Below are positions 1 through 64,000 of a DNA stretch of 64,000 bases, piece after piece. Source of the DNA: Runella sp. SP2 (lineage in GTDB: Bacteria; Bacteroidota; Bacteroidia; Cytophagales; Spirosomataceae). The notes below the pieces were generated by a model, which saw only the letters and a program-made list of their open reading frames with translations, did not search any database and had not been told where the DNA came from. Every line of letters starts with the position of its first letter. Within the stretch, counting starts at the first letter, position 1. The stretch is taken from NCBI RefSeq assembly GCF_003711225.1, contig NZ_CP031030.1:2728001-2792000 (forward strand), given 5' to 3'. The position numbers were made by a program, and so were the translations under genes.

Positions 1-396
1 AGCGTTTATCACGGCACCAAATGGGCCATTGAAGGGTGGGCCGAAGCCTTGCAATATGAGCTTCGCCCGTTTAATATCCGAGTAAAAAATGTTGAACCTG
101 GCGCTATCAAAACTGAGTTTTTAGAAACGTCTATGGTCTTGTTTGACCAAAAAGGATTTGACGAATATGATACCTACGAAAAAGTTACGTTTAAGAATGG
201 TGCCGACGCCTATGTCAACGCTCCAGGCCCAGAGACAGTTGCTAAGACGATTTTTAAAGCCGCCAACGACTCATCATACAAACTTCGCTATCCTTCTAGT
301 AATCAATCCTCTATGCTACTTTTCTTGCGATGGTTGCTTCCCACAAGTGCCTTCAATGGTATTGTAAGAGTGATTGTTGAGAAGGGGTTTAAATAA
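1..396 (+). CDS. SDR-family oxidoreductase (3' part only)
   Basis: C-terminal 131 codons of a short-chain dehydrogenase/reductase; the start lies left of the window. The reading frame is open from base 1 and opens with SVYHGTKWAIEGWAEAL, which holds the SDR catalytic YxxxK (Tyr3, Lys7 of the visible part) and the helix after it. NVEPGAIKTEF is the usual PG-x-x-x-T segment that closes over the NAD(P) nicotinamide. These NAD(P)-dependent enzymes oxidise alcohols or reduce ketones; the substrate cannot be told from this end. The Rossmann fold and cofactor-specificity residues are outside the window. About 100 bp separate it from the acyltransferase that follows on the same strand. Confidence 0.9.
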   Translation, partial: SVYHGTKWAIEGWAEALQYELRPFNIRVKNVEPGAIKTEFLETSMVLFDQKGFDEYDTYEKVTFKNGADAYVNAPGPETVAKTIFKAANDSSYKLRYPSSNQSSMLLFLRWLLPTSAFNGIVRVIVEKGFK

Positions 397-497
397 AATA
401 GTCATGTGCAGAGGGCAAAGCTACCTCAAAATAACCCTTCTTTATAAATGTAAACAAAAAGTGTTAATTTGAGCAAAAACCGAAGCCCTTTGCCTCT

Positions 498-1859
498 ATG
501 CTTTTGTACACCTTTTTAAAATGTATCCTTAAAGTCGCTCTTAGAATATTTTTTCGACGGTTTCAGGTGGATGGACTTGATAAGTTGCATCGGGCGAAAG
601 GGCCACTTATTTTGGCCGTAAACCACCCAAACACCTTCATGGATCCGCTCATTATCGCTACGTTGGTGCGGCAACGGGTCGCCTTTATTGCCAATGGCAG
701 CATCTTCAATCGGTTTACGACCCCCATTTTTAGGTACTTTCATGTCATACCTGTGTATCGAAAAAAGGACACAGCGACCAGCACACTTTCGCCCGCCGAA
801 CTCAACAAGCGAACTTTTCAGCGCTGTTATGATTATTTAGAAACCAAAGGAACTATTTTGATTTTTCCCGAGGGAACAAGCGAAATTGAGCGACGTTTGA
901 GAGAGATAAAAACAGGAACGGCCCGCATTGCCCTTGGTGCTGAGGCTGAACACGGGTTTAATTTAGGGGTTCAAATTTTACCCATCGGTCTCAATTATTC
1001 TGACCCAACGCACTTTCGGTCGGAGGTTTTTGTCAACGTAGGAGAGCCCATTCACGTTCGTGATTTTAAGGAAAGTTACCGTCCCGATTCGTTTGAAGCC
1101 GTTGAAACCCTGACCGATTTGATTCAGCAACGACTTACAGAAACCGTCATTATCACCGAAGATGCCGAAGAGGATAGCTTGGTATTGCAGGTAGAAAAAC
1201 TGTACAAAAACCAGCTTTTTGATGAACTTCAACTCAACCAAAAAGTAAAAAAAGACGAATTTGGGCTCATTAAACAGCTGATTACCGCTGTTCGATTTTT
1301 TGAAACACAGCATCCTGACAGGCTAAAATCACTGCAAGTGAGAATGACAAATTATTTAGAATCACTTCAAAAACTTCACCTTTCTGACCGAATTTTCACC
1401 CAAACCAAACGACTGTATAACCACCTGAGCAGCACACTTTTAACGCTTTTACTTGGCCTTCCTTTGTATTTAATTGGCCTCATTACCAACTATATACCCT
1501 ATATTTTACCTTCAAAGATTGCACGCCTGATTTCGTCAGACATTAGCTATCGCGCCCCAATCATGATGACCGTTGGGATTTTACTTTTCCCGATTTTTTA
1601 TAGTTTTGAAGCATTTATTGTCCACTCCCTATTTCAGCAGCGCTGGGTTACCCTCGTTTTTGTCGTATCGCTACCTCTCCTTGGTTATTTTGTGCTTTGG
1701 TATTGGGATCGTCTTACTCGACTTACTCACCTTTGGCAAGCCCTTCGATTGTTTCGACAAAAGCCCAGTTTAATGGAGTCGCTCACGAGTGAACGTGCTA
1801 AAATCTTTAAGGCATTGGAAGAAGCCAAAACACTCTATTTAACTACCATTAAACGCTAA
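498..1859 (+). CDS. PlsC-type lysophospholipid/glycerol-phosphate acyltransferase, membrane-bound
   Basis: 453 residues. The N-terminal half is a PlsC/LPLAT acyltransferase: acceptor motif NHPNTFMDPL near residues 42-51 (the His/Asp pair, with five residues between as in many Bacteroidota homologues) and FPEGTSE near 124-130, which binds the glycerol phosphate. The family moves acyl chains from acyl-ACP or acyl-CoA to (lyso)phospholipid precursors at the inner membrane. The C-terminal half, beyond the usual roughly 250-residue PlsC size, holds several hydrophobic stretches (about 310-400), so the protein is longer and more membrane-embedded than PlsC itself. Only 5 bp separate it from the metallophosphoesterase gene, suggesting co-transcription. 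The exact acceptor lipid is unknown. Confidence 0.88.
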   Translation: MLLYTFLKCILKVALRIFFRRFQVDGLDKLHRAKGPLILAVNHPNTFMDPLIIATLVRQRVAFIANGSIFNRFTTPIFRYFHVIPVYRKKDTATSTLSPAELNKRTFQRCYDYLETKGTILIFPEGTSEIERRLREIKTGTARIALGAEAEHGFNLGVQILPIGLNYSDPTHFRSEVFVNVGEPIHVRDFKESYRPDSFEAVETLTDLIQQRLTETVIITEDAEEDSLVLQVEKLYKNQLFDELQLNQKVKKDEFGLIKQLITAVRFFETQHPDRLKSLQVRMTNYLESLQKLHLSDRIFTQTKRLYNHLSSTLLTLLLGLPLYLIGLITNYIPYILPSKIARLISSDISYRAPIMMTVGILLFPIFYSFEAFIVHSLFQQRWVTLVFVVSLPLLGYFVLWYWDRLTRLTHLWQALRLFRQKPSLMESLTSERAKIFKALEEAKTLYLTTIKR

Positions 1860-1864
1860 ACCAA

Positions 1865-2845
1865 ATGAAGAGAAGAAATATCCTAAAAAGCGGAATGGCA
1901 CTCCTAAGCGTGTCAAGATTGAAAGTTCCGAACATCGCTTCCGAGCAAAATCGGGGCAGTTTTGCGCTCGATGGAAACGTAGTGCGCTTTTACCACTCAG
2001 CCATCAAAGAACGTTTTAACATAACGATGCTGGCGGATACGCACTTGTTTAAAGACGATGAGCGCGGCGTTCCTTTTCAGCAATTCAGCGGAAGAATGGC
2101 CAAAGCCTACAACCAAACCATTCATTTTCAAACAGGAACACCTACAAACCCAGAGGAGAGCTTTCGGAAAACGCTTGAAATAGCCAAACAAGATCAATCC
2201 AAATTGGTCGCTTTAATTGGTGACATTTTCAGTTTTCCTTCGGAGGCTGCCGTAGAATGGGTGGCGTCTCAGCTAAAGGAAGCGCAACTTCCCCACCTCT
2301 ACGTGACAGGAAACCACGATTGGCATTACGAAGGTATGGAAGGCTCAAGTCATTCGTTGAGAGATATTTGGATACAAAAAAGACTTCGACCAATGTACCA
2401 AAATAACCATCCTTTGATGAGCACTCGCGAAATCAATGGCATCCGATTTCTGGCACTTGATAATTCTACGTACCAAATTACCCCTGAACAGTTGGCTTTT
2501 TTTCGAAAAGAGGTTGTTACCCAACAACCAATTGTACTCATGGTTCACATCCCACTTTATGCCCCCGAACGCTCTTTAGGATTTGGCTGCGGGCACCCAA
2601 AATGGAACGCCCAAAACGACAAGAATTACCAACTCGAACGCCGCGAGCGCTGGCCTGAAACGGGTCATTCTCAGACTACCTTGCAATTCCACAAAGAAGT
2701 GTTCTCTTGTCCCAATTTGCTTGGTATTTTGGCAGGACATACGCACAAGCCAACCCTCGACATTGTGAATGGCATTCCTCAAGTCATCACTCCGCCCAAT
2801 GCAGCGGGTGGGTATTTGAAGGTGGAGTTGGTTCCAATGAGCTGA
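1865..2845 (+). CDS. Calcineurin-like metallophosphoesterase, probably exported
   Basis: 326 residues with all metal-binding blocks of the family: LADTH (Asp58/His60), GDIFSFPSE, TGNHDWHYE, MVHIPLY and GILAGHTHKP in the expected order. The enzyme is therefore predicted to be an active dinuclear-metal phosphodiesterase or phosphatase. The N-terminus MKRRNILKSGMALLSV carries basic residues followed by a short hydrophobic stretch, as in Bacteroidota proteins exported by Tat or Sec; the exact route is uncertain. The gene starts 5 bp after the PlsC-type acyltransferase, so a role in lipid head-group or phosphate metabolism is possible. That link is inference from position only. Confidence 0.9.
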   Translation: MKRRNILKSGMALLSVSRLKVPNIASEQNRGSFALDGNVVRFYHSAIKERFNITMLADTHLFKDDERGVPFQQFSGRMAKAYNQTIHFQTGTPTNPEESFRKTLEIAKQDQSKLVALIGDIFSFPSEAAVEWVASQLKEAQLPHLYVTGNHDWHYEGMEGSSHSLRDIWIQKRLRPMYQNNHPLMSTREINGIRFLALDNSTYQITPEQLAFFRKEVVTQQPIVLMVHIPLYAPERSLGFGCGHPKWNAQNDKNYQLERRERWPETGHSQTTLQFHKEVFSCPNLLGILAGHTHKPTLDIVNGIPQVITPPNAAGGYLKVELVPMS

Positions 2846-2871
2846 TGTTCGATTATTATAAACCCCGACTT

Positions 2872-3495
2872 TTAGTATATTTTTATTAAACTAAAATGAG
2901 AACCATTAGCATTAGGAGACATCCCCCCTGTGTAATTATGGGCTATTTTCAGTTGAATTATATCCCCAGAGTTCAAGTAGATAAAATCCGATGTTTGTGA
3001 AGTAGAATTTGTAGCTGAAGACAAATTTGTAAAAGAATTTAGTCTAAAAATAGTGTTATTTTTAAAAATATAGATTGTCAAGAAATAATTTACAGGATTT
3101 GAGTCGAATGTACCTGCTGTAAATGTGGCAGAAAATTGGTAAACACCACTTTTATCAACTTGATACGAATTATTTGTCAATGTACCATTTCCATATTTAA
3201 AGCTTGGACTGTTTAAATAGGCAACAGAAGGTGAATTAGGGTATGTACAACAATTGTTGTAGGAACCAATCGAACTTGAAAAACCTTCTTGAGAAACGGT
3301 CTGTAACTGCTTCCAGCTTGTTCCATCGTAAGTAAACAAGGCATTTTCAGGAAGTTTAAAAACAAAACTACCAGTTGAACTGGTTGGAAATGTAGTAACA
3401 GTTGGCACAACAATTTCATTTGGCTTAATTTGTACACTTTGGCAAAAAGCAGCCTTAAAAGCAAAAAAGAAGAGAAGAGTTGTTATGACTCTCAT
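2872..3495 (-). CDS. Secreted protein with a C1q/TNF-like beta-sandwich domain
   Basis: 207 residues with a clear signal peptide (MRVITTLLFFFAFKAAFCQS). The middle, around residues 20-60, resembles the short linker with an FTYDGTSWK segment found in Bacteroidota surface proteins. The C-terminal 110 residues follow the C1q-like jelly-roll pattern: DKSGVYQFSATF, a long Ser/Thr/Asn-rich strand pair, YLNSGDIIQLKI and a closing FSLIKIY. I see no enzyme motif. The gene is convergent with the phosphoesterase, and both it and its upstream region are AT-richer than their neighbours, which hints at a separate origin. The C1q assignment rests on pattern only; ligand and partner are unknown. Confidence 0.75.
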   Translation of the reverse strand: MRVITTLLFFFAFKAAFCQSVQIKPNEIVVPTVTTFPTSSTGSFVFKLPENALFTYDGTSWKQLQTVSQEGFSSSIGSYNNCCTYPNSPSVAYLNSPSFKYGNGTLTNNSYQVDKSGVYQFSATFTAGTFDSNPVNYFLTIYIFKNNTIFRLNSFTNLSSATNSTSQTSDFIYLNSGDIIQLKIAHNYTGGMSPNANGSHFSLIKIY

Positions 3496-3716
3496 TTCGG
3501 TGTTTTTTTATAGTTAAAATTACTTAAATTTTCACAAAAATATCAATATTTTGAAATTACACAAAAATAAGCCATTTTTGAATACGCAGTTATTAAATAA
3601 AAAAAACAAATTATGTCTCCCTCAATTATTTGATTTATATAAAAATAAAATCTACATTTTTATATAACTATTTTACTATAAAAAGTATAAATACATGAAT
3701 TTCAACCTATTCATAA

Positions 3717-5042
3717 ATGCCTGTACTCCCAACATATAAACCCAGCAAAATCCCGCTAACGATACCACTTCGATTTGCCAAAGACCCGCTTTCATTTATC
3801 AGAAGTGGTTTTTCAGCCTGTGGTGATACCTTTCGGTTGCAGCTGTTTAGAGACATCATTTTTTCGCGTGACCCCGCTTTCTTTCGGCACGTTCTTCAGC
3901 AAAACCACCGTGGTTATGCCAAAGGGAAAGCATTTACGGAACTAAGCAAAGTACTCGGAAAAGGGTTGCTAACCAGTGAAGGAGACTTTTGGCTGCGGCA
4001 ACGGCGTCTGATTCAACCCGTTTTTCACCGTGAACGCATGCTGGGGTTGTATCAAATCATGGCAGAATTAACCGCTCAGTTTGTCAAAGATTTTGAAGCG
4101 AACCGAAACCAATCAGCCATCGACCTCGACGAAAAAATGATGGCCATCACTGCTGACATTGCGCTCAGAACCTTGTTTACCACCATTACCAACGAAGATA
4201 AAGCAACGATTTATCAGCAAATCAACCGTACCCAAGAATTTATCATTGCCAATATTCGGAAGCCTTTTCTCAAGCCTTGGATGGCCATTAACGGCGCTAA
4301 TCGTCGTTTTCGGGCTGATTTGAGCTATTTTAATCGCCTCATTTTTGATATAATTGAACAACGCCGTGCTTCGAGTCAGCCGCAAGATGACCTTTTACAA
4401 ATGCTCCTCGACTGTACCGACGAAGAAACGGGTCAGCAAATGAACGACCAGCAAGTTCGGGATGAAGCAATTACGATGTTTGCCGCAGGGCATGAGACTT
4501 CCGCCAACGGCCTCAATTGGTTGTTGTTGGAGCTATCGAAACATCCAGAGGTGGTTCAAAAAATCCGTGAAGAATGTTCAATTTTTGACACTGTTCCGAC
4601 TTGGGAACAACTTTTGCAACTCACTTATACTCGTCAGGTGGTGGAAGAAGGTTTGCGGTTATTCCCACCCGCTTGGGCTGTTGCTCGCGAAGCCATCGCT
4701 GATGATGTAATTGAGGGTTTTGAAATTCGGAAAGGTACCATTGTATTTTTACCCATGTATGAGCTTCACCGTAACCCCGAATTTTGGCACCAACCACTTT
4801 CCTTTGACCCCTCTCATTTCGCCCCTGAAAACGTCAAAAATCGCCCCAAATTTGCGTATTTACCCTTTGGCGCGGGGCCACGCATCTGTATTGGTCAGCA
4901 ATTTGCCCTCATCGAAATGCAACTGATTTTAGCATCCTTACTCAAACGATTCACGTTCATACCCGACGACACCCACAACCCCAAAATGTTTCCATTGATT
5001 ACGCTCAAGCCCATGAATGGAATCAAAGTTTGGGTAAAATAA
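3717..5042 (+). CDS. Cytochrome P450 monooxygenase
   Basis: 441 residues, the usual soluble bacterial P450 length. Visible signatures are the I-helix AGHETS (Ala257-Ser262, with Thr261 as the oxygen-activating threonine), the K-helix E311-x-x-R314 in EEGLRLFPP, and the haem loop FGAGPRICIGQQFAL with Cys391 as the axial thiolate. The family inserts one oxygen atom from O2 into organic substrates using electrons from a reductase. No ferredoxin or reductase gene is nearby. The KHPEVVQKIREE region and overall layout resemble CYP4/CYP102-like fatty-acid or terpenoid hydroxylases, but the substrate cannot be stated. The stop lies 1 bp from the stop of the convergent lipB. Confidence 0.95.
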   Translation: MPVLPTYKPSKIPLTIPLRFAKDPLSFIRSGFSACGDTFRLQLFRDIIFSRDPAFFRHVLQQNHRGYAKGKAFTELSKVLGKGLLTSEGDFWLRQRRLIQPVFHRERMLGLYQIMAELTAQFVKDFEANRNQSAIDLDEKMMAITADIALRTLFTTITNEDKATIYQQINRTQEFIIANIRKPFLKPWMAINGANRRFRADLSYFNRLIFDIIEQRRASSQPQDDLLQMLLDCTDEETGQQMNDQQVRDEAITMFAAGHETSANGLNWLLLELSKHPEVVQKIREECSIFDTVPTWEQLLQLTYTRQVVEEGLRLFPPAWAVAREAIADDVIEGFEIRKGTIVFLPMYELHRNPEFWHQPLSFDPSHFAPENVKNRPKFAYLPFGAGPRICIGQQFALIEMQLILASLLKRFTFIPDDTHNPKMFPLITLKPMNGIKVWVK

Positions 5043-5043
5043 A

Positions 5044-5757
5044 TCATAACTCCATTTCAAACAATTCCGCCAAATGCCCTTTCAATTTCTCGGATACTTC
5101 ACTCATAACCAATTCTCTACCAATCTCTTGCTGCAATGAGGTGACGGCTTTGTCGCTAATACCACAGGGAATGATGTTCCCAAAAAAGTTCAAATCCGTA
5201 TTGACGTTAAAGGCAAATCCGTGCATGGTTACCCAACGACTGCACTTGACGCCCATCGCACAGATTTTACGGGGATTTTGCCCCTCTTCATGTCCTAGCC
5301 AAACTCCCGTCAGGCCGTCAATTCGTCCTGCCGAAAGTCCATAATCGGCGCAAGTCATAATGATGGCTTCTTCCAATAGGCGCATGTATTTGTGAATATC
5401 GGTAAAGAAATTTTCCAGGTCCAAAATAGGATACCCAACCAATTGCCCAGGCCCGTGATACGTGATGTCTCCTCCCCTGTTTATTTTATAAAATTGCGCT
5501 CCCGCTGCGTTCAGCTGTTCGTCGTTCATCAATAAATTTTCTTGATGACCACTTTTACCGAGGGTGTATACGTGGGGGTGCTGGCAAAACAACAAATGAT
5601 TGGGCGTAAGCTGTTGTTCTTCAACGGAAAGTTTTCGGTTTTGCGTTTTGATGGCGACGGTTTCGGCCAACAATTTTTCTTGATAATCCCAAGCCGTTTG
5701 GTAGTCAATTGTGCCTAAATCTTCAAAACGTACTTTTTTATTCTGAACAGTATTCAT
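5044..5757 (-). CDS. lipB: Octanoyl-[ACP]:protein N-octanoyltransferase LipB
   Basis: 237 residues from the ATG at 5757; an upstream in-frame extension to 5811 is not conserved-looking and was not used. LipB transfers octanoate from acyl-carrier protein to the lipoyl domains of 2-oxoacid dehydrogenases and glycine cleavage H protein. It carries the LipB signature RGGDITYHGPGQLVGYPI, the catalytic-lysine segment PRKICAMGVK, TMHGFAFNVN, and the catalytic cysteine in IIPCGISDKAVTSL. All functional residues appear intact. LipA is not in the window. The gene is convergent with the P450 and has no room for a terminator between them, so read-through or overlapping 3' ends are likely. Confidence 0.96.
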   Translation of the reverse strand: MNTVQNKKVRFEDLGTIDYQTAWDYQEKLLAETVAIKTQNRKLSVEEQQLTPNHLLFCQHPHVYTLGKSGHQENLLMNDEQLNAAGAQFYKINRGGDITYHGPGQLVGYPILDLENFFTDIHKYMRLLEEAIIMTCADYGLSAGRIDGLTGVWLGHEEGQNPRKICAMGVKCSRWVTMHGFAFNVNTDLNFFGNIIPCGISDKAVTSLQQEIGRELVMSEVSEKLKGHLAELFEMEL

Positions 5758-5921
5758 CGTATATGTCTTACTTTTCCAAACCTTATAGTTTTTTTTCCCA
5801 CGGAAACGCAAACCTATAAGGTTTATATTACATTTTTTTCAAAGAGTTGGTTCGTGACGACGAATTAGCCAATTTTGCGCCCGTTATTGTAGCCTCCATT
5901 TCATTAATAACCTAGTTCCGA

Positions 5922-6767
5922 ATGATATTAATTGCCGACAGCGGTTCGACCAAAACGGACTGGCGAATTATCGATCACGAAAACAATGTCCAACAGGCTA
6001 AAACCATTGGCCTCAATCCCTATTTTCAAGATTCTGATTCGATTGCCAACGAACTTCGACAAAACCTTTTGCCTTCCATCGTTGGCGAAGTAACCGAAAT
6101 ATACTTTTATGGCACAGGCTGCGCTGGCGAAGAACCTTGTGCCATCGTTCGTCGAGGCTTGCAAGCCGTTTTTCCAACCGCGCATCACATTGAAGTCGAT
6201 AGTGATATGTTGGGGGCTGCCCGTGGCCTTTGTGGACACCAAGCGGGCATTGCTTGTATATTGGGAACGGGTTCCAACAATTGCTTATACGATGGCAAAA
6301 ACATTGCCGACAAAATCCCTTCGTTCGGATTTTGGCTCGGCGATGAAGGTAGTGGTGGGCATTTAGGCAAAAAAGCCGTTTTAGCCTTTTTACACAAAGA
6401 AATGCCTACCGACTTGGCCGAAAAATTTGCCAAACGTTACGGACTTACCCGCGAAATCGTGTTGGAAAATGCCTACAAAAAACCATTTCCCAACCGCTAT
6501 TTCGCCAGTTTTTCCAAATTCCTTTTTGATAATCGAAACCACCCCTTTGCTTATCAATTGGTTTATGATGCCTTCGGTGAGTTTTTAGACAAGTACGTCG
6601 CCAAGCTACCCAATTACAACCAGCACAAAATTCACTTCGTTGGTTCGGTCGCTTTTTATTACAACGACATTCTACGCCGCGTCGCTGCCGACAAAGGCAT
6701 GACCATCGGGCACATTATGGAAACCCCCATCGCTGGACTAACCCTTTACCACAAGGAAAAAGGATAA
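5922..6767 (+). CDS. BadF/BadG-family ATPase, N-acetylglucosamine kinase-like
   Basis: 281 residues of the ASKHA (actin-like) sugar kinase fold. The phosphate-1 loop is MILIADSGSTKTDWRIID at the very N-terminus; the second nucleotide loop is CILGTGSNNCLYDG, and FWLGDEGSGG holds the adenosine/metal-binding Asp-Glu typical of the BadF/BadG/BcrA/BcrD family. Bacteroidota members of this length are usually described as N-acetylglucosamine kinases acting in amino-sugar or murein recycling. Substrate assignment is from family only. It has its own upstream space (about 160 bp from lipB, divergent). The stop codon is immediately followed by a palindromic repeat shared with the convergent nudK. Confidence 0.85.
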   Translation: MILIADSGSTKTDWRIIDHENNVQQAKTIGLNPYFQDSDSIANELRQNLLPSIVGEVTEIYFYGTGCAGEEPCAIVRRGLQAVFPTAHHIEVDSDMLGAARGLCGHQAGIACILGTGSNNCLYDGKNIADKIPSFGFWLGDEGSGGHLGKKAVLAFLHKEMPTDLAEKFAKRYGLTREIVLENAYKKPFPNRYFASFSKFLFDNRNHPFAYQLVYDAFGEFLDKYVAKLPNYNQHKIHFVGSVAFYYNDILRRVAADKGMTIGHIMETPIAGLTLYHKEKG

Positions 6768-6835
6768 TTTGAAAATTCATGAATGTGATAATTTGAAAAT
6801 TAAAGTTTACGAAATTCAATTTTCAAATTATCACA
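6763..6835. repeat. Three-arm palindrome (bidirectional terminator-like)
   Basis: The 15-mer GATAATTTGAAAATT occurs at 6763-6777 and again at 6787-6801, followed by its reverse complement at 6821-6835. The perfect stem extends to 18 bp (6784-6801 with 6818-6835). Either left arm can pair with the single right arm. The repeat begins inside the last codon of the kinase gene and lies between convergent genes, so it probably ends transcription from both sides. Confidence 0.8.
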
Positions 6836-6862
6836 TTTTCAAATGGCTCAATTGAACATTTT

Positions 6863-7441
6863 TCAAATCAACCCTTCTAATTTCGCGTATTGCAACAGCA
6901 TTATTGTCTTCCCATCCCTGATTTCCCCCGTTTTTATCATATTTAGGGCTTGTTCAAACGGGAGCTCAAGCACTTCTATGTTTTCTTGCTCGTGTGCGGC
7001 CCCGCCTCCTTCGTTTACTTTCATGGTAGCTTCGTATTCGGCCACAAAAAAGTAAAGAATTTCGGTGACTGAACCAGGTGACATGTAGGCTTCAAACACC
7101 TTACGCACCGACGAAACTCGGTAACCCGTTTCTTCTTCCGTTTCTCGACGAATACAATCTTCCGCGTTATCTTTGTCCAAAAGCCCCGCGCAAGCTTCAA
7201 TGAGCATTCCCGTTTCGTTTCCGTTGACGTAAGTAGGCATTCGGAATTGACGCGTTAAAATCACCGTTTTATTTTGGGGATGATACAACAAAATCACCGC
7301 ACCATTGCCACGGTCATACGCCTCACGAGACTGCCGTTGCCATTGCCCCGATTTATTTTGGTAATCGAACGTGATTTTTTTGAGAACATACCAATTGTCC
7401 GAAAGCAATTTTTCCTCAATGATTTGAACATTAGGATTCAT
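6863..7441 (-). CDS. nudK: NUDIX hydrolase, GDP-mannose pyrophosphatase NudK type
   Basis: 192 residues from ATG 7441, matching the roughly 191-residue NudK family; the in-frame extension to 7522 runs into the divergent promoter and was rejected. The Nudix box reads [18 protein letters not shown] followed by EETGY. It has the slightly shortened spacing typical of NudK, which cleaves GDP-mannose or ADP-ribose-like sugar nucleotides using Mg2+. The segment [20 protein letters not shown] after the box is also characteristic. It is divergent from the DeoR-type regulator and shares a 57-bp intergenic region with it. Control by that regulator is plausible but unproven. Confidence 0.92.
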
Positions 7442-7446
7442 AAAAA

Positions 7447-7479
7447 TGATTATTTTTGATAAATATTGATTATTTTTGA
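7447..7479. promoter_or_regulatory. Paired direct repeat, candidate DeoR operator
   Basis: TGATTATTTTTGA occurs twice, at 7447-7459 and 7467-7479, exactly 20 bp apart (about two helical turns). It sits in the short divergent region between nudK (start 7441) and the DeoR-family gene (start 7499). The position and spacing fit a binding site on one DNA face for an oligomeric repressor. Autoregulation is inferred. Confidence 0.55.
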
Positions 7480-7498
7480 ACAAATCAAAACAAAATCC

Positions 7499-8248
7499 AT
7501 GAGTTATCAAAGCAGAAAGCAAATCATCCTTAAACTATTGGATGAAAAAGGCGACGTTGACGTCAAGGAATTGGCACAAGTACTAGAGACGTCGGAGATT
7601 ACTGTGCGTCGTGATTTAGGATTAATGGCTGCCGACGGCCTGCTTTATCGAACCCACGGAGGAGCTATGAGGTTAAGTTTGGTCAACCAACCCATTAGTT
7701 TTGTTCAAAAATCAGCCGTAAATGCCGACAAAAAAGACCATATTTGTCGCATCGCAGCGGCACAAATCCAAGACGGGGACGTTATTTTTATGGATTGCGG
7801 AAGCACTGTTTTTAGGATGTGTAGCTTTATTCGTGACAAACGAATAAAGGTCATTACCAATTCGTTACCCGTTGTTCACGAACTCCTCAACAGCGCCGTT
7901 TCCATCAATTTAATAGGCGGCGAAGTGGATGCAGAAAGGCAAGCGGTTCACGGTAGCATGTCCACCGAACACATTCGGCGCTACCAAGCCGACAAAGCTT
8001 TCTTGGGGGTTGGGGGGATTTCGTTGGACAAAGGGTTAAGTGCGGTAAGTGAAAAAGAAGCCGAAATGACGCTGTCGATGGCCGCAAACGCCCAAGTCAC
8101 TTATTTACTGTGTGATTCTTCAAAATTAGGCAAAGACAAATACCTGACGTTTGCCACTTTAGAATTGGTAAACGTACTTATCACCGATGAACAATCTTCT
8201 GAGATTATTCAGGCATTCACCAATGCAGGCTTAAAGGTTTTGCACTAA
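7499..8248 (+). CDS. DeoR/GlpR-family transcriptional regulator
   Basis: 249 residues from ATG 7499. The upstream in-frame TTG at 7466 would lie inside the direct repeats and is unlikely. The N-terminus has the DeoR helix-turn-helix: [20 protein letters not shown] followed by SEITVRRDL and YRTHGGAM. The C-terminal two-thirds is the DeoR sensor domain that binds phosphorylated sugars, with [32 protein letters not shown] and [13 protein letters not shown]. Such proteins repress sugar or nucleoside catabolic genes until a sugar phosphate binds. The neighbouring sugar kinase and sugar-nucleotide hydrolase make carbohydrate control plausible. Its direct target is not known. Confidence 0.92.
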
Positions 8249-8259
8249 GTAAGTTCCTA

Positions 8260-8310
8260 ACATCCCGAAAGCTTGGAGCTTTCGGGATGTTGTAGAGCTT
8301 TCGGGATGTT
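8260..8310. repeat. Three-arm palindrome, CCCGAAAG family
   Basis: Left arm ACATCCCGAAAGCT (8260-8273), loop TGG, right arm AGCTTTCGGGATGT (8277-8290), then a second copy of the right-arm region (8295-8310). The core stem is 14 bp and perfect. It lies between the DeoR-type gene and the convergent DUF1361 gene, so it may act as a terminator, but neither side has a long T-run. Confidence 0.75.
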
Positions 8311-8313
8311 GTG

Positions 8314-9057
8314 CTACTCATCATTAATATGACGAATTCTAAAACGAAGCAAGGCCCAAAGTACCAAATAGAGCATTCCGAGCAATACCCCAATCTCAAG
8401 GCTGAGTATAAGCGCCGTTCGGTCGGTAAGGCTTTGCCAAATGGCATTGAACAGTTCTTGTGGATTATGCAGGATGTCCCAACTGTTCCACCGACGAATT
8501 CTTCCTAAATAAATTCCAAAACCTGCCAAAGGAAGGCTTACGAGCAGCAAAAGGTTTCCAATGGCTTTGGAATAGGTTTTTTGCCAGCTTCGGTGCATCC
8601 AATACACGGAGACAAGCCCGTTGAATAAGCTCACTTCGGCATAGAAAAAAAGCATAATCATATCATGCCAAGTAAGGTCGCTCCCCATATCCACCGACAA
8701 ATGTACCAAATCAGTAATCATGTAAGGGGCATTGGGAAAAAACAACAACCAGACCACACTCCAAAGACCCACCCATACGTACCATTTATGAAAACGTTTG
8801 ACAGTGATGTCAACGATAAAAGCGACGATTAGCGGAATCCAGCTCAAAAATAAATTCCAATCCATTGAAAAATCAACTGCTTCTTTGAACTGAATTCTGA
8901 CCATGTGGTATGTCAAAGCCACCATACTCAACAACAAGAGCAAAAGTAGCGGATAGAGCCCCTGCATGGTAATAATTGGGGGCTCAGATACCATAAAGCG
9001 GTATTTCCAGAATTTATAAAGGAGACGTTTTAGCAAGACATTGAGGGTTAGTTTCAC
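8314..9057 (-). CDS. DUF1361 integral membrane protein
   Basis: 247 residues from a GTG at 9057; ATG codons at 8994 and 8967 are alternative starts. About six hydrophobic segments run through the protein. The signature of the DUF1361 family is present: WNLFLSWIPLIVAF, then WLLFFPNAPYMITDLVHL, then a DLTWHDMIMLFFYAE segment. The family has no established function; it occurs in Firmicutes, Cyanobacteria and Bacteroidota inner membranes. The gene is divergent from sucC, with about 100 bp between starts, and convergent with the DeoR gene. No catalytic motif is evident. Confidence 0.8.
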   Translation of the reverse strand: MKLTLNVLLKRLLYKFWKYRFMVSEPPIITMQGLYPLLLLLLLSMVALTYHMVRIQFKEAVDFSMDWNLFLSWIPLIVAFIVDITVKRFHKWYVWVGLWSVVWLLFFPNAPYMITDLVHLSVDMGSDLTWHDMIMLFFYAEVSLFNGLVSVYWMHRSWQKTYSKAIGNLLLLVSLPLAGFGIYLGRIRRWNSWDILHNPQELFNAIWQSLTDRTALILSLEIGVLLGMLYLVLWALLRFRIRHINDE

Positions 9058-9161
9058 AAATAACGTTGAATTATATGCCGAAATTCAATAATCAAGTTAA
9101 AACTTTTGTGTAATTTGGCACGGCCAAACTAATAAAAAACAAACACTCACCTAATAATAGT

Positions 9162-10385
9162 ATGAACATCCACGAGTACCAAGGAAAAGAAATACTCAAA
9201 AAATACGGTGTCAGAGTCCAAGACGGCATCGTGGTTGATACCCCAGAACGCGCAGTAGAAGCCTACCGCACTATCGCAGAACGTACAAATTCTAAGTTTG
9301 TCGTTATCAAATCTCAAATCCACGCAGGTGGACGCGGAAAGGGTCAAATTGTTGGTAGCGAACAACGCGGCGTTCAAGTGGTAAAATCACCTGACCAAGC
9401 TCGTGAAACAGCTACTAACCTCCTCGGACACGTGTTGGTGACGCACCAGACAGGCCCAGAAGGGAAAAAAGTAAACAAGATTTTCTTGGCAGAAGACGCT
9501 TACTACCCTGGAGCTTCGGAGCCTAAAGAATTTTACATGTCAATTCTTCTTGACCGTGCCAAAGGTTGCCCTGTTATCATGGCAAGTACCGAAGGTGGTA
9601 TGGACATCGAAGAAGTTGCCGAACACTCTCCTGAAAAAATCATCAAAGAGTGGGTAGATCCTCGCGTAGGTTTGCAAGGTTTCCAAGCCCGCAAAATCGC
9701 GTTTGCGTTTGGCCTTACTGGCAATGCTTTCAAAGAAATGGTAAAATTTGTTTCGGCGCTTTACAGTGCGTACATCGAATCGGATGCGGCCATGTTTGAA
9801 ATCAACCCTGTGTTGAAAACTTCTGACGATAAAATCTTAGCCGTTGACGCCAAAGTAAACCTTGATGACAACGCGCTCATCCGCCACGCCGACCTAGCCG
9901 ACATGCGTGACACAAACGAAGAAGACCCGTTGGAAGTTGAAGCTGGCGAAAGCAACCTTAACTATGTAAAACTTGACGGAAACGTAGGTTGTATGGTAAA
10001 CGGTGCTGGTTTGGCAATGGCTACCATGGACCTTATCAAATTATCAGGTGGTGAACCTGCCAACTTCTTGGACGTTGGTGGTGGCGCTAACGCAAAAACG
10101 GTTGAAGCTGGTTTTCGTATTATCTTGAAAGACCCGAACGTAAAAGCTATCTTGATCAACATCTTTGGTGGTATCGTTCGTTGCGACCGTGTAGCAACAG
10201 GGGTAGTTGAAGCTTACAAAGCCATCGGAAACATTCCAGTACCTATCATCGTCCGTTTGCAAGGAACCAATGCTGAAGAAGGTGCCCGCATCATCAACGA
10301 ATCAGGTTTGCAAGTTTTTTCAGCCATTGAGTTCAAAGAAGCAGCCGCGAAAGTGACTGAAGTTTTGAAGTCGTTGGGTCTATAA
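9162..10385 (+). CDS. sucC: Succinyl-CoA ligase [ADP-forming] beta subunit
   Basis: 407 residues. SucC, with SucD, converts succinyl-CoA to succinate with formation of ATP in the TCA cycle. The N-terminus MNIHEYQGKEILKKYGV is canonical. The ATP-grasp region holds HAGGRGKGQIVG, FEINPVL and KVNLDDNA, and the subunit-interface signature is FLDVGGGA followed by INIFGGIVRCD. It is slightly longer than the 388-residue E. coli protein, as is common in Bacteroidota. sucD is not adjacent, so the two subunits are encoded separately here or sucD lies outside the window. The gene ends in a strong intrinsic terminator, so it is probably monocistronic. Confidence 0.97.
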   Translation: MNIHEYQGKEILKKYGVRVQDGIVVDTPERAVEAYRTIAERTNSKFVVIKSQIHAGGRGKGQIVGSEQRGVQVVKSPDQARETATNLLGHVLVTHQTGPEGKKVNKIFLAEDAYYPGASEPKEFYMSILLDRAKGCPVIMASTEGGMDIEEVAEHSPEKIIKEWVDPRVGLQGFQARKIAFAFGLTGNAFKEMVKFVSALYSAYIESDAAMFEINPVLKTSDDKILAVDAKVNLDDNALIRHADLADMRDTNEEDPLEVEAGESNLNYVKLDGNVGCMVNGAGLAMATMDLIKLSGGEPANFLDVGGGANAKTVEAGFRIILKDPNVKAILINIFGGIVRCDRVATGVVEAYKAIGNIPVPIIVRLQGTNAEEGARIINESGLQVFSAIEFKEAAAKVTEVLKSLGL

Positions 10386-10412
10386 GAAAACCCCATATTG
10401 TATTCACATGGC

Positions 10413-10443
10413 AAGGCGCGACAAATGTCGCGCCTTGTTTTTT
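10413..10443 (+). terminator. Rho-independent terminator of sucC
   Basis: A perfect 11-bp GC-rich stem (AAGGCGCGACA, loop AA, TGTCGCGCCTT, 10413-10436) followed by G and a run of T. It is placed 27 bp after the sucC stop. Confidence 0.93.
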
Positions 10444-10474
10444 TGGGAGAAAGACGTTTTTCCACCCCAACTGT

Positions 10475-10482
10475 TACCTTTG
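10475..10482 (+). promoter_or_regulatory. -7 promoter element for recQ
   Basis: TACCTTTG matches the Bacteroidota -7 consensus TAnnTTTG exactly and is followed by GCG. It lies 24 bp before the ATG chosen for recQ. No good TTG is seen at the expected -33 position, so the promoter call is moderate. Confidence 0.6.
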
Positions 10483-10506
10483 CGTTTCGATTGGCGTTTG
10501 GGAAGT

Positions 10507-12414
10507 ATGATTTACGATATTTTAAAACAGTACTGGAATTACGATTCGTTTCGTCCGCTACAAGAAGATATTATACAAAGTATTTTGTCGGGGCGAGATA
10601 CGCTCGCATTACTCCCCACGGGCGGGGGAAAGTCGGTGTGTTTTCAAGTTCCTGCATTGGCCAAAGAGGGTGTTTGTATTGTCGTTACGCCGTTGATTGC
10701 CCTCATGAAAGATCAAGTAGAGCAACTCAAACGGCGGCGTATCATGGCTGCGGCCATTTATTCGGGGATGAATTGGCACGAAATCGACATTGTGCTCGAC
10801 AACTGCATTCACGGAACGACCAAATTTTTGTACGTTTCGCCCGAACGCCTCCGAACCGATATTTTTTTGACGCGTGTCAAGCAAATGAAAATTTCGCTTT
10901 TGGCCATCGACGAGGCACACTGTATTTCACAATGGGGATATGATTTTCGCCCAGCCTATTTACAAATTGCGGCTTTTCGTCAGTTGATTCCTACGGTTCC
11001 CCTGATTGCCCTGACGGCTTCCGCCACCGACCCCGTAAAGAAAGACATTTGTGAGAAGTTGGAAATGCGTGAGCCTGCCGTTTTCCAATCGACCTTTGCG
11101 CGGGCAAACCTTTCCTATTCAGCCTTTTTTGAAGAAAACAAAGACGCTCGGCTGCTCCGTATTTTACAAAACGTACAGGGAAGTTCTATCATTTATGTTC
11201 GTAATCGTCGTCGTACCAAAGAGGTTGCCGATTGGCTCAATCGGAACGGCATTCGGGCTGATTTCTACCATGCGGGTGTTCCCAATAAACAACGCAGCGA
11301 AAAGCAAGAAGCTTGGATTCGTAACCGTTCGCGGGTGATGGTCGCCACCAATGCTTTTGGCATGGGTATCGACAAACCCGACGTGCGTTCGGTGATTCAC
11401 ATTGATTTACCCGACACCCTCGAAGCCTACTACCAAGAAGCGGGCAGGGCGGGGAGAGATGGGCAGCGCGCCTACGCTGTGGCCCTTTATTCTCAGCGCG
11501 ATTTGGACGAGTTGGCCCGAAATGTTGATCAAAAATATCCTCCCACTGATTTTCTTCGTCGGGTCTATCAAGCACTGTCCAATTACTATAAAGTTCCCGT
11601 AGGAGGAGGCGAATTTGAAACCTTTGACTTTGACTTACAAGACTTTACAGGCACGTTTGGGTTGCCCCTCTCTGAAACCCACTTTGCCATTAAACTCCTT
11701 GAAGAAGAGGGCTTTGTACAATTGAGCGAAGCCTACAATAGCGTTTCTAAAATTCATATTACGGTCGATAATCGAGCTTTGTACGAACTCCAACTCAAAT
11801 ACCCGCAGTACGACAGTTTTATCAAACTATTGTTGCGCATGTACGGAGGTGAGTTGTTTAGTCAGTTTGTCCCCATTTCGGAAACTGCCATTGGTCAAAA
11901 ACATTACACGATGGAAACCGATGTAATCAAGCTCCTGCAAGGGCTTCACGACCTCGGCATGATTGTGTATGACAAACAGCGCGTAAAACCCCAATTTGGC
12001 TTTGCTACTCCTCGCTTCGACGCCTCTCAAATGCCCATCGATGCCTTGGCCATTGAAGAAAAGCACAAAACCGATTTGCAACGAATTGCAGCCGTGATTA
12101 GTTATGTAAAACAACAAAATCGTTGTCGAACGCAATTGCTTCAAAACTATTTTGGCGAACCCAGCGACGCTGATTGTGGGATTTGCGATAATTGTTTGGC
12201 CAAAAAGAAAAAAGCTGCATCCCCCGCCGAACATGCCCCCATTCGGGCCGAAATGCTCCGACTTTTGTCGCTAAGTCCGCTTACTCCCCAGCAATTAGTA
12301 GCGGCCTTTGGATTAAAAAACGAACAAGCCGCCATCGCAACGCTGCGGGAACTATTGGAGGACGAAGTCGTTTTGTATGAAAATGAAGGAAGAATACGAC
12401 TAAAGGAGTCATGA
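10507..12414 (+). CDS. recQ: ATP-dependent DNA helicase RecQ
   Basis: 635 residues from ATG 10507. An in-frame ATG at 10408 lies before the sucC terminator and was rejected; the -7 element at 10475 supports the later start. The protein unwinds DNA 3'-5' in recombinational repair. Motif 0 is YDSFRPLQEDII, Walker A LPTGGGKSVCFQVP (about 37-50), motif II DEAHCISQWGYDFRP, motif III ALTASA, motif VI YYQEAGRAGRDG. The RQC zinc site follows (CRTQLLQNYFGE, then CGICDNC). A short winged-helix-like tail ends the protein; a full HRDC domain is not obvious. The length and LLRLLSLSPLTPQQL tail fit the shorter RecQ2-like group of Bacteroidota. Confidence 0.95.
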   Translation: MIYDILKQYWNYDSFRPLQEDIIQSILSGRDTLALLPTGGGKSVCFQVPALAKEGVCIVVTPLIALMKDQVEQLKRRRIMAAAIYSGMNWHEIDIVLDNCIHGTTKFLYVSPERLRTDIFLTRVKQMKISLLAIDEAHCISQWGYDFRPAYLQIAAFRQLIPTVPLIALTASATDPVKKDICEKLEMREPAVFQSTFARANLSYSAFFEENKDARLLRILQNVQGSSIIYVRNRRRTKEVADWLNRNGIRADFYHAGVPNKQRSEKQEAWIRNRSRVMVATNAFGMGIDKPDVRSVIHIDLPDTLEAYYQEAGRAGRDGQRAYAVALYSQRDLDELARNVDQKYPPTDFLRRVYQALSNYYKVPVGGGEFETFDFDLQDFTGTFGLPLSETHFAIKLLEEEGFVQLSEAYNSVSKIHITVDNRALYELQLKYPQYDSFIKLLLRMYGGELFSQFVPISETAIGQKHYTMETDVIKLLQGLHDLGMIVYDKQRVKPQFGFATPRFDASQMPIDALAIEEKHKTDLQRIAAVISYVKQQNRCRTQLLQNYFGEPSDADCGICDNCLAKKKKAASPAEHAPIRAEMLRLLSLSPLTPQQLVAAFGLKNEQAAIATLRELLEDEVVLYENEGRIRLKES

Positions 12415-12451
12415 AGCTTCAAAAAACAATAAAACAACGAACATTAGTACA

Positions 12452-13423
12452 ATGAACATAGGCGATAAAGTCCGACTAATCCATTCCAAAGAAGAGGGTA
12501 TCGTTACCCGAATTTTACCCAATAACGTCATCGAAATCGAAATCGAAGACGGTTTTCGTTTGCCCGTTTTAAAGCGTGAATTGGCCGTTGTTTCAGCCGT
12601 TGAAGCACAGGCTTTTCGTACGGTAAAGCCCCAAGCTACTCCCGATAAAGCCACCGATAGCCGCCCCACGGGTATCCGTGCTGAAAAGGGAATTTTTATG
12701 GCGTTTGTTCCGCTCAACGACCGCGAAATTGTGCTTCATCTCATCAATAACACCGACTGGGATTTACCTTATTCGCTCACTACTCCCACCGAACGCCACC
12801 AAAGAGGCATTGCAGGGGGGTATCTCAAGGCCAAAAGTGCCATCAAAGTCCACGAATTACTGATCAAAGATTTTGAAGACTGGGGCACGTTTGTGTTTCA
12901 TTGCCTCTATTTCACCGTTGGGTTTTCTCCCGAAAGGGCTCCGCTTACGAAGCGTATTAAGTTTAGGGCCAATACTTTCTTCAATAATAAACGCAAAGCA
13001 CCCATCCTTGAGAAGGACGCATACCTTTTTCAGCTCGATGCCGACGAGAAATTAGACCAGCCACTCAATGCGCAGGAGTTGAAAGAAAAAATGATGGAGA
13101 AAAATGAGCCTGAACCCGCTGTTTCTCTGCCCATTGAGCGTCCTTCTTCGGTCGTTGACTTACACATCGAAAAGCTGACGCGTGATTTTTTGGCGTTGAA
13201 TAACAACGAAATGATTGCGATTCAATTGAAGACCTTTGAGCAGCAACTCGAAAAAGCCATCGCCAGCGGAATGGACGAAATTACGTTTATTCACGGCGTT
13301 GGAAACGGAGTTTTGCGTACAGAATTACACCGTCGAATGAGCAAGCACAAAAACGTAAAGTTTTACGAAGACGCTCAAAAAGAGAAGTTTGGCTACGGAG
13401 CTACTAAGGTAAAAATCAAGTAA
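12452..13423 (+). CDS. DUF2027/Smr-domain protein (MutS2-like C-terminus)
   Basis: 323 residues. The N-terminus MNIGDKVRLIHSKEEGIVTR looks like a small KOW/SH3-like barrel, followed by the DUF2027 region with VPLNDREIVLHLINNTDWDL. The last 90 residues form a Smr domain: VVDLHIEKLT and FIHGVGNGVLRTELHRRM, which has the HGxGxGxLR motif of the MutS2/Smr nuclease or RNA-binding fold. Smr domains cut or bind branched nucleic acids or stalled-ribosome mRNA; the function of this Bacteroidota architecture is not established. It starts 37 bp after recQ on the same strand, so a shared transcript and a nucleic-acid role are plausible. Confidence 0.9.
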   Translation: MNIGDKVRLIHSKEEGIVTRILPNNVIEIEIEDGFRLPVLKRELAVVSAVEAQAFRTVKPQATPDKATDSRPTGIRAEKGIFMAFVPLNDREIVLHLINNTDWDLPYSLTTPTERHQRGIAGGYLKAKSAIKVHELLIKDFEDWGTFVFHCLYFTVGFSPERAPLTKRIKFRANTFFNNKRKAPILEKDAYLFQLDADEKLDQPLNAQELKEKMMEKNEPEPAVSLPIERPSSVVDLHIEKLTRDFLALNNNEMIAIQLKTFEQQLEKAIASGMDEITFIHGVGNGVLRTELHRRMSKHKNVKFYEDAQKEKFGYGATKVKIK

Positions 13424-13429
13424 GATATT

Positions 13430-13484
13430 ACCTTCCCGAAAGTTTTGAACTTTCGGGAAGGTATAACGCACTTTCGGGAAGGTG
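13430..13484. repeat. Three-arm palindrome, CCCGAAAG family
   Basis: Left arm ACCTTCCCGAAAGTT (13430-13444), loop TTG, right arm AACTTTCGGGAAGGT (13448-13462), spacer ATAACG, then another right arm CACTTTCGGGAAGGTG (13469-13484). It has the same left-right-right design and core as 8260-8310. It lies between convergent genes. Confidence 0.8.
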
Positions 13485-13488
13485 AAAC

Positions 13489-13833
13489 TTAATTCCGTAA
13501 AAAGCCCAAAATAACCATTCCTAAAGCACTGATGGCCAAGCCCAACGACTCACGGGCGAGTTCGATGTTGATGGAACGCATGGCCATTTCTCCCCAAAAT
13601 ACCCCTTCGTACTTAGGTGGCCACTGCTGAAAAGCCGCTAAAAAATAAGCTCCCGCCAAAATGAAAAACACGTAGCGGTTGGGGGCTTTCCCAAAAAATA
13701 TACTCAAACTAGCCGCGACGGCAATCCCGTAAATCGGCATCCAAAGTCCTGGATCAGGATCATTGTACTGTACCAGAGTAAAATACGCAAATAAGATTGC
13801 TAAAATTAGCGACACGACTTTTTTTGGATTCAT
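13489..13833 (-). CDS. TMEM220-like small membrane protein
   Basis: 114 residues with four hydrophobic segments (about 6-18, 34-47, 54-68, 93-111). The segment FTLVQYNDPDPGLWMPIYGI closely follows the pattern of transmembrane family 220, a family of unknown function conserved from bacteria to animals. There is a plain ATG start. It is convergent with the Smr gene across the three-arm palindrome and lies downstream of the cupin gene on the same strand (33 bp apart), so the two may be co-transcribed. I infer inner-membrane location from the hydrophobic pattern; no activity is predicted. Confidence 0.75.
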   Translation of the reverse strand: MNPKKVVSLILAILFAYFTLVQYNDPDPGLWMPIYGIAVAASLSIFFGKAPNRYVFFILAGAYFLAAFQQWPPKYEGVFWGEMAMRSINIELARESLGLAISALGMVILGFLRN

Positions 13834-13866
13834 TTTTATTCGTTAGGTTAAATTACAACGCATTTT

Positions 13867-14190
13867 CTATCGATAATCCTCCCGAACAGGGGCAAAAACA
13901 TCCATCACACGCACGTCAGTTAGCGCACGGGCTTGGTGCTCAACGTTAGATGGTATGACAGCCACATCACCCAATCGACAAATTCGGGTTTCTTCTCCGA
14001 TAGTCAATTCGAGTTCCCCCTCCAACACGGTAGAAATTTGCTCGTGTGGATGCGAATGCCGTGGCAATATACTGCCCGCCTTTGCTCTAAAATACGAAAT
14101 AGTCATATTCTCGCCGTGAATCATACGGCCAAACCAACCTCCGAAAATTTCCTTTTCGGGCGTCGATTCTAATTGATGAAAAACGTTCAT
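13867..14190 (-). CDS. Cupin-domain protein
   Basis: 107 residues from ATG 14190; an upstream in-frame ATG at 14229 would leave almost no space before the divergent gene. It is a single cupin barrel: motif 1 is HSHPHEQISTVLEGELELTI (two His pairs and Glu for metal) and motif 2 is LGDVAVIPSNVEHQARAL. A divalent metal is probably bound. Small stand-alone cupins serve as dioxygenases, isomerases or sensors; the FAPVREDYR ending is common in the QdoI-like/regulatory group. No specific substrate can be given. It is divergent from the M14 peptidase gene. Confidence 0.88.
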   Translation of the reverse strand: MNVFHQLESTPEKEIFGGWFGRMIHGENMTISYFRAKAGSILPRHSHPHEQISTVLEGELELTIGEETRICRLGDVAVIPSNVEHQARALTDVRVMDVFAPVREDYR

Positions 14191-14252
14191 GGTAACAGAT
14201 TTTTGGCCAAAAATAGCTAATTTGCCCATTCAACAACACTCTCTAAATTCCA

Positions 14253-16160
14253 ATGAAAACCCTTTCTACTCTTTCGCTCGTACTGATTTCTGTCAGTATT
14301 TGGGCTCAAAAACCCTATTACCCCGAACCAAAATGGCCCGAACAAGACACGGCTAACAAATTCTACACCGTCAAAGGAGAACGTCATGGCGTAAGTTTTT
14401 TCAAAAAACATTATTTCAAAGACGTCCAGTACACCCCCACCGACAAACTTGCATTTGATGTCTATCACTCACCCGATGTGATGTACCATTGGTATCGAAA
14501 ATGGGCTGAACAATACCCCAATCTCGTTGATTTATACGAAGTTGCCAAAAGCTACGAAGGCCGCCCGATTCTTCAAATGACCCTCACCAACAAAAAAACG
14601 GGTAAGCATACCGACAAACCCGCAGCTTACTTTGAGGCAGGCCGCCACAGTGGCGAAGTTACCAGTAGCGAAGCGATTTTATGGCTAACCAAACACCTCC
14701 TCGATAACTATGGCAAAGACGCCGCCATTACCAAACTGATTGATACAAAAACCATTTATTTACGTCCCGAAAATAATCCCGATGGCTCAACCATGTATTT
14801 GTTTTCGGCCCAGCGAAATCGCAGTACCGTGCACCCCAAAGACGATGATCGTGACGGATTGCTCGACGAAGACCCCGAAGAAGACCTCGATGGCGACGGC
14901 GTGATTTACCAAATTCGTAAAAAAGCAGTCACCAAATCCGAAAAAGAAAAGGCTGACTTTATCTTAGACCCCCGCGACCCTCGTTTAATGAAACGCGTTC
15001 AAGAAGGAAAAGGAGAATGGCTCGTTTATACCGAGGGCATTGATAATGACGGCGATGGCAAGTACAACGAAGACGGCATTGGAGGGCTTGATAATCACCG
15101 TAATTACCCCGAAAACTGGCGCCCCGACCAAGGCGGTGACCTCACAGGACGCGGTTATACCCAAGGAGGGGCAGGTGAGTATCCGTTGAGCGAAATTGAA
15201 ACACGTTCGACAGTACTGTGGTTGCTCCAACATCCTAATATTTCAGTGGTCAATTCGATGGATACGCGTGTGCCCATGCACCTGCGCCCACCGTCAACGT
15301 CGAAAAGCGAAGAAAGTATGTTTCCCGCTGACCTTGCTATTTACAAGCACATGGACAGCCTTGGGCTTTCGCACACCAACTATCCGTGGGCGGGCGATGT
15401 CTATTACACGTACGCCACTCGCAGCAAAACCGACCGCGTCACGGGTGACCCTTCTAAACCCCAACCTCTCTTTGGCCACGGCCCCGATTTCGGGTATTTT
15501 TACTATGGTTCTATCTGGTACGGCGATGAACTTTGGAATGGTGGTGCCATGAAAGATTACGACAAAGATGGTCAATATGACGAATACGACGGCTTAATGT
15601 GGGACGATGAAGCCAATAAAAAGAACGGCTTTAAACCTTGGACAAAATTTACGCACCCCGTTTTGGGAGAAGTCGAACTTGGCGGTTTTCACCCCAAGTT
15701 TTTTGCCCAAAACGGCCCCGCCTGGAACTTGGAAACCTGGATTTCAAAACAATCCCTTTTCAACTTAGGGATGGCTTTAGAGCTTCCGCAAGTGGAGTTT
15801 AAAGATGTTTCGGTGAAAGCTCTTCCAAACAAAGAATACGAAATTCGAGTTAAATGGAGCAATACGGGTAAACTTCCCGTTGCCCTTGAGCAAGCCAAAC
15901 GCGTTAAAATCGTTCAAGAAGACCGCCTAACCCTTGACATCGACAAAAACCTACTGAAAGGGTTTGAAGAAGCAAAAGTGGTGATTACACAACCAACCTT
16001 GTTTGATAAAACCATTTTTGCGGGCTATACGGCTCCTAATGAAACCAAAGAAGGCGTTTTTCGTGTAAAACTCAACCAAACGGGAAGCGTTAAAGCAAAA
16101 GTTAAGCTGCTTTCGACGCGGGGAGGTTATCAAGAGAAAGAAATTGTGATTGGGCAATAG
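14253..16160 (+). CDS. Secreted M14-family zinc carboxypeptidase-like protein with Ca-binding loops
   Basis: 635 residues with signal peptide MKTLSTLSLVLISVSIWAQ. The peptidase_M14 domain starts near residue 70: GRHSGEVTS holds the zinc ligands His132 and Glu135, and RPENNPDGSTMYLF is typical of the family. Where homologues usually have a third ligand His (FHT...LRPP), this protein reads NSMDTRVPMHLRPP with Asp337 at that position. GEVELGGFHPKF probably holds the catalytic Glu. Three Asp/Gly-rich loops (DRDGLLDEDPEEDLDGDG, DNDGDGKYNEDG, DKDGQYDEYDG) look like calcium sites inserted in the catalytic domain. A C-terminal beta-domain of about 110 residues follows. It is predicted to act outside the cytoplasm; activity is uncertain because of Asp337. 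Confidence 0.88.
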   Translation: MKTLSTLSLVLISVSIWAQKPYYPEPKWPEQDTANKFYTVKGERHGVSFFKKHYFKDVQYTPTDKLAFDVYHSPDVMYHWYRKWAEQYPNLVDLYEVAKSYEGRPILQMTLTNKKTGKHTDKPAAYFEAGRHSGEVTSSEAILWLTKHLLDNYGKDAAITKLIDTKTIYLRPENNPDGSTMYLFSAQRNRSTVHPKDDDRDGLLDEDPEEDLDGDGVIYQIRKKAVTKSEKEKADFILDPRDPRLMKRVQEGKGEWLVYTEGIDNDGDGKYNEDGIGGLDNHRNYPENWRPDQGGDLTGRGYTQGGAGEYPLSEIETRSTVLWLLQHPNISVVNSMDTRVPMHLRPPSTSKSEESMFPADLAIYKHMDSLGLSHTNYPWAGDVYYTYATRSKTDRVTGDPSKPQPLFGHGPDFGYFYYGSIWYGDELWNGGAMKDYDKDGQYDEYDGLMWDDEANKKNGFKPWTKFTHPVLGEVELGGFHPKFFAQNGPAWNLETWISKQSLFNLGMALELPQVEFKDVSVKALPNKEYEIRVKWSNTGKLPVALEQAKRVKIVQEDRLTLDIDKNLLKGFEEAKVVITQPTLFDKTIFAGYTAPNETKEGVFRVKLNQTGSVKAKVKLLSTRGGYQEKEIVIGQ

Positions 16161-16241
16161 TTTTATTCCATTTTGGTCGATACTTTTCCAATTGGCAAGG
16201 TATTGGCCAAAATTTCCAGTCTTTTAACAACCTAGTATTCT

Positions 16242-16928
16242 ATGCGTATCTTACTATTTTTATTGTTCATTACAACTTCTTTTACCCCTCTTTTTTCTCA
16301 GGTAGAAATACTTACAAACGAGCAAATTAACACGCTATTTCCGAGTAGTGTTCAAAAAAACTTTGCTATCAACTTCCCTATCTATCGCGCGTACAAATAC
16401 TCCGATAAAACTGGCCAATATTATTGTTTATTGACCGAAAATATTGATAAAATAGTAAACAGAAAAGATACTCTTCATACTAAAATTAAAGCAGTTAATT
16501 TAAAAGTAGAAAAATCCTCTTTTGTCAAAGTTTGGGAGATCAATGATTTTGTTCTTGCCAAAGAAAAGCAAGAAAGTAACATCTGGTTTTGGACAAAATA
16601 CACCAGTTTTAATGACATTGATAAAGATGGGTTAGTTGACCCTATCATTGTTTATGGAACAGCGGGCGCCAATGGATACGACGACGGAAGAATCAAATTT
16701 ATCATTTATTACAAAGGCCAAAAATACGCCATTCGTCACCAAAATGGTGTACTGGATTTTGAACGAGAAACCCAAGTGGACAAAGCATTTTATTCACTTC
16801 CAAAAACAATTCAAGCCTCCATTCAACAAAAAATGGAAGCCATGACCGAAAACAATCAGGCTATTTTTCCAGCTGGATGGCAGGTTGCCATGCAAAAGCA
16901 GCAAACAACTTTTAACGAACGTCGTTAG
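16242..16928 (+). CDS. Secreted protein of unknown function
   Basis: 228 residues with signal peptide MRILLFLLFITTSFTPLFSQ. After it comes a mixed alpha/beta region with no enzyme motif. DIDKDGLVDPIIVYGTAG resembles the short calcium-binding loop seen in FG-GAP-like and similar extracellular Bacteroidota proteins. The pattern around it (a DIDxDG loop, then a YDDGRIKFIIYYKGQKYAIR strand set) recalls the small family annotated as M949_RS01915-type surface proteins, but I cannot confirm that. It starts 81 bp after the M14 gene and 25 bp before the next unknown gene, on the same strand. Location is probably periplasm or cell surface. Confidence 0.65.
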   Translation: MRILLFLLFITTSFTPLFSQVEILTNEQINTLFPSSVQKNFAINFPIYRAYKYSDKTGQYYCLLTENIDKIVNRKDTLHTKIKAVNLKVEKSSFVKVWEINDFVLAKEKQESNIWFWTKYTSFNDIDKDGLVDPIIVYGTAGANGYDDGRIKFIIYYKGQKYAIRHQNGVLDFERETQVDKAFYSLPKTIQASIQQKMEAMTENNQAIFPAGWQVAMQKQQTTFNERR

Positions 16929-16953
16929 TTAACAACCCCAGAATAACACTCTC

Positions 16954-17424
16954 ATGGAAATCAAGCATCTATCTTCTCCAATTGACCTTAGTAACACCGC
17001 CAAGTTAGAAAATGCCTTCAACCAATTTGGTACTTTGTTAACTGAGTTACGAAAGAAGGAAATTCCCTCCCAACTCATCGACCGCATCAATACGGAAATA
17101 AATGAAATCAACTCATTTAGGGGTTCGGGAACAGACTTTGGGAAATTCATTAAAATGAAGCAATCAACTATTGTCAACCTTTTGGCAAAAGAGGTAAAAA
17201 TTGTCCCTAAAAACTACTACCAAACGACTTGGATGAGTAGGGGTATGGCGGCTATTGGCATACCTATTGGAGTAGCTATAGGGGCTGCAACCAAAAATAT
17301 GGGGCTTTTAGGGCTAGGCTTACCTATCGGACTAGGTTTGGGAGTAGTTGTCGGCAGTAAAATGGACGAAAAAGCGGCCAAAGAAAATCGGCAGTTGAAT
17401 ATTGTGTTGACTAAAAACTTTTAA
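16954..17424 (+). CDS. Hypothetical protein with glycine-rich membrane hairpin
   Basis: 156 residues, not recognised. The first 90 residues are hydrophilic and helical (LENAFNQFGTLLTELRKKEI). Residues about 96-135 form a glycine-rich hydrophobic stretch, MAAIGIPIGVAIGAATKN then MGLLGLGLPIGLGLGVVVG, that could be two tightly packed helices like glycine-zipper segments. A basic tail, KMDEKAAKENRQL, follows. There is no signal peptide. It lies 25 bp downstream of the secreted protein gene and ends at a strong bidirectional hairpin. Glycine-zipper proteins may be membrane pores or anchors, but nothing here decides the role. Confidence 0.6.
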   Translation: MEIKHLSSPIDLSNTAKLENAFNQFGTLLTELRKKEIPSQLIDRINTEINEINSFRGSGTDFGKFIKMKQSTIVNLLAKEVKIVPKNYYQTTWMSRGMAAIGIPIGVAIGAATKNMGLLGLGLPIGLGLGVVVGSKMDEKAAKENRQLNIVLTKNF

Positions 17425-17433
17425 ATATAAAAA

Positions 17434-17466
17434 ACTTTCCAAGTTTGACTATGAAACTTGGAAAGT
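17434..17466. terminator. Bidirectional hairpin terminator, CCAAGTTT family
   Basis: A perfect 13-bp stem ACTTTCCAAGTTT (17434-17446) with AAACTTGGAAAGT (17454-17466) and a 7-nt loop, between convergent genes. The arm is closely related to the hairpins at 28071-28162. Confidence 0.85.
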
Positions 17467-17478
17467 CTAAATGCTATT

Positions 17479-18177
17479 TTAATCCTTCTGTGGCTTGATA
17501 GTTTTCATCTGAATTATATCCACCAAAAAGGCAAATGCCATCGAGAAATAGATATATCCTTTAGGAATTTCAAAATGAAATCCTTCGGCTAATAATGCCA
17601 CCCCAATCATCATTAAAAAGCAGAGTGCCAGTATCTTGAAAGAAGGGTGCTTTCGGATAAATTCACTAATTGGTTTTGAAGCAACTAGCATAATTACCAC
17701 CGTAACAATGACCGCTGTGTACATCACCCAAAGTTCTTGAACCATCCCAACGGCCGTAATAATAGAGTCGATAGAAAACACCAAATCCAATACGATAACC
17801 TCGGCTAACAACTGATTAAATGTGCTTTTTTTAGCAGTTGTAACGGTATCGTTTTTGTTGGCTTCTGTCTTGTGGTAAATCTCTTTGGTACTTTTATACA
17901 GAAGAAACAAACCTCCCCCAATCAAAATCAGCCCTTTCCCTGAAAATGGAATATCTAGCAGGGTGAATAACGTTTGGTCTAATTTTAAAATCCAAGAAAT
18001 AAATGCCAATAAACAAAGTCGCATTACCATAGCTAGAGAAATGCCCCAAAACCTGAGCTTATTTCTCTGATTCTCTGGCAGTTTATCCGCCAAAATGGAT
18101 ATAAAAATAATGTTATCAATGCCAAGAATAACTTCAAGTGCAATGAGCGAAACCAAAGGAATGAGTATGTCTATCAT
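17479..18177 (-). CDS. TerC-family integral membrane protein
   Basis: 232 residues and about seven membrane segments. The TerC signatures LEVILGIDNIIFISIL near the N-terminus and VIVLDLVFSIDSIITAVGM in the middle put paired acidic residues inside the membrane, as expected for metal-ion transport. Bacterial TerC/Alx/YkoY proteins are implicated in manganese export and metallation of exported proteins; tellurite resistance is a historical name. No ter operon partners are nearby. A single-gene transcript is likely: it lies 42 bp downstream of the oligopeptidase gene on the same strand and ends in a shared hairpin. Confidence 0.93.
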   Translation of the reverse strand: MIDILIPLVSLIALEVILGIDNIIFISILADKLPENQRNKLRFWGISLAMVMRLCLLAFISWILKLDQTLFTLLDIPFSGKGLILIGGGLFLLYKSTKEIYHKTEANKNDTVTTAKKSTFNQLLAEVIVLDLVFSIDSIITAVGMVQELWVMYTAVIVTVVIMLVASKPISEFIRKHPSFKILALCFLMMIGVALLAEGFHFEIPKGYIYFSMAFAFLVDIIQMKTIKPQKD

Positions 18178-18219
18178 TTTATTAAAAATTGGTTAGTGGT
18201 GTGATGTTAACAAACTTGT

Positions 18220-20364
18220 TTACTTCCCTATTCCCAATCGGCTAAGGATAAAAGCGTAGTTGAAGGCTTCGTCTTTGAGGTAATCAAAACGCCCCGTTGA
18301 ACCGCCGTGGCCTGAGTCCATGTTGGTTTTGAGAAGGACTACATTCTGGTCAGTTTTGAGCGTCCGTATTTTGGCGACCCATTTGGCTGGCTCGTGGAAG
18401 CCAACCTGCGAATCATTTAACCCACCCGTAGCCAAAATATTAGGATAATTCCCTTTTTTGAGGTTGTCGTAGGGTGAGTACGTCATGATATAATCGTAGT
18501 CAGCTTTTACGTTGGGATTACCCCATTGTTCGTATTCTTGGGTTGTCAGCGGAAGATTAGGGTCGAGCATAGTATTTATCACATCGACAAATGGTACTTC
18601 CGCCACCACTACTTTAAACAAACCAGGGCGTAGATTGGTCACGGCTCCCACCAACAAGCCCCCTGCACTTCCGCCGTTGATGGCTAATTTTTCTGGAGAC
18701 GTATATTTATCTTTCACGAGGTGCTCGGCACAGGCGATAAAATCGGTAAAGGTGTTCATTTTCTTCTGCAATTTCCCATCTTCGTACCACTGTTCGCCCA
18801 AATCAGACCCGCCACGAATTTGCGCAATGACATAGACAAAACCACGGTTGACCAAGCTAAAGATATTGGCATTAAAACCCGCATCCGACGAATACCCGTA
18901 CGACCCATACGAATACAATAAACAAGGGTTCGTTCCATCGAGTGTGATTCCTTTTTTATGTACAACAGCCATCGGGACTTTAACACCGTCTTTAGCCGTT
19001 GCCCAAAGGCGCTTTACCTCATAGTCGTCGGGATTAAACCCACTCGGTACTTCGCGTTCTTTGAGCTTTGTGCTGCTGTTGGTCAGCATGTCGTAGTCGT
19101 AGGTAGTAGTGGGGCGGTTAAGCGAAGTGTAAGCGTAACGGAATTTTGTTGAAGTAAAATCAGGCGTGCCCATGGGATAAGCGGTATAGACAGGCTCTGG
19201 AAACGATATAGTTTTGGTTGTTCCTGTGGCAAGTTCCCGTACTTGCATCTCTAATAATCCATTGACTCGTTTGGTGATGACCATGTATTTTTCAAAAATA
19301 TCGACCCCTTCTATTTTGGCCTTGGGGTCATGCGCTACAATCTCCTTCCAAGTACTGCGGTTTTGGTAGCCTTCTTTGGGTAATTCGTATATTTTTTGGT
19401 TTTTGTTTTGTGGATCTTTCCACGACACATAGTAGTGAGCGGGGTGGTCTGTAATGTTATATTCGACATCTTTTTGGCGCGGCAAAAACAGCACAAACTT
19501 ACCATTAGGCTGATCGGCGGGCAAGATACGGGTGTCGCCGCTAGTGAAACTTCCCGACTGAATCGCAACGATGCGTTTGGTTTTTGAACGACCTACGTAG
19601 CAGTTAAATAGCTCGTCTTTTTCTTCATATACAAGTTCGTCTTTGGCCTTACTTCCGACTACATGTTTATAAATTTTGTGCGAACGAAGGGCTGCATTTG
19701 GCACCGAATAAAATACTGTTTGATTATCAGCCGCCCACGCAAGGCTACCACCCATACGACTGATGACGTCGGGGAGCTCTTTGCCCGTTTGTAAATCCCG
19801 AAAACGTAGCTCAAACTCAGCATAAGAACCTGTGGTGTTGCTGACGTAAGCCGCAATGTTGTTGTTATCGCTTACTTCATAGCCTCCCATGATAAAAGCC
19901 CCTTTTCCTTCGGCCATTTTGTTTTCGTCAAAAATGACTTCCTCGGCGGCGTCAAGACTGCCTTTTTTGCGACAATGAACACTGTATTGCTGCCCTTTCC
20001 CAACGCGAGAATAGTAATAGTATCCATTATCGAACGACGGTACCGACTGGTCTTCTTCTTTGATTCGGCCTTTCATTTCGTCAAAAAGCGTTTTTTGAAG
20101 CGCTTTGGTCGAAGCCATCACCGTATCAGCATAGGCATTTTCAGCTTTCAGATAAGCAATGGTTTCAGGATTGGACTTATCCTTTAACCAATAATAATCG
20201 TCCACGCGCTGGTAGCCGTGGTTAGTAAAAGTCTGTGGCTTTTTGGCAGCAACGGGAGCGGCAGGATATTCGGCTTGGGTGAGCACTTTTGTTTGTTCGG
20301 GAGTGGTTTTACAACCTCCCAAAGCCAAACACACCACAAGGGTGCTGGGAATGAGGTTTTTCAT
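18220..20364 (-). CDS. ptrB: Oligopeptidase B, prolyl oligopeptidase family S9A, lipoprotein
   Basis: 714 residues. The N-terminus MKNLIPSTLVVCLALGGCKT is a lipoprotein signal with cleavage before Cys18. The following sequence contains YPAAPVAAKKPQTFTNHGYQ, then YYWLKDKSNPETIAYLKAEN, the typical oligopeptidase B start. A seven-bladed propeller leads to the alpha/beta-hydrolase domain with nucleophile NGGSAGGLLVGAV, the Asp in TGGLNDSQVGFHEPAKW and the His in DSGHGGSTGRFDYLKDEAF. The enzyme cuts short peptides after Arg/Lys. Lipidation suggests it faces the periplasm or outer membrane, whereas E. coli PtrB is cytoplasmic. Together with the M14, M48 and DPP4 genes it points to peptide scavenging. 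Confidence 0.93.
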   Translation of the reverse strand: MKNLIPSTLVVCLALGGCKTTPEQTKVLTQAEYPAAPVAAKKPQTFTNHGYQRVDDYYWLKDKSNPETIAYLKAENAYADTVMASTKALQKTLFDEMKGRIKEEDQSVPSFDNGYYYYSRVGKGQQYSVHCRKKGSLDAAEEVIFDENKMAEGKGAFIMGGYEVSDNNNIAAYVSNTTGSYAEFELRFRDLQTGKELPDVISRMGGSLAWAADNQTVFYSVPNAALRSHKIYKHVVGSKAKDELVYEEKDELFNCYVGRSKTKRIVAIQSGSFTSGDTRILPADQPNGKFVLFLPRQKDVEYNITDHPAHYYVSWKDPQNKNQKIYELPKEGYQNRSTWKEIVAHDPKAKIEGVDIFEKYMVITKRVNGLLEMQVRELATGTTKTISFPEPVYTAYPMGTPDFTSTKFRYAYTSLNRPTTTYDYDMLTNSSTKLKEREVPSGFNPDDYEVKRLWATAKDGVKVPMAVVHKKGITLDGTNPCLLYSYGSYGYSSDAGFNANIFSLVNRGFVYVIAQIRGGSDLGEQWYEDGKLQKKMNTFTDFIACAEHLVKDKYTSPEKLAINGGSAGGLLVGAVTNLRPGLFKVVVAEVPFVDVINTMLDPNLPLTTQEYEQWGNPNVKADYDYIMTYSPYDNLKKGNYPNILATGGLNDSQVGFHEPAKWVAKIRTLKTDQNVVLLKTNMDSGHGGSTGRFDYLKDEAFNYAFILSRLGIGK

Positions 20365-20549
20365 CGAAAATGGTTTTAGAATTTGGGGGTAATTTACGCA
20401 ATGAAACCGCTATTTCCCAACGAAAAAAGTGGGACTCATCCCTTGTATTCATCTATAAAATAGCCTAATTAGTCTGCACATTGTAGTAAAATAAAAAGAC
20501 CGAATAAGATATTCCTCAGAAAACTCGTCCTAAATTATTACATTTAGGG

Positions 20550-21704
20550 ATGTTTTTACAAAGAGCCATCACCTTTATTATTCTCTGTTTACTTTGGGTT
20601 TCGTGCGTTGAAGTCTATGATGTAAACTATCGTTTCAATGCGGAGGTTATTACCGTAGATGGATTCGTAACCAACGGATACGGTCTGACTGTTACCTTGA
20701 AAACAGCTCGTTCAGAAAATGCCACCTATTATTCGGTCCCGCTGCGAAATTGTGAGGTCGAAGTCAGGGTAGGCGATGGTTCGGTTGTAAAACTAACCGA
20801 ATACGAAAGTGGCGTGTATATGGCTCCCGCTACTTTTAATGGCCAAGTCGGTCAAACCTACCAATTACATTTCCGAACCCCCACAGGAAAAGTATATGAG
20901 TCAGAAAAAGAACAACTGAGGGCTTCCCCTGAAATTGATAAAGTCTATCACAAATACAACCGTGACGGCATCCTAGACCGCACAGGAAAACGAGTTGCTT
21001 TTTCTTCGTTGGATGTTTACGTTGATTTTAAAGACCCCGCCAATGAGCGCAACTTCTATTTGTGGCGCTGGACAGACTACGAGGAGCAAGGCTTATGTGC
21101 CACTTGCGAAGGCGGAAAACTCGACTCAAAAACGTTTGTGTGTATTCCTGAGCGTAACAGTCGGACGATATATGACTACCGATGTGATGCCCCTTGTTGG
21201 GAGATTTTTTACAGCAATGAAATTACCGTTTTTTCGGATATTTATTCCAATGGTCGCCAAGTTCAGGCCCAGCAAGTTGCCAAAATTCCGTTCTATGTGA
21301 TGGGAGGTGGATTTGCCAATCGGGCAGCGCTGGTCGAAATCCAACAATTGGCTATTTCTCCTAATGCCTACGAATATTACAAACTCCTACGAGATCAAGC
21401 TCAAAACACTGGTAATCTGACCGATACACCACCCTCGGCCATTATCGGTAACGTTAGAAACATAGATGACAGCACCGAAGAAGTAGTTGGCTATTTCGGG
21501 ACGGCAGGGGTGGCAAAATCCCGTCATTTTATTGATAAACGCCCTTATTCTAACGCCTACAAGTACCTCATGCTTGGGCGAGAACCTTCACTTGAGCCCG
21601 ACACCCCTCCCATGCCTCCTTTGTTTGAGTCTCGCCCTCCTTTAGCGCCCTGCGTGCAAAGTGCTACCCGAACGCCCATTCGTCCCGCAGGATGGCTTTT
21701 GTAA
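20550..21704 (+). CDS. DUF4249 lipoprotein, partner of TonB receptor
   Basis: 384 residues. Lipoprotein signal FIILCLLWVSC with acylated Cys near 19. The next 90 residues follow the DUF4249 pattern: VITVDGFVTNGYGLTVTLKT, then NCEVEVRVGDGSVVKL and an FNGQVGQTYQLHF strand set, forming an N-terminal beta-domain. The C-terminal part is cysteine-containing (GLCATCEGG, DYRCDAPCWEI). DUF4249 genes are almost always directly upstream of a carboxypeptidase-regulatory-domain TonB receptor in Bacteroidota, as here (58 bp gap). The role is thought to be as a surface lipoprotein lid or capture protein for the receptor; the ligand is unknown. Confidence 0.88.
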   Translation: MFLQRAITFIILCLLWVSCVEVYDVNYRFNAEVITVDGFVTNGYGLTVTLKTARSENATYYSVPLRNCEVEVRVGDGSVVKLTEYESGVYMAPATFNGQVGQTYQLHFRTPTGKVYESEKEQLRASPEIDKVYHKYNRDGILDRTGKRVAFSSLDVYVDFKDPANERNFYLWRWTDYEEQGLCATCEGGKLDSKTFVCIPERNSRTIYDYRCDAPCWEIFYSNEITVFSDIYSNGRQVQAQQVAKIPFYVMGGGFANRAALVEIQQLAISPNAYEYYKLLRDQAQNTGNLTDTPPSAIIGNVRNIDDSTEEVVGYFGTAGVAKSRHFIDKRPYSNAYKYLMLGREPSLEPDTPPMPPLFESRPPLAPCVQSATRTPIRPAGWLL

Positions 21705-21762
21705 AAGTGAGAAAGCCAATACCCCATTTTATTTTAACACCTGAGAAAACACTACAATTGGA

Positions 21763-24180
21763 ATGAAAATAAGGCTACTTCTTTTTCTCTGGCTAATGGC
21801 GGGTACGGGGTATATATGGGCCCAACAACGCGTCAAGCACCCACCCACCCGACCGTTTGAACTGAGTGGCATCGTTCGTGATTCACTAACGGGCGAACTT
21901 ATCAGCAATGCCGCCATTCGCCTAAATTTTGACAAATCTGGGCTTTATACCGATTCTACGGGCACTTTCACCATCATGCTCAGCAAAGCCGACTACACAG
22001 TAGTAATCAGCCGATTAGGATACCGTCCGCACCGCCTAAAACTCACACTTGACCAAAACATCCACTTAGACATCAAACTTCTCAACGTCGCCAAAGAGCT
22101 CGAAGAGGTTGTTATTTCTACCCAAGCAGTGGACGAAAATGTTGCTCGGCCTTTGCTAGGAGTAACGCAGTTGAACATTAAAACCATCAAACGCCTCCCC
22201 GCCATTTTGGGGGAAGTCGATGTACTACGAAGTTTGCAAATGCTTCCTGGGGTCACTTCCGTAGGGGAAGCCTCCAACGGGGTCAATATCCGCGGTGGTG
22301 CCGTTGACCAAAACCTAATTTTACTTGACGATGCCCCTATTTTTAACCCAACTCACTTGTTTGGTTTGTTTTCTGTTTTTCCGCCCGACGCCGTTTCTAG
22401 CATGGAACTGTACAAAGGAACGGCACCCGCTCGGTTTGGCGGGAGAGCTGCGTCGGTACTCGATATCTCGATGGCCAACCCATCCTTGGACAAATTTAAA
22501 CTCCAAGGCGGCATTAGTTTCGTCGCCAACCGCTTGACCGCCGAAATCCCGTTGGTCAAAGAAAAAGTGGGGTTATTGATAACGGGTCGCGGGGCATTCA
22601 ACGATTTTGCGTTTCAGTGGGGGCCTCAAAAATTAAAAAACATTCGGGCGAGTTTTGGAGATGCCGCCGCCAAGCTCTTTTGGAGAATCAATGATAAAAA
22701 TACCTTTTCGTTATCCAATTATTACAGCACCGATTTCTTCCAAACCGACCTTCTTGGCGGTATCAATAACATCAACTCCGTTTCTACCCAATACGATTAC
22801 AACACCCTCAATTTCACCGCTCGCTGGTTTCATGCTTTTCACGACCGACTCAACGTGCAAACCACAGCCGTTTTTAGTCAATACCGTCCTACCATCCTTT
22901 TGCCCGAGCTCAACAGCGATAACAAAGTAACGATTGGCTCCGAAATTCTTCAGCGACAGGCCAAGACCAACTTTAATTATACCCCCAACAAAGCCCATAA
23001 AATAGAATTTGGGGCAAACATGACCCATTATCAGTTACAGCCAGGCACGTTAAACCCTGGTGCCAACGACCGAGTTAACCCCTTGCGCGTCCCCAACGAA
23101 TACGGGCTAGAATTGGCGCTACACGCGGAAGATGAAATCTCAATAAACGCCAAAACAACTGTTTCGGTAGGGCTGCGCTATTCGTATTTTATGGCCTTAG
23201 GCCCCGCCGCCGTGCGTTCGTACGCCGACGGTAGCCCCAAATCCGAAGCCAGCATCATCGACTCCACTTTTTACGGAAGCTGCAAACCCCTCCAAACTTA
23301 CGGAGGTTTTGAGCCACGCGTGGGGCTACGTTATACCATCGACGAGCTGTCATCAATCAAATTTGGCTACAACCTCATGCGCCAGTATTTACAAGTAGTT
23401 TCCAATACCACCACTCCCCTTTCCACCTCACGTTGGAAAATGAGCGATGCCCACATTCGGCCGCAAGTGAGTCAGTTGTGGACAATTGGTTATTTCAAAA
23501 ATCTTAAAAATAACATCTATGAGTTCTCGGTAGAAGCTTACTACCGCGCCACCCAAAACGTGCTAGACTTCAAACCAGGTGCCGATTTTTTGTTACAAAA
23601 CTACATAGAAACCCAAGTATTGCAGGGACGGAGCAAATCGTACGGTTTAGAATTAATGCTTACCAAGAAAAAAGGCGAAATGACGGGTTGGGTCAATTAC
23701 ACGTATTCAAGGGTATTTAATTTGGTGAACGAAGGGCCTCGCTTCACCGAACGCATCAACGATGGCAAATGGTACCCTGCCAACTTCGACCGTCCTCACA
23801 ACGTCAACATGTCGCTCAATTTTAGTGAGAACAAGTACCACAGTCTTTCGTTGACATTCACCTACGGGACAGGCCGCCCCTACACCATCCCCAACGGCTT
23901 TGTGAGTTTCCAAGGGAAGGCCTACCCCTACTATGCCGAACGTAACCAAGGCCGTATCAAAGACTACCACCGACTTGATTTTTCGTGGCAAATCAACAAT
24001 CCATCTCTCAAAGACAAACGTTGGATTGGCAGCTGGATTTTCACCGTTTATAACCTCTACGGTCGCAAAAATCAGTACTCGGTATTTTTGAAAACCCAAG
24101 GAACAGCCTATACCGCCTACCAGCTTCAAATTTTTGCCTCCCCAATTGTATCTTTGGCATACAATTTCAAGTTTATGTAA
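21763..24180 (+). CDS. TonB-dependent outer-membrane receptor with carboxypeptidase-regulatory-like domain
   Basis: 805 residues. Signal peptide ends near WAQQ. Residues about 30-110 are a CarboxypepD_reg-like domain (GIVRDSLTGELISNAAIRL, then GLYTDSTGTFTI). Next is the plug: AILGEVDVLRSLQMLPGV, then SNGVNIRGGAVDQNLILLDD, then FNPTHLFGLFSVFPPDAVSS. The rest is the 22-strand barrel, ending in an aromatic C-terminus, SLAYNFKFM, as needed for outer-membrane insertion. It imports a ligand using TonB energy. With the DUF4249 lipoprotein it forms a two-gene uptake unit distinct from SusCD. No peptidase or glycosidase is in the same operon, so substrate identity is open. Confidence 0.95.
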   Translation: MKIRLLLFLWLMAGTGYIWAQQRVKHPPTRPFELSGIVRDSLTGELISNAAIRLNFDKSGLYTDSTGTFTIMLSKADYTVVISRLGYRPHRLKLTLDQNIHLDIKLLNVAKELEEVVISTQAVDENVARPLLGVTQLNIKTIKRLPAILGEVDVLRSLQMLPGVTSVGEASNGVNIRGGAVDQNLILLDDAPIFNPTHLFGLFSVFPPDAVSSMELYKGTAPARFGGRAASVLDISMANPSLDKFKLQGGISFVANRLTAEIPLVKEKVGLLITGRGAFNDFAFQWGPQKLKNIRASFGDAAAKLFWRINDKNTFSLSNYYSTDFFQTDLLGGINNINSVSTQYDYNTLNFTARWFHAFHDRLNVQTTAVFSQYRPTILLPELNSDNKVTIGSEILQRQAKTNFNYTPNKAHKIEFGANMTHYQLQPGTLNPGANDRVNPLRVPNEYGLELALHAEDEISINAKTTVSVGLRYSYFMALGPAAVRSYADGSPKSEASIIDSTFYGSCKPLQTYGGFEPRVGLRYTIDELSSIKFGYNLMRQYLQVVSNTTTPLSTSRWKMSDAHIRPQVSQLWTIGYFKNLKNNIYEFSVEAYYRATQNVLDFKPGADFLLQNYIETQVLQGRSKSYGLELMLTKKKGEMTGWVNYTYSRVFNLVNEGPRFTERINDGKWYPANFDRPHNVNMSLNFSENKYHSLSLTFTYGTGRPYTIPNGFVSFQGKAYPYYAERNQGRIKDYHRLDFSWQINNPSLKDKRWIGSWIFTVYNLYGRKNQYSVFLKTQGTAYTAYQLQIFASPIVSLAYNFKFM

Positions 24181-24212
24181 AAATCAGATACTCACTTATC
24201 AATCAACAACCA

Positions 24213-26372
24213 ATGGCCATTGATTATTCAGTAAAAGACGGGGTAGCGATGATTGTGTGGAACATGACAAGCTCGCCCATGAACGTCCTCAACGACGACT
24301 CAGTTCCTGCCTTTGGAGTAGCGCTCGAAAAAGCTTTCTCTGATGCCGACGTGAAAGGAATCGTCATTACATCCTCCAAGCCCGAGTTTGTGGCAGGAGC
24401 TGACCTAAAAATGATTTTGCGTAATCAAGGGGGCGACCCTGCCGAAATGCTCAAAATCTCCGCGGGACTTAACGAGCTTTTTCGACGCATCGAAACCAAC
24501 GGCAAACCCGTAGTCGCGGCCATCAATGGCACAGCGCTGGGTGGTGGCTTAGAAATATGTCTGGCTTGCCATTATCGAGTCGCCCTCAACAACCCCAAAA
24601 CCAAACTGGGGCTTCCCGAAGTAAAAGTTGGGCTACTACCTGGCGCGGGTGGTACGCAACGTTTGCCGCGGATGATTGGAATGCAAGCCGCTTTACCATT
24701 GATTTTGGAAGGCAAAGAACTCTCCCCTAAAGATGCCTTAGGTATGGGGATTGTCGATGCCGTCGCCGAAACCCGCGAAGAAATGCTCGAAAAGGCTTTT
24801 TCTTGGATTGCAGCCAATCCAAAACCGCTAAAACCTTGGGACGAAATCAATAAAAAAACGGGTAAAATTCAGGCCAAAGACAATTACAAAGTCCCCAATG
24901 GAGCCGTTCTAAGCCCCGTTGGAATGCAAACCTTTACGGTAGGAACGGCGATGATGATGGACAAATCGAAAGGAAATTATCCTTCGACTCAGCACATCAT
25001 GTCATGCGTTTACGAGGGCTTGTTGGTCAACATCGACCGAGGCATTGCCATTGAAGCCCGTCATTTTGTCAAAGTTGCCACCTCCAAAGAAGCAGGTAAT
25101 CTCATTAGGACGATGTTTTTGGGCTTAAACGAAGCCAACAAAGGTGCAAGTCGCCCCAAAGACATTGCCAAGACGGAGGTAAAAAAATTGGGTGTTTTGG
25201 GTGCGGGCATGATGGGTGCAGGCATTGCCTACGTAAGTGCGCTGGCGGGCATCGAAGTCATTTTAAAAGACGTCAGCCAAGAAGCAGCTGAAAAAGGCAA
25301 GGACTACGCACGTAGTTTGTTAAAAAAAGCCGTGGAACGCGGCAAATTCGACGCATTGAAAGCCGAAGGCGTATTGGACTTAATCAAACCGACAGCCAAC
25401 GCCGATGATTTGGCAGGTAGTGAGCTAATCATCGAAGCAGTCTTTGAAAACCGCGAGCTAAAAGCCACCGTTACTCAAGAAGCCGAGCCTCAATTGACCG
25501 CAAATGGGGTATTTGCCTCCAATACGTCCACCTTGCCCATCACGGGTTTAGCAAAAGCATCAGCTAATCCTAAAAACTTTATTGGTATTCACTTTTTCTC
25601 GCCCGTCGATAAAATGATGTTGGTGGAGTTGATTGTGGGTAAAGAAACTTCTGACTACGCCCTAGCAGTAGCCATAGATTACACCCGTAAAATCAAAAAA
25701 ACGCCGATTGTTGTCAACGACTCGCGGGGCTTTTACACTTCGCGGTGTTTTGGCACTTACACTTCCGAAGGAATGGAGCTTCTGAAAGATGGGGTAAACC
25801 CTGTCTTGATTGAAAACGCAGGAAAACTGGCTGGAATGCCCGTAGGGCCGTTGGCAGTCTCGGACGAAGTGGCACTTGATTTGGTTTATAAAATCGCGGG
25901 ACAAGCCGTAAAAGACGGTGTACTGGCCGAAACCGACACTAGCTACCAAATTGGGAAACAATTTACTGAAATGGGGCGCTTGGGTAAAAAAGCCAAAGCA
26001 GGGTTTTACGAATACCCAGAAGGTGGCCAAAAACACTTATGGGAAGGTTTGGCCGAATTATTTCCCGTCAGTACCCAACAGCCTACGTTGGAAGAAGTAA
26101 AAACGCGTTTGTTATACCGTCAAGCGTTAGAAACGGTGCGGTGCTTTGAGGAGGGAGTGATACGAACGCGCCTTGACGCCGATTTAGGCTCGATTCTCGG
26201 CTGGGGTTTCCCTCCTTACGCGGGCGGCACGCTGTCGTTTGTCGATTATGTGGGCATTTCTACTTTTGTTTCAACGTGCGACCGCCTCGCTGATAGTTAC
26301 GGAGAGCGTTTCCGCCCCACTGAGAAGCTACGAGCAATGGCAGCTGCGGACGAGGGCTTCATCAAAAAATAA
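24213..26372 (+). CDS. fadJ: Fatty-acid oxidation complex: enoyl-CoA hydratase / 3-hydroxyacyl-CoA dehydrogenase
   Basis: 719 residues, fused bifunctional beta-oxidation enzyme. The N-terminal crotonase domain (1-190) has PEFVAGADLKMI, the oxyanion-hole segment NGTALGGGLEICLACHYRVA and catalytic glutamates in LPEVKVGLLPGAGGTQRLPR. The central NAD-binding domain starts KKLGVLGAGMMGAGIAYVSA (about residue 325). The dehydrogenase catalytic His is in IGIHFFSPVDKMMLVE, and the C-terminal 3HCDH helical domains complete the protein. It hydrates enoyl-CoA and oxidises the hydroxyacyl-CoA. The thiolase partner is not in this window. It begins 32 bp after the TonB-receptor gene, so some read-through is possible, and ends in an intrinsic terminator. 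FadB versus FadJ type is not decided by sequence alone. Confidence 0.93.
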   Translation: MAIDYSVKDGVAMIVWNMTSSPMNVLNDDSVPAFGVALEKAFSDADVKGIVITSSKPEFVAGADLKMILRNQGGDPAEMLKISAGLNELFRRIETNGKPVVAAINGTALGGGLEICLACHYRVALNNPKTKLGLPEVKVGLLPGAGGTQRLPRMIGMQAALPLILEGKELSPKDALGMGIVDAVAETREEMLEKAFSWIAANPKPLKPWDEINKKTGKIQAKDNYKVPNGAVLSPVGMQTFTVGTAMMMDKSKGNYPSTQHIMSCVYEGLLVNIDRGIAIEARHFVKVATSKEAGNLIRTMFLGLNEANKGASRPKDIAKTEVKKLGVLGAGMMGAGIAYVSALAGIEVILKDVSQEAAEKGKDYARSLLKKAVERGKFDALKAEGVLDLIKPTANADDLAGSELIIEAVFENRELKATVTQEAEPQLTANGVFASNTSTLPITGLAKASANPKNFIGIHFFSPVDKMMLVELIVGKETSDYALAVAIDYTRKIKKTPIVVNDSRGFYTSRCFGTYTSEGMELLKDGVNPVLIENAGKLAGMPVGPLAVSDEVALDLVYKIAGQAVKDGVLAETDTSYQIGKQFTEMGRLGKKAKAGFYEYPEGGQKHLWEGLAELFPVSTQQPTLEEVKTRLLYRQALETVRCFEEGVIRTRLDADLGSILGWGFPPYAGGTLSFVDYVGISTFVSTCDRLADSYGERFRPTEKLRAMAAADEGFIKK

Positions 26373-26373
26373 A

Positions 26374-26430
26374 AAGAGTGTTGGTGGAAATTTTAATTTA
26401 AAGTCTCCACCAACACTCTTAAAAATAAAA
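26374..26430 (+). terminator. Intrinsic terminator after fadJ
   Basis: A 15-bp perfect stem AAGAGTGTTGGTGGA (26374-26388) with TCCACCAACACTCTT (26406-26420), a 17-nt AT loop and an A/T-rich tail. It directly follows the fadJ stop. Confidence 0.88.
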
Positions 26431-26533
26431 ATTTTTACTTTTTTTTCAACACTTATCTTTCTGAAAAACAGTACCATTGCCTTAAAAACGCGGATTTGAT
26501 AAAAATATTTTTTCAAAAAAATCAAAAAAACGC

Positions 26534-26564
26534 TTGACAAACGCCCAAAAACGCCCTACCTTTG
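26534..26564 (+). promoter_or_regulatory. Bacteroidota sigma-type promoter for tRNA-Arg
   Basis: TTGACA (26534-26539) and TACCTTTG (26557-26564), with 20 bp between TTG and TA, match the -33 TTG / -7 TAnnTTTG consensus. The predicted start is near 26570, about 35 bp before the tRNA 5' end. Confidence 0.9.
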
Positions 26565-26604
26565 CAGTCCCAAAACAATGGGAATTAAATAAAAAAAACG
26601 ACAC

Positions 26605-26678
26605 GGTTGCGTAGCTCAATTGGATAGAGCATCTGACTACGGATCAGAAGGTTTGGGGTTCGAATCCCTACGTGACCA
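26605..26678 (+). tRNA. tRNA-Arg (anticodon ACG)
   Basis: A 74-nt cloverleaf can be folded by hand. The acceptor GGTTGCG pairs with CGTGACC (two G-U pairs), the D-arm is GCTC/GAGC, and the anticodon stem is TCTGA/TCAGA with loop CTACGGA giving anticodon ACG (read as ICG for CGN arginine codons). The T-arm is TGGGG/CCCTA with TTCGAAT loop, and the discriminator is A. CCA is not encoded, as usual in this phylum. A strong promoter and a terminator flank it, so it is transcribed alone. Confidence 0.97.
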
Positions 26679-26680
26679 CA

Positions 26681-26716
26681 AAAACCCCTCAAAACAGTTG
26701 TTTTGAGGGGTTTTTT
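26681..26716 (+). terminator. Intrinsic terminator of tRNA-Arg
   Basis: A 16-bp perfect stem AAAACCCCTCAAAACA with TGTTTTGAGGGGTTTT (26681-26714), followed by TT. It starts 2 nt after the tRNA. Confidence 0.95.
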
Positions 26717-26750
26717 ATTGTTTGTTTCTGATAGGCATGGGGGGCAACGA

Positions 26751-26993
26751 ATGTGCAAAAGCAAATGTACCAGTTCCTGTCTACGAATTTTACTGGGCAG
26801 GATTGAAGTACATTTTACGTCGGTGAAAATCTTGGCATTAATGAGGGAAGCCCCTGAAATAACAATTCCTGCATTGGCCAAAGAAACACGAATCGCCATT
26901 CACTCAGTAGAACGTGCTATTGAGAAACTTAAAAAAGAAAATAAAATCGAACGGATTGGCCCCGATAATGGCGGTTACTGGAAGGTTTTATAA
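26751..26993 (+). pseudogene. Winged-helix fragment, likely remnant of a larger DNA-binding protein
   Basis: The last 55 codons encode a convincing winged helix: REAPEITIPALAKETRIAI, then HSVERAIEKLKKENKIERIG and PDNGGYWKVL. This is typical of the C-terminal HTH of AlbA_2/ATP-binding DNA-binding proteins and related regulators. The upstream 30 codons (from ATG 26751) do not look like protein of that family, and the reading frame opens inside the tRNA terminator, so the 5' part appears lost. A small free-standing regulator starting at GTG 26823 remains possible. Its position directly behind a tRNA suggests debris from an integrated element. Confidence 0.6.
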
Positions 26994-27016
26994 TCTCTTG
27001 TCAGCTTTTTTACACC

Positions 27017-28069
27017 ATGCGTCTATTGTTATTCCTTTTGTTTTTTTGCTTCTCTTCCCTCCTACTTTGGTCGCAAGATAGCCCTTCTCAGTCAGTTAAT
27101 ATCAAAGCCAAGTACGATAGCGCTCGGGTTGAATTTACACAATTTGAGAAAAAACACGGTGGGTTTATACAAACCAAAAACGTAACAATGCACTACCTCG
27201 AATGGGGAAATCCGCGACATACCCCCTTCATTTGGGTGCATGGTAGCTTCACCAACGCCTACGAATTTGCTGACCTCGCAAAAGAATTGGTTCAAAAAGG
27301 GTATTACGTCATTGCGATTGATTATTACGGTCACGGCCAAACTCCCATTCCCACTCACGAAGTCTCGCTTTATCACGTCGCCGACGATATTAACACCCTC
27401 ATGTCAGTCAAAAAACTGCCCAAAGCGTTCATTGGAGGCTGGTCGAGGGGAGGTTTCATTGCTACGGCGTTTTACGACGCTTATCCCGAAAAAGTACTAG
27501 GCTTGGTACTGGAAGACGGCGGGTCGGTAGCCACCAACACCCACTACCATCAACTACCTGATAGTACGTTGAATGCTCAAGTAAAAAATATTTTTACGGA
27601 TAAGTTCTCCTACGCCGCCTTTGACACAGAATTTGAGGCATACAAAGCCTATTACGATTATTCATCGTCGGGCACTCAATTTGAACTGTTGGCTTGGCTA
27701 GGAAAGGATTCGGAGGGCAAATGGACGATTGGGGCGGGTGTCGAGAAGCTATTTCACATGCGCAACGAGGCTGAGTTTAAAGAAACCATTTTACGTCCTA
27801 CCAAAGCATCGTTATTTGGGGAATCTATGTCACTCATTGAACCGAAAATTATTTACCGAAACCTGCACGTTCCTCTCCTGATCATCGACCCAACTTCTCC
27901 CAACGACCTTTTTCCCTTCGAGAAAGACAACGCCGCCTTACAACAGCAACATTCAAAGTTCATCACACACAAAATTTATCTAAATACAGGACACAATGTC
28001 CACTACGAGAAGCCGAAAGAGTTTTTAGAAGATGTTACAGCGTTTTTGAAAAGGGTTTCAGAACGTTAA
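27017..28069 (+). CDS. Secreted alpha/beta-hydrolase
   Basis: 350 residues with signal peptide MRLLLFLLFFCFSSLLLWSQ. The fold signatures are FIWVHGSFTNAYEFADLA (oxyanion-hole HG), IAIDYYGHGQTP, the nucleophile elbow IGGWSRGGFIATA with Ser in GWSRG, the acid near LLIIDPTSPNDLFPFEKD and the catalytic His in LNTGHNVHYEKP. It is a serine hydrolase acting outside the cytoplasm on an ester, lactone or similar substrate; specificity cannot be read from the sequence. It lies alone between the winged-helix fragment and a double hairpin terminator. Confidence 0.9.
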   Translation: MRLLLFLLFFCFSSLLLWSQDSPSQSVNIKAKYDSARVEFTQFEKKHGGFIQTKNVTMHYLEWGNPRHTPFIWVHGSFTNAYEFADLAKELVQKGYYVIAIDYYGHGQTPIPTHEVSLYHVADDINTLMSVKKLPKAFIGGWSRGGFIATAFYDAYPEKVLGLVLEDGGSVATNTHYHQLPDSTLNAQVKNIFTDKFSYAAFDTEFEAYKAYYDYSSSGTQFELLAWLGKDSEGKWTIGAGVEKLFHMRNEAEFKETILRPTKASLFGESMSLIEPKIIYRNLHVPLLIIDPTSPNDLFPFEKDNAALQQQHSKFITHKIYLNTGHNVHYEKPKEFLEDVTAFLKRVSER

Positions 28070-28070
28070 A

Positions 28071-28118
28071 AGACCTTCCAAGTTTCGTCTGCAACAAATG
28101 GCCAAACTTGGAAGGTCT
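28071..28118. terminator. Hairpin 1 of tandem pair, CCAAGTTT family
   Basis: Perfect 15-bp arms AGACCTTCCAAGTTT (28071-28085) and AAACTTGGAAGGTCT (28104-28118), 18-nt loop. It begins 2 nt after the hydrolase stop. Confidence 0.85.
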
Positions 28119-28129
28119 ATAAAAGAAAA

Positions 28130-28162
28130 AGACTTTCTAAGTTTTGGCAACTTAGAAAGTCT
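28130..28162. terminator. Hairpin 2 of tandem pair, CTAAGTTT variant
   Basis: Perfect 14-bp arms AGACTTTCTAAGTT (28130-28143) and AACTTAGAAAGTCT (28149-28162). It sits 8 bp from the aconitase stop on the other strand and 11 bp from hairpin 1, and is a diverged copy of it. Confidence 0.85.
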
Positions 28163-28170
28163 AATTAATA

Positions 28171-30444
28171 TTAATTTCCTGCTACTTGCGCACGAATGAT
28201 ATTAAGGGCCGCACCTGCTTTGAACCACTCGATTTGTTGTTCGTTATAGGTATGGTTTACCGTAATTTCATCGGTTGAGCCATCAGCGTGGTTGAGAACC
28301 AACGTAAGTGGCTTGCCAGGAGCAAATTCTGTCAATCCAACGATGTCGATTGAATCGTCTTCTTTGATTTTGTCATAATCTGCTTTGTCCGCAAATGTCA
28401 AGGCCAACATACCTTGTTTCTTCAAGTTCGTTTCGTGGATACGGGCAAACGATTTTACCAATACCGCACGAACGCCCAAGTGACGTGGCTCCATCGCCGC
28501 GTGCTCGCGTGATGAACCTTCACCGTAGTTTTCATCTCCAACCACAATCGTACCCACTCCTGCGGCTTTGTACCCGCGCTGGGTAGCAGGAACTGGCCCG
28601 TACTCTCCCGTTAGTTGGCTTTTTACGTTGTCAGTTTTCTCATTGAAGAAGTTAACTGCCCCAATCAACAAGTTGTTAGAAATGTTATCCAAGTGACCAC
28701 GGTACTTCAACCATGGACCTGCCATTGAGATGTGGTCAGTTGTACACTTGCCTTTGGCTTTGATCAACAATTTCAAACCTTTAAGGTCAGTACCTTCCCA
28801 AGCGGCAAATGGATCGAGCAACTGCAAACGATTTGACGTTGGAGAAACTGCTACTTGAATACCACTACCGTCTTCTGCTGGTGCTTGGTATCCTGCATCC
28901 TCTACGTCAAAACCACGCGGTGGCAATTCGTCACCCGTTGGCGCGTCTAAAGTTACTTGTTCGCCATTTTCGTTGATAAGTGTATCCGTCAATGGGTTGA
29001 ACGTCAAGTCACCCGCAATGGCCAAAGCAGTCACCAATTCTGGCGAAGCTACAAACGCCAACGTATTAGGATTACCATCGGCACGTTTGGCGAAGTTACG
29101 GTTGAATGAGTGAACGATGGTGTTACGCTCTTGTTTTTCAGCGCCTACCCGTGCCCACATACCGATACAAGGCCCACAAGCGTTAGCAAACACTTTTGCA
29201 CCGATTTCATCGAATGTTTCGAGGAAACCATCGCGCTCAATCGTGTAGCGAACTTGCTCAGATCCTGGTGTAATGGTAAATTCAGCCTTGGTTTTAAGAT
29301 TTTTCGAGGCTACTTGTTTTGCCAACGAAGCCGCACGAGCGATGTCTTCATACGACGAGTTGGTACAAGAACCAATCAAACCTACCTCCACTTTGGTTGG
29401 CCAGCCGTTGGCCGCAGCGGCTTCTTTCATTTTAGAAATTGGCGTAGCCAAATCTGGGGTGAAAGGCCCGTTCAAGTGTGGCTCAAGGTCCGAAAGGTTG
29501 ATTTCGATTACTTGATCGAAGTATTTCTCTGGTTCTTCATAAACGCCTGCATCCGCCGTAAGGTGTTCTTTTACCGAGTTAGCAAGGTCAGCAACGGCGT
29601 CACGACCCGTAGCGCGTAAATAGCGCTCCATCGACTCGTCGTAAGCAAACGTCGAAGTCGTAGCACCGATTTCAGCACCCATGTTACAGATAGTACCTTT
29701 ACCCGTACACGACATTGAAGTTGCTCCTTCGCCGAAGTATTCTACGATTGCACCCGTTCCACCTTTTACGGTAAGGATACCAGCTACTTTCAAGATAACA
29801 TCTTTTGGAGAAGTCCAGCCATTGAGTTTACCTGTCAATTTAACCCCAATTAGTTTAGGGAATTTAAGCTCCCAAGGAAGGCCCGCCATCACGTCGCACG
29901 CATCGGCACCACCTACCCCAATCGCAATCATCCCCAAACCACCCGCATTTACGGTGTGTGAGTCGGTACCAATCATCATACCGCCTGGGAACGCATAGTT
30001 TTCAATTACTACTTGGTGAATGATACCCGCGCCTGCTTTCCAGAAACCGATGCCGTATTTATTAGAAACCGACGATAAGAAATCATACACTTCTTGGTTT
30101 TCAACTACGGCTTTACCTAAGTCTTCCGAAGACCCAACTTGGGCAGTAATTAAGTGGTCACAGTGTACGGTAGAAGGAACTGCTACTTTCGGACGGCCAG
30201 CTTGCATAAACTGCAACAAGGCCATCTGAGCAGTGGCATCTTGCATAGCTACACGGTCGGGTCCAAAGTCAACGTATGATTTGCCGCGCTCATAAACAGT
30301 AGTGGCATCACCTTGGGTAAGGTGAGCGTACAAAATTTTCTCTGTGTAGGTCAAAGGACGTCCTACTACGTTACGAGCCGCCTCCACTCGTTCACCGAGT
30401 TTTGCGTAGAGGCCCTGCATCATATCTAAATCGAATAACGCCAT
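28171..30444 (-). CDS. acn: Aconitate hydratase, mitochondrial-type
   Basis: 757 residues. It interconverts citrate and isocitrate in the TCA cycle using a [4Fe-4S] cluster. The three cluster cysteines lie in [13 protein letters not shown] (one) and [11 protein letters not shown] (two). Substrate-binding regions include [20 protein letters not shown] and, in the C-terminal swivel domain, [21 protein letters not shown]-terminus and length ([20 protein letters not shown]) match the mitochondrial/AcnM class rather than the longer AcnA or AcnB. It is a single gene, convergent with the hydrolase, with a 250-bp divergent region to the nucleoside transporter. Regulation is not visible. Confidence 0.97.
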
Positions 30445-30695
30445 GGTATTAATATAGGATGAGTTAATTTTCCAGCCATAAAACTACAAACTGTAAAGCA
30501 AAATACCCTAAAATTCTTGCTAAATAGTTGTAGAAAGTCCTACTATCGTTCAAATTTTACCCCAATTTGGGGCAAATGAAGGTAGTATTTTTTGGAAAAA
30601 GGACGAAGAATTACCAAAAAACAAATGCCCTTCCTATCTTTACTCGCTTGATTCAATCAACTTTAAACCTAACTATAAGTCACCAAATACACTTC

Positions 30696-31934
30696 ATGGA
30701 ACGTTTTACTGGACTCATTGGTATCGTTTTTATCTTGGGCATTGCTTACGCCATGTCTAACAACCGCAAAGCAATCAACTATCGCACGGTTGGCGTAGGG
30801 CTTGGTTTGCAGTTTGGCTTGGCCGTATTTATTTTAAAAACGACAATCGGACAAAATATTTTTGACTGGCTAGGGCGTGCTGTCCAAAAAACGTTGAGCT
30901 TTTCTGACAAAGGAGCCGAATTTGTATTCAGCCCGTTGGTCAATGCCACCGTTCTCAGCAAGGCATTTGGTGAAAGCAATAGCTTTATCTTTTTCTTTAG
31001 CATCATTCCTACCATCATTTTTGTGGCGGTATTGGTCAATATGCTCTATCACATTGGCCTGATGCAACGCATTGTGGCGGTATTGGCACGCCTGATGAAG
31101 TGGTTGATGGGCGTCAGCGGTGCCGAAGCTTTGTCAAACGTTGCCTCGGCATTTGTGGGACAAGTAGAAGCCCAAATCATGATTAAGCCATACTTAAAAG
31201 GAATGACCAACTCGGAGCTTTTGGCCTCCATGACGGGTAGCTTTGCGTGTATCGCGGGCGGGGTGATGGCAACGTATATCAAATTAGGTGTACCTGCTCC
31301 TTATCTAATTGCGGCCAGTTTGATGGCTGCCCCAGGCGCTTTGGTAATTGCCAAAATTGTATTTCCCGAAACAGAAAATTCTGAAACAAAAGGGGTTGTA
31401 AAATTAGAAATCAAAAAAGCCCACGCCAATCTCCTCGATGCCATTGCGGCAGGTGCCAGCGAAGGACTTAAAGTTGGGTTCAACGTGGTTGCGATGTTGA
31501 TCGGTTTTATCGCCTTGATTGGCCTCCTTGACTACTGTCTTGGCAAAGCAGGTGGATTGTTTGCTTTTCCACAATTAAGCCTCGATTTCCTTTTGGGGAA
31601 AGTGTTCTCCGTATTTGCTTGGGCCATGGGTGTTCCAGCCAAAGACGTAGAAGCCGCGGGTTCGTTGATGGGTACTAAGATGGTTATTAACGAGTTTGTA
31701 GCCTACCTTGACCTTGTAAAACTCAAAGATACGCTCGACCCTAAAACGATTGCGATTGCCAGTTTCGCCCTTTGTGGTTTTGCCAACTTTAGCTCTATCG
31801 CCATTCAAGTAGGTGGCATCAGTGAGTTGGCTCCGAGCCGTCGGTCTGACTTAGCACGTTTGGGCTTTAAAGCCTTGGTATGTGGCACATTAGCCTCTTA
31901 CATGTCCGCTACAATTGCGGGGCTACTATTCTAA
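30696..31934 (+). CDS. nupC: Concentrative nucleoside transporter (NupC/CNT family)
   Basis: 412 residues from ATG 30696; an in-frame extension to 30567 has no family resemblance. It has about ten membrane helices. Family landmarks are FVFSPLVNATVLSKAFGESN near residue 75, ALSNVASAFVGQVEAQIMIK, the substrate-binding GSFACIAGGVMATYI, and KMVINEFVAYLDL and CGFANFSSIAIQVGGI in the second half. It imports nucleosides with Na+ or H+ across the inner membrane. The divergent region to acn holds an unremarkable small palindrome CCCCAATTTGGGG. Substrate range (purine or pyrimidine) is not predicted. Confidence 0.94.
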   Translation: MERFTGLIGIVFILGIAYAMSNNRKAINYRTVGVGLGLQFGLAVFILKTTIGQNIFDWLGRAVQKTLSFSDKGAEFVFSPLVNATVLSKAFGESNSFIFFFSIIPTIIFVAVLVNMLYHIGLMQRIVAVLARLMKWLMGVSGAEALSNVASAFVGQVEAQIMIKPYLKGMTNSELLASMTGSFACIAGGVMATYIKLGVPAPYLIAASLMAAPGALVIAKIVFPETENSETKGVVKLEIKKAHANLLDAIAAGASEGLKVGFNVVAMLIGFIALIGLLDYCLGKAGGLFAFPQLSLDFLLGKVFSVFAWAMGVPAKDVEAAGSLMGTKMVINEFVAYLDLVKLKDTLDPKTIAIASFALCGFANFSSIAIQVGGISELAPSRRSDLARLGFKALVCGTLASYMSATIAGLLF

Positions 31935-31950
31935 TACTTTTCACCGTTCA

Positions 31951-31980
31951 ACTTCCCGAAAATTGTAACTTTCGGGAAGT
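31951..31980. terminator. Hairpin, CCCGAAAG family
   Basis: Arms ACTTCCCGAAAATT (31951-31964) and AACTTTCGGGAAGT (31967-31980) pair with one mismatch. It has the same core as the three-arm repeats at 8260 and 13430 but lacks the third arm. It lies between nupC and the M48 gene. Confidence 0.7.
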
Positions 31981-32003
31981 TCGATTTTCAACCCTAAACA
32001 TCT

Positions 32004-32792
32004 ATGCAACGTACGCGAATTGGTGGACGGCTTTTGATTGGGATTATCATGGCTGTCGTTGCGCTTTTTGGGTATTTCAGCAAAACCCAAGTCAATCCCG
32101 TGACGGGCAAAAAACAACAAGTAAGCCTCACGCCCGAAGAAGAAGTTGCCATCGGCTTGCAAAGCGCGCCCCAAATGGCTGCCGAATATGGTGGTCTATA
32201 CCGTGATGAAAAAGTGCAATTTTTGGTCAAAAAAGTGGGGCAAGGCATCGTGCAAAGCACCGAAGCTAAAAGCTCTCCCTACCAGTTTGACTTTCACGTT
32301 TTGGCTGACCCCGAAACCATCAACGCGTTTGCCATCCCTGGTGGGCAGGTTTTTATTACTATGGGTTTACTCAAACGACTCAAAACCGAAGACCAGCTGG
32401 CGGGCGTCTTGGGGCACGAAATTGGGCACGTGGTAGGGCGGCATTCAGCCCAACAAATGGCCAAGCAAGAATTGGTAGGGGGATTGGCAGGGGCGGCCTC
32501 TACGGTTATGTCTGACCCCAACTCCCCCAGTAGCGGCGCTTACATTGCCCAGTATGTCGCAAACTTAATGAACCTAAAATACGGACGCGACGACGAATTG
32601 GAAGCGGATGATTTTGGCGTTAAGTACATGATTCAAACAGGGCGCGACCCCGAAGCAATGATTCAGGTCATGGAAATTTTGGCCCAAGCAGGTGGCTCCG
32701 AGCGCCCCGCCGAGTTTCAAAGCACGCACCCCAATCCCGAAAATCGAATCGTTAAAATAAAAGAAGCAATGGCTAAATACCGTAACCAATGA
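32004..32792 (+). CDS. M48-family zinc metallopeptidase, membrane-anchored
   Basis: 262 residues. The N-terminus has one hydrophobic segment (about 9-24) that works as an uncleaved anchor or signal. The catalytic HExxH is at His138-Glu139-His142 in GVLGHEIGHVVGRHSAQQM and the third zinc ligand is Glu200 in ELEADDFGVKYM. Substrate-groove residues NAFAIPGGQVFITMGLL lie upstream. Family members such as BepA and LoiP degrade misfolded outer-membrane proteins in the periplasm; no TPR domain is present here. It overlaps the DPP4 gene by 4 bp (ATGA), which indicates translational coupling. Confidence 0.93.
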   Translation: MQRTRIGGRLLIGIIMAVVALFGYFSKTQVNPVTGKKQQVSLTPEEEVAIGLQSAPQMAAEYGGLYRDEKVQFLVKKVGQGIVQSTEAKSSPYQFDFHVLADPETINAFAIPGGQVFITMGLLKRLKTEDQLAGVLGHEIGHVVGRHSAQQMAKQELVGGLAGAASTVMSDPNSPSSGAYIAQYVANLMNLKYGRDDELEADDFGVKYMIQTGRDPEAMIQVMEILAQAGGSERPAEFQSTHPNPENRIVKIKEAMAKYRNQ

Positions 32793-34981
32793 AACACACC
32801 TCATTTTTTCTTACCCTTCTCTTCATCAGCAGTACGTTATTCGCACAATTCAACCGTGGTGTCCAGTGGACAAAAGACGGCAATGCCTACTATCGCGTAG
32901 AAAACAAAGAAATTGTCCAGTATAACCTGCCTGATTTGCAAAAAAAGGTGGTCGTAAGTGCCGCTCAACTTACACCAGCGGGCAAAACCGACCCTTTGAA
33001 CGTACGTAGTTACACGTATTCTAATGATTTCCGTAAAGTCCTCATTTATACCAATACCCAACGCGTTTGGCGCTACGATACGCGGGGCGATTATTGGGTG
33101 CTTGATTTGGACAAAAACACCCTTACCCAACTCGGAAAAGGCCGCCCCGTTTCTTCTCTTATGTTTGCCAAATTTTCTCCCGATAGTAAAAAAGTAGCTT
33201 ACGTAAGTGAACGAAATGTGTATTCGGAAGACCTTGCTACGGGCAAAATTACCGCACTTACCAAAGATGGCACCACCCGCCTCATCAACGGTACGTTTGA
33301 CTGGGTATATGAGGAGGAATTTGACTGCCGCGATGGTTTCCGTTGGAGCCCCGACAGCAAGAATATTGCGTATTGGCAAATTGATGCTACCAAAATCCGT
33401 AACTTCTTGATGATTAACAACACCGACTCCATCTACGCTTTCAACGTTCCAGTAGAATATCCAAAAGTCGGTGAACGTCCTTCTCCTTACAAAATCGGGG
33501 TAGTAAGTGCCAACGGTGGCTCTACCAAATGGATGAGCACCCCTGGTGACCCTGGCAATACCTACATTCCACGCATGGAATGGGGAAGTGCCAATGAACT
33601 CATCATGCAGCAGTTGAATCGTAAACAAAATGAATCGAGCATCTTGGCTGCCGACATCAAAACAGGAAAAACTACCCAGTTTTATACCGACCGCGACGAC
33701 GCTTGGGTAGAAACCAAAAGTAGCTATTCGTGGAGCGAAACACCCGAAGGCTGGGATTGGATCAACGGCGGAAAAGAGTTTTTGTGGATGAGCGAGAAAG
33801 ACGGCTGGCGTCACATGTACCGCGTAGCTCGCGATGGGAAAACTAAGAAGTGCATCACCCCTGGTGACTATGACATTATTTCGGTCGTGTTGGTTGATGA
33901 AAAAAACAACCAGTTGTATTTCATGGCGTCGCCCGACAATGCCACGCAGAGTTATTTGTACCGTGCCCCGCTCGATGGCAGCAAAAAAGCAGAGCGCGTT
34001 ACCCCTAACGACCAATCGGGCTCGCACCGCTACGACCTCTCCCCTAACGCCATGTGGGCTTCGCATTCGTTTTCCAATGCCAACACATCGCCCATGAATG
34101 AGTGGATTCGTTTACCCGAACACAAAGCCTTGAAAGACGCCGACGATATTTCAAAAAAATTGGCGGCCAAAGCCGATGCTCCCAAACGAGTGGAGTTTTT
34201 CAAAGTAAAAACCGAAGATGGCATTGAGTTGGATGCTTGGATGGTAAAACCTGCCAGCTTTGACCCAACCAAGAAATATCCAATCGTTTTCACAGTTTAT
34301 GGTGAACCTGCCAGTGCCACTGTTCGTGATAGCTGGGGAACTGGCCGCAATGGTTTGTACGCAGGCGACATGGCCAAAGATGGCTACATTTACGCATCGG
34401 TTGACAACCGTGGCACGCCTTCACCCCGCGGAAGAAACTGGAGAAAAGCCATTTATCGTAAGATTGGCGTCATCAATATTCGTGACATGGCGATGGGCGC
34501 CAAAGCTATGTTTGAGAAAAACTCATTCATTGATACTAGCCGCGTAGCCGTCCACGGATGGAGTGGCGGTGGTTCCTCTACCCTCAACTTGTTGTTCCAA
34601 TACCCTGCCTTGTTCAAAACAGGCATTGCCGTAGCTGCCGTAGCCGACCAATTGACATACGATAACATTTATCAAGAACGCTACATGGGGATTCCGCAAG
34701 AAAACCGTGAAGACTTTGTGGCAGGTTCACCCATCACGCACGCGCACAAACTACAATCGAACCAAAATCTGTTGTACATCCACGGCACGGGCGACGACAA
34801 CGTTCATTATCAAAATGCCGAGCGATTGGTTAATGAGTTTATCAAGCACAACAAACAGTTTCAGTTTATGCCATACCCTAACCGCTCGCACGGAATTTAC
34901 GAAGGTGATGGTACGTCGAAGCACTTAAATACACTGTTTACCAAATATTTGAGAGAACACTGCCCAGCAGGAGCAAAATAA
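32789..34981 (+). CDS. Dipeptidyl peptidase IV-type S9B peptidase
   Basis: 730 residues with a signal peptide ending near STLFAQ. The beta-propeller contains the DPP4 double-Glu segment VYEEEFDCRDGFRWSPDS, which fixes the substrate N-terminus. The hydrolase domain has catalytic Ser592 in VHGWSGGGSST, the acidic pair in HGTGDDNVHYQNAE (669-670) and His701 in NRSHGIYEG. It removes X-Pro or X-Ala dipeptides (or tripeptides, as in Porphyromonas PTP) in the periplasm or on the surface. Start codon overlaps the M48 stop, so both are made from one transcript that ends in a clear terminator. A proteolysis or peptide-nutrition function is likely. Confidence 0.95.
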   Translation: MKHTSFFLTLLFISSTLFAQFNRGVQWTKDGNAYYRVENKEIVQYNLPDLQKKVVVSAAQLTPAGKTDPLNVRSYTYSNDFRKVLIYTNTQRVWRYDTRGDYWVLDLDKNTLTQLGKGRPVSSLMFAKFSPDSKKVAYVSERNVYSEDLATGKITALTKDGTTRLINGTFDWVYEEEFDCRDGFRWSPDSKNIAYWQIDATKIRNFLMINNTDSIYAFNVPVEYPKVGERPSPYKIGVVSANGGSTKWMSTPGDPGNTYIPRMEWGSANELIMQQLNRKQNESSILAADIKTGKTTQFYTDRDDAWVETKSSYSWSETPEGWDWINGGKEFLWMSEKDGWRHMYRVARDGKTKKCITPGDYDIISVVLVDEKNNQLYFMASPDNATQSYLYRAPLDGSKKAERVTPNDQSGSHRYDLSPNAMWASHSFSNANTSPMNEWIRLPEHKALKDADDISKKLAAKADAPKRVEFFKVKTEDGIELDAWMVKPASFDPTKKYPIVFTVYGEPASATVRDSWGTGRNGLYAGDMAKDGYIYASVDNRGTPSPRGRNWRKAIYRKIGVINIRDMAMGAKAMFEKNSFIDTSRVAVHGWSGGGSSTLNLLFQYPALFKTGIAVAAVADQLTYDNIYQERYMGIPQENREDFVAGSPITHAHKLQSNQNLLYIHGTGDDNVHYQNAERLVNEFIKHNKQFQFMPYPNRSHGIYEGDGTSKHLNTLFTKYLREHCPAGAK

Positions 34982-35002
34982 AAGTTGCCAAAAGAAAAAC
35001 TA

Positions 35003-35046
35003 AAAGCGGCTTACACCTTCATATTGAGGGTAAGCCGCTTTTTTTC
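35003..35046 (+). terminator. Rho-independent terminator after DPP4
   Basis: AAAGCGGCTTA (35003-35013) pairs with TAAGCCGCTTT (35031-35041), followed by TTTTT. It closes the M48-DPP4 operon. Confidence 0.92.
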
Positions 35047-35067
35047 CATTCATTAAGTTGATTCAGT

Positions 35068-35661
35068 ATGAAACAGCCACGTTTTAGTATCGAAGAATAC
35101 CTTGCGTTGGAAAAAGAAACGGACACCAAATACGAATACCACGACGGCGAAGTATATGCCATGGCAGGTGGTACACCTACGCACAGTTTGATTTCAAACA
35201 ATGTGGGCACCAGTTTAAATATTGCTCTCAGAAAAAAACGTTGCTTTACCTACAACAGCGATTTACGCGTGGCGACTTAACGCAATCGTTATGTTTACCC
35301 CGATGTGACGGTGGTTTGTGGCAAAGTTACTTATTTTTAAGAGTTAAAGAATGCGGCCAATAACCCAGTTGCGATTGTTGAGGTATTGTCGCAAGATACT
35401 GAAGCCTACGACCGTGGGGGGAAATTTATGCGTTATCGCATGATTGATACCCTAAAAGAGTACGTTTTAGTACACCAATACCTGCCTTTGGTTGAAGTAT
35501 TTTTCAAAAATACGCTTGACGTTTGGGAATACCGCGCTTACAATAACCTGCAAGATACCGTTCAACTTCATTCAATAGATGTACAACTTTCGCTTGAGGA
35601 CATTTATTTGGGCGTAGAGTTTTTGCCCTTTGACGAAGAAAATTGGAAGTTAATCCAGTAA
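35068..35661 (+). pseudogene. Uma2-family (DUF820, PD-(D/E)XK-like) endonuclease, interrupted by two TAA stops
   Basis: One continuous frame of 197 codons, the usual Uma2 size, broken by TAA at 35278-35280 and again at 35338-35340, with no frameshift. Before the first stop: FSIEEYLALEKETDTKYEYH, then DGEVYAMAGGTPTHSLISNN and the DLRVAT strand. Between the stops: RNRYVYPDVTVVCGKVTYF, which holds the catalytic Asp. After the second: NPVAIVEVLSQDTEAYDRGG and KFMRYRMIDTLKEYVLV. All Uma2 blocks remain recognisable, so inactivation is recent or the stops are read through. Both stops could come from one base change in AAA, CAA or GAA. Uma2 genes are numerous in Cytophagales; function is unresolved. 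Confidence 0.88.
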
Positions 35662-35682
35662 GACCTGGATCAAATACAAAAA

Positions 35683-35711
35683 AACCACCAATACCTAACG
35701 TACTGGTGGTT
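35683..35711 (-). terminator. Intrinsic terminator of the L7/L12-like gene
   Basis: AACCACCA (35683-35690) pairs with TGGTGGTT (35704-35711), with a T-run on the minus strand after the hairpin (AAAA.. at 35677-35684). Confidence 0.75.
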
Positions 35712-35732
35712 ATGCCCAACACCCTATCTACT

Positions 35733-36035
35733 TTATTTTACTTCCACTTCAGCCCCCGCTGCTTCCAAGGCCGACTTAATCGTTGCGGCTTCTTCTTTGG
35801 CAGGAGTTGTCAGAACCGAAACAGGTGCGCTTGCCACAATCGCTTTGGCTTCTTTTTGGGATACACCCAGCATCGACGCTACAACTTTGGTCACGTGCGC
35901 TACCGTTTTTTGATTTTTTGGCTGTAATAGGACAACGGTAAAATACCCTTCTTTTTCATCAACTACTTCTGCTAAAGGTTTGGCAATAAGCATGGTTGAC
36001 AACGACAACATAGCAAGGAAAAGAAATGATTTCAT
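35733..36035 (-). CDS. Exported protein with ribosomal L7/L12 C-terminal-like domain
   Basis: 100 residues from ATG 36035 (the 36062 start would add nine residues before a clean signal peptide). Signal peptide: MKSFLFLAMLSLSTMLIAKP. The mature part is a single domain reading FTVVLLQPKNQKTVAHVTKV, then GVSQKEAKAIVASAPVSVL, then KEEAATIKSALEAAGAEVEV. This follows the L7/L12 C-terminal domain (K-x-x-V-I-K-x-V-R, LGLKEAK-x-x-V-x-x-aP, EEA-x-x-x-k-x-x-LE-aGA) almost motif for motif. The true ribosomal L7/L12 is longer, with a dimerisation domain and no signal. The function of an exported copy is unknown. It lies 37 bp downstream of another secreted protein gene on the same strand. Confidence 0.8.
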   Translation of the reverse strand: MKSFLFLAMLSLSTMLIAKPLAEVVDEKEGYFTVVLLQPKNQKTVAHVTKVVASMLGVSQKEAKAIVASAPVSVLTTPAKEEAATIKSALEAAGAEVEVK

Positions 36036-36072
36036 TTTGGTTGAAAGTTTAAAGTGCAACATTTGTTAACAA

Positions 36073-36576
36073 TTAGTCAGTCAATTCAGCAAAATCTTGC
36101 GGGCGAACTTTGAATTTGGGACGTTCTCCTTTGGGGACAATCACAATGAGATCTGTTGAAACCCGTGAACCGTTTTTCAACAAATAACCGCCTTCCACCT
36201 TCGTTGTCGTGCCGTTTTGTGTGTATGGCACATAAAATGCCTTTGCCTTCACGTTTGCCCCTTTAGAAGTCAGGCGCTTTCCAGTAGCATTCGTACATTC
36301 AAAACGCGCAATTGCCGACGGGTCACCTTCAAAAATGCTATTGAGGTTATCTCCTTCTTTTTTGAAATAAATCAGCATACACCCACTTTTATTTTGTGCT
36401 ACTACCGATACTTCATACCGCGAATAGGTTTCTTCGGTACGTTCGTTACGAATGGTGTAACTAAATTCAATACCATTCAATGCAGAAGGCTTGTCTTCTG
36501 TCAATTCAAGTGCCGCTTGTGCAAAAGCTACGTTCAATGTCAGAAGGGTTGCGACAAAACTCAATACTATTTTCAT
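36073..36576 (-). CDS. Secreted protein of unknown function
   Basis: 167 residues, signal peptide MKIVLSFVATLLTLNVAFAQ. The mature protein appears to be all beta (LNGIEFSYTIRNERTEETYS, RYEVSVVAQNKSGCMLIYFK, GYLLKNGSRVSTDLIVIVPK), like an immunoglobulin- or transthyretin-like domain, with two cysteines. I do not recognise a family. It is probably first in a two-gene transcript with the L7/L12-like exported protein (37 bp apart), the only clue to function. A 217-bp intergenic space separates it from the divergent LytTR regulator gene. Confidence 0.65.
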   Translation of the reverse strand: MKIVLSFVATLLTLNVAFAQAALELTEDKPSALNGIEFSYTIRNERTEETYSRYEVSVVAQNKSGCMLIYFKKEGDNLNSIFEGDPSAIARFECTNATGKRLTSKGANVKAKAFYVPYTQNGTTTKVEGGYLLKNGSRVSTDLIVIVPKGERPKFKVRPQDFAELTD

Positions 36577-36793
36577 TGTAAGAATAGAGGTAATAATTTG
36601 AATTAAAATTGATTAGCGATTTGACACTGCAAAAGTACACTGAAGAACTCCACTGCCTTTACCCAGTTCACGAAACGCAGGCCAACCTCCACCAACTGTT
36701 TATTTCAGTTCATAAAACCAAAAACAGAGGTGAGTTTTTTTAAAATATACCAAAACATGAAGTATCTTTAGCCGTTCGTTTCAACCCTTACCT

Positions 36794-37546
36794 ATGCTCG
36801 TAAATGCAATTATTGTCGATGATGAGCCCTCGGCGCGTTCATTACTTCGGCAAATTCTTTCGGAACACTGCCCAGCAGTACGCGTACTTGAAGAGGCCGC
36901 TGACGTAAAATCGGCCGTCAAATTGATTAATAAACACGCCGTCGATTTGGTATTTTTGGACATCGAAATGCCAGAAGAAAACGGTTTTGCCTTGTTTGAC
37001 TACTTCAATCAGCCTACTTTTCAGGTTATTTTTTGTACTGCTTATTCGGAATATGCACTCCAAGCATTTGAAGTTTCGGCCGTGGATTATATTCTCAAAC
37101 CCGTTAGCATTTCTAAACTCGTAGCCGCCGTTGAGAAAGCAACCAAGCTAATTGGACAGCCTCAATTACCCCAACGCTTCCAAACTTTAAGGGAGAATTT
37201 AAGCGTTACCACCCTTCAAAAAATAGCCCTTCCGATGTCTGACAGTCTTGTTTTTGTGCAATTGGAGGATATTTTCTTTTTTGAAGCCGATGGCTCCTAC
37301 ACCCACGTAGTAACCAAAAACGGAAAGACATTGATCAGTAAAAAAATCAAAGAATTTGATGAATTACTCGGCAACGACGCGCGCTTTTATCGAATTCATC
37401 GCTCTTTTTTGATCAATACACACCAAATTAGAAAATACAACAAAAAAGACGGTGCTTCTGTCGAATTTGAGAACGGTTTGAGTGTGCCCATTGCCCGCGA
37501 AAAAGTCAAAGAGTTTGATGATTTTATTGCAGGTATTCGTGTTTAA
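36794..37546 (+). CDS. LytTR-family response regulator
   Basis: 250 residues. Receiver domain 1-120 with the acidic pocket Asp9/Asp10 (IIVDDEPSARSLL), phospho-acceptor Asp56 in DLVFLDIEMPEENG, the switch Thr/Ser in FCTAYSEYALQAF and the Lys in YILKPVS. A linker leads to a LytTR DNA-binding domain (about 150-245) with FFEADGSYTHVVTKNGKTL and FYRIHRSFLINTHQIRKYN. It is regulated by the histidine kinase encoded 13 bp downstream. Upstream at 36763-36770 is TATCTTTA, a near-consensus -7 element. Targets are unknown; the pair is typical of LytSR-type systems of Bacteroidota. Confidence 0.95.
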   Translation: MLVNAIIVDDEPSARSLLRQILSEHCPAVRVLEEAADVKSAVKLINKHAVDLVFLDIEMPEENGFALFDYFNQPTFQVIFCTAYSEYALQAFEVSAVDYILKPVSISKLVAAVEKATKLIGQPQLPQRFQTLRENLSVTTLQKIALPMSDSLVFVQLEDIFFFEADGSYTHVVTKNGKTLISKKIKEFDELLGNDARFYRIHRSFLINTHQIRKYNKKDGASVEFENGLSVPIAREKVKEFDDFIAGIRV

Positions 37547-37559
37547 TATAGCCCCAAAA

Positions 37560-39419
37560 ATGAAACCCTATATTCTCGTTCTTTTGGTACTCATGACTCA
37601 AAGCCTTTGGGGTCAGAAAACATACGAACAACTGCTCGTTGATATTAAAAAACACAGCCCTCAAGACAGTATTCGGGTAGAATTGCTCGTGGACGCTTGC
37701 GTAGCTGCCACTTTTCGGGCCGACACGTTGGTGTTAAAAATGGCTACAGAGGCCAACCAGTTGTCCAATAAATTGGGTTATGAGAAGGGAAAAATCAGAT
37801 CACTAAACTGTCTGGGGAATTACTATTTTAGCCGTGCCCTCAACGACAAAGCGATAAATTATTACCTCCAAGCGCTCCGAATCGCTGAAAAAAGGAATGA
37901 TTTTGAAAATATCGTCATCGGAAAAAGTAATTTAGCCAACGTTTTTTCTCATAATTTTGAAGACCAAAAAGCCATCAAATTATTGAACGAATGTGACCAG
38001 CTTTTAATCAAAAATGGGCAAATTTTCACCCAAAGCAGGGCTGCTATTCTGACCAACTTGGCCAATTCTTACTTTCAATTAAAACAATACACCAAAGCGA
38101 TTCAAACCTACAACGAGGTTCTTGCTATTTGTCAAAAATTGAACATCGGTTTTGGACTGGCGCTTACACTCGACAACCTTGGCAAAACCTATTTTGAGTT
38201 GAAACAATACCCAAAAGCCCTTGATTATTTTGAAAAAGCCAAGATTGAAATAGAAAAACACCACGTTGATTTTGTCAGGGGGAAAAACCTCAATAACATA
38301 GGTAAAACCTACTCCGCGCTTGGTAATTCCATCAAAGGGCTGAAGTTTTTGCAACAAGCCAAGGTCATTGCTCTTCAGAATCAGGACAATGAGGCGCTTC
38401 GAGATATTTATTTTGAAATGCAAAAAGGATTCGCCCAAACCAATCAATTTAAAGCCGCTTTCGAGCATTTAGAAAAATATAGTATTCTAAAAGACAGCGT
38501 GTTTAGTTCGGAGAAAAACAAAACCATCCAAGAACTTAATACCAAATACGAAACCGAAAAAAAGGACAACGAAATCAAATCGTTGGCTCAACAAAAACAA
38601 ATTTCAGAGCTTGAATCGGGACGAAAAACGGCCATTATTTACACTATTCTGGCTTTCTTGCTGGTTGGCAGTATGATGGCGTACGCGTTGTTTATGCGTT
38701 TTAAAACCCAAAAACAAAACGAACTCCTCACCACCCAACTCGAAGAAGCACAACGCCGTATTGAAATTGAACAAAAAGCGACCGAAAGCGAACTGAAAGC
38801 CCTAAAAAGCCAGATGAATCCTCACTTTATGTTCAATGCCCTCAATAGCATTCAAGAACAGTTTATGTACGGTGACAAAACACTTGCCAACGAGCAAATG
38901 GGGAATTTCACCTACCTCACTCGCCAAATTTTAAGTATTTCAGGAAAAAAACGCATCACGCTGGCCACCGAAATTGAGCTTCTTACGAAATATCTTGAAC
39001 TCGAAAAAATGCGCTTCTCGGAGGGTTTTAGCTACGAGATTTCACTGGATGACCAATTAGATGAAGATTATCACCAACTTCCACCCATGTTGATTCAGCC
39101 GTTCGTTGAAAATAGCATCAAACACGGATTGTTGCATAAAAATGGCGACAAACGGTTGTCAATCATGTTTTCGATGGACGAAACGGAAGAACATATTATA
39201 TGCGTGGTAGAGGATAACGGCGTCGGAAGGGCAAAATCAGCGGAATTGAAACAAAAACGATTCGCTTCGCACGAATCGTTTTCAACGGCTGCCACTTCCG
39301 AGCGACTTAGGCTTTTAAGTTCATCCTTAAACTCCCAAGAATTGGTGCATTACGACGATTTACTAGATGAACTAGGTCAAAGCTTGGGCACGCGTGTCAC
39401 GCTCAAAATTCCGCTTTAG
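37560..39419 (+). CDS. LytS/YehU-type sensor histidine kinase with periplasmic TPR domain
   Basis: 619 residues from ATG 37560; the in-frame start at 37482 lies within the regulator gene. Signal peptide MKPYILVLLVLMTQSLWGQ is followed by about seven TPR units (for example AINYYLQALRIAEKRNDFEN, AIQTYNEVLAICQKLNIGFG, ALDYFEKAKIEIEKHHVDFV) in the periplasm. A membrane helix near 385 (IIYTILAFLLVGSMMAYALF) leads into a coiled linker and the His_kinase domain: LKSQMNPHFMFNALNSIQEQ (phosphorylated His), then MLIQPFVENSIKHGLL and CVVEDNGVGR of the ATP lid. TPRs suggest that the signal is a protein or peptide. Co-transcribed with the LytTR gene. Confidence 0.94.
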   Translation: MKPYILVLLVLMTQSLWGQKTYEQLLVDIKKHSPQDSIRVELLVDACVAATFRADTLVLKMATEANQLSNKLGYEKGKIRSLNCLGNYYFSRALNDKAINYYLQALRIAEKRNDFENIVIGKSNLANVFSHNFEDQKAIKLLNECDQLLIKNGQIFTQSRAAILTNLANSYFQLKQYTKAIQTYNEVLAICQKLNIGFGLALTLDNLGKTYFELKQYPKALDYFEKAKIEIEKHHVDFVRGKNLNNIGKTYSALGNSIKGLKFLQQAKVIALQNQDNEALRDIYFEMQKGFAQTNQFKAAFEHLEKYSILKDSVFSSEKNKTIQELNTKYETEKKDNEIKSLAQQKQISELESGRKTAIIYTILAFLLVGSMMAYALFMRFKTQKQNELLTTQLEEAQRRIEIEQKATESELKALKSQMNPHFMFNALNSIQEQFMYGDKTLANEQMGNFTYLTRQILSISGKKRITLATEIELLTKYLELEKMRFSEGFSYEISLDDQLDEDYHQLPPMLIQPFVENSIKHGLLHKNGDKRLSIMFSMDETEEHIICVVEDNGVGRAKSAELKQKRFASHESFSTAATSERLRLLSSSLNSQELVHYDDLLDELGQSLGTRVTLKIPL

Positions 39420-39459
39420 TGCCTTATCCTGAGAAATGATGGTGTATTAAATCGCTTAT

Positions 39460-40536
39460 TTATCCCCGTTTTCCTCTTAAATATTGAACAGGCACATTCA
39501 CGTCGTCTCCTAGTTCATACGCGGCATTCTGGGCAAAATAAGGGTTTCTCAAAATTTCTCGTGCAAAAAAAATCAAATCGGCTTTGCCCGTTTGAAGGAT
39601 TTCATTGGCTTGGTCTGCCGACGTAATTAGCCCTACCGCTCCCGTTTTAATTCCCGTTTCAGCTTTAATCCGTTCGGCAAATGGTACTTGATAGTTAGGG
39701 GCAATGGGAATCGCGGAAGGAGCAACAAAACCACCCGTTGAGCAGTCAATGAGGTCCACTCCTGCGTCCTTCAACAAATGCGCCAGTCGCACCGAATCAT
39801 CACCCGTCCAGCCATCTTCCCGCCAATCGGTGGCCGAAATACGCACAAAAAGGGGCGTTTCGGACGTAATTATTTGTTTCACAGCCTCTACCACTTGGAG
39901 CAACAACCGTGCTCGGTTTTCAAAACTACCGCCGTATTCGTCGGTTCGATGATTGGCCACGGGAGATAAAAACTCGTTCAATAAATACCCATGCGCCGCG
40001 TGAATTTCAATGACATCAAACCCTGCCTCCAGCGCCCGTTGGGTCGCTTTTTTAAAGTCTAAAATTACCTTTTCAATGTCGGAAATTGATAATTCTTGAG
40101 AGTACGTTTTATGGTCGCTCAACAAGGTCGCACTGGGTGAAACGGGCACCCAACCGCCATTTTCTACCGAAACATAGCGCCCACCGTTCCAAGGCACTGC
40201 TGAACTTGCTTTGTAACCCGCGTGGGCCAGTTGTACACCTGACATTGCTCCTTGGCTATGAATAAAGCGATTGATTCGACGAAGGGGTTCGATGTGGTCA
40301 TCTGACCAAATTCCTAAATCGCCCACCGAAATGCGCCCTTCAGGGGATACAGCCATCGCTTCGGTGATAATCAGGCCCGTACCGCCCACCGCACGGCTAC
40401 CCAAATGAACCAAATGCCAATCATCCGCAAAACCATCGGTGGCTGAATACTGGCACATGGGCGACATTACAATTCTATTTTTGAGGGTAATTCCCTTTAT
40501 TTTCAGGGGTGAAAAAAGTGTGTTATCCGTCGTCAT
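39460..40536 (-). CDS. NADH:flavin oxidoreductase, old yellow enzyme family (YqjM/NamA-like)
   Basis: 358 residues from ATG 40536. FMN-dependent ene-reductase of the YqjM class: LFSPLKIKGITLKNRIVMSP start, MCQYSATDGFADDWHLVHLG, substrate-binding HAAHGYLLNEFLSPVANHRT, TDEYGGSFENRARLLLQVVE, and FMN phosphate-binding segments GAVGLITSAD and KADLIFFAREILRNPYF. The Cys in MCQYS is the redox-tuning cysteine of the thermophilic-like/YqjM group. It reduces activated C=C bonds with NAD(P)H. It stands alone, convergent with the kinase gene; no clear terminator lies between. A natural substrate cannot be given. Confidence 0.95.
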   Translation of the reverse strand: MTTDNTLFSPLKIKGITLKNRIVMSPMCQYSATDGFADDWHLVHLGSRAVGGTGLIITEAMAVSPEGRISVGDLGIWSDDHIEPLRRINRFIHSQGAMSGVQLAHAGYKASSAVPWNGGRYVSVENGGWVPVSPSATLLSDHKTYSQELSISDIEKVILDFKKATQRALEAGFDVIEIHAAHGYLLNEFLSPVANHRTDEYGGSFENRARLLLQVVEAVKQIITSETPLFVRISATDWREDGWTGDDSVRLAHLLKDAGVDLIDCSTGGFVAPSAIPIAPNYQVPFAERIKAETGIKTGAVGLITSADQANEILQTGKADLIFFAREILRNPYFAQNAAYELGDDVNVPVQYLRGKRG

Positions 40537-40736
40537 GGTTAAAACTGTGTTTCTCACAAAACCTTTTTTGGGGGGTGAATAGTTTCGTCGCAGTTAAATA
40601 CAGAAGCATGGCTAAAGATAGAGCAATCTAAACTTATCTTTTTTGTTTCACATTCATTCTAAAAGGATAAAGTAAGTTGAACTATAACCCTCCTTTTATA
40701 GTCGAAGATTCGTAACCTTAACCATCATCAGTAATC

Positions 40737-41687
40737 ATGAAATTCGTATCCCTTTGTAAGGTGCTACTGCTATGCAGTTGCCTTTATTTTCCTGCCTTTG
40801 CCCAGCAAATTTCCAAAGAAGAGCTCCTTTTTCTCACCCCCGAATGGAAAGGCGAACGCTTCCCCGATGGCCGCCCCAAAGTACCTGACGCTATTTTAAA
40901 ACGAATGCGCTTGGTCACCCACGAAGAAGCTTGGGCCGTTATGAAAGGTGAAAACTTTCGCTATCAATACGCCGAAGGTTGGCAATGTATTAATCCCGAC
41001 AGCGTGCTGATTGGACGGGCGCTTACGGCTACTTTTATGCCTGGCCGCCCTGATGTTCATCGGGTTATCGACAAAAAAGGACACGAAAAAGACGGACGTA
41101 TCAAATCCCAAAACGCTTGGCCGATTGACATGCTCGTCAGAGGAGACGTGTACGTGGTTGACCAGCTAGGTGCCCACGAAAATGGCCCGACGATTGGTGA
41201 TAACCTTGGAAATTCTATTTATGCCAAAACGGGTAATGGAATTGTGTACGAAGGTGCTATCCGCGACATTGCAGGGCTAAAAGAAATTGGTGGATTTACT
41301 TCATATTTTCGGAGCTACCACCCTTCGCACCACCTCAACAACCCCGATGGTGACTTAAATACGACCCTCGTGGCCATCAACCGCCCTACCCGCATCGGAA
41401 AAGTCATGGTTATACCAGGAGATATTGTGCTAGGTCGCGATGGCGCTGTGACTTTTATACCCCCTCATTTGGCCGAAAAAGTAGTTACGGTTTCCGAAAT
41501 TGTTCGTCTGCGTGACATGTTTGGGCACGAACGTCTCCGTCAACAAAAATACACCCCTGGGCAAATTGATAACCGTTGGTCTGACGAAATTGAAAAGGAC
41601 TTTTCGCAATGGTTGAACGCCCACATCAACGAATTGCCCGTTCCCAAAGAACAAATTCAGGAATACCTCAAAAAACGGACGTGGTAA
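40737..41687 (+). CDS. Exported RraA-like (HMG/CHA aldolase fold) protein
   Basis: 316 residues with signal peptide ending near FPAFAQ. The core, about residues 85-255, is the RraA/demethylmenaquinone-methyltransferase-like fold: DMLVRGDVYVVDQLGAHENG, GIVYEGAIRDIAGLKEIGGF (the R-D pair that holds substrate and Mg2+), then VMVIPGDIVLGRDGAVTFIP. N- and C-terminal extensions of about 60 residues each are beyond the usual family. RraA-like enzymes include 4-hydroxy-4-methyl-2-oxoglutarate aldolases and oxaloacetate decarboxylases. A signal peptide is unusual. It is 59 bp upstream of an exported enolase-superfamily gene, which suggests a shared catabolic role on a sugar acid or similar compound. 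Confidence 0.85.
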   Translation: MKFVSLCKVLLLCSCLYFPAFAQQISKEELLFLTPEWKGERFPDGRPKVPDAILKRMRLVTHEEAWAVMKGENFRYQYAEGWQCINPDSVLIGRALTATFMPGRPDVHRVIDKKGHEKDGRIKSQNAWPIDMLVRGDVYVVDQLGAHENGPTIGDNLGNSIYAKTGNGIVYEGAIRDIAGLKEIGGFTSYFRSYHPSHHLNNPDGDLNTTLVAINRPTRIGKVMVIPGDIVLGRDGAVTFIPPHLAEKVVTVSEIVRLRDMFGHERLRQQKYTPGQIDNRWSDEIEKDFSQWLNAHINELPVPKEQIQEYLKKRTW

Positions 41688-41746
41688 CCTCCCTGACTTC
41701 AGTTGCAACATTACCTATCAGTTTACATAAACCTCATCAGTACCTC

Positions 41747-43021
41747 ATGACATCACGCCGTAATTTTTTAACCAAGGGCGCTATTTCAGCGGCGCTTGGC
41801 TTATCGACCCTCCAAAGTTTTGGACAAGGACTGGAAACCGCCATCGAACGGACACCCCTTTCATCGGCTCCCTCAGACCTAAAAATCACTGACATCAAAT
41901 GCGGATTTATTCGTGGCGGGCACAGCTTGTTTGTGAAGATTTATACCAACCAAGGAATTTACGGCTGCGGCGAAGGCGTTGACGCAACCCCAGGTACCTA
42001 CCACTTGGTAAAAATGATGGGCGACCGAATCAAGGGAAAAAGCCCACTCAACGTACACCGACTTTTTGAGGACATTCGTCGTTCGGGCTATTTTGAAGGG
42101 TCACAAGCGGGCATGTACATTGCGGTACTTTCTGCCGTCGAAACGGCGCTTTGGGACCTCACTGGCAAAGCCCTCGGACTGCCAGTGTATCAGTTGTTAG
42201 GCGGAAAATTTCGGGATAAAATCCGCGTGTATTGCGATACAGGCGCCTACCGTACCAGCGGCCCCACACCCGATGATTTTGCCAAAGCGGCTAAAAACGC
42301 CGCAAAAATGGGATTTACGGCCGTAAAATTTGACATTGACGAACGCAACGACCCCAATAAATTTGATTCGTACAACTGGACGGCCAGCAATGGCGAACTC
42401 GAACGGATGTACAACCAAATCGCTGCCGTTCGGGAAGCAGTAGGCCCTAAAGTCGATATTTGTGTTGATATGCACGGACGATATGACACCACAACGGGCA
42501 AGCGTGTGGCCAAAATGATGGAGCCTTTGAAGCTATTGTTTTTGGAAGAGCCCTTTCCCGCCGACAATCCTGAAGCCTATAAAATTGTCCGCGATTCAAC
42601 CCAAACGCCCATTTGTGCGGGAGAAAACCACTATTTAGCCCACGGTTTCCGTAAATTATTGGAATTAGGCGCGGTTGACATCGTCATGCCCGATTTACAA
42701 AAAGCAGGAGGACTCGGCGAAGGCCAACGGATTGCGAACCTTTCAAATCTTTATTACGTCCCCTTTGCGCCGCACATGGTAGCGTCGTATTTGGGGGCAA
42801 TGGCGGCTTCTCACGTATGCGCAACCGTGCCCAATTTCCTCATTTTGGAATGGCAAATTTACTTCCATGAAGACCCGATGTTTAAGGAAATTGTCACGTT
42901 CGACGGCCCCATGGTGAAAGACGGCTACATTCCCCTTTCGGAAAAACCTGGCATTGGTGTTGACATCAACGAAGAAGGAATGCGAAAATACGCGCCCAAA
43001 GGCGTTCCTTTTTTTGAATAA
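41747..43021 (+). CDS. Mandelate racemase/muconate-lactonizing enzyme family, Tat-exported
   Basis: 424 residues from ATG 41747; the longer frame from 41609 overlaps the RraA gene. The N-terminus MTSRRNFLTKGAISAALG is a twin-arginine signal. The enolase-superfamily capping domain is followed by the barrel with a Lys in FTAVKFDID, metal ligands Asp in ICVDMHGRYD, Glu in LFLEEPFP and Glu in CAGENHYL, and a His in FAPHMVASYLG. These fit sugar-acid dehydratases (galactonate/gluconate type) rather than mandelate racemase itself. The reaction would be proton abstraction next to a carboxylate, with loss of water. Export is odd for this family. It ends at a bidirectional terminator. Confidence 0.9.
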   Translation: MTSRRNFLTKGAISAALGLSTLQSFGQGLETAIERTPLSSAPSDLKITDIKCGFIRGGHSLFVKIYTNQGIYGCGEGVDATPGTYHLVKMMGDRIKGKSPLNVHRLFEDIRRSGYFEGSQAGMYIAVLSAVETALWDLTGKALGLPVYQLLGGKFRDKIRVYCDTGAYRTSGPTPDDFAKAAKNAAKMGFTAVKFDIDERNDPNKFDSYNWTASNGELERMYNQIAAVREAVGPKVDICVDMHGRYDTTTGKRVAKMMEPLKLLFLEEPFPADNPEAYKIVRDSTQTPICAGENHYLAHGFRKLLELGAVDIVMPDLQKAGGLGEGQRIANLSNLYYVPFAPHMVASYLGAMAASHVCATVPNFLILEWQIYFHEDPMFKEIVTFDGPMVKDGYIPLSEKPGIGVDINEEGMRKYAPKGVPFFE

Positions 43022-43026
43022 ATGGA

Positions 43027-43064
43027 ATTTCCCCAACCCCCATATTGGAAAGGGTTGGGGAAAT
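43027..43064. terminator. Bidirectional terminator
   Basis: ATTTCCCCAACCC (43027-43039) pairs with GGGTTGGGGAAAT (43052-43064), 13 bp perfect, between convergent genes. Confidence 0.9.
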
Positions 43065-43068
43065 TAAC

Positions 43069-44172
43069 CTAAGCCGTCACCACAAAACGAATTCCACCCA
43101 CCAACTTGTTTTGGTCGGTATCTGTTAGTTCAATATCAACCACCACTGCCTCGTTGTTTTTAAGTTTAAAATCAGGAATCGCCACCTCAAGTTCTCTTGT
43201 TCCTTTCTCCAATTTAAAATCCCAGAGATTTTTACGGACGGGTGCCAAAATATTGAGCTTAGACACTTCCAAATTGGGATTTTTTGCGATGAACATCCGA
43301 TCAGAGACACTTAATTGTACAGATGAGCGTGCAATCGTAGGGTTTAGTAACAACGCCGAACTGGCCCGCATTCTGTTTACTTCAATTCCTGCGTTTGCTT
43401 TCAGCGCCCTGACTGAAAAATCAGGAAGGACAACGGCTTCAAGTGGCGAAATCAGTCTCCGAAGCTGCGGTATTCGCGTACCTTTAATGACGTCCATTTT
43501 ACGTGGAACTACTTTTACTTGAAAGTTTTTAGCCCCAACAAACTCATTCGTTATCAACATTTTAACAAAGTTATTTTGCTGAATAATATTCAGATTTTGC
43601 TGACCGATGTGCCTGTCAGCAACCACAGGAAAAGTAGTCGCCGACATTGGTAAGTCATTATTGACAAAACTAAACACCCTTGCAAAAAGACACCGATGCC
43701 CGATCATGGCGGAGGTTGCCACAATTGGAAACGAAAGGGTAGTATCGCCTTGGGCTTGCACTTGTGCCGTTTGTACGCCCAATAATGTGCCGTGAATGGG
43801 GTCAAAACCCAAGGATGGATTGCAGATAAAGAGTTCAACGTGGCACGAATAACAAGGCAAATCACCACCGTTCCGAACGGTAACGGCAATTTGGTAGTTT
43901 TTTCCCGCCACCAACTGGTTATTGGCAATGGGCGTAGTTCCGTCAAAAATTTCAATATCAGGACTCATCCAAAATACCGTACCACTAGGCATGGGGCGGT
44001 TGCCCGTATCCGAATCATACCCTTTGATGTACAAAAATGTTTTATCGCGATAAGGCTTGGGCGGGCGCTTTTCGTGCTGACGCATCTCTTTAAAATCACG
44101 GCTATTTTGAAAAATTTCTATGTTTTTCTTGGCCTTCTGACGACGCTCACGAATAAATTTAAGAGTTTCCAT
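43069..44172 (-). CDS. CARDB-like protein of the envelope locus, unknown function
   Basis: 367 residues, no signal peptide. The first 60 residues are basic and helical (KFIRERRQKAKKNIEIFQ). From about 70 there is a beta-sandwich like CARDB/adhesion modules: SPDIEIFDGTTPIANNQLVA, then YQIAVTVRNGGDLPCYSCHV and a strand pair ending in LLGVQTAQVQAQGDTTLSFP. The rest contains a second beta-rich domain, which ends in AVVVDIELTDTDQNKLVGGI. I find no enzyme motif. It is the last gene of the minus-strand cluster, 12 bp after the phospholipase-C-family gene, so it probably works with that protein. The family assignment is by pattern only. Confidence 0.65.
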   Translation of the reverse strand: METLKFIRERRQKAKKNIEIFQNSRDFKEMRQHEKRPPKPYRDKTFLYIKGYDSDTGNRPMPSGTVFWMSPDIEIFDGTTPIANNQLVAGKNYQIAVTVRNGGDLPCYSCHVELFICNPSLGFDPIHGTLLGVQTAQVQAQGDTTLSFPIVATSAMIGHRCLFARVFSFVNNDLPMSATTFPVVADRHIGQQNLNIIQQNNFVKMLITNEFVGAKNFQVKVVPRKMDVIKGTRIPQLRRLISPLEAVVLPDFSVRALKANAGIEVNRMRASSALLLNPTIARSSVQLSVSDRMFIAKNPNLEVSKLNILAPVRKNLWDFKLEKGTRELEVAIPDFKLKNNEAVVVDIELTDTDQNKLVGGIRFVVTA

Positions 44173-44184
44173 AAGAAGTTTGGT

Positions 44185-46068
44185 TTAGAGAATGGTAGAA
44201 GAATTTGGGCTAATAATGTCAGTCTGAACGTGCTTCACCGTTTCACTGGGCAACACTGCCACCGTCGGCGCTGCAGGGTCGTTGAGCGCGGTATCGTCCT
44301 TAACTTTACGCCAGCACAAATACCCCACTCCCCTATCTCCATCCAAATTAAAATCAGGAATCTTTTCACCATTTAGGAACTCACGGTACAAAAAAACCGA
44401 AAAATCAATGGCATTCCCGAGCGTGTCTCCTACCACTTTTCGCTCCATGCGGTCAAACCGACTCTGAATGTCGGAGGAGGTATCAGCGGGCGTAATTTTG
44501 TCCCTAAACTCCTTCAGTTCTTTATAAATCTCCTTTTCAAACTTTATTTGCCCTTGGATATAATGCAAATTGGTGGCCTTGTAGTAGCTACTCGGCGCAC
44601 CCGTTGTGGCATCGGGTTCGAGCTCGGCAAGTGCTGGTACAGGATACACCAAGTGGCAATCTTGCTCCAAACCTTCCACCTCAAAAAATCGCGTAGGATA
44701 CATTGCAAGCAAACTATTGGCGGTTTGTCCCATGTTGTCGGGCAAATAACTCGCTACCGTATGTTTTGACAAATAATGCCCCAGCTGCGCTTTGGTAGGA
44801 AAAGCAAGGCCATTTAGCACCACTCCTTGATAGAAATTCATGTAGGCATTGTAGAGGCTTTCGTAGGCCAGAGAAATCAAAAATCGGATGGGGGCTGCGC
44901 CTAAAGTAGTGATAGCTCCCGCCAAAAAGTCAATCAATGCCGCCGCCAACAACGCTCCACCAAGTACCAATGCCGCTAAAAATTCTAGAATAGACGCCAG
45001 ACTAAAATCACCTGGAGCGGCACCCGACACCATGTCACCAATGTCGCTTACGTTATCAGTAAACGTTTCCCACACTTCCGCAATTTCGGCCGTAAATGAA
45101 TAAGGCACTGGCGGAGGCAACTCCCCACTTTGCGTCGTATTTTTAAACCATTTCAGCCACATTCGATACACATCGTCGAGGTCTTCCTCGGTCATTTCAG
45201 CCCCATATTGCGAATCGTTATTTTTGAAATAGACTTCTTTGATACTTTTCAAAATGAGGTTTCTCACCCCATCGGGCAGCTTTGTTTCACTCCCCATCAC
45301 GTAGTCTTTCCAAAGGTCACTTTCTACAAACTCTTCTCCCGAGCGCATTTCTTTAAAAGCGTACGTATCTTGGTGATTCTCCACAAATTTGTGGCGCTGG
45401 GCGTGGGTTCGGTACGGCCCTCCCGACATGATATTGACAAACGGATGCCCCACCGTATCCGCTGCAAAGTGGGTCAAATAACCAATGGCGTAAGCGTGTT
45501 CGGCTGTGCCAGGTGTCGCATTTTTGAGCAGGGTTTGAGCAAACTGTCCCGTGCGCCGATAATGCAGCGTATCGAACCACCACCAAATATCGTGAGGTTG
45601 TCCCACGTCCTGAATCGGGTGTTTAAGCTGATTAAAAACATTGACCGTGTCTGTCAAATACTTAATCGCCGCTTGTTGCAAGGTCGATTGGAGCAGCCCC
45701 AACAATGCCTGCGACTCACCCAAAAGTTGTTGAATTTCGGTGATGGTAGAGGAACGTGCCGCGACGTTATCCCAAACCGCTTCCAGGGTTTCTACGGCAG
45801 CAATCAGTTCAGGGGGAATGATTTTCAAAATTTCTTTTTTGAATTCTTCCATAAAATCCACCGCGTCAAAATACAACCTGACGAGTGTACGTAGTTCGGG
45901 ACTCAAATCTTTGGTGTTGAAAAACAAAGGATCGGGGCCTTGGGCACCAAAATGTAAATACGGGGCAAAATCAGCTAGTAATTTTGCGGCGTCGGGAGTC
46001 AGATGAAGGGCATGTATGCGTTTAGCCACTTCATCCGATATCAAGTGATGGACAGCTGGACCTGGCAT
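44185..46068 (-). CDS. Zinc-dependent phospholipase C family protein
   Basis: 627 residues. The first 240 residues carry the Zn_dep_PLPC pattern: MPGPAVHHLISDEVAKRIHA, LHFGAQGPDPLFF, WWFDTLHYRRTGQFAQTLLK and AYAIGYLTHFAADTVGHPFV, with the His/Asp residues that bind the trinuclear zinc site, then RTHAQRHKFVENHQDTYAFK. There is no signal peptide; the initial Met-Pro-Gly-Pro is typical of this uncharacterised subfamily, unlike secreted Clostridium or Bacillus PLC. Around residues 340-430 is an Ala/Gly-rich hydrophobic stretch (LEFLAALVLGGALLAAALID) that could insert into a membrane. The predicted reaction is hydrolysis of phospholipid or a related phosphodiester. It lies 12 bp from each neighbour. 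Confidence 0.85.
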   Translation of the reverse strand: MPGPAVHHLISDEVAKRIHALHLTPDAAKLLADFAPYLHFGAQGPDPLFFNTKDLSPELRTLVRLYFDAVDFMEEFKKEILKIIPPELIAAVETLEAVWDNVAARSSTITEIQQLLGESQALLGLLQSTLQQAAIKYLTDTVNVFNQLKHPIQDVGQPHDIWWWFDTLHYRRTGQFAQTLLKNATPGTAEHAYAIGYLTHFAADTVGHPFVNIMSGGPYRTHAQRHKFVENHQDTYAFKEMRSGEEFVESDLWKDYVMGSETKLPDGVRNLILKSIKEVYFKNNDSQYGAEMTEEDLDDVYRMWLKWFKNTTQSGELPPPVPYSFTAEIAEVWETFTDNVSDIGDMVSGAAPGDFSLASILEFLAALVLGGALLAAALIDFLAGAITTLGAAPIRFLISLAYESLYNAYMNFYQGVVLNGLAFPTKAQLGHYLSKHTVASYLPDNMGQTANSLLAMYPTRFFEVEGLEQDCHLVYPVPALAELEPDATTGAPSSYYKATNLHYIQGQIKFEKEIYKELKEFRDKITPADTSSDIQSRFDRMERKVVGDTLGNAIDFSVFLYREFLNGEKIPDFNLDGDRGVGYLCWRKVKDDTALNDPAAPTVAVLPSETVKHVQTDIISPNSSTIL

Positions 46069-46080
46069 AATTTTAGAGCG

Positions 46081-47421
46081 TTAACGTTGTGAATTTATTT
46101 TTTGTAAAGCACCATTGTATTTAAACATCAGCGGAGTAACTCGCTGCACTTCAAGCGATTGTGGCGACACTTTTGTATAAGTCGAAATTTTTTGCTTGTA
46201 CGTTTTTTCAACTTGGGCTGGCGAAACAGTCATCAATTGAGGAGAAACGCGCACGTAAATATCCTTCACGTTGATTTTTTTCTCCTCTTGCATTTTTGCC
46301 AAGGTGGCTATTTTCAAAAAATCATACTTGGAATACCAACCTGGGTAAAATGGCTTTTTAGGCCCTGACGGGCTACTTGGTTTACAATCTGCCACCAGCG
46401 GGTCTGACGTTGGAATGGTTTCGGGCGTGGGTGCGGGTGGATAAAGAATCGCCGAAATCTCGTTGATAGCCACCTGCTTACCTCGCGCTACCTCGGCACT
46501 GACAGTGGCTACGCGGCACATATCAAGGGCTTCGAGGGCTTTCATGCCAATAATGTGCAAATCGGCGGTGCTTGCGCCGTTGTTTTTTTGGGTCACAAAT
46601 TGGGCATAATAAGCGTCGCCTTCTTCGCAGTACTTTTCCCATTTTGGGATTTTAATTTCTTTTCCTGCGATTTTGGCCATGGCCGAACTAGACACCAGTA
46701 CCGTGCCCATCCCAATCATCACCACCGTTACAAACCCCATCACTATTTTTTGGTGGGTTTGCATCCGATTGATGTTTTGTTTGTACAGGGTACGCACCAT
46801 CCAAAAAAGTAAAATAAAAATAGCGACCAATAACCCGATGCGTATGGCATTTTCGAGGGTTTTGTCAAGCACAACCACCACACTGTTTGTACCTTGGTCA
46901 ATAATTTCAACGGCGCCAATGCGCACCCTGTCAATCGTTTGTTGGATAACGACCGAGGTTTTATCAATCAGCTCAATCATGGCATCTTTGATTTGCGCAA
47001 TCCGTTTTGCCAAGACCTCATCAAGACATTTGACGGCATCGCGTACCATTTGATTGACTTCCGCCAGCAGTTTTCGGGCTTCTTGGGTGAGGGTTTGAAT
47101 AATGGCTCGTATCTCGGTAGAGGCCGCCTTCAAGACGTCGATGGAGGCATCTTTGATGTTGCTAATTTGCTGCGTAATTTTATCATTTAGCTCATCAACG
47201 GTTCGCCGTAGCTCAATCCCCAACTGCCCCGTTAGCCCTTGCGTAACGTCTTCGAGTTGCTGAATCAAACGCTGAAGTTCTTCAATCGGGATTTTTACAT
47301 CCACATCGGCATCGGCCATAGCACGCCCCATTTTTAGTGGAAATAGGCATAAAATAAACGACATCCCCAAAAGCAAAACCTTGAGTTGTCGATACGACAC
47401 ATTGAATTGGGTTGACTTCAT
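46081..47421 (-). CDS. Coiled-coil membrane protein of the envelope locus
   Basis: 446 residues, not recognised. An N-terminal hydrophobic segment (about 13-31, signal-like) leads to roughly 140 residues of amphipathic helix with heptads, for example IEELQRLIQQLEDVTQGLTG and LLAEVNQMVRDAVKCLDEVL, similar in look to apolipoprotein or MCP-like coiled coils. Then come two membrane helices: AIRIGLLVAIFILLFWMVRT and VMGFVTVVMIGMGTVLVSSS. A soluble C-terminal region of about 170 residues contains cysteines and the repeated segment IYVRVSPQLMTVSPAQVEKT. It is between the lipoprotein gene and the phospholipase-C gene with short gaps. A structural or sensor role in the envelope is inferred from architecture. 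Confidence 0.7.
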   Translation of the reverse strand: MKSTQFNVSYRQLKVLLLGMSFILCLFPLKMGRAMADADVDVKIPIEELQRLIQQLEDVTQGLTGQLGIELRRTVDELNDKITQQISNIKDASIDVLKAASTEIRAIIQTLTQEARKLLAEVNQMVRDAVKCLDEVLAKRIAQIKDAMIELIDKTSVVIQQTIDRVRIGAVEIIDQGTNSVVVVLDKTLENAIRIGLLVAIFILLFWMVRTLYKQNINRMQTHQKIVMGFVTVVMIGMGTVLVSSSAMAKIAGKEIKIPKWEKYCEEGDAYYAQFVTQKNNGASTADLHIIGMKALEALDMCRVATVSAEVARGKQVAINEISAILYPPAPTPETIPTSDPLVADCKPSSPSGPKKPFYPGWYSKYDFLKIATLAKMQEEKKINVKDIYVRVSPQLMTVSPAQVEKTYKQKISTYTKVSPQSLEVQRVTPLMFKYNGALQKINSQR

Positions 47422-47463
47422 AACATGAAAGTTTAGGTGTAAAACAAAAGGTTAATGCGTACG

Positions 47464-47913
47464 TTACTGGCACACTCCTTGGGAGTTTGGATAGGTAAAA
47501 ACGAACCTTGGACTGTGCTTGTCGTCCATTTTGCAGCTACATTGGCTCGACCAACTGTCGGCCTGAACCCGCACAGTCCACGTCCCGTATTTCAGGGCAA
47601 CTCGGGTAATAGAAGGATTGGGATGTACACTCCCCGCTTTGATTTCGTAAGAGCGATTGACGCTAAAAGCCGTCTCGCCAAACTTTGAATCACTGTTTTC
47701 TAGATTCCCTGAATAGCTCACCGTAACGTATTTTTTTTCGCCACTGGTTGAAAGCTGTTCAAGCCCCGTTACATTGACCACTACTTGGCCAGAAACCGTT
47801 TCGGCAGGTTCACCTACGGTCGCATCCAAACAAGCGCAACTCAGAAAATTGGAAGAAGATAAAACCAGAAAAAGGAGGCCGATAGCGCCTCTGACAACAG
47901 GAAGGATTTTCAT
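47464..47913 (-). CDS. Small lipoprotein of the envelope locus
   Basis: 149 residues from ATG 47913. The signal IGLLFLVLSSSNFLSC ends in a lipobox-like FLSC, so a lipidated cysteine near residue 26 is likely; a second possible Cys is two residues on (CAC). The mature part is a beta-rich domain of about 120 residues (VSGQVVVNVTGLEQL, KKYVTVSYSGNLEN, TRVALKYGTWTVRVQADSW) with several cysteines near the C-terminus (SSQCSCKMDD, QGVCQ). I recognise no family. It is probably the first gene of the downstream transcript, behind a palindromic promoter-region sequence at 47954-47978. Confidence 0.7.
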   Translation of the reverse strand: MKILPVVRGAIGLLFLVLSSSNFLSCACLDATVGEPAETVSGQVVVNVTGLEQLSTSGEKKYVTVSYSGNLENSDSKFGETAFSVNRSYEIKAGSVHPNPSITRVALKYGTWTVRVQADSWSSQCSCKMDDKHSPRFVFTYPNSQGVCQ

Positions 47914-47953
47914 AACAATCACAGTTTAAAGTATTGAAACAAACCTAATTACC

Positions 47954-47978
47954 TGATTAGTACGCGATGTACTAATCA
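47954..47978. promoter_or_regulatory. Perfect inverted repeat upstream of lipoprotein operon
   Basis: TGATTAGTAC (47954-47963), spacer GCGAT, GTACTAATCA (47969-47978): perfect 10-bp arms with a 5-bp centre. It lies 41 bp before the lipoprotein ATG, with no T-run, so an operator for a dimeric regulator fits better than a terminator. Confidence 0.6.
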
Positions 47979-48047
47979 AAACTAGCTTGAATGCGGCCTA
48001 AACTGGATGTTAAACTTAGTTAGCGGTATTTGGATTTATTAAACGGT

Positions 48048-48074
48048 AATAAAAAAGCCCCAAAAAGGGGCTTT
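48048..48074 (-). terminator. Intrinsic terminator after the HHH genes
   Basis: AAAGCCCC (48054-48061) pairs with GGGGCTTT (48067-48074), loop AAAAA, and a T-run follows on the minus strand. It splits the envelope locus into two transcripts. Confidence 0.88.
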
Positions 48075-48116
48075 CATTTAATTGTGTAAAATTTTAGAGC
48101 GGAGCGTTTGGATTAT

Positions 48117-48662
48117 TTATTCCAATCTACCTTTATTCAGCTCTTCTTGCCAAGCCTTTAGCTCATCCCATTTGCCATCGCGCGCCAGGGCTGATTGTTT
48201 TGGCCAAGTAGTTGGGTCGTGCATTTGGAAGCGGGGCCCTGCGGCGTCTAATATTTCTTTGATTCGCTCGGGGGCAGTGGTGGCAAGTTGAGCAAAGGTA
48301 ACAATGCCCTCGTTGTTGAGTAGCCCTTCGATTTTCGGCCCAATGCCTTCCACAATTTTTAAATCATCGGGCACGACAGGCACAACGGGTTCGGGCGCAA
48401 GGGAAGCCAGTGGCGCAGGAGCAACTGGAACTTCAACGGGTGGTTGTGGTTGTGCTACTTTGACCAACACTTTTGACTTTTTACAATCGTCTAAAGCGGT
48501 GCGTTTTGCGTCAATATCAGCGTGTAAACTTTCTATTTTGACGGCAAAGGTTCGCTGTCCTAGCCACCAACCAATGTAAGCAGCCAACGCAAGTAGTGCA
48601 ATTGCTTCTAAACCTGCGACCCAAAAATTTTGACTTAAAGGAGTTACTTGTAATATAATCAT
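48117..48662 (-). CDS. Membrane-anchored helix-hairpin-helix protein (paralogue 1)
   Basis: 181 residues. One hydrophobic helix near the N-terminus (about 10-35, GLEAIALLALAAYIGWWLG) anchors it. A coiled segment with KIESLHADIDAKRTALDDCK follows, then a Pro/Val/Ala-rich linker. The C-terminal 80 residues hold a helix-hairpin-helix unit, PDDLKIVEGIGPKIEGLLNN, then EGIVTFAQLATTAPERIKEI (the LKxIxGIGPKxxxxLxxxGI pattern also seen in RNA polymerase alpha, ribosomal proteins and DUF4332). A conserved tail RFQMHDPTTWPKQSALARDG follows. It is a tandem duplicate of the next gene. The role of an HHH on the membrane is unknown. Confidence 0.82.
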   Translation of the reverse strand: MIILQVTPLSQNFWVAGLEAIALLALAAYIGWWLGQRTFAVKIESLHADIDAKRTALDDCKKSKVLVKVAQPQPPVEVPVAPAPLASLAPEPVVPVVPDDLKIVEGIGPKIEGLLNNEGIVTFAQLATTAPERIKEILDAAGPRFQMHDPTTWPKQSALARDGKWDELKAWQEELNKGRLE

Positions 48663-48690
48663 GGTAAAAGTCAGTTTGAAAGTAAAACCA

Positions 48691-49230
48691 TTATCCCTTG
48701 CGGCCTTTGTTGAGTTCGTCTTGCCACGCTTTCAATTCCTCAAACTTGCCATCGCGGGCCAATGCCGATTGCTCAGGCCAAGTAGTGGGGTCGTGCATTT
48801 GAAAACGCGAGCCTCCAGCCACCAATATTTCTTTGATACGCTCTGGTGAGGTCGTTGCAAGTTGGGCAAAAGTCAGAATACCCTCATTATTGAGTAATTC
48901 TTCAATTTTTGGCCCAATTCCTTCCACAATTTTTAAATCGTCAGGAACGACAACGGGTTCAGGAACAACCACGGGTGCAATTGACACTGCGACAGGTACC
49001 ACCGTTGCGGCCTCGACCTTGACAGGCTCAGGTGCTACTGAAATCACTTGTGTTTTTTGGCAATCGTCCACTGCCGCATCCAAAGAGGCTAGTTCTGCCT
49101 CTAGGTTTTCTACTTCGCTTTTTTTGGTGATATAGCCAATAATGTACCCCAACACCGCCGCTATCACAACCATGAGTATATGCTGCCACCACGCACCTGC
49201 TTGTTCAAAAGGATTAAAATGTCCGTACAT
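48691..49230 (-). CDS. Membrane-anchored helix-hairpin-helix protein (paralogue 2)
   Basis: 179 residues from ATG 49230; a TTG three codons upstream (49239) is an alternative start. It has the same plan as the neighbour: a hydrophobic helix (about 18-34, LMVVIAAVLGYIIGYI), an acidic coiled segment (SEVENLEAELASLDAAVDDC), a Val/Pro/Ala linker, then the HHH unit PDDLKIVEGIGPKIEELLNN and the tail RFQMHDPTTWPEQSALARDG. The C-terminal 80 residues are almost identical to paralogue 1 whereas the linkers differ, which marks the functional part. It lies 28 bp upstream of paralogue 1 and 18 bp after the OmpA gene in one transcript. Confidence 0.82.
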   Translation of the reverse strand: MYGHFNPFEQAGAWWQHILMVVIAAVLGYIIGYITKKSEVENLEAELASLDAAVDDCQKTQVISVAPEPVKVEAATVVPVAVSIAPVVVPEPVVVPDDLKIVEGIGPKIEELLNNEGILTFAQLATTSPERIKEILVAGGSRFQMHDPTTWPEQSALARDGKFEELKAWQDELNKGRKG

Positions 49231-49257
49231 AAAAGTCAAATTTGAATGAGTAAATGT

Positions 49258-50145
49258 TTATTGAACCACAATACTTACACGTCGATTGGCTTTGCGGCCT
49301 TCGGGGGTATCATTGGATGCCTTGGGCTGGGTTTCGCCTTTGGCTTCGGTCGATAGTTGGTCAGCAGCGATGCCAAATTTTACAAAAGCTGACTTCACGC
49401 CCGCGGCGCGTTTGCCCGAAAGTGCCAAGTTTTTATCGTCAGCCCCCACGTTATCGGTATGCCCCGTCAACGACAGCTTTTTATCTTTGTGCGTAGCTAG
49501 GTATTTTTTAGCTTCATCCAAAAACTTCTCATTGTCGGGTGTATGGATGTAATCAGAACTTCCCGTTTTGAAGTACAAATCCATTGGTTTAAAAACATCC
49601 TCGTATTTTTCGGCGGCGGCCAGCGCTTCTTCTGATTTTGGAAGGGCAAGGCTATCAAAACCAAATTCCATTCCGTGTGTAGAATCATCGACGCTAAACT
49701 GCAAATCAATCATCCTACTTGCCGTTTGGAGCTGCGCTGCTGGCACACCTGCATCAACAAGATACTTCTTGAGTGCATCAGCACGGGCCAAACCCAAATC
49801 GGGAAAAGTAGTGTTGTTTTGCTCAATAGACGCATACAAGCCCGTGACGGTCAGTTTTCGACCTGGGTTTGCTTTGAGGTAAGCAGCCAACGAATCTAGC
49901 TCTTTCTTCACATTGGTGTAGTTGGGATCGACTACCGATTTCTTAAAACCAAAATTCAGCGGTGAACTTAGGTTGAGCTGGGCGCCATCAACAATAGACA
50001 GCGGGGGATTCACATAAGTGGGAGCTGTAGTCATAGTTGAGGGACCATCACACAGGAGTTTGATTTTACAAACGTGCCAGTAGGTAGCCCCACCTATCCA
50101 GCCAACAAGCAGAATCCAAGCAAGCGTTTTGACACCTGAAGACAT
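49258..50145 (-). CDS. Membrane-anchored double OmpA-domain protein (MotB-like layout)
   Basis: 295 residues. The N-terminus has a hydrophobic segment (VKTLAWILLVGWIGGATYW) without a lipobox, so it is more likely an inner-membrane anchor than an outer-membrane lipoprotein. Two OmpA-type modules follow. The first (about 65-165) contains KLTVTGLYASIEQNNTTFPD and looks degenerate, lacking the GHTD motif. The second (about 190-295) is complete: FKTGSSDYIHTPDN, LSLTGHTDNVGADDKNLALS and the closing RKANRRVSIVV with the Asp and Arg that bind diaminopimelate of peptidoglycan. It is first in the minus-strand cluster. It probably ties the complex to the cell wall. Confidence 0.9.
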   Translation of the reverse strand: MSSGVKTLAWILLVGWIGGATYWHVCKIKLLCDGPSTMTTAPTYVNPPLSIVDGAQLNLSSPLNFGFKKSVVDPNYTNVKKELDSLAAYLKANPGRKLTVTGLYASIEQNNTTFPDLGLARADALKKYLVDAGVPAAQLQTASRMIDLQFSVDDSTHGMEFGFDSLALPKSEEALAAAEKYEDVFKPMDLYFKTGSSDYIHTPDNEKFLDEAKKYLATHKDKKLSLTGHTDNVGADDKNLALSGKRAAGVKSAFVKFGIAADQLSTEAKGETQPKASNDTPEGRKANRRVSIVVQ

Positions 50146-50584
50146 AGTACGTAATGAGGGGATTGGTGGTGAAAAGGAGAATTTGCACTTACGACGGTGA
50201 AAATAAGGATAAGTATCACAAAAACAATGATTTATCTATTTTTCTTCTATACGTCCCCGCTGCTATCTTTGCAAAGTTCAATCAACACGGAATAATACCA
50301 CATAACAAACAAAATTTTATTTTGTTTTAAATTGCACTTTATCTATTTTTCATTTAATTATTATTATTAAAGTATCAGTATTTGGTATATTTTAAGAATA
50401 TTATTCTGTTTTATAAAATTTCACCAACCGCTCATCCCTTAAAATAATCCACTTATCCATTTTCAATTCTTCAACCCAAAAAAAGGCTGCACATTTGCAT
50501 TGTCATCAGAACAAAAACATCTCTGATACACCACAACAGCCGAAAGCAGATTGCTAAATCGTTAATTTTAAACAGAGTACCACT
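50146..50584. other. 439-bp AT-rich intergenic region with a promoter-like site
   Basis: No gene is seen here. It holds the promoters of the divergent OmpA cluster and the small secreted gene. On the plus strand TATCTTTG at 50264-50271 matches the -7 consensus, about 310 bp before the next ATG, and CACATTTG (50490-50497) is a weaker match nearer that gene. A long leader or small RNA is possible but unproven. Confidence 0.4.
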
Positions 50585-50914
50585 ATGAAATCCATTATGA
50601 TTGCCCTTGTTTTAAGTGTTTCGACACTTGGACATTTCGCAGAGGCCCAAGATGGCAAAAGCCTCCGCACCCAAACACAGATTGCCGAACAATTGATGGC
50701 TTCTTTGCCAACACACGATAACTTTACAGAGCCTACGTCAGCTGTATTATTCTCTAAAAATGATTTGCGCCTAATCGCAACACTGCCAACGCAGGATGTA
50801 AACGTAGAGATTCCAACCATTGTCGTAGAAAACGTGGCAGTAGCCAAATCAACCGTTATTGCGCCTTCTTCCGCAAAAACAGAAGTAAAGAATACGACTC
50901 GCGCTGACAAATAG
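50585..50914 (+). CDS. Small secreted protein of unknown function
   Basis: 109 residues with signal peptide MKSIMIALVLSVSTLGHFAEA. The mature part is hydrophilic and low in aromatic residues, with alternating Thr/Val/Pro (DVNVEIPTIVVENVAVAK) and a basic end. No domain is recognised. The length, signal and the strong bidirectional terminator after it support a real gene. It is divergent from the OmpA cluster. Nothing in the sequence shows a function. Confidence 0.6.
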   Translation: MKSIMIALVLSVSTLGHFAEAQDGKSLRTQTQIAEQLMASLPTHDNFTEPTSAVLFSKNDLRLIATLPTQDVNVEIPTIVVENVAVAKSTVIAPSSAKTEVKNTTRADK

Positions 50915-50953
50915 GCGTATTGAAATAAATAAGTGTAAGTGTTTGCAATTGGA

Positions 50954-50995
50954 ATACATGAAAAAAGGCGGGTTAACCCGCCTTTTTTCATGTAT
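50954..50995. terminator. 42-bp perfect palindromic bidirectional terminator
   Basis: Positions 50954-50974 are the exact reverse complement of 50975-50995, with a GGCGGGTT/AACCCGCC core flanked by A6 and T6. It lies between convergent genes and fits terminators in both directions. Confidence 0.95.
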
Positions 50996-51008
50996 CAGTC
51001 TTCTATCC

Positions 51009-54000
51009 TTACTTTCCGCCCGTTTTTCGGAAATAATTGTCGGCTTCTCGTTTGTAGAAAGGTGCAAAACTTGGCGGCACCGTGCGTAACAGCTCCGTTT
51101 GACGTTGCTTTTCTTTGACGTATTGTTCAAAAGCCGCAGGCGGGGTTTTGGGTTGAGGCTTAGCCGTTTCTGATTTGCGCTGGTTGTCTTCCTCTTGTTG
51201 ACGGAGCGCTTTTTCCGACTCCAACAACCGCGTCACAATCTCTTCTTGGCGTTTAATCAAATTAGGATTCACCCGCTTATTCACCAAATCGGTTTCGGTT
51301 TCGTCCATTTTTTGCATCAAATCTTTGACTTCATTGCCCAGCTTTTTACCAGCTTCTGTCCCCTTCTGTGAATCCATCAGTTCTTTCATCATCTGACGAA
51401 TCATGGCTTGTTCTGCCGCCATTTTAGCCAACTGTTCCGACATTTGACGCCCTCCCATGCCACCTTGGCCACCTTGTTGGTTTTTCTGAAGTTGCTGAAT
51501 CCGCTGGTTTAGTTGCTTTTGTAAATCACCCATGCTTTGCCCTGGGTTCTTACCTTTTCCTTTTTTACTACCTTTCCCTGGCATACTCATGGCCATCATA
51601 GCAGCTTGCATTTGTTGAAGCGTTTGGCTCAACATCAACGACAAATTGTTCATCGACGTCATCGCAAATTGCTGCTTGCTGGTGGCCATATTCAGACGAC
51701 GTTCGCGAATAAAACGTGTACTTTCCGTCATGTGAAACTTCATGTCGTTCAGTTCGCGGGTGACAAAAGTCTGAATTTGCATCACTCGTTTCGCCAACGC
51801 GTAGAGGCTATCTTCAATCACCTTGGCGTCGTCTTGTAGCTTGAGTTGGTCTTGTGCCAATTTGACAAAACGAGGGTCTTGCAGCCCTACGCCGCGAAAA
51901 TCTTTCATTACGCGTTCTTGGTCAAACGACAAATGAATGAGGTTTTCGAGAATATCACGGAGGTTGTCAATGTTCTCGTCCATCGCTTCCATTTCGGCAC
52001 TTTCCATCGACTCCTGCATTTTCTGCGCCATTTTTCTCATCGACTTCGCCGCATTTTTCTGCGATTTAGAGGCGCTCTTGTTTTGCTTTTGTTGCAACTG
52101 TTTCGAGCTGTTGTCTTGTTCCTGATCGACATCCTTTTGGTCTTCTTTGCCCGTATCAATGTCATTTTTATCGTCTAGCTCTTCATTGAGTTTTTCAAGT
52201 TCCTCAATGTCTTTTTTGGTTTCGTCAAACTCTTTGTTCAACTCTTCCTGTTCTTTTTTGAGCTCTTCTTGTTTCTGCTCCTGTTCTTTGTTTTGACCGT
52301 CTTTATTTTGTTGGTCTTTACCCTTTTGGTCTTTCTCTTTTTGCTCTTGTTCTTTGGCCAACTGTTCCGCTTTTTCGGCAAGTTTTTCTTCTTTTTCCGC
52401 CATTTCGTTCAAATCCTTCTGAATTTGCTCGGCTTTTTGCTGCACCTGCATTTGTTTGAACATCTCAAGGGCTTTCTCAATTTCCTTTTGCGCGTTGAAC
52501 TCCTTGTTTTTCAACTTGTTCATCAACTCTTGCATCTTGTCATCGCGCTGCTGTTGATCGAGCAATTTTTCAAGTTGTTCGTACAATTTTTGCGTTTCTG
52601 GATCGAGCAACTCTTTCATCAGTTTTTGCAACTGTTCCATTTTTTGCTTCATCTCAGGACTTTGCTCCGAAAATCTATCCTGTTTCTCTTGCGAAGTCTG
52701 CGCTTGTTCCTGCATACTTTTCATGTCGTTTTGCAGTTCATCGCGTTTTTTCAACAAGTCTTCAATTTGCTTTTTATCCTTGAAATCCAACTCTTTTTCA
52801 CTCTTCAAACGTTGGTCGAGTTTTTCGATTTCTTTTTGTAGGCTCTTTGCTTTTTGAAGGGTTTTGTTGATTTGGGCTTCGGTTTTTTCGGCTGATTTTT
52901 CGGCTTCAGCCCGCACCTCTTCTTTCGACGGAACGGCAAAATCAATCATGCGCGACTTAGCGGATTTAGGCCCGTTTACGCCGTCGTTGTCCCACACCTG
53001 AACGTAGTATTCGATGCGGTCGCCAGGTGTCAGGCGAAGACTATCCACAAACCATTGAAAATAAAACGTTTGGCTAGTTGTTGCTTTGTTAAAAGGAATA
53101 CTAAATCCTTTGTAAGCCACCTTTTTAGGGTCAGTTTTGTCGGTTTTGCGGCGCAAATTATAAAAGACCCGAAGGTTAGAAAAGCCATAGTCGTCGGCTA
53201 TATTTCCTCCCAACACAAAATAATTATACAAGGTCGTATCTTGGTAATTCTCAAGGGTCAGCGTTGGGTGCTTGTCGTTGATGACATTAAGGAAATAGCT
53301 TATTTTTTCGCGGTTTTGAGAATCATCGTTTTTGAGCTTGATTTCGTAATTTCCCGAGCGGCGCACCGTACGTTTAAACTCGTAGCCACCTGTCAGTTTA
53401 CTCTCGGCCGTGTAGGCTTTTTGATCACCTTCAAAAGCCAATGACATGTCTTTGGTGGCATCTGTATTAAAATCCCAACTAATGGTTGTCCCTTCAGGAA
53501 TCGTCAAATTCCCCACGTTGCTCAACTGTTCAGCGGGTTTTCCCAAATACGCAGGATAATTTAACGTAACATCAAAAGAAAGCAAACTTGGGCGTTCGGC
53601 GACGGTCAATTCATATTCTTTTGACTTATAACCCGCTGCCTCAAATTGAAAATCAATCGGACGTTGCACGTTTTTGAAGGTATAAGAATACGTATTGTTG
53701 TCTTCGGCATCAAGTTTAAACTTCGCTTTGTTATGAACTACATAAACAGCTTCTGGCAACGCCCCTCCTGCCAACGACAACCGAAGCGTAAAATCCTCAT
53801 TACGAAACGCTTTCAGATTTGGATTATCTAATTGAAAAGTAAAAGGAGCGTCGTTAAATTCTTTTTCAAAGTGAATGATACGGTCAGAACTGCTTGCAAA
53901 AAAGCGGGGATTAATGGCCAAAACCAACGCTATGGCTGCCAAAGGATACACTGCATATTTGAGGTAACGGCGGTTTTGCTCAATTTTGATGGCATCCGAA

Positions 54001-54428
54001 AACCGCACAATCATCAATTGCTTTGATTTCTGTTGAATACTGGCTTCAATCAAGTCGGTTTGTTGTCCCGACAAGCCACGAAGCTGGAGGGTATTGATAA
54101 GTTTATCACCAATTTCGGGAAAAAAGCTCCCAATTTGGTTGGCTGCTTCTTCGTCAGATAGAGACTTTCGCAACCCCCACAAATGAAAAATGGGGATAGC
54201 TACCCACCGCACGAGGGCATAGCCCAAAATGCCAATAAATCCATAAAAAAGCGCAGCACGTACACCCGAACTAAATCGCCCAAAGTACTCTAACGTGTTG
54301 ACAAACAGATATGCTGACAAAACAAAAGCGGCTGCAAAGATGACGCCTTTAATGAGCTGATTGAGATAAAATTTCCGTTTGTACTCACCAATGCGCTCCA
54401 GCAGTACGGAAAGGGTTGGGGTTGTCAT
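51009..54428 (-). CDS. DUF4175 protein with giant coiled coil
   Basis: 1139 residues. Two membrane helices at the N-terminus (about 22-48 and 60-80), the DUF4175 domain (AANQIGSFFPEIGDKLINTL) and a third hydrophobic segment near 160. Residues 200-470 are beta-rich periplasmic modules with an NDKHPTLTLENYQDTTLYNY segment. Residues about 500-1100 are nearly continuous charged coiled coil rich in Lys, Glu and Gln (about 25 or more heptads), with short Gly/Met-rich patches (GSKKGKGKNPGQ, GGQGGMGGRQMSEQ). The family is conserved in Bacteroidota, often near MoxR/BatA-type genes elsewhere, with no settled function. Minus-strand neighbour of the penicillin-acylase gene, 262 bp downstream of it. Confidence 0.9.
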   Translation of the reverse strand: MTTPTLSVLLERIGEYKRKFYLNQLIKGVIFAAAFVLSAYLFVNTLEYFGRFSSGVRAALFYGFIGILGYALVRWVAIPIFHLWGLRKSLSDEEAANQIGSFFPEIGDKLINTLQLRGLSGQQTDLIEASIQQKSKQLMIVRFSDAIKIEQNRRYLKYAVYPLAAIALVLAINPRFFASSSDRIIHFEKEFNDAPFTFQLDNPNLKAFRNEDFTLRLSLAGGALPEAVYVVHNKAKFKLDAEDNNTYSYTFKNVQRPIDFQFEAAGYKSKEYELTVAERPSLLSFDVTLNYPAYLGKPAEQLSNVGNLTIPEGTTISWDFNTDATKDMSLAFEGDQKAYTAESKLTGGYEFKRTVRRSGNYEIKLKNDDSQNREKISYFLNVINDKHPTLTLENYQDTTLYNYFVLGGNIADDYGFSNLRVFYNLRRKTDKTDPKKVAYKGFSIPFNKATTSQTFYFQWFVDSLRLTPGDRIEYYVQVWDNDGVNGPKSAKSRMIDFAVPSKEEVRAEAEKSAEKTEAQINKTLQKAKSLQKEIEKLDQRLKSEKELDFKDKKQIEDLLKKRDELQNDMKSMQEQAQTSQEKQDRFSEQSPEMKQKMEQLQKLMKELLDPETQKLYEQLEKLLDQQQRDDKMQELMNKLKNKEFNAQKEIEKALEMFKQMQVQQKAEQIQKDLNEMAEKEEKLAEKAEQLAKEQEQKEKDQKGKDQQNKDGQNKEQEQKQEELKKEQEELNKEFDETKKDIEELEKLNEELDDKNDIDTGKEDQKDVDQEQDNSSKQLQQKQNKSASKSQKNAAKSMRKMAQKMQESMESAEMEAMDENIDNLRDILENLIHLSFDQERVMKDFRGVGLQDPRFVKLAQDQLKLQDDAKVIEDSLYALAKRVMQIQTFVTRELNDMKFHMTESTRFIRERRLNMATSKQQFAMTSMNNLSLMLSQTLQQMQAAMMAMSMPGKGSKKGKGKNPGQSMGDLQKQLNQRIQQLQKNQQGGQGGMGGRQMSEQLAKMAAEQAMIRQMMKELMDSQKGTEAGKKLGNEVKDLMQKMDETETDLVNKRVNPNLIKRQEEIVTRLLESEKALRQQEEDNQRKSETAKPQPKTPPAAFEQYVKEKQRQTELLRTVPPSFAPFYKREADNYFRKTGGK

Positions 54429-54612
54429 AAATTCAATTTTTTTATTGGCTGGTGTTTAGTCAATAGTAAAATAACTCTTTGTACGAAGATACGTTTAAAG
54501 ATAACGCAAAAATGATGCAAAAAGTAATGGTTTGCCAGAAAGATTCTGCGGATAACGCATTTTGGGGGACATCTTTGGGCTTTTTGCCGACGATTGCTAT
54601 TTTTTATTTACT

Positions 54613-54681
54613 TGAACCATATAAGACATTTAAGGGATTATAAGAAAACCTTTTATGCTCTTATATGTCTTATATGGTTCA
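54613..54681. repeat. Long imperfect hairpin (17-bp perfect outer arms)
   Basis: TGAACCATATAAGACAT (54613-54629) and ATGTCTTATATGGTTCA (54665-54681) are perfect arms around a 35-bp spacer. It lies between two minus-strand genes without a T-run, so it could be a small inverted-repeat element or an mRNA hairpin. Confidence 0.7.
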
Positions 54682-54690
54682 TAAAAAACA

Positions 54691-56892
54691 TTATTCTCCA
54701 GGTTTATAGGTTCGTTCGGCGTTTGCCAATACATCCTTTTTGTAAAAAAAGATTTCCTTAAACTGCGCATGGATATATCCATTGACTTGGTCGGTATAGT
54801 GAGGAGAAGTAGAATTTGTACTAGCTCCTCCTGTCAGCACAGTTTTGGCTTTCAATACTTTACCAAATTCAACCGCTGCCACAAACGTATTACCCGTAAC
54901 GCCATAACGGGCCTTGGTTTGGGGTGATTTCCGACTCACATACGCATTGAGTGAGCCCATGTACCCTGGTGTAGCAGGCACTGCCCAGCTTTTCTCGGTG
55001 TCACTAAAAGGCTTCCCCTCCACTGGACGCTGAAAACGATTGATTTTTCCCCAAGAAACCTCCCAAGTACCAAAGTCTTTCCGCAACTCAGCAACTACTT
55101 GGCCAAGCATTTTCAGTTGCTCGGCAGGCGACAAAAAATCAACCGACAAATTGGAGCCGTTGGTTACGGAGTATTGTTCTTCATTTGTGATGGGTCTTGG
55201 CAACTTGGCCACGTTCATTTGTACCAATCGTTCTGTCCACAATACGGCCAAGGTCGTTGCCACAGAGGAGGTATCTGTACGATAATCCCAAGCGCTCAAC
55301 GTTTTGATTGCCCCTGCCAAAGCAGCAAAAACCGTATCATTTTTCACCTTCTCGAAAGAGGAAATCAGCGAAGGAATAAAACGAGTAGCATTTGGCAAAT
55401 AAGGGTCGTGAGCAGCCTTAATTACGTCGTCCAAAGTCGCATTTTGAAGCTGATTTAACACCCGAACGGCATTCACAGCCCTAGGAGTATTTCCGTCAGG
55501 AAGCATATAAATCGGCTTGCGGTTCATCACAGAATCAAACTCCCCTGCGGCATACAATGGGGTAGAATTACAGTTTTGTACCCAGCCGTTGGCAGGATTG
55601 ATGTAATGTGGCAATTCTTCCAATGCGTGCGTTCCTTGCCATTCCGTTTCTTTAATACTGCCGTCCACTTGGCGTTTCCAGTCGTAGGAAGGGTTACGTT
55701 TTGGCACAAAATTGCCGTGCCAGTAGCCAATGTTGCCGTCGCGGTCGGCATAAACAATGTTGTTTCCTACCATCACGCGTTTGTTGAGCACCTTGGTAAA
55801 TTGCTTCAGGTTTTTTGTCTTCATTTTCTGCCAGTTTACTGCCAACAAATCAATATTCGACTCTTGGGATTTGAGACTTATCCACTTTTTATTGCGTACT
55901 GCCACCACTGGGCCGTGGTGAGTACGGTAAATAGTGAATGTTTTTGACAACAACTCCTCTCCTTTTTTGTACTTCAGCGTCACTTTTGAGCTATCGACTG
56001 CTTTCGATTTCCCCTCATACTGATAAACATAGCCATTTCCTTGCTTTGTTACGGTCTCAGCATACAGGTCTTTCCCGTCCGACAGCGTCACAGGGTGCAT
56101 CCAGCCCAAATGTTCGTTGAATCCCTGAAAAATATTGAATTGCCCCAAAAATGGCGCTCCGTAGGAATTAAGTCCTTCTTCGCTAACGAGGTGAATTTCG
56201 ATACGGCCATAAAACTCTGAGTGGGGGTTGATGAGTAAAATAGCGTTTTTGTTTTGTGTCCGTGAAGGAGCAATCGCCCAGCCATTTGACCCACCTGCTT
56301 GCTGAAAATCATGTTCGAGCGACGGACTTAGGGAGGCCAATGAAACGCTGGCGTCTTTCCCGTAAAATGCCCGAAATTCGGCCTCGGTCAAGTTGCTGTT
56401 GGCAATGGAAGGGATGTTGTTCATCAATGCCATCCAAGGCTCAACGCGAGTCAGTAACCTGGGCTTTACTTGAGGATGAGAAATCAAATAAAAATTAATC
56501 CCAGCGGCGTAGGCATCGCACAATTTGCGCAACCATTTGGGAGAGCGTTGGTATAGTTGAAGGGCTTTGGTAGGATCAATAAACGTTCTTGCCCATAAAT
56601 CTTGGTACAAATCCGATTCCCCGTTCACTTCTGCTTGTCGTCCAAGTCTGACTATCAATGAGTTTTCTACTTTAGCAAAAAACTCTTCGCACTGAACGTA
56701 CATCATCCCAAACACGGCGTCGGCGTCAGTTTTGGTATATACGTGAGGTACCCCCCACTTGTCTTTGACGATGGTGATTTGGTTGGCTTGCTGTTGCAAC
56801 TTGGCGACTTCTTCCGTTGAAAAAGTTTGGGCAAAAGCGAACGATTGTACTAAAAGACCAATAAGGGTTGGAAAAATAAAACGATGAAACAT
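54691..56892 (-). CDS. Penicillin acylase-type Ntn hydrolase, secreted
   Basis: 733 residues. Signal peptide ends near SFAFAQ. The alpha chain is followed by a spacer and the autocleavage site: the nucleophile Ser202 in AGGSNGWAIAPSRTQNK starts the beta chain, as in penicillin G acylase, PvdQ and QuiP. Typical beta-chain features are ILLINPHSEFYG, a GKDLYAE stretch and GNIGYWHGNFVPKRN. The enzyme acts outside the cytoplasm on amides such as acyl-homoserine lactones, N-acyl amino acids or bile-acid conjugates; substrate cannot be decided. It is transcribed away from the large LRR gene. Confidence 0.92.
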   Translation of the reverse strand: MFHRFIFPTLIGLLVQSFAFAQTFSTEEVAKLQQQANQITIVKDKWGVPHVYTKTDADAVFGMMYVQCEEFFAKVENSLIVRLGRQAEVNGESDLYQDLWARTFIDPTKALQLYQRSPKWLRKLCDAYAAGINFYLISHPQVKPRLLTRVEPWMALMNNIPSIANSNLTEAEFRAFYGKDASVSLASLSPSLEHDFQQAGGSNGWAIAPSRTQNKNAILLINPHSEFYGRIEIHLVSEEGLNSYGAPFLGQFNIFQGFNEHLGWMHPVTLSDGKDLYAETVTKQGNGYVYQYEGKSKAVDSSKVTLKYKKGEELLSKTFTIYRTHHGPVVAVRNKKWISLKSQESNIDLLAVNWQKMKTKNLKQFTKVLNKRVMVGNNIVYADRDGNIGYWHGNFVPKRNPSYDWKRQVDGSIKETEWQGTHALEELPHYINPANGWVQNCNSTPLYAAGEFDSVMNRKPIYMLPDGNTPRAVNAVRVLNQLQNATLDDVIKAAHDPYLPNATRFIPSLISSFEKVKNDTVFAALAGAIKTLSAWDYRTDTSSVATTLAVLWTERLVQMNVAKLPRPITNEEQYSVTNGSNLSVDFLSPAEQLKMLGQVVAELRKDFGTWEVSWGKINRFQRPVEGKPFSDTEKSWAVPATPGYMGSLNAYVSRKSPQTKARYGVTGNTFVAAVEFGKVLKAKTVLTGGASTNSTSPHYTDQVNGYIHAQFKEIFFYKKDVLANAERTYKPGE

Positions 56893-57007
56893 GATACAGT
56901 GTAAAGTTTAGGGTAACGAAAAAATCAGGTTTTTAACTTGTTTATCTGGAATTTGTGAGTTAGAATTGCTTACTATTCCAAGTAAATCTACTGAAAATAT
57001 CCTTGCC

Positions 57008-60000
57008 ATGAAACCTATTTTACTTTCATTAACTGTATCAAACATTTGCAAATGGCTTTTTTTAGTTTTGACGGGCATTGTGGGAACGTTTCCTACGCAG
57101 GCCCAGACCATTACCGACAATGCCTTTGCAGGAGCCATTCGAGAGGTGTGTCCAACTTGTATTGACGACGCCAACAAGCTGCTTTTCCCCGCAACGAGCC
57201 TTACGTCTTTGGACATTTCTAACAAAGGAATCAGTGACTTAACTGGGATTGGTGGGTTTACGTCGTTAAAATCACTGAATTGCCACAGTAACAAACTTAC
57301 CCAATTACCCACCCTCCCGTCCACCCTGACGACCCTCCAGTGCGATGTCAACCAAATCACGAGTTTACCAACTTTACCTGCTGGTTTGACTACGCTGTCT
57401 TGCAGCTACAATCAGCTACCATTTTTGCCCAATCTTCCCACTACCCTAACGGCCTTGGCCTGCAACAACAACCAGCTTACCAACTTACCCGACCTCCCAA
57501 ACACGCTGACATCGCTCACCTGTTCCAACAATCAGTTGGCGGCCCTGCCAAATGCCTTGCCTGCGGGTCTTAAAACATTGTTTTGTTTATCCAACAAACT
57601 CACCCAATTACCAACCCTACCAAACAGCCTCACGACTTTGTACTGTCAGGAGAATCAAATCAGCTGTTTGCCAGCCTTACCCAGTTCTCTGTCTGTTTTG
57701 TACTTAGATACCGATAAAATCAGCTGCTTACCCACAGTTGTTTCAGGCTTGAAGGTTTATAATGCGAGGGGAAATCTTGCGGAAGAGATGGGGATTTGTG
57801 TGACGATAAGCAATCCCGTTTTACTCACCGCAATTAAGAGTAGGTGTTCAGCTTGTTTTGACAATTGTAATAATTTAACCCCCTATGCTTTCACTTTAAC
57901 TTATCTTGAACTTGATGGGCTTTCAACCAACTCACTTAGCGGGATTGAACATTTCAAGTCCCTACAGAACCTCTCATGTCGCTATGCTCAACTAGAAAGT
58001 TTACCTGATAATCTGCCAAATTCACTATTACGTCTCGATGTTCAGAACAATAAAATCACATCACTGCCTAATCTTCCTCCAAACATTCAACATCTGCAAT
58101 TGGCACAAAACAAGCTTACTAAAATTGACAGTTTACCCGCTGCTCTTAGGCAGTTATATTGTAACAATAATTTAATTGCCTTTTTACCAAAACTCCCCTC
58201 AACACTTACACTCCTAGATTGTAGTAATAACCTCCTTCGTACATTACCTGCGTCATTATCCAATCTGAACTCACTTATAGCCTACAATAATCAATTAATT
58301 GAACTCCCTCCTATTCCTTCTCAATTAAGCACGCTGGATGTCAAATCTAACTCACTTACCAAGTTACCTTCTTTACCATCTCAACTTTCATCACTTTATT
58401 GCGATAATAATTCAATTACGTGTTTACCACTGCTTCCTAACTCAATTTATAGCATTTCTATTAATAATAATCCCATAAGTTGTATCCCAAATAAAATTAT
58501 CGATCGTATTGTATATCTTAATGGAAAAGAACTACCGCTTTGTGGTATAGCTAACATCAATCTTATTGCTGCTGTCCAAAAAGTATGCCCTTCTTGTTTT
58601 GATGAATGTCTAAAAATAAAAACGGAAGAAATTGAGAAAATTACAAATCTCGATTTATCTGGACAGAATATTTCGTCACTTGAAGGCATTGATTTGTTTA
58701 CATCGCTTGAGTCTTTAAACATCAGTAATAACCCAATCACTTGCCTCTATAATCTTCCTAAAAATCTGTTGAGCCTAACCATTGATACTGACAAAATTAC
58801 TTGTATCCCCGATTCACTGCCAGCGCTAAAAGTGTATAATTCACTAGGTCAACTTATACCTACTCCTGAAAAATGTGTCAAAATTTTAGACAATGTATTA
58901 GCAAATAGAATCCGTAGTTCTTGTTATAGTTGTATAAATGAATGTAATATCCTTTTACCACGTTCTCAATCTTTAACTCAACTAACAATATATCAAACGA
59001 ATGGTATTGAAGAGTTAGTAAAACTAAAGGCCCTAACTCATTTATCATGTTACAACTGTGAAGGTGAAAAACTACCAAATTTACCTAAAAATTTACGTTT
59101 ACTAAATTGGTCAATCGGAAAATTAACTCGTGTTGAAAATTTACCTGATAGTTTAATAGAAGCTCATCTTTCGTCAAATCAGATTACTGAAATAATAAAT
59201 TTACCTACCAAATTAAAAATATTATCTATACCAAACAACAAATTAAAAACTCTCCAAAATTTATCGATTTTTTTAGAAAAGATTGATGCTTCTAGCAATC
59301 AAATCTCGTCTATCGATAACCTCCCAAATACACTTATTGAACTTAATGTCCGATATAATCAATTAAGTTCGCTTCCAGACCTGCCTTCAACTTTACAAGT
59401 TATAAACTGCAGTCAAAACCCCCTAATTACTTGTTTACCCTTTTTGCCACGAGGATTAAAATCATTGGAAATATACGGAAATTCTGAAATCAAATGTCTT
59501 CCCAATAAAGTTGATAATCTTACATTAGGCACTAATTATACGAATCCACTACCTATTTGCGGTTTAGGTGATCCAAATTTAATCTTGGCGATTCGTGAAG
59601 TTTGTAATAATTGCTTCAACTCATGCTTCGAAATTAACTATGAAGAAGCTCTAAAGATAACAAATCTTGAGATTTCAGGCAAAGCTATAAACAATTTAGT
59701 CGGACTTGAAAACTTTCCCAACATTCAGACATTAAATATAAGCAATAATAATATCGTTTGTATTCCATTTTTACCCGAAAACCTTATTTCATTGACCATT
59801 GATGCTGAAAAAATAACCTGCTTACCCACACACAACCCCAATCTCAGAGTGTATGATAAAAGTGGGCAATTAATAAATACGCCTGCATTATGTCCAGAAC
59901 GCATTTTTGATAGCAACTTTGCCCAAGCAATTAAACGGCAGTGCCCTACTTGCTTGGATGATTGCAACAACCTTTTACCGCCTGCCAAAACACTTGAGCA

Positions 60001-62830
60001 ATTAAATATCAACTACAGTAACATAAAAGATTTGACAGGAATCATTGGTTTTCAGTCACTTAAAACTCTGTCTTGCAATAACAACAAATTAACGTTTCTT
60101 CCAGAACTTCCAAGCAATTTAACCTACTTAAATATATCTTATAATTCAATAAAAAAGCTTAATAATTTACCTGAAAGCTTGAATCAACTAGATTGCAATT
60201 CAAACAATATGTTAGAAATAGAGGAATTACCCTCTTCGGTTTCCAACCTTAACTGTAATTACAACTCACTCACGACTTTACCAAAACTCCCTCAGAGTCT
60301 TACTTATTTGTATTGTAGCAATAATAATTTAATAAAACTCCCAGAGTTCCCTTCCGAGGTAAACATTGTTGCTCTCAATCAAAATCCTCAGCTAGAGTGT
60401 TTACCATTCCTCCCCCAAAAACTAAGAAATCTCAGCATTTATAATACAAAAATAAACTGCTTACCAAATTCAGTAAGCGGGGTCTCCATTAATGCTAACC
60501 CTTCACTTCTCCCATTTTGTGGAATTTCGGACACAAATCTACAAAAAGCCATTGCAGAGAGCTGTCCGAGTTGTTTTGATGATTGTATGAGAATAAATAC
60601 TAATGAAGCTCAAAAAGTAAAATCACTAGCCATTTCAGGAAAAAATATTACCAAAATTGTGGACTTACATTTTTTTCCAAATCTGGAATCGATTGACATT
60701 TCTAACAACCCTATTACCTGCCTTTCTCCCTTGCCAAACTCGGTATCTTCAATTAAAATTGATGAAGAAAAAATCAAATGTGTGTCAAGTGAAAATTTGA
60801 ATTTAAAAGTTTTCAACTCAAAAGGTGAAATAATTCCTAAGCCATCAGCCTGTAGTACTTTTATTCATGACATAAACTTTGCCAATGCTATTCGGCGAAG
60901 CTGTTCAACTTGTATCGACGATTGTAATTATTTATTGCCGCCTGCCGCAACACTCACTTACCTATCAATAACCTACAGCAATATAACCGATTTAACTGGC
61001 ATTGAAGGATTTGCGTCTCTTCAGTCTCTGTATGCTTCTGGAAATTTACTCAAAACATTACCCACATTGCCCTCTACTTTACGCACGCTCGAAGTAAGGG
61101 CTAATGCTCTACAATCCATTCCCTCTCTGCCTGATAATATTACTGAATTATACATCAGTAATAACTCCTTAACACAGTTACCTACGCTTCCAAACAGGTT
61201 ACAAAGGCTAGATTTAATCAACAATAAAATTTCAGCAATTCCGACGCTACCCTCTACTTTAATAGACCTACGTTGCTCTTCTAATCAAATCACCTGCCTT
61301 CCATCCATACCCTTTTCACTTACTTATTTTCAATTCGACAGTCACAAAATTGGATGCTTAAAAAACCTAAAAAGCGGAATTTCATTGATTGGCTATAATA
61401 ATGCTTCGTTTACCACTTACCCCGAATGTAGCAACCCCATTATTCTTTCGGACGTTACTGCCAATACCCCTAATCCTGTGACACCAAGCACAACCGTTTC
61501 ATTGACTGTAAAACGCAACTATACAGGTACTGTAGCCATAAAATGGCAGCGTAAAAAATTAAACGACAGTGATTATTCTGACTTGAAAATTGATACCATC
61601 GCGACCGCTACCAATGCCGACTTTGTCTATACACTCCCCAACGTAACTGTCGCCGACAATGGCAGTGAGTATCGGTTGGTGGTCACTTCTGCTTGTTCTG
61701 GAACATTCACGGCCAAAGCATTTACGTTGGCGGTAAAAGATGAATCGCTGTCGCCACCCACAATCACGGCAAGCCCACGAGATACAGTCTGTTTATCCCA
61801 AACGATTCGGCTCACTTCCAATTGTCCTCCCACCTCCGCTACCCTTTGGAGCACAGGAGAAAACGCACCCTTTATCGACATCCATTCGTCCACGCAAACA
61901 AGTCGAACTTTTACGGCAAAATGCAGCACAGGCGCCATTCAATCGCCCGAAAGCCCCGTTAAAACCGTTGTTTGGAAACCTTTTGAGGTGATTCTCATCA
62001 ACATTGGCCAGTCAAAAAGTGCAACCAAACAGGGGCAAAATGTTTCACTTTCTGCTTGGAACTCCCAATTTGTCACCCCCGACAATGGTCCTTCTTTGGC
62101 CTTTAGCTCACAAACAAACCCTAGCATCTATTATCTCGATAATCCCAACAAAATTCAACCTCGTTTTTGGACAGCTTACGTTGATATTTGTGATGTTTCT
62201 AACGAAGGTTCGGTTTCATTTGACATGCTAGCGACTCCAGAGATTGGTATTCCCGTTTCCTTCAATACGCATGAAAATAATGCACCCTATTTTATGTACG
62301 CCAATAGAGACGGTTTTACTGAGTTATATGCCCAAAACCACCCTAATTTTGGTTTCTACGCAGAAAACGAAAATAAACAAAACCGCTACGATGATGGACT
62401 AGCAGCTGGTTTGTACAAACTCAGTATTCGTTATTGGCCTCAAAAAGGGCTTGGACTCGCTCCTTCTTTAAGATTTCCACAGGGTATTTCCACTTCTTAC
62501 CAAGAACACTGGTTTCGTATTCAATCAAAGATGAGGACTTCCTCGGCTAGGCGCTCCGTTGACTCATCGCCAGACGCCCCTTTATTTAGTATTACACCTA
62601 ACCCAGCCACTACTACCGCCGTTTTAAGCGTGAAACAAGCCAAACACCAAGAAATTCAGTATGAATGGCTGGACCTTACTGGACGGGTTCATCATAAAAG
62701 TCAATTTGTCGCCGAAACAGACAATCACACGGAGCAGCTTAACATTACGCGCTTGCCAACGGGGCTTTATTTTCTACGAATAACCACCCCAACCCAGCAA
62801 GTAAATTTGAAAGTAACCAAACTAGATTAA
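57008..62830 (+). CDS. Giant leucine-rich-repeat surface protein with T9SS sorting domain
   Basis: 1940 residues from ATG 57008, where the signal peptide starts (SNICKWLFLVLTGIVGTFPT then QAQ); a 56966 start adds 14 non-signal residues. Residues 40-1475 contain eight modules, each opening with a Cys-rich cap (for example AIREVCPTCIDD, AIKRQCPTCLDDC, AIRRSCSTCIDDC), then I-x-x-L-x-GI-x-x-F, then 1-9 LRRs of about 20 residues (NLPxxLxxLxCSNNQL type, similar to YopM/IpaH bacterial repeats). Next come two Ig-like domains (about 1480-1660) and a further beta-domain. The last 85 residues are a type-A T9SS sorting domain (FSITPNPATTTAVLSV ... GLYFLRITTPTQQVNLKVTK). It is predicted to be exported across the outer membrane and anchored or released. 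Confidence 0.94.
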   Translation: MKPILLSLTVSNICKWLFLVLTGIVGTFPTQAQTITDNAFAGAIREVCPTCIDDANKLLFPATSLTSLDISNKGISDLTGIGGFTSLKSLNCHSNKLTQLPTLPSTLTTLQCDVNQITSLPTLPAGLTTLSCSYNQLPFLPNLPTTLTALACNNNQLTNLPDLPNTLTSLTCSNNQLAALPNALPAGLKTLFCLSNKLTQLPTLPNSLTTLYCQENQISCLPALPSSLSVLYLDTDKISCLPTVVSGLKVYNARGNLAEEMGICVTISNPVLLTAIKSRCSACFDNCNNLTPYAFTLTYLELDGLSTNSLSGIEHFKSLQNLSCRYAQLESLPDNLPNSLLRLDVQNNKITSLPNLPPNIQHLQLAQNKLTKIDSLPAALRQLYCNNNLIAFLPKLPSTLTLLDCSNNLLRTLPASLSNLNSLIAYNNQLIELPPIPSQLSTLDVKSNSLTKLPSLPSQLSSLYCDNNSITCLPLLPNSIYSISINNNPISCIPNKIIDRIVYLNGKELPLCGIANINLIAAVQKVCPSCFDECLKIKTEEIEKITNLDLSGQNISSLEGIDLFTSLESLNISNNPITCLYNLPKNLLSLTIDTDKITCIPDSLPALKVYNSLGQLIPTPEKCVKILDNVLANRIRSSCYSCINECNILLPRSQSLTQLTIYQTNGIEELVKLKALTHLSCYNCEGEKLPNLPKNLRLLNWSIGKLTRVENLPDSLIEAHLSSNQITEIINLPTKLKILSIPNNKLKTLQNLSIFLEKIDASSNQISSIDNLPNTLIELNVRYNQLSSLPDLPSTLQVINCSQNPLITCLPFLPRGLKSLEIYGNSEIKCLPNKVDNLTLGTNYTNPLPICGLGDPNLILAIREVCNNCFNSCFEINYEEALKITNLEISGKAINNLVGLENFPNIQTLNISNNNIVCIPFLPENLISLTIDAEKITCLPTHNPNLRVYDKSGQLINTPALCPERIFDSNFAQAIKRQCPTCLDDCNNLLPPAKTLEQLNINYSNIKDLTGIIGFQSLKTLSCNNNKLTFLPELPSNLTYLNISYNSIKKLNNLPESLNQLDCNSNNMLEIEELPSSVSNLNCNYNSLTTLPKLPQSLTYLYCSNNNLIKLPEFPSEVNIVALNQNPQLECLPFLPQKLRNLSIYNTKINCLPNSVSGVSINANPSLLPFCGISDTNLQKAIAESCPSCFDDCMRINTNEAQKVKSLAISGKNITKIVDLHFFPNLESIDISNNPITCLSPLPNSVSSIKIDEEKIKCVSSENLNLKVFNSKGEIIPKPSACSTFIHDINFANAIRRSCSTCIDDCNYLLPPAATLTYLSITYSNITDLTGIEGFASLQSLYASGNLLKTLPTLPSTLRTLEVRANALQSIPSLPDNITELYISNNSLTQLPTLPNRLQRLDLINNKISAIPTLPSTLIDLRCSSNQITCLPSIPFSLTYFQFDSHKIGCLKNLKSGISLIGYNNASFTTYPECSNPIILSDVTANTPNPVTPSTTVSLTVKRNYTGTVAIKWQRKKLNDSDYSDLKIDTIATATNADFVYTLPNVTVADNGSEYRLVVTSACSGTFTAKAFTLAVKDESLSPPTITASPRDTVCLSQTIRLTSNCPPTSATLWSTGENAPFIDIHSSTQTSRTFTAKCSTGAIQSPESPVKTVVWKPFEVILINIGQSKSATKQGQNVSLSAWNSQFVTPDNGPSLAFSSQTNPSIYYLDNPNKIQPRFWTAYVDICDVSNEGSVSFDMLATPEIGIPVSFNTHENNAPYFMYANRDGFTELYAQNHPNFGFYAENENKQNRYDDGLAAGLYKLSIRYWPQKGLGLAPSLRFPQGISTSYQEHWFRIQSKMRTSSARRSVDSSPDAPLFSITPNPATTTAVLSVKQAKHQEIQYEWLDLTGRVHHKSQFVAETDNHTEQLNITRLPTGLYFLRITTPTQQVNLKVTKLD
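57149..61430 (+). repeat. Nested protein repeat: eight capped LRR modules, long/short alternation
   Basis: The first cap cysteines are at residues 48, 280, 527, 639, 866, 979, 1186 and 1299 (codons at 57149, 57845, 58586, 58922, 59603, 59942, 60563, 60902). Modules 2, 4 and 6 are long (247, 227, 207 residues) and end in a LPLCGI-type C-cap; modules 3, 5 and 7 are short (112-113) and end in a KVYN/GQLI-type cap. The long-plus-short unit repeats at 359, 340 and 320 residues, shrinking by about one LRR each time. Confidence 0.85.
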
Positions 62831-62837
62831 CCTCTCC

Positions 62838-62864
62838 AAAGCCGACCAACCGTCGGCTTTTTTT
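62838..62864 (+). terminator. Intrinsic terminator of the LRR gene
   Basis: AAAGCCGAC (62838-62846) pairs with GTCGGCTTT (62852-62860), followed by TTTT. It is 8 bp after the stop. Confidence 0.93.
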
Positions 62865-62902
62865 AGTACTTTCGCCTTCCTAAACTGAACCATTTCAACC
62901 CT

Positions 62903-64000
62903 ATGAAACGATTTTTGTTGGCCTTTTCATCGGTAGTGTGCCTGAGTTTTTGTGGCTTTGCCCAACCTGCACCTAAACAAGCACAGTGGTCAAAATTATA
63001 CATCGCTCCCGACAAACGGGTCATTTCGCGCGGCGATGGCAAACCGTTCTTTTGGTTGGGAGATACCGCTTGGGAATTATTTCATCGGCTGACCAAAGAA
63101 GAGGCAGATTTTTACCTCAAACGTCGTGCAGAACAAGGCTTTACCGTCATTCAGGCCGTGGCTTTGGCAGAGTTTGACGGACTGGGGCAGCCCAACCAAT
63201 ACGGACAGCTTCCCTTAAAAAACAATGACCCTTCGCAGCCCAATGAGTTGTATTTCCAACACGTTGACTATGTAGTAAACAAAGCAGCCTCGTTGGGGCT
63301 TGTGATTGGAATGCTGCCTACGTGGGGGGATAAATTCAACAAAAAATGGGGCGTCGGCCCCGAGGTTTTTACGCCCGAAAACGCCCGAATATATGGTCAA
63401 TGGCTTGGAAAACGTTATAAAGGAAAGCCGATTGTTTGGATTTTGGGCGGCGACCGCAACCCCGAAACCGAAAAACATTTTGCTATCATCAATGCCATGG
63501 CCGAGGGCCTCAAAGCAGGTCACGGAGGCACCCAACTTATGACCTATCATCCCATGGGTGGTAGCAATTCAGCCGCGTTTTTTCACAAAGAAAACTGGCT
63601 CAATTTCAATATGTTCCAGTCGGGACACTCGGCAAAAAACGCCAAAAATTACGTCATGCAGCGCCAAAATTACCAGCTCTTTCCCGTAAAGCCTACCCTC
63701 GATGGTGAGCCTCGCTACGAAGACCATCCGATTGATTGGAAACCTGAAAAGGATTATTTCAATTCGCACGATGTTCGTCAGGCCGCTTGGTGGGCAATGC
63801 TTTCGGGCGGCGCAGGCCATACTTACGGCGACCACAACGTTTGGCAGTTTTTTGACCCAAACCGCAATCCCGCCATTTCGGTAGCCCGCACGCATTGGCG
63901 GGCAGCCACAAACCACGAAGGGGCTTGGCAAATGGGATACATGCGTAAGCTTTTTGAAGCTTATCCTTGGGCGCAACTAATACCTGACCAAGGCGTTCTG
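62903..64000 (+). CDS. DUF4038/GH140-like glycosidase (5' part, runs off the window)
   Basis: 366 codons visible, with an open frame to the window end. Signal peptide MKRFLLAFSSVVCLSFCGFA is followed by the DUF4038 start: NKRVISRGDGKPFFWLGDTA-type sequence (SRGDGKPFFWLGDTAWELFH). Then EEADFYLKRRAEQGFTVIQA, WILGGDRNPETEKHF (Asp/Glu of the barrel), GGTQLMTYHPMGG, LDGEPRYEDHP and AWWAMLSGGAGHTYGDHNVW. These blocks are those of apiosidase-like (GH140) and related TIM-barrel glycosidases, which cut apiose side chains from plant pectin or similar substrates. The C-terminal domain is outside the window. A carbohydrate-degrading role in the periplasm is likely; substrate is not certain. Confidence 0.88.
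   Translation, partial: MKRFLLAFSSVVCLSFCGFAQPAPKQAQWSKLYIAPDKRVISRGDGKPFFWLGDTAWELFHRLTKEEADFYLKRRAEQGFTVIQAVALAEFDGLGQPNQYGQLPLKNNDPSQPNELYFQHVDYVVNKAASLGLVIGMLPTWGDKFNKKWGVGPEVFTPENARIYGQWLGKRYKGKPIVWILGGDRNPETEKHFAIINAMAEGLKAGHGGTQLMTYHPMGGSNSAAFFHKENWLNFNMFQSGHSAKNAKNYVMQRQNYQLFPVKPTLDGEPRYEDHPIDWKPEKDYFNSHDVRQAAWWAMLSGGAGHTYGDHNVWQFFDPNRNPAISVARTHWRAATNHEGAWQMGYMRKLFEAYPWAQLIPDQGVL

Follow-up and report, generated by a model that had tools for sequence, protein, structure and literature searches.

We consider it probable that a 1940-residue leucine-rich repeat (LRR) protein of Runella sp. SP2, hereafter the giant, is an exported string of eight capped LRR domains, which arose by duplication of module pairs, became fixed in length, and diversified in two long modules, M4 and M6, partly through exchange of alleles. 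The gene lies on the forward strand, at positions 57008–62830 of the window (i.e. the whole 64,000-nt stretch of DNA that was analyzed), and full-length orthologues are present in R. defluvii and R. limosa. We place the start at the ATG at 57008; the list of open reading frames began at an upstream TTG (1954 aa). Literature searches on Runella with leucine-rich repeat or with type IX secretion, judged by titles only, gave no title on this protein, and the titles found for the first pair of terms concern cell death and gasdermins, and release factors.

Module architecture and probable export

The giant matches PF12799 with 221.5 bits, and a register table of the 20-residue LRRs in the three orthologues contains the repeat LxxLxLxxNxLxxLPxLPxx. 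A hydrophobic N-terminus, read directly as a probable signal peptide region (residues 1–33; 57008–57106), is followed by eight modules, all on the forward strand. We segmented their LRRs by hand and checked the segments by exact match. Each module consists of an N-cap with C-x2-C-x3-C (the third Cys being absent in M1), a first LRR, 22 residues long except in M4 (20), a number n of plain LRRs of ∼20 residues each, two Cys-marked LRRs, and a C-cap with Cys. Five modules are long, namely M1 (57113–57808; n = 6), M2 (57809–58549; n = 7), M4 (58886–59566; n = 6), M6 (59906–60526; n = 5) and M8 (60866–61441; n = 4), and three are short, M3 (58550–58885), M5 (59567–59905) and M7 (60527–60865). From M1 to M8, the LRRs after the first number 8, 9, 2, 8, 2, 7, 2 and 6. 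Because the last two LRRs and both caps are all present without interior LRRs, a short module is the bare frame, with n = 0. In the scheme we propose, N-cap, first LRR, Cys-marked pair and C-cap would form a fixed frame in every domain, to which 0 to 7 plain LRRs are added.

The Cys-marked pair follows a clear rule. In the 14 modules of the giant and of a paralogue in R. limosa, Cys occupies register position 13 in 28/28 of the last-two LRRs, versus 0/41 other LRRs. Both Cys are kept in five of six aligned single-module relatives; a 1916-aa ORF of SP2, itself a single-module relative, has no Cys in the penultimate LRR, and the rule is not strict across the wider family. The cap cysteines may form cap disulfides. 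A sequence-only reading of this DNA had placed eight cap cysteines at residues 48, 280, 527, 639, 866, 979, 1186 and 1299, and all of these positions are exact, as are the spacings that follow from them (232, 247, 112, 227, 113, 207 and 113, with the 112–113 it gave for the short module); sums of the measured spacings agree with its super-units of 359, 340 and 320 residues. That reading also had two C-cap types alternating in phase with module length. An A-type cap (xTPxxC in most) closes M1, M3, M5 and M7, a B-type cap (LPxCG) closes M2, M4 and M6, and M8 ends in a terminal C-cap. Hence the types do alternate, from M1 on, but the phase fails for M1, which is long yet has an A-type cap; length alternates only from M2.

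A further claim, that the later modules are AT-richer, is correct as to the low GC3 of M2–M8, although it is M1 that is the odd one. GC3 is 0.54 in M1, 0.19–0.34 in M2–M7 and 0.35 in M8; across 119 windows of the other long ORFs in the 64,000 nt, the mean is 0.48 and the lowest value 0.373, and each of M2–M8 falls below this. The modules of the R. limosa paralogue (0.23–0.35) and five other Runella LRR ORFs (0.30–0.35) are about as AT-rich, which indicates that AT-richness belongs to these LRR genes, with M1 the exception.

At the C-terminus, residues 1862–1938 (62591–62821) form a type A sorting domain of the type IX secretion system (T9SS), which scores 35.7 bits against TIGR04183 (cut-off 23) and 34.3 bits against PF18962 of Pfam (cut-off 27). 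SprA_N (PF14349) is found in the SP2 genome at 8.8e-138 and in 0/14 control genomes; it is one type IX component only. Judging from these signals, the giant is most likely a T9SS-exported multi-domain binding protein, and it would act at the cell surface or in secreted form after export via the type IX system. Residues 1490–1855 (61475–62572), between the LRR modules and the sorting domain, have no Pfam match. From residue ∼1535 to 1940 (61610–62827), the C-terminal 300–400 residues match 40 other places in the SP2 genome (E at most 2e-87, 41–52% identity, in open frames of 534–4873 aa). Of eight such relatives, the N-terminal part was covered in six, which begin differently from one another; this is a large family with a common end, ahead of whose sorting tail there is no Pfam match.

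An AlphaFold2 model of M2–M7, built from four alignment rows, has a mean pLDDT of 86.6 and a pTM of 0.43. Each of the six modelled modules opens with its own helix and has its own strands. The prediction fits modules arranged as beads on a string, with a pTM that leaves the angles between modules undefined. For the C-terminal 451 residues the predicted fold was poor (pLDDT 41.3), and that model was left unused.

Divergence of M4 and M6 between species

The orthologues of R. defluvii (1940 aa; G001, loci L054 and L079) and R. limosa (1939 aa; G004, loci L055 and L078) sit in the same gene neighbourhood as the SP2 gene. Their identity to the giant in the first 1500 residues is 89 and 85%, respectively, and the alignments contain a single gap, of one residue. 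Module order, which the sequence-only reading had named as a ground for refutation if unrelated among orthologues, is the same in both, and their spacings equal those of SP2 except for one residue in M6. A difference in repeat number between relatives, the mark of length-variable repeat surface proteins, was not found across the three species, each represented by one genome. The giant thus looks like an old design that is stable in length, the middle modules of which change in sequence but not in length.

This change is concentrated in M4 and M6. M4 has the lowest amino-acid identity to R. defluvii of any module (71%), with 40% identity and unchanged length in the 40 residues from 721 to 760, and M6 likewise shows strong divergence between species. 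For three neighbouring genes, dS from SP2 is 0.24–0.26 to R. defluvii and 0.32–0.36 to R. limosa. The corresponding values are 0.63 and 0.76 for M4, 0.46 and 0.91 for M6, and 0.07 and 0.53 for M7; between R. defluvii and R. limosa, dS is 0.97 for M4 and 0.81 for M6, values given without a neighbour baseline. No sign of positive selection was seen, dN/dS being below 1 in every module from M1 to M8 (the short signal segment gave 0.093/0.08 in one comparison). In 12 LRRs of M4 and M6, changes are commonest at register positions 5, 8, 13, 20 and 7 and rarest at 9, 11, 18, 4 and 17; this count took 20-residue LRRs only, with the three 21-residue LRRs of M4/M6 dropped.

The divergence is also mosaic. 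Three-way site patterns differ among 13 segments of the gene (chi-square 172, 24 df). In M4, sites at which SP2 equals R. limosa outnumber those at which it equals R. defluvii (84 versus 62), whereas the counts are 15 versus 59 in M1, 2 versus 35 in M7 and 12 versus 92 in M8. Within M4, residues ∼640–760 are nearer R. limosa and residues ∼760–860 nearer R. defluvii. We suggest that recombination made this mosaic, in which case M4 and M6 would have diversified at least in part by exchange of diverged alleles.

A local effect of mutation or relaxed constraint, rather than allele exchange, could also underlie the divergence, and we regard it as a serious though somewhat less than even prospect. 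As such an effect would have it, both modules have a high AT content, and several non-core positions are where they change most. The signals from M4 disagree: all sites and amino acids put SP2 nearer R. limosa, while dS and fourfold sites put it nearer R. defluvii and so fail to back the switch of nearest species. Yet M2, M3, M5 and M7 are equally AT-rich and have fewer fourfold differences than M4 and M6 in two of the three comparisons. The rise in M4 and M6 is modest, both between SP2 and R. defluvii (26/112 versus 69/632, P = 0.001) and between SP2 and R. limosa (45/118 versus 148/582, P = 0.007), and the excess is not significant between R. defluvii and R. limosa (P = 0.20). The shift of site patterns along the gene also speaks against a purely local effect and in favour of allele exchange.

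Origin of the modules and constancy of length

Alternation of long and short modules likely arose by duplication of a long-short pair, judging from a phylogeny of the caps and from the R. limosa paralogue. The paralogue (L056:6447-9515, 1023 aa) obeys the same grammar as the giant. Its six modules are arranged as A(3)-B(7)-A(2)-B(5)-A(2)-terminal(6), with two pairs and no countdown. In the cap tree (36 rows, 112 of 119 columns, LG+G4), the giant's short modules group together (98/99), and M5 joins M7 (92/83) as M4 joins M6 (83/77), the latter two joins falling below our support mark of 95/80. These sister joins fit a final duplication event, from which M4M5 and M6M7 resulted. Segmental duplication of a pair, as put forward in the sequence-only reading, therefore has the cap tree and the alternating paralogue on its side, with its sister joins short of the mark.

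Could long and short modules instead have been added independently and be alike through functional constraint, with no duplication of pairs? We think this unlikely. It would suit a tree in which the caps give only 112 columns, 14/33 inner branches are left open, and the program flags meetings of long branches, including M4 with M6 and M5 with M7; M2, moreover, groups with a module of the paralogue (58/63), not with M4 and M6. It sits poorly with the agreement of the two sister pairs, with the single group of short modules, and with the B-type long modules of the giant and paralogue, all of which fall together, albeit weakly (74/88). Under pair duplication, the chain would have grown before the species of SP2, R. 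defluvii and R. limosa parted, with M4M5 and M6M7 as its youngest copies; LRR number would then have stayed fixed while the long middle modules M4 and M6 diversified in sequence.

The long modules shorten along the chain. A loss of one LRR per cycle had been noticed beforehand and holds for M2, M4 and M6 (9, 8 and 7 LRRs after the first), and it extends one step further, to M8 with 6; M1, with 8, stands outside the series. The countdown itself is weak evidence, because four given counts fall in order by chance 1 time in 24. Stepwise loss or gain of single LRRs, the cause proposed for it, finds no support. Each of the 10 pairings of long modules was aligned LRR by LRR with order preserved, and its alignment was compared with 2000 shuffles of the order. 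With caps included, 10/10 pairs were collinear (P at most 0.008); with interior LRRs alone, none of the 10 was significantly so (smallest P = 0.167). Orthologous interiors, used as a positive control that does not gauge power for old duplicates, were collinear in 10/10 cases (P = 0.001–0.048). A search for single-LRR deletions that would relate long modules to one another traced none.

We also examined the DNA for repeats that could be a substrate for length change. Within the first 4500 bases, exact direct repeats reach 15 bp at most, compared to 12–14 bp in ten codon shuffles; a tandem-repeat finder returned a single entry (2.4 copies of an 8-bp unit), and direct DNA repeats comprise an 89-nt family, with three copies at 61–72%, and a 40-nt pair at 70%. 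Programmed length variation, another suggestion of the sequence-only reading, is contradicted at the species level by the lack of longer exact repeats and by the two equally spaced full-length orthologues. A running process, in which slippage or recombination frequently removes or adds single LRRs and the series 9-8-7-6 is its record, is highly improbable: the falling counts speak for it, and against it stand the spacings conserved in two other species, the scarcity of repeats, interiors that are not collinear, and paralogue counts (3, 7, 2, 5, 2, 6) that do not count down. The countdown is probably accidental or a fossil.

Distribution, relation to known proteins and significance

To follow the short module beyond SP2, we built a profile from 11 short modules (of SP2, R. 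defluvii, R. limosa and the R. limosa paralogue) and searched 222 genomes of the family, 390 of the order and 395 of the phylum, draws that overlap and each include the SP2 genome. All 11 matches of at least 157 bits were the rows that built the profile. Below these came, at 78.4 bits, long modules from the same proteins and, at 75.8 bits, an LRR protein of genome G008 with a single module; the best match outside the genus (G339, 64.2 bits) lies in a multi-module protein, the modules of which, by eye, have interior LRRs. No further short modules of the giant's kind were seen among the candidates scored in the family, order and phylum draws, these being in many genomes only part of all candidates (at most 21 or 11). 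A full-length match to the giant was not found in the other 10 Runella genomes examined, of which one is 83% complete and three contain partial LRR matches.

The slot of the gene in G008, a Runella relative, is flanked by the same two neighbours, spans ∼600 bp (L214:2440-3080) and corresponds to positions 56893–62902 of the window. Two fragments lie in it, one of 84 bp resembling the start of the gene and one of 197 bp resembling its C-terminal region, and so the slot once housed a gene containing both. By its sequence, the slot is a decayed remnant of a gene that had the giant's start and C-terminal region, LRR modules not being implied. Two loci in the SP2 genome (C1) also carry LRR frames. 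At L051:3756-6272 (∼867755–870271), one stop codon lies between two single-module frames (465 and 373 aa), both of which have an N-cap; they may be two adjacent genes or one split gene. At L053:5457-6200, a 159-aa LRR frame is followed by several stops and looks decayed.

YopM, SspH2 and IpaH share the giant's 20-residue repeat with LPxLP. These proteins are effectors delivered by injection, and some of them have a ligase domain. They are the best sequence matches in the PDB, and YopM is the first row of a Foldseek search with the M2–M7 model, which returned generic LRR folds with low query TM-scores (0.12–0.21 among the 50 matches listed). Unlike these effectors, the giant ends in a T9SS tail, and its eight domains are each capped, with Cys in the caps. 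Assignment to SspH2/SlrP-type effectors was rejected on scores of 404.6 (NCBIfam cut-off 1243) and 268.4 (cut-off 1113), with the best stretches in the LRRs.

The multi-module LRR proteins L242, L237 and L238 of other Bacteroidota share, by eye, the D-x-N-F N-cap and LTGI-type first LRR, repeated along the chain. Again by eye, they have seven, five and three N-caps, respectively, and none was seen to have an alternating zero-interior module or paired C-cap types, in contrast to the giant. Since they have multiple N-caps, the multi-module kind of LRR protein is already known in the phylum, and what sets the giant apart is the alternation of zero-interior modules together with its paired cap types. 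The frame in L242 (3274 onward, genome G768; 1909 aa) contains two very similar neighbouring modules among its seven by-eye N-caps, and is perhaps likelier than the giant's gene to show variation in module number.

Two published systems offer further comparison. LRR proteins of Flavobacterium psychrophilum carry TIGR04183 tails, as the giant does (PMC5682007), and their number varies among isolates (PMC8400371); the giant, by contrast, comes from a single gene whose length is equal in three species. IRREKO proteins are bacterial nested LRRs, often opened by a different first LRR, with repeats of 21 residues nested as 10+11 and containing LDLxx (PMC2946307). The giant is likewise nested and has a deviant first LRR, with nesting at the level of modules. 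Its repeat is mostly of 20 residues with LPxLP, not 21 with LDLxx in the second half, and it was not classed as IRREKO.

The giant provides a clean grammar for a multi-domain LRR protein, in that a Cys-marked cap pair separates the cap from the interior LRRs in all 14 modules of two proteins. It is also an example from nature of constant LRR number alongside sequence divergence, which lowers identity to 40% in one stretch, and through it module exchange in a bacterial surface protein can be put to the test. We suppose that the long arrays bind ligands and that the short modules act as spacers or joints; the zero-interior module may serve as a minimal LRR domain. A bolder, and doubtful, extension is an anchor-and-cassette arrangement, in which conserved caps and short modules are fixed anchors of homology and structure, and stretches of the long modules M4 and M6 are swapped among Runella species. 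If this is true, binding surfaces would change while length and geometry stay constant.
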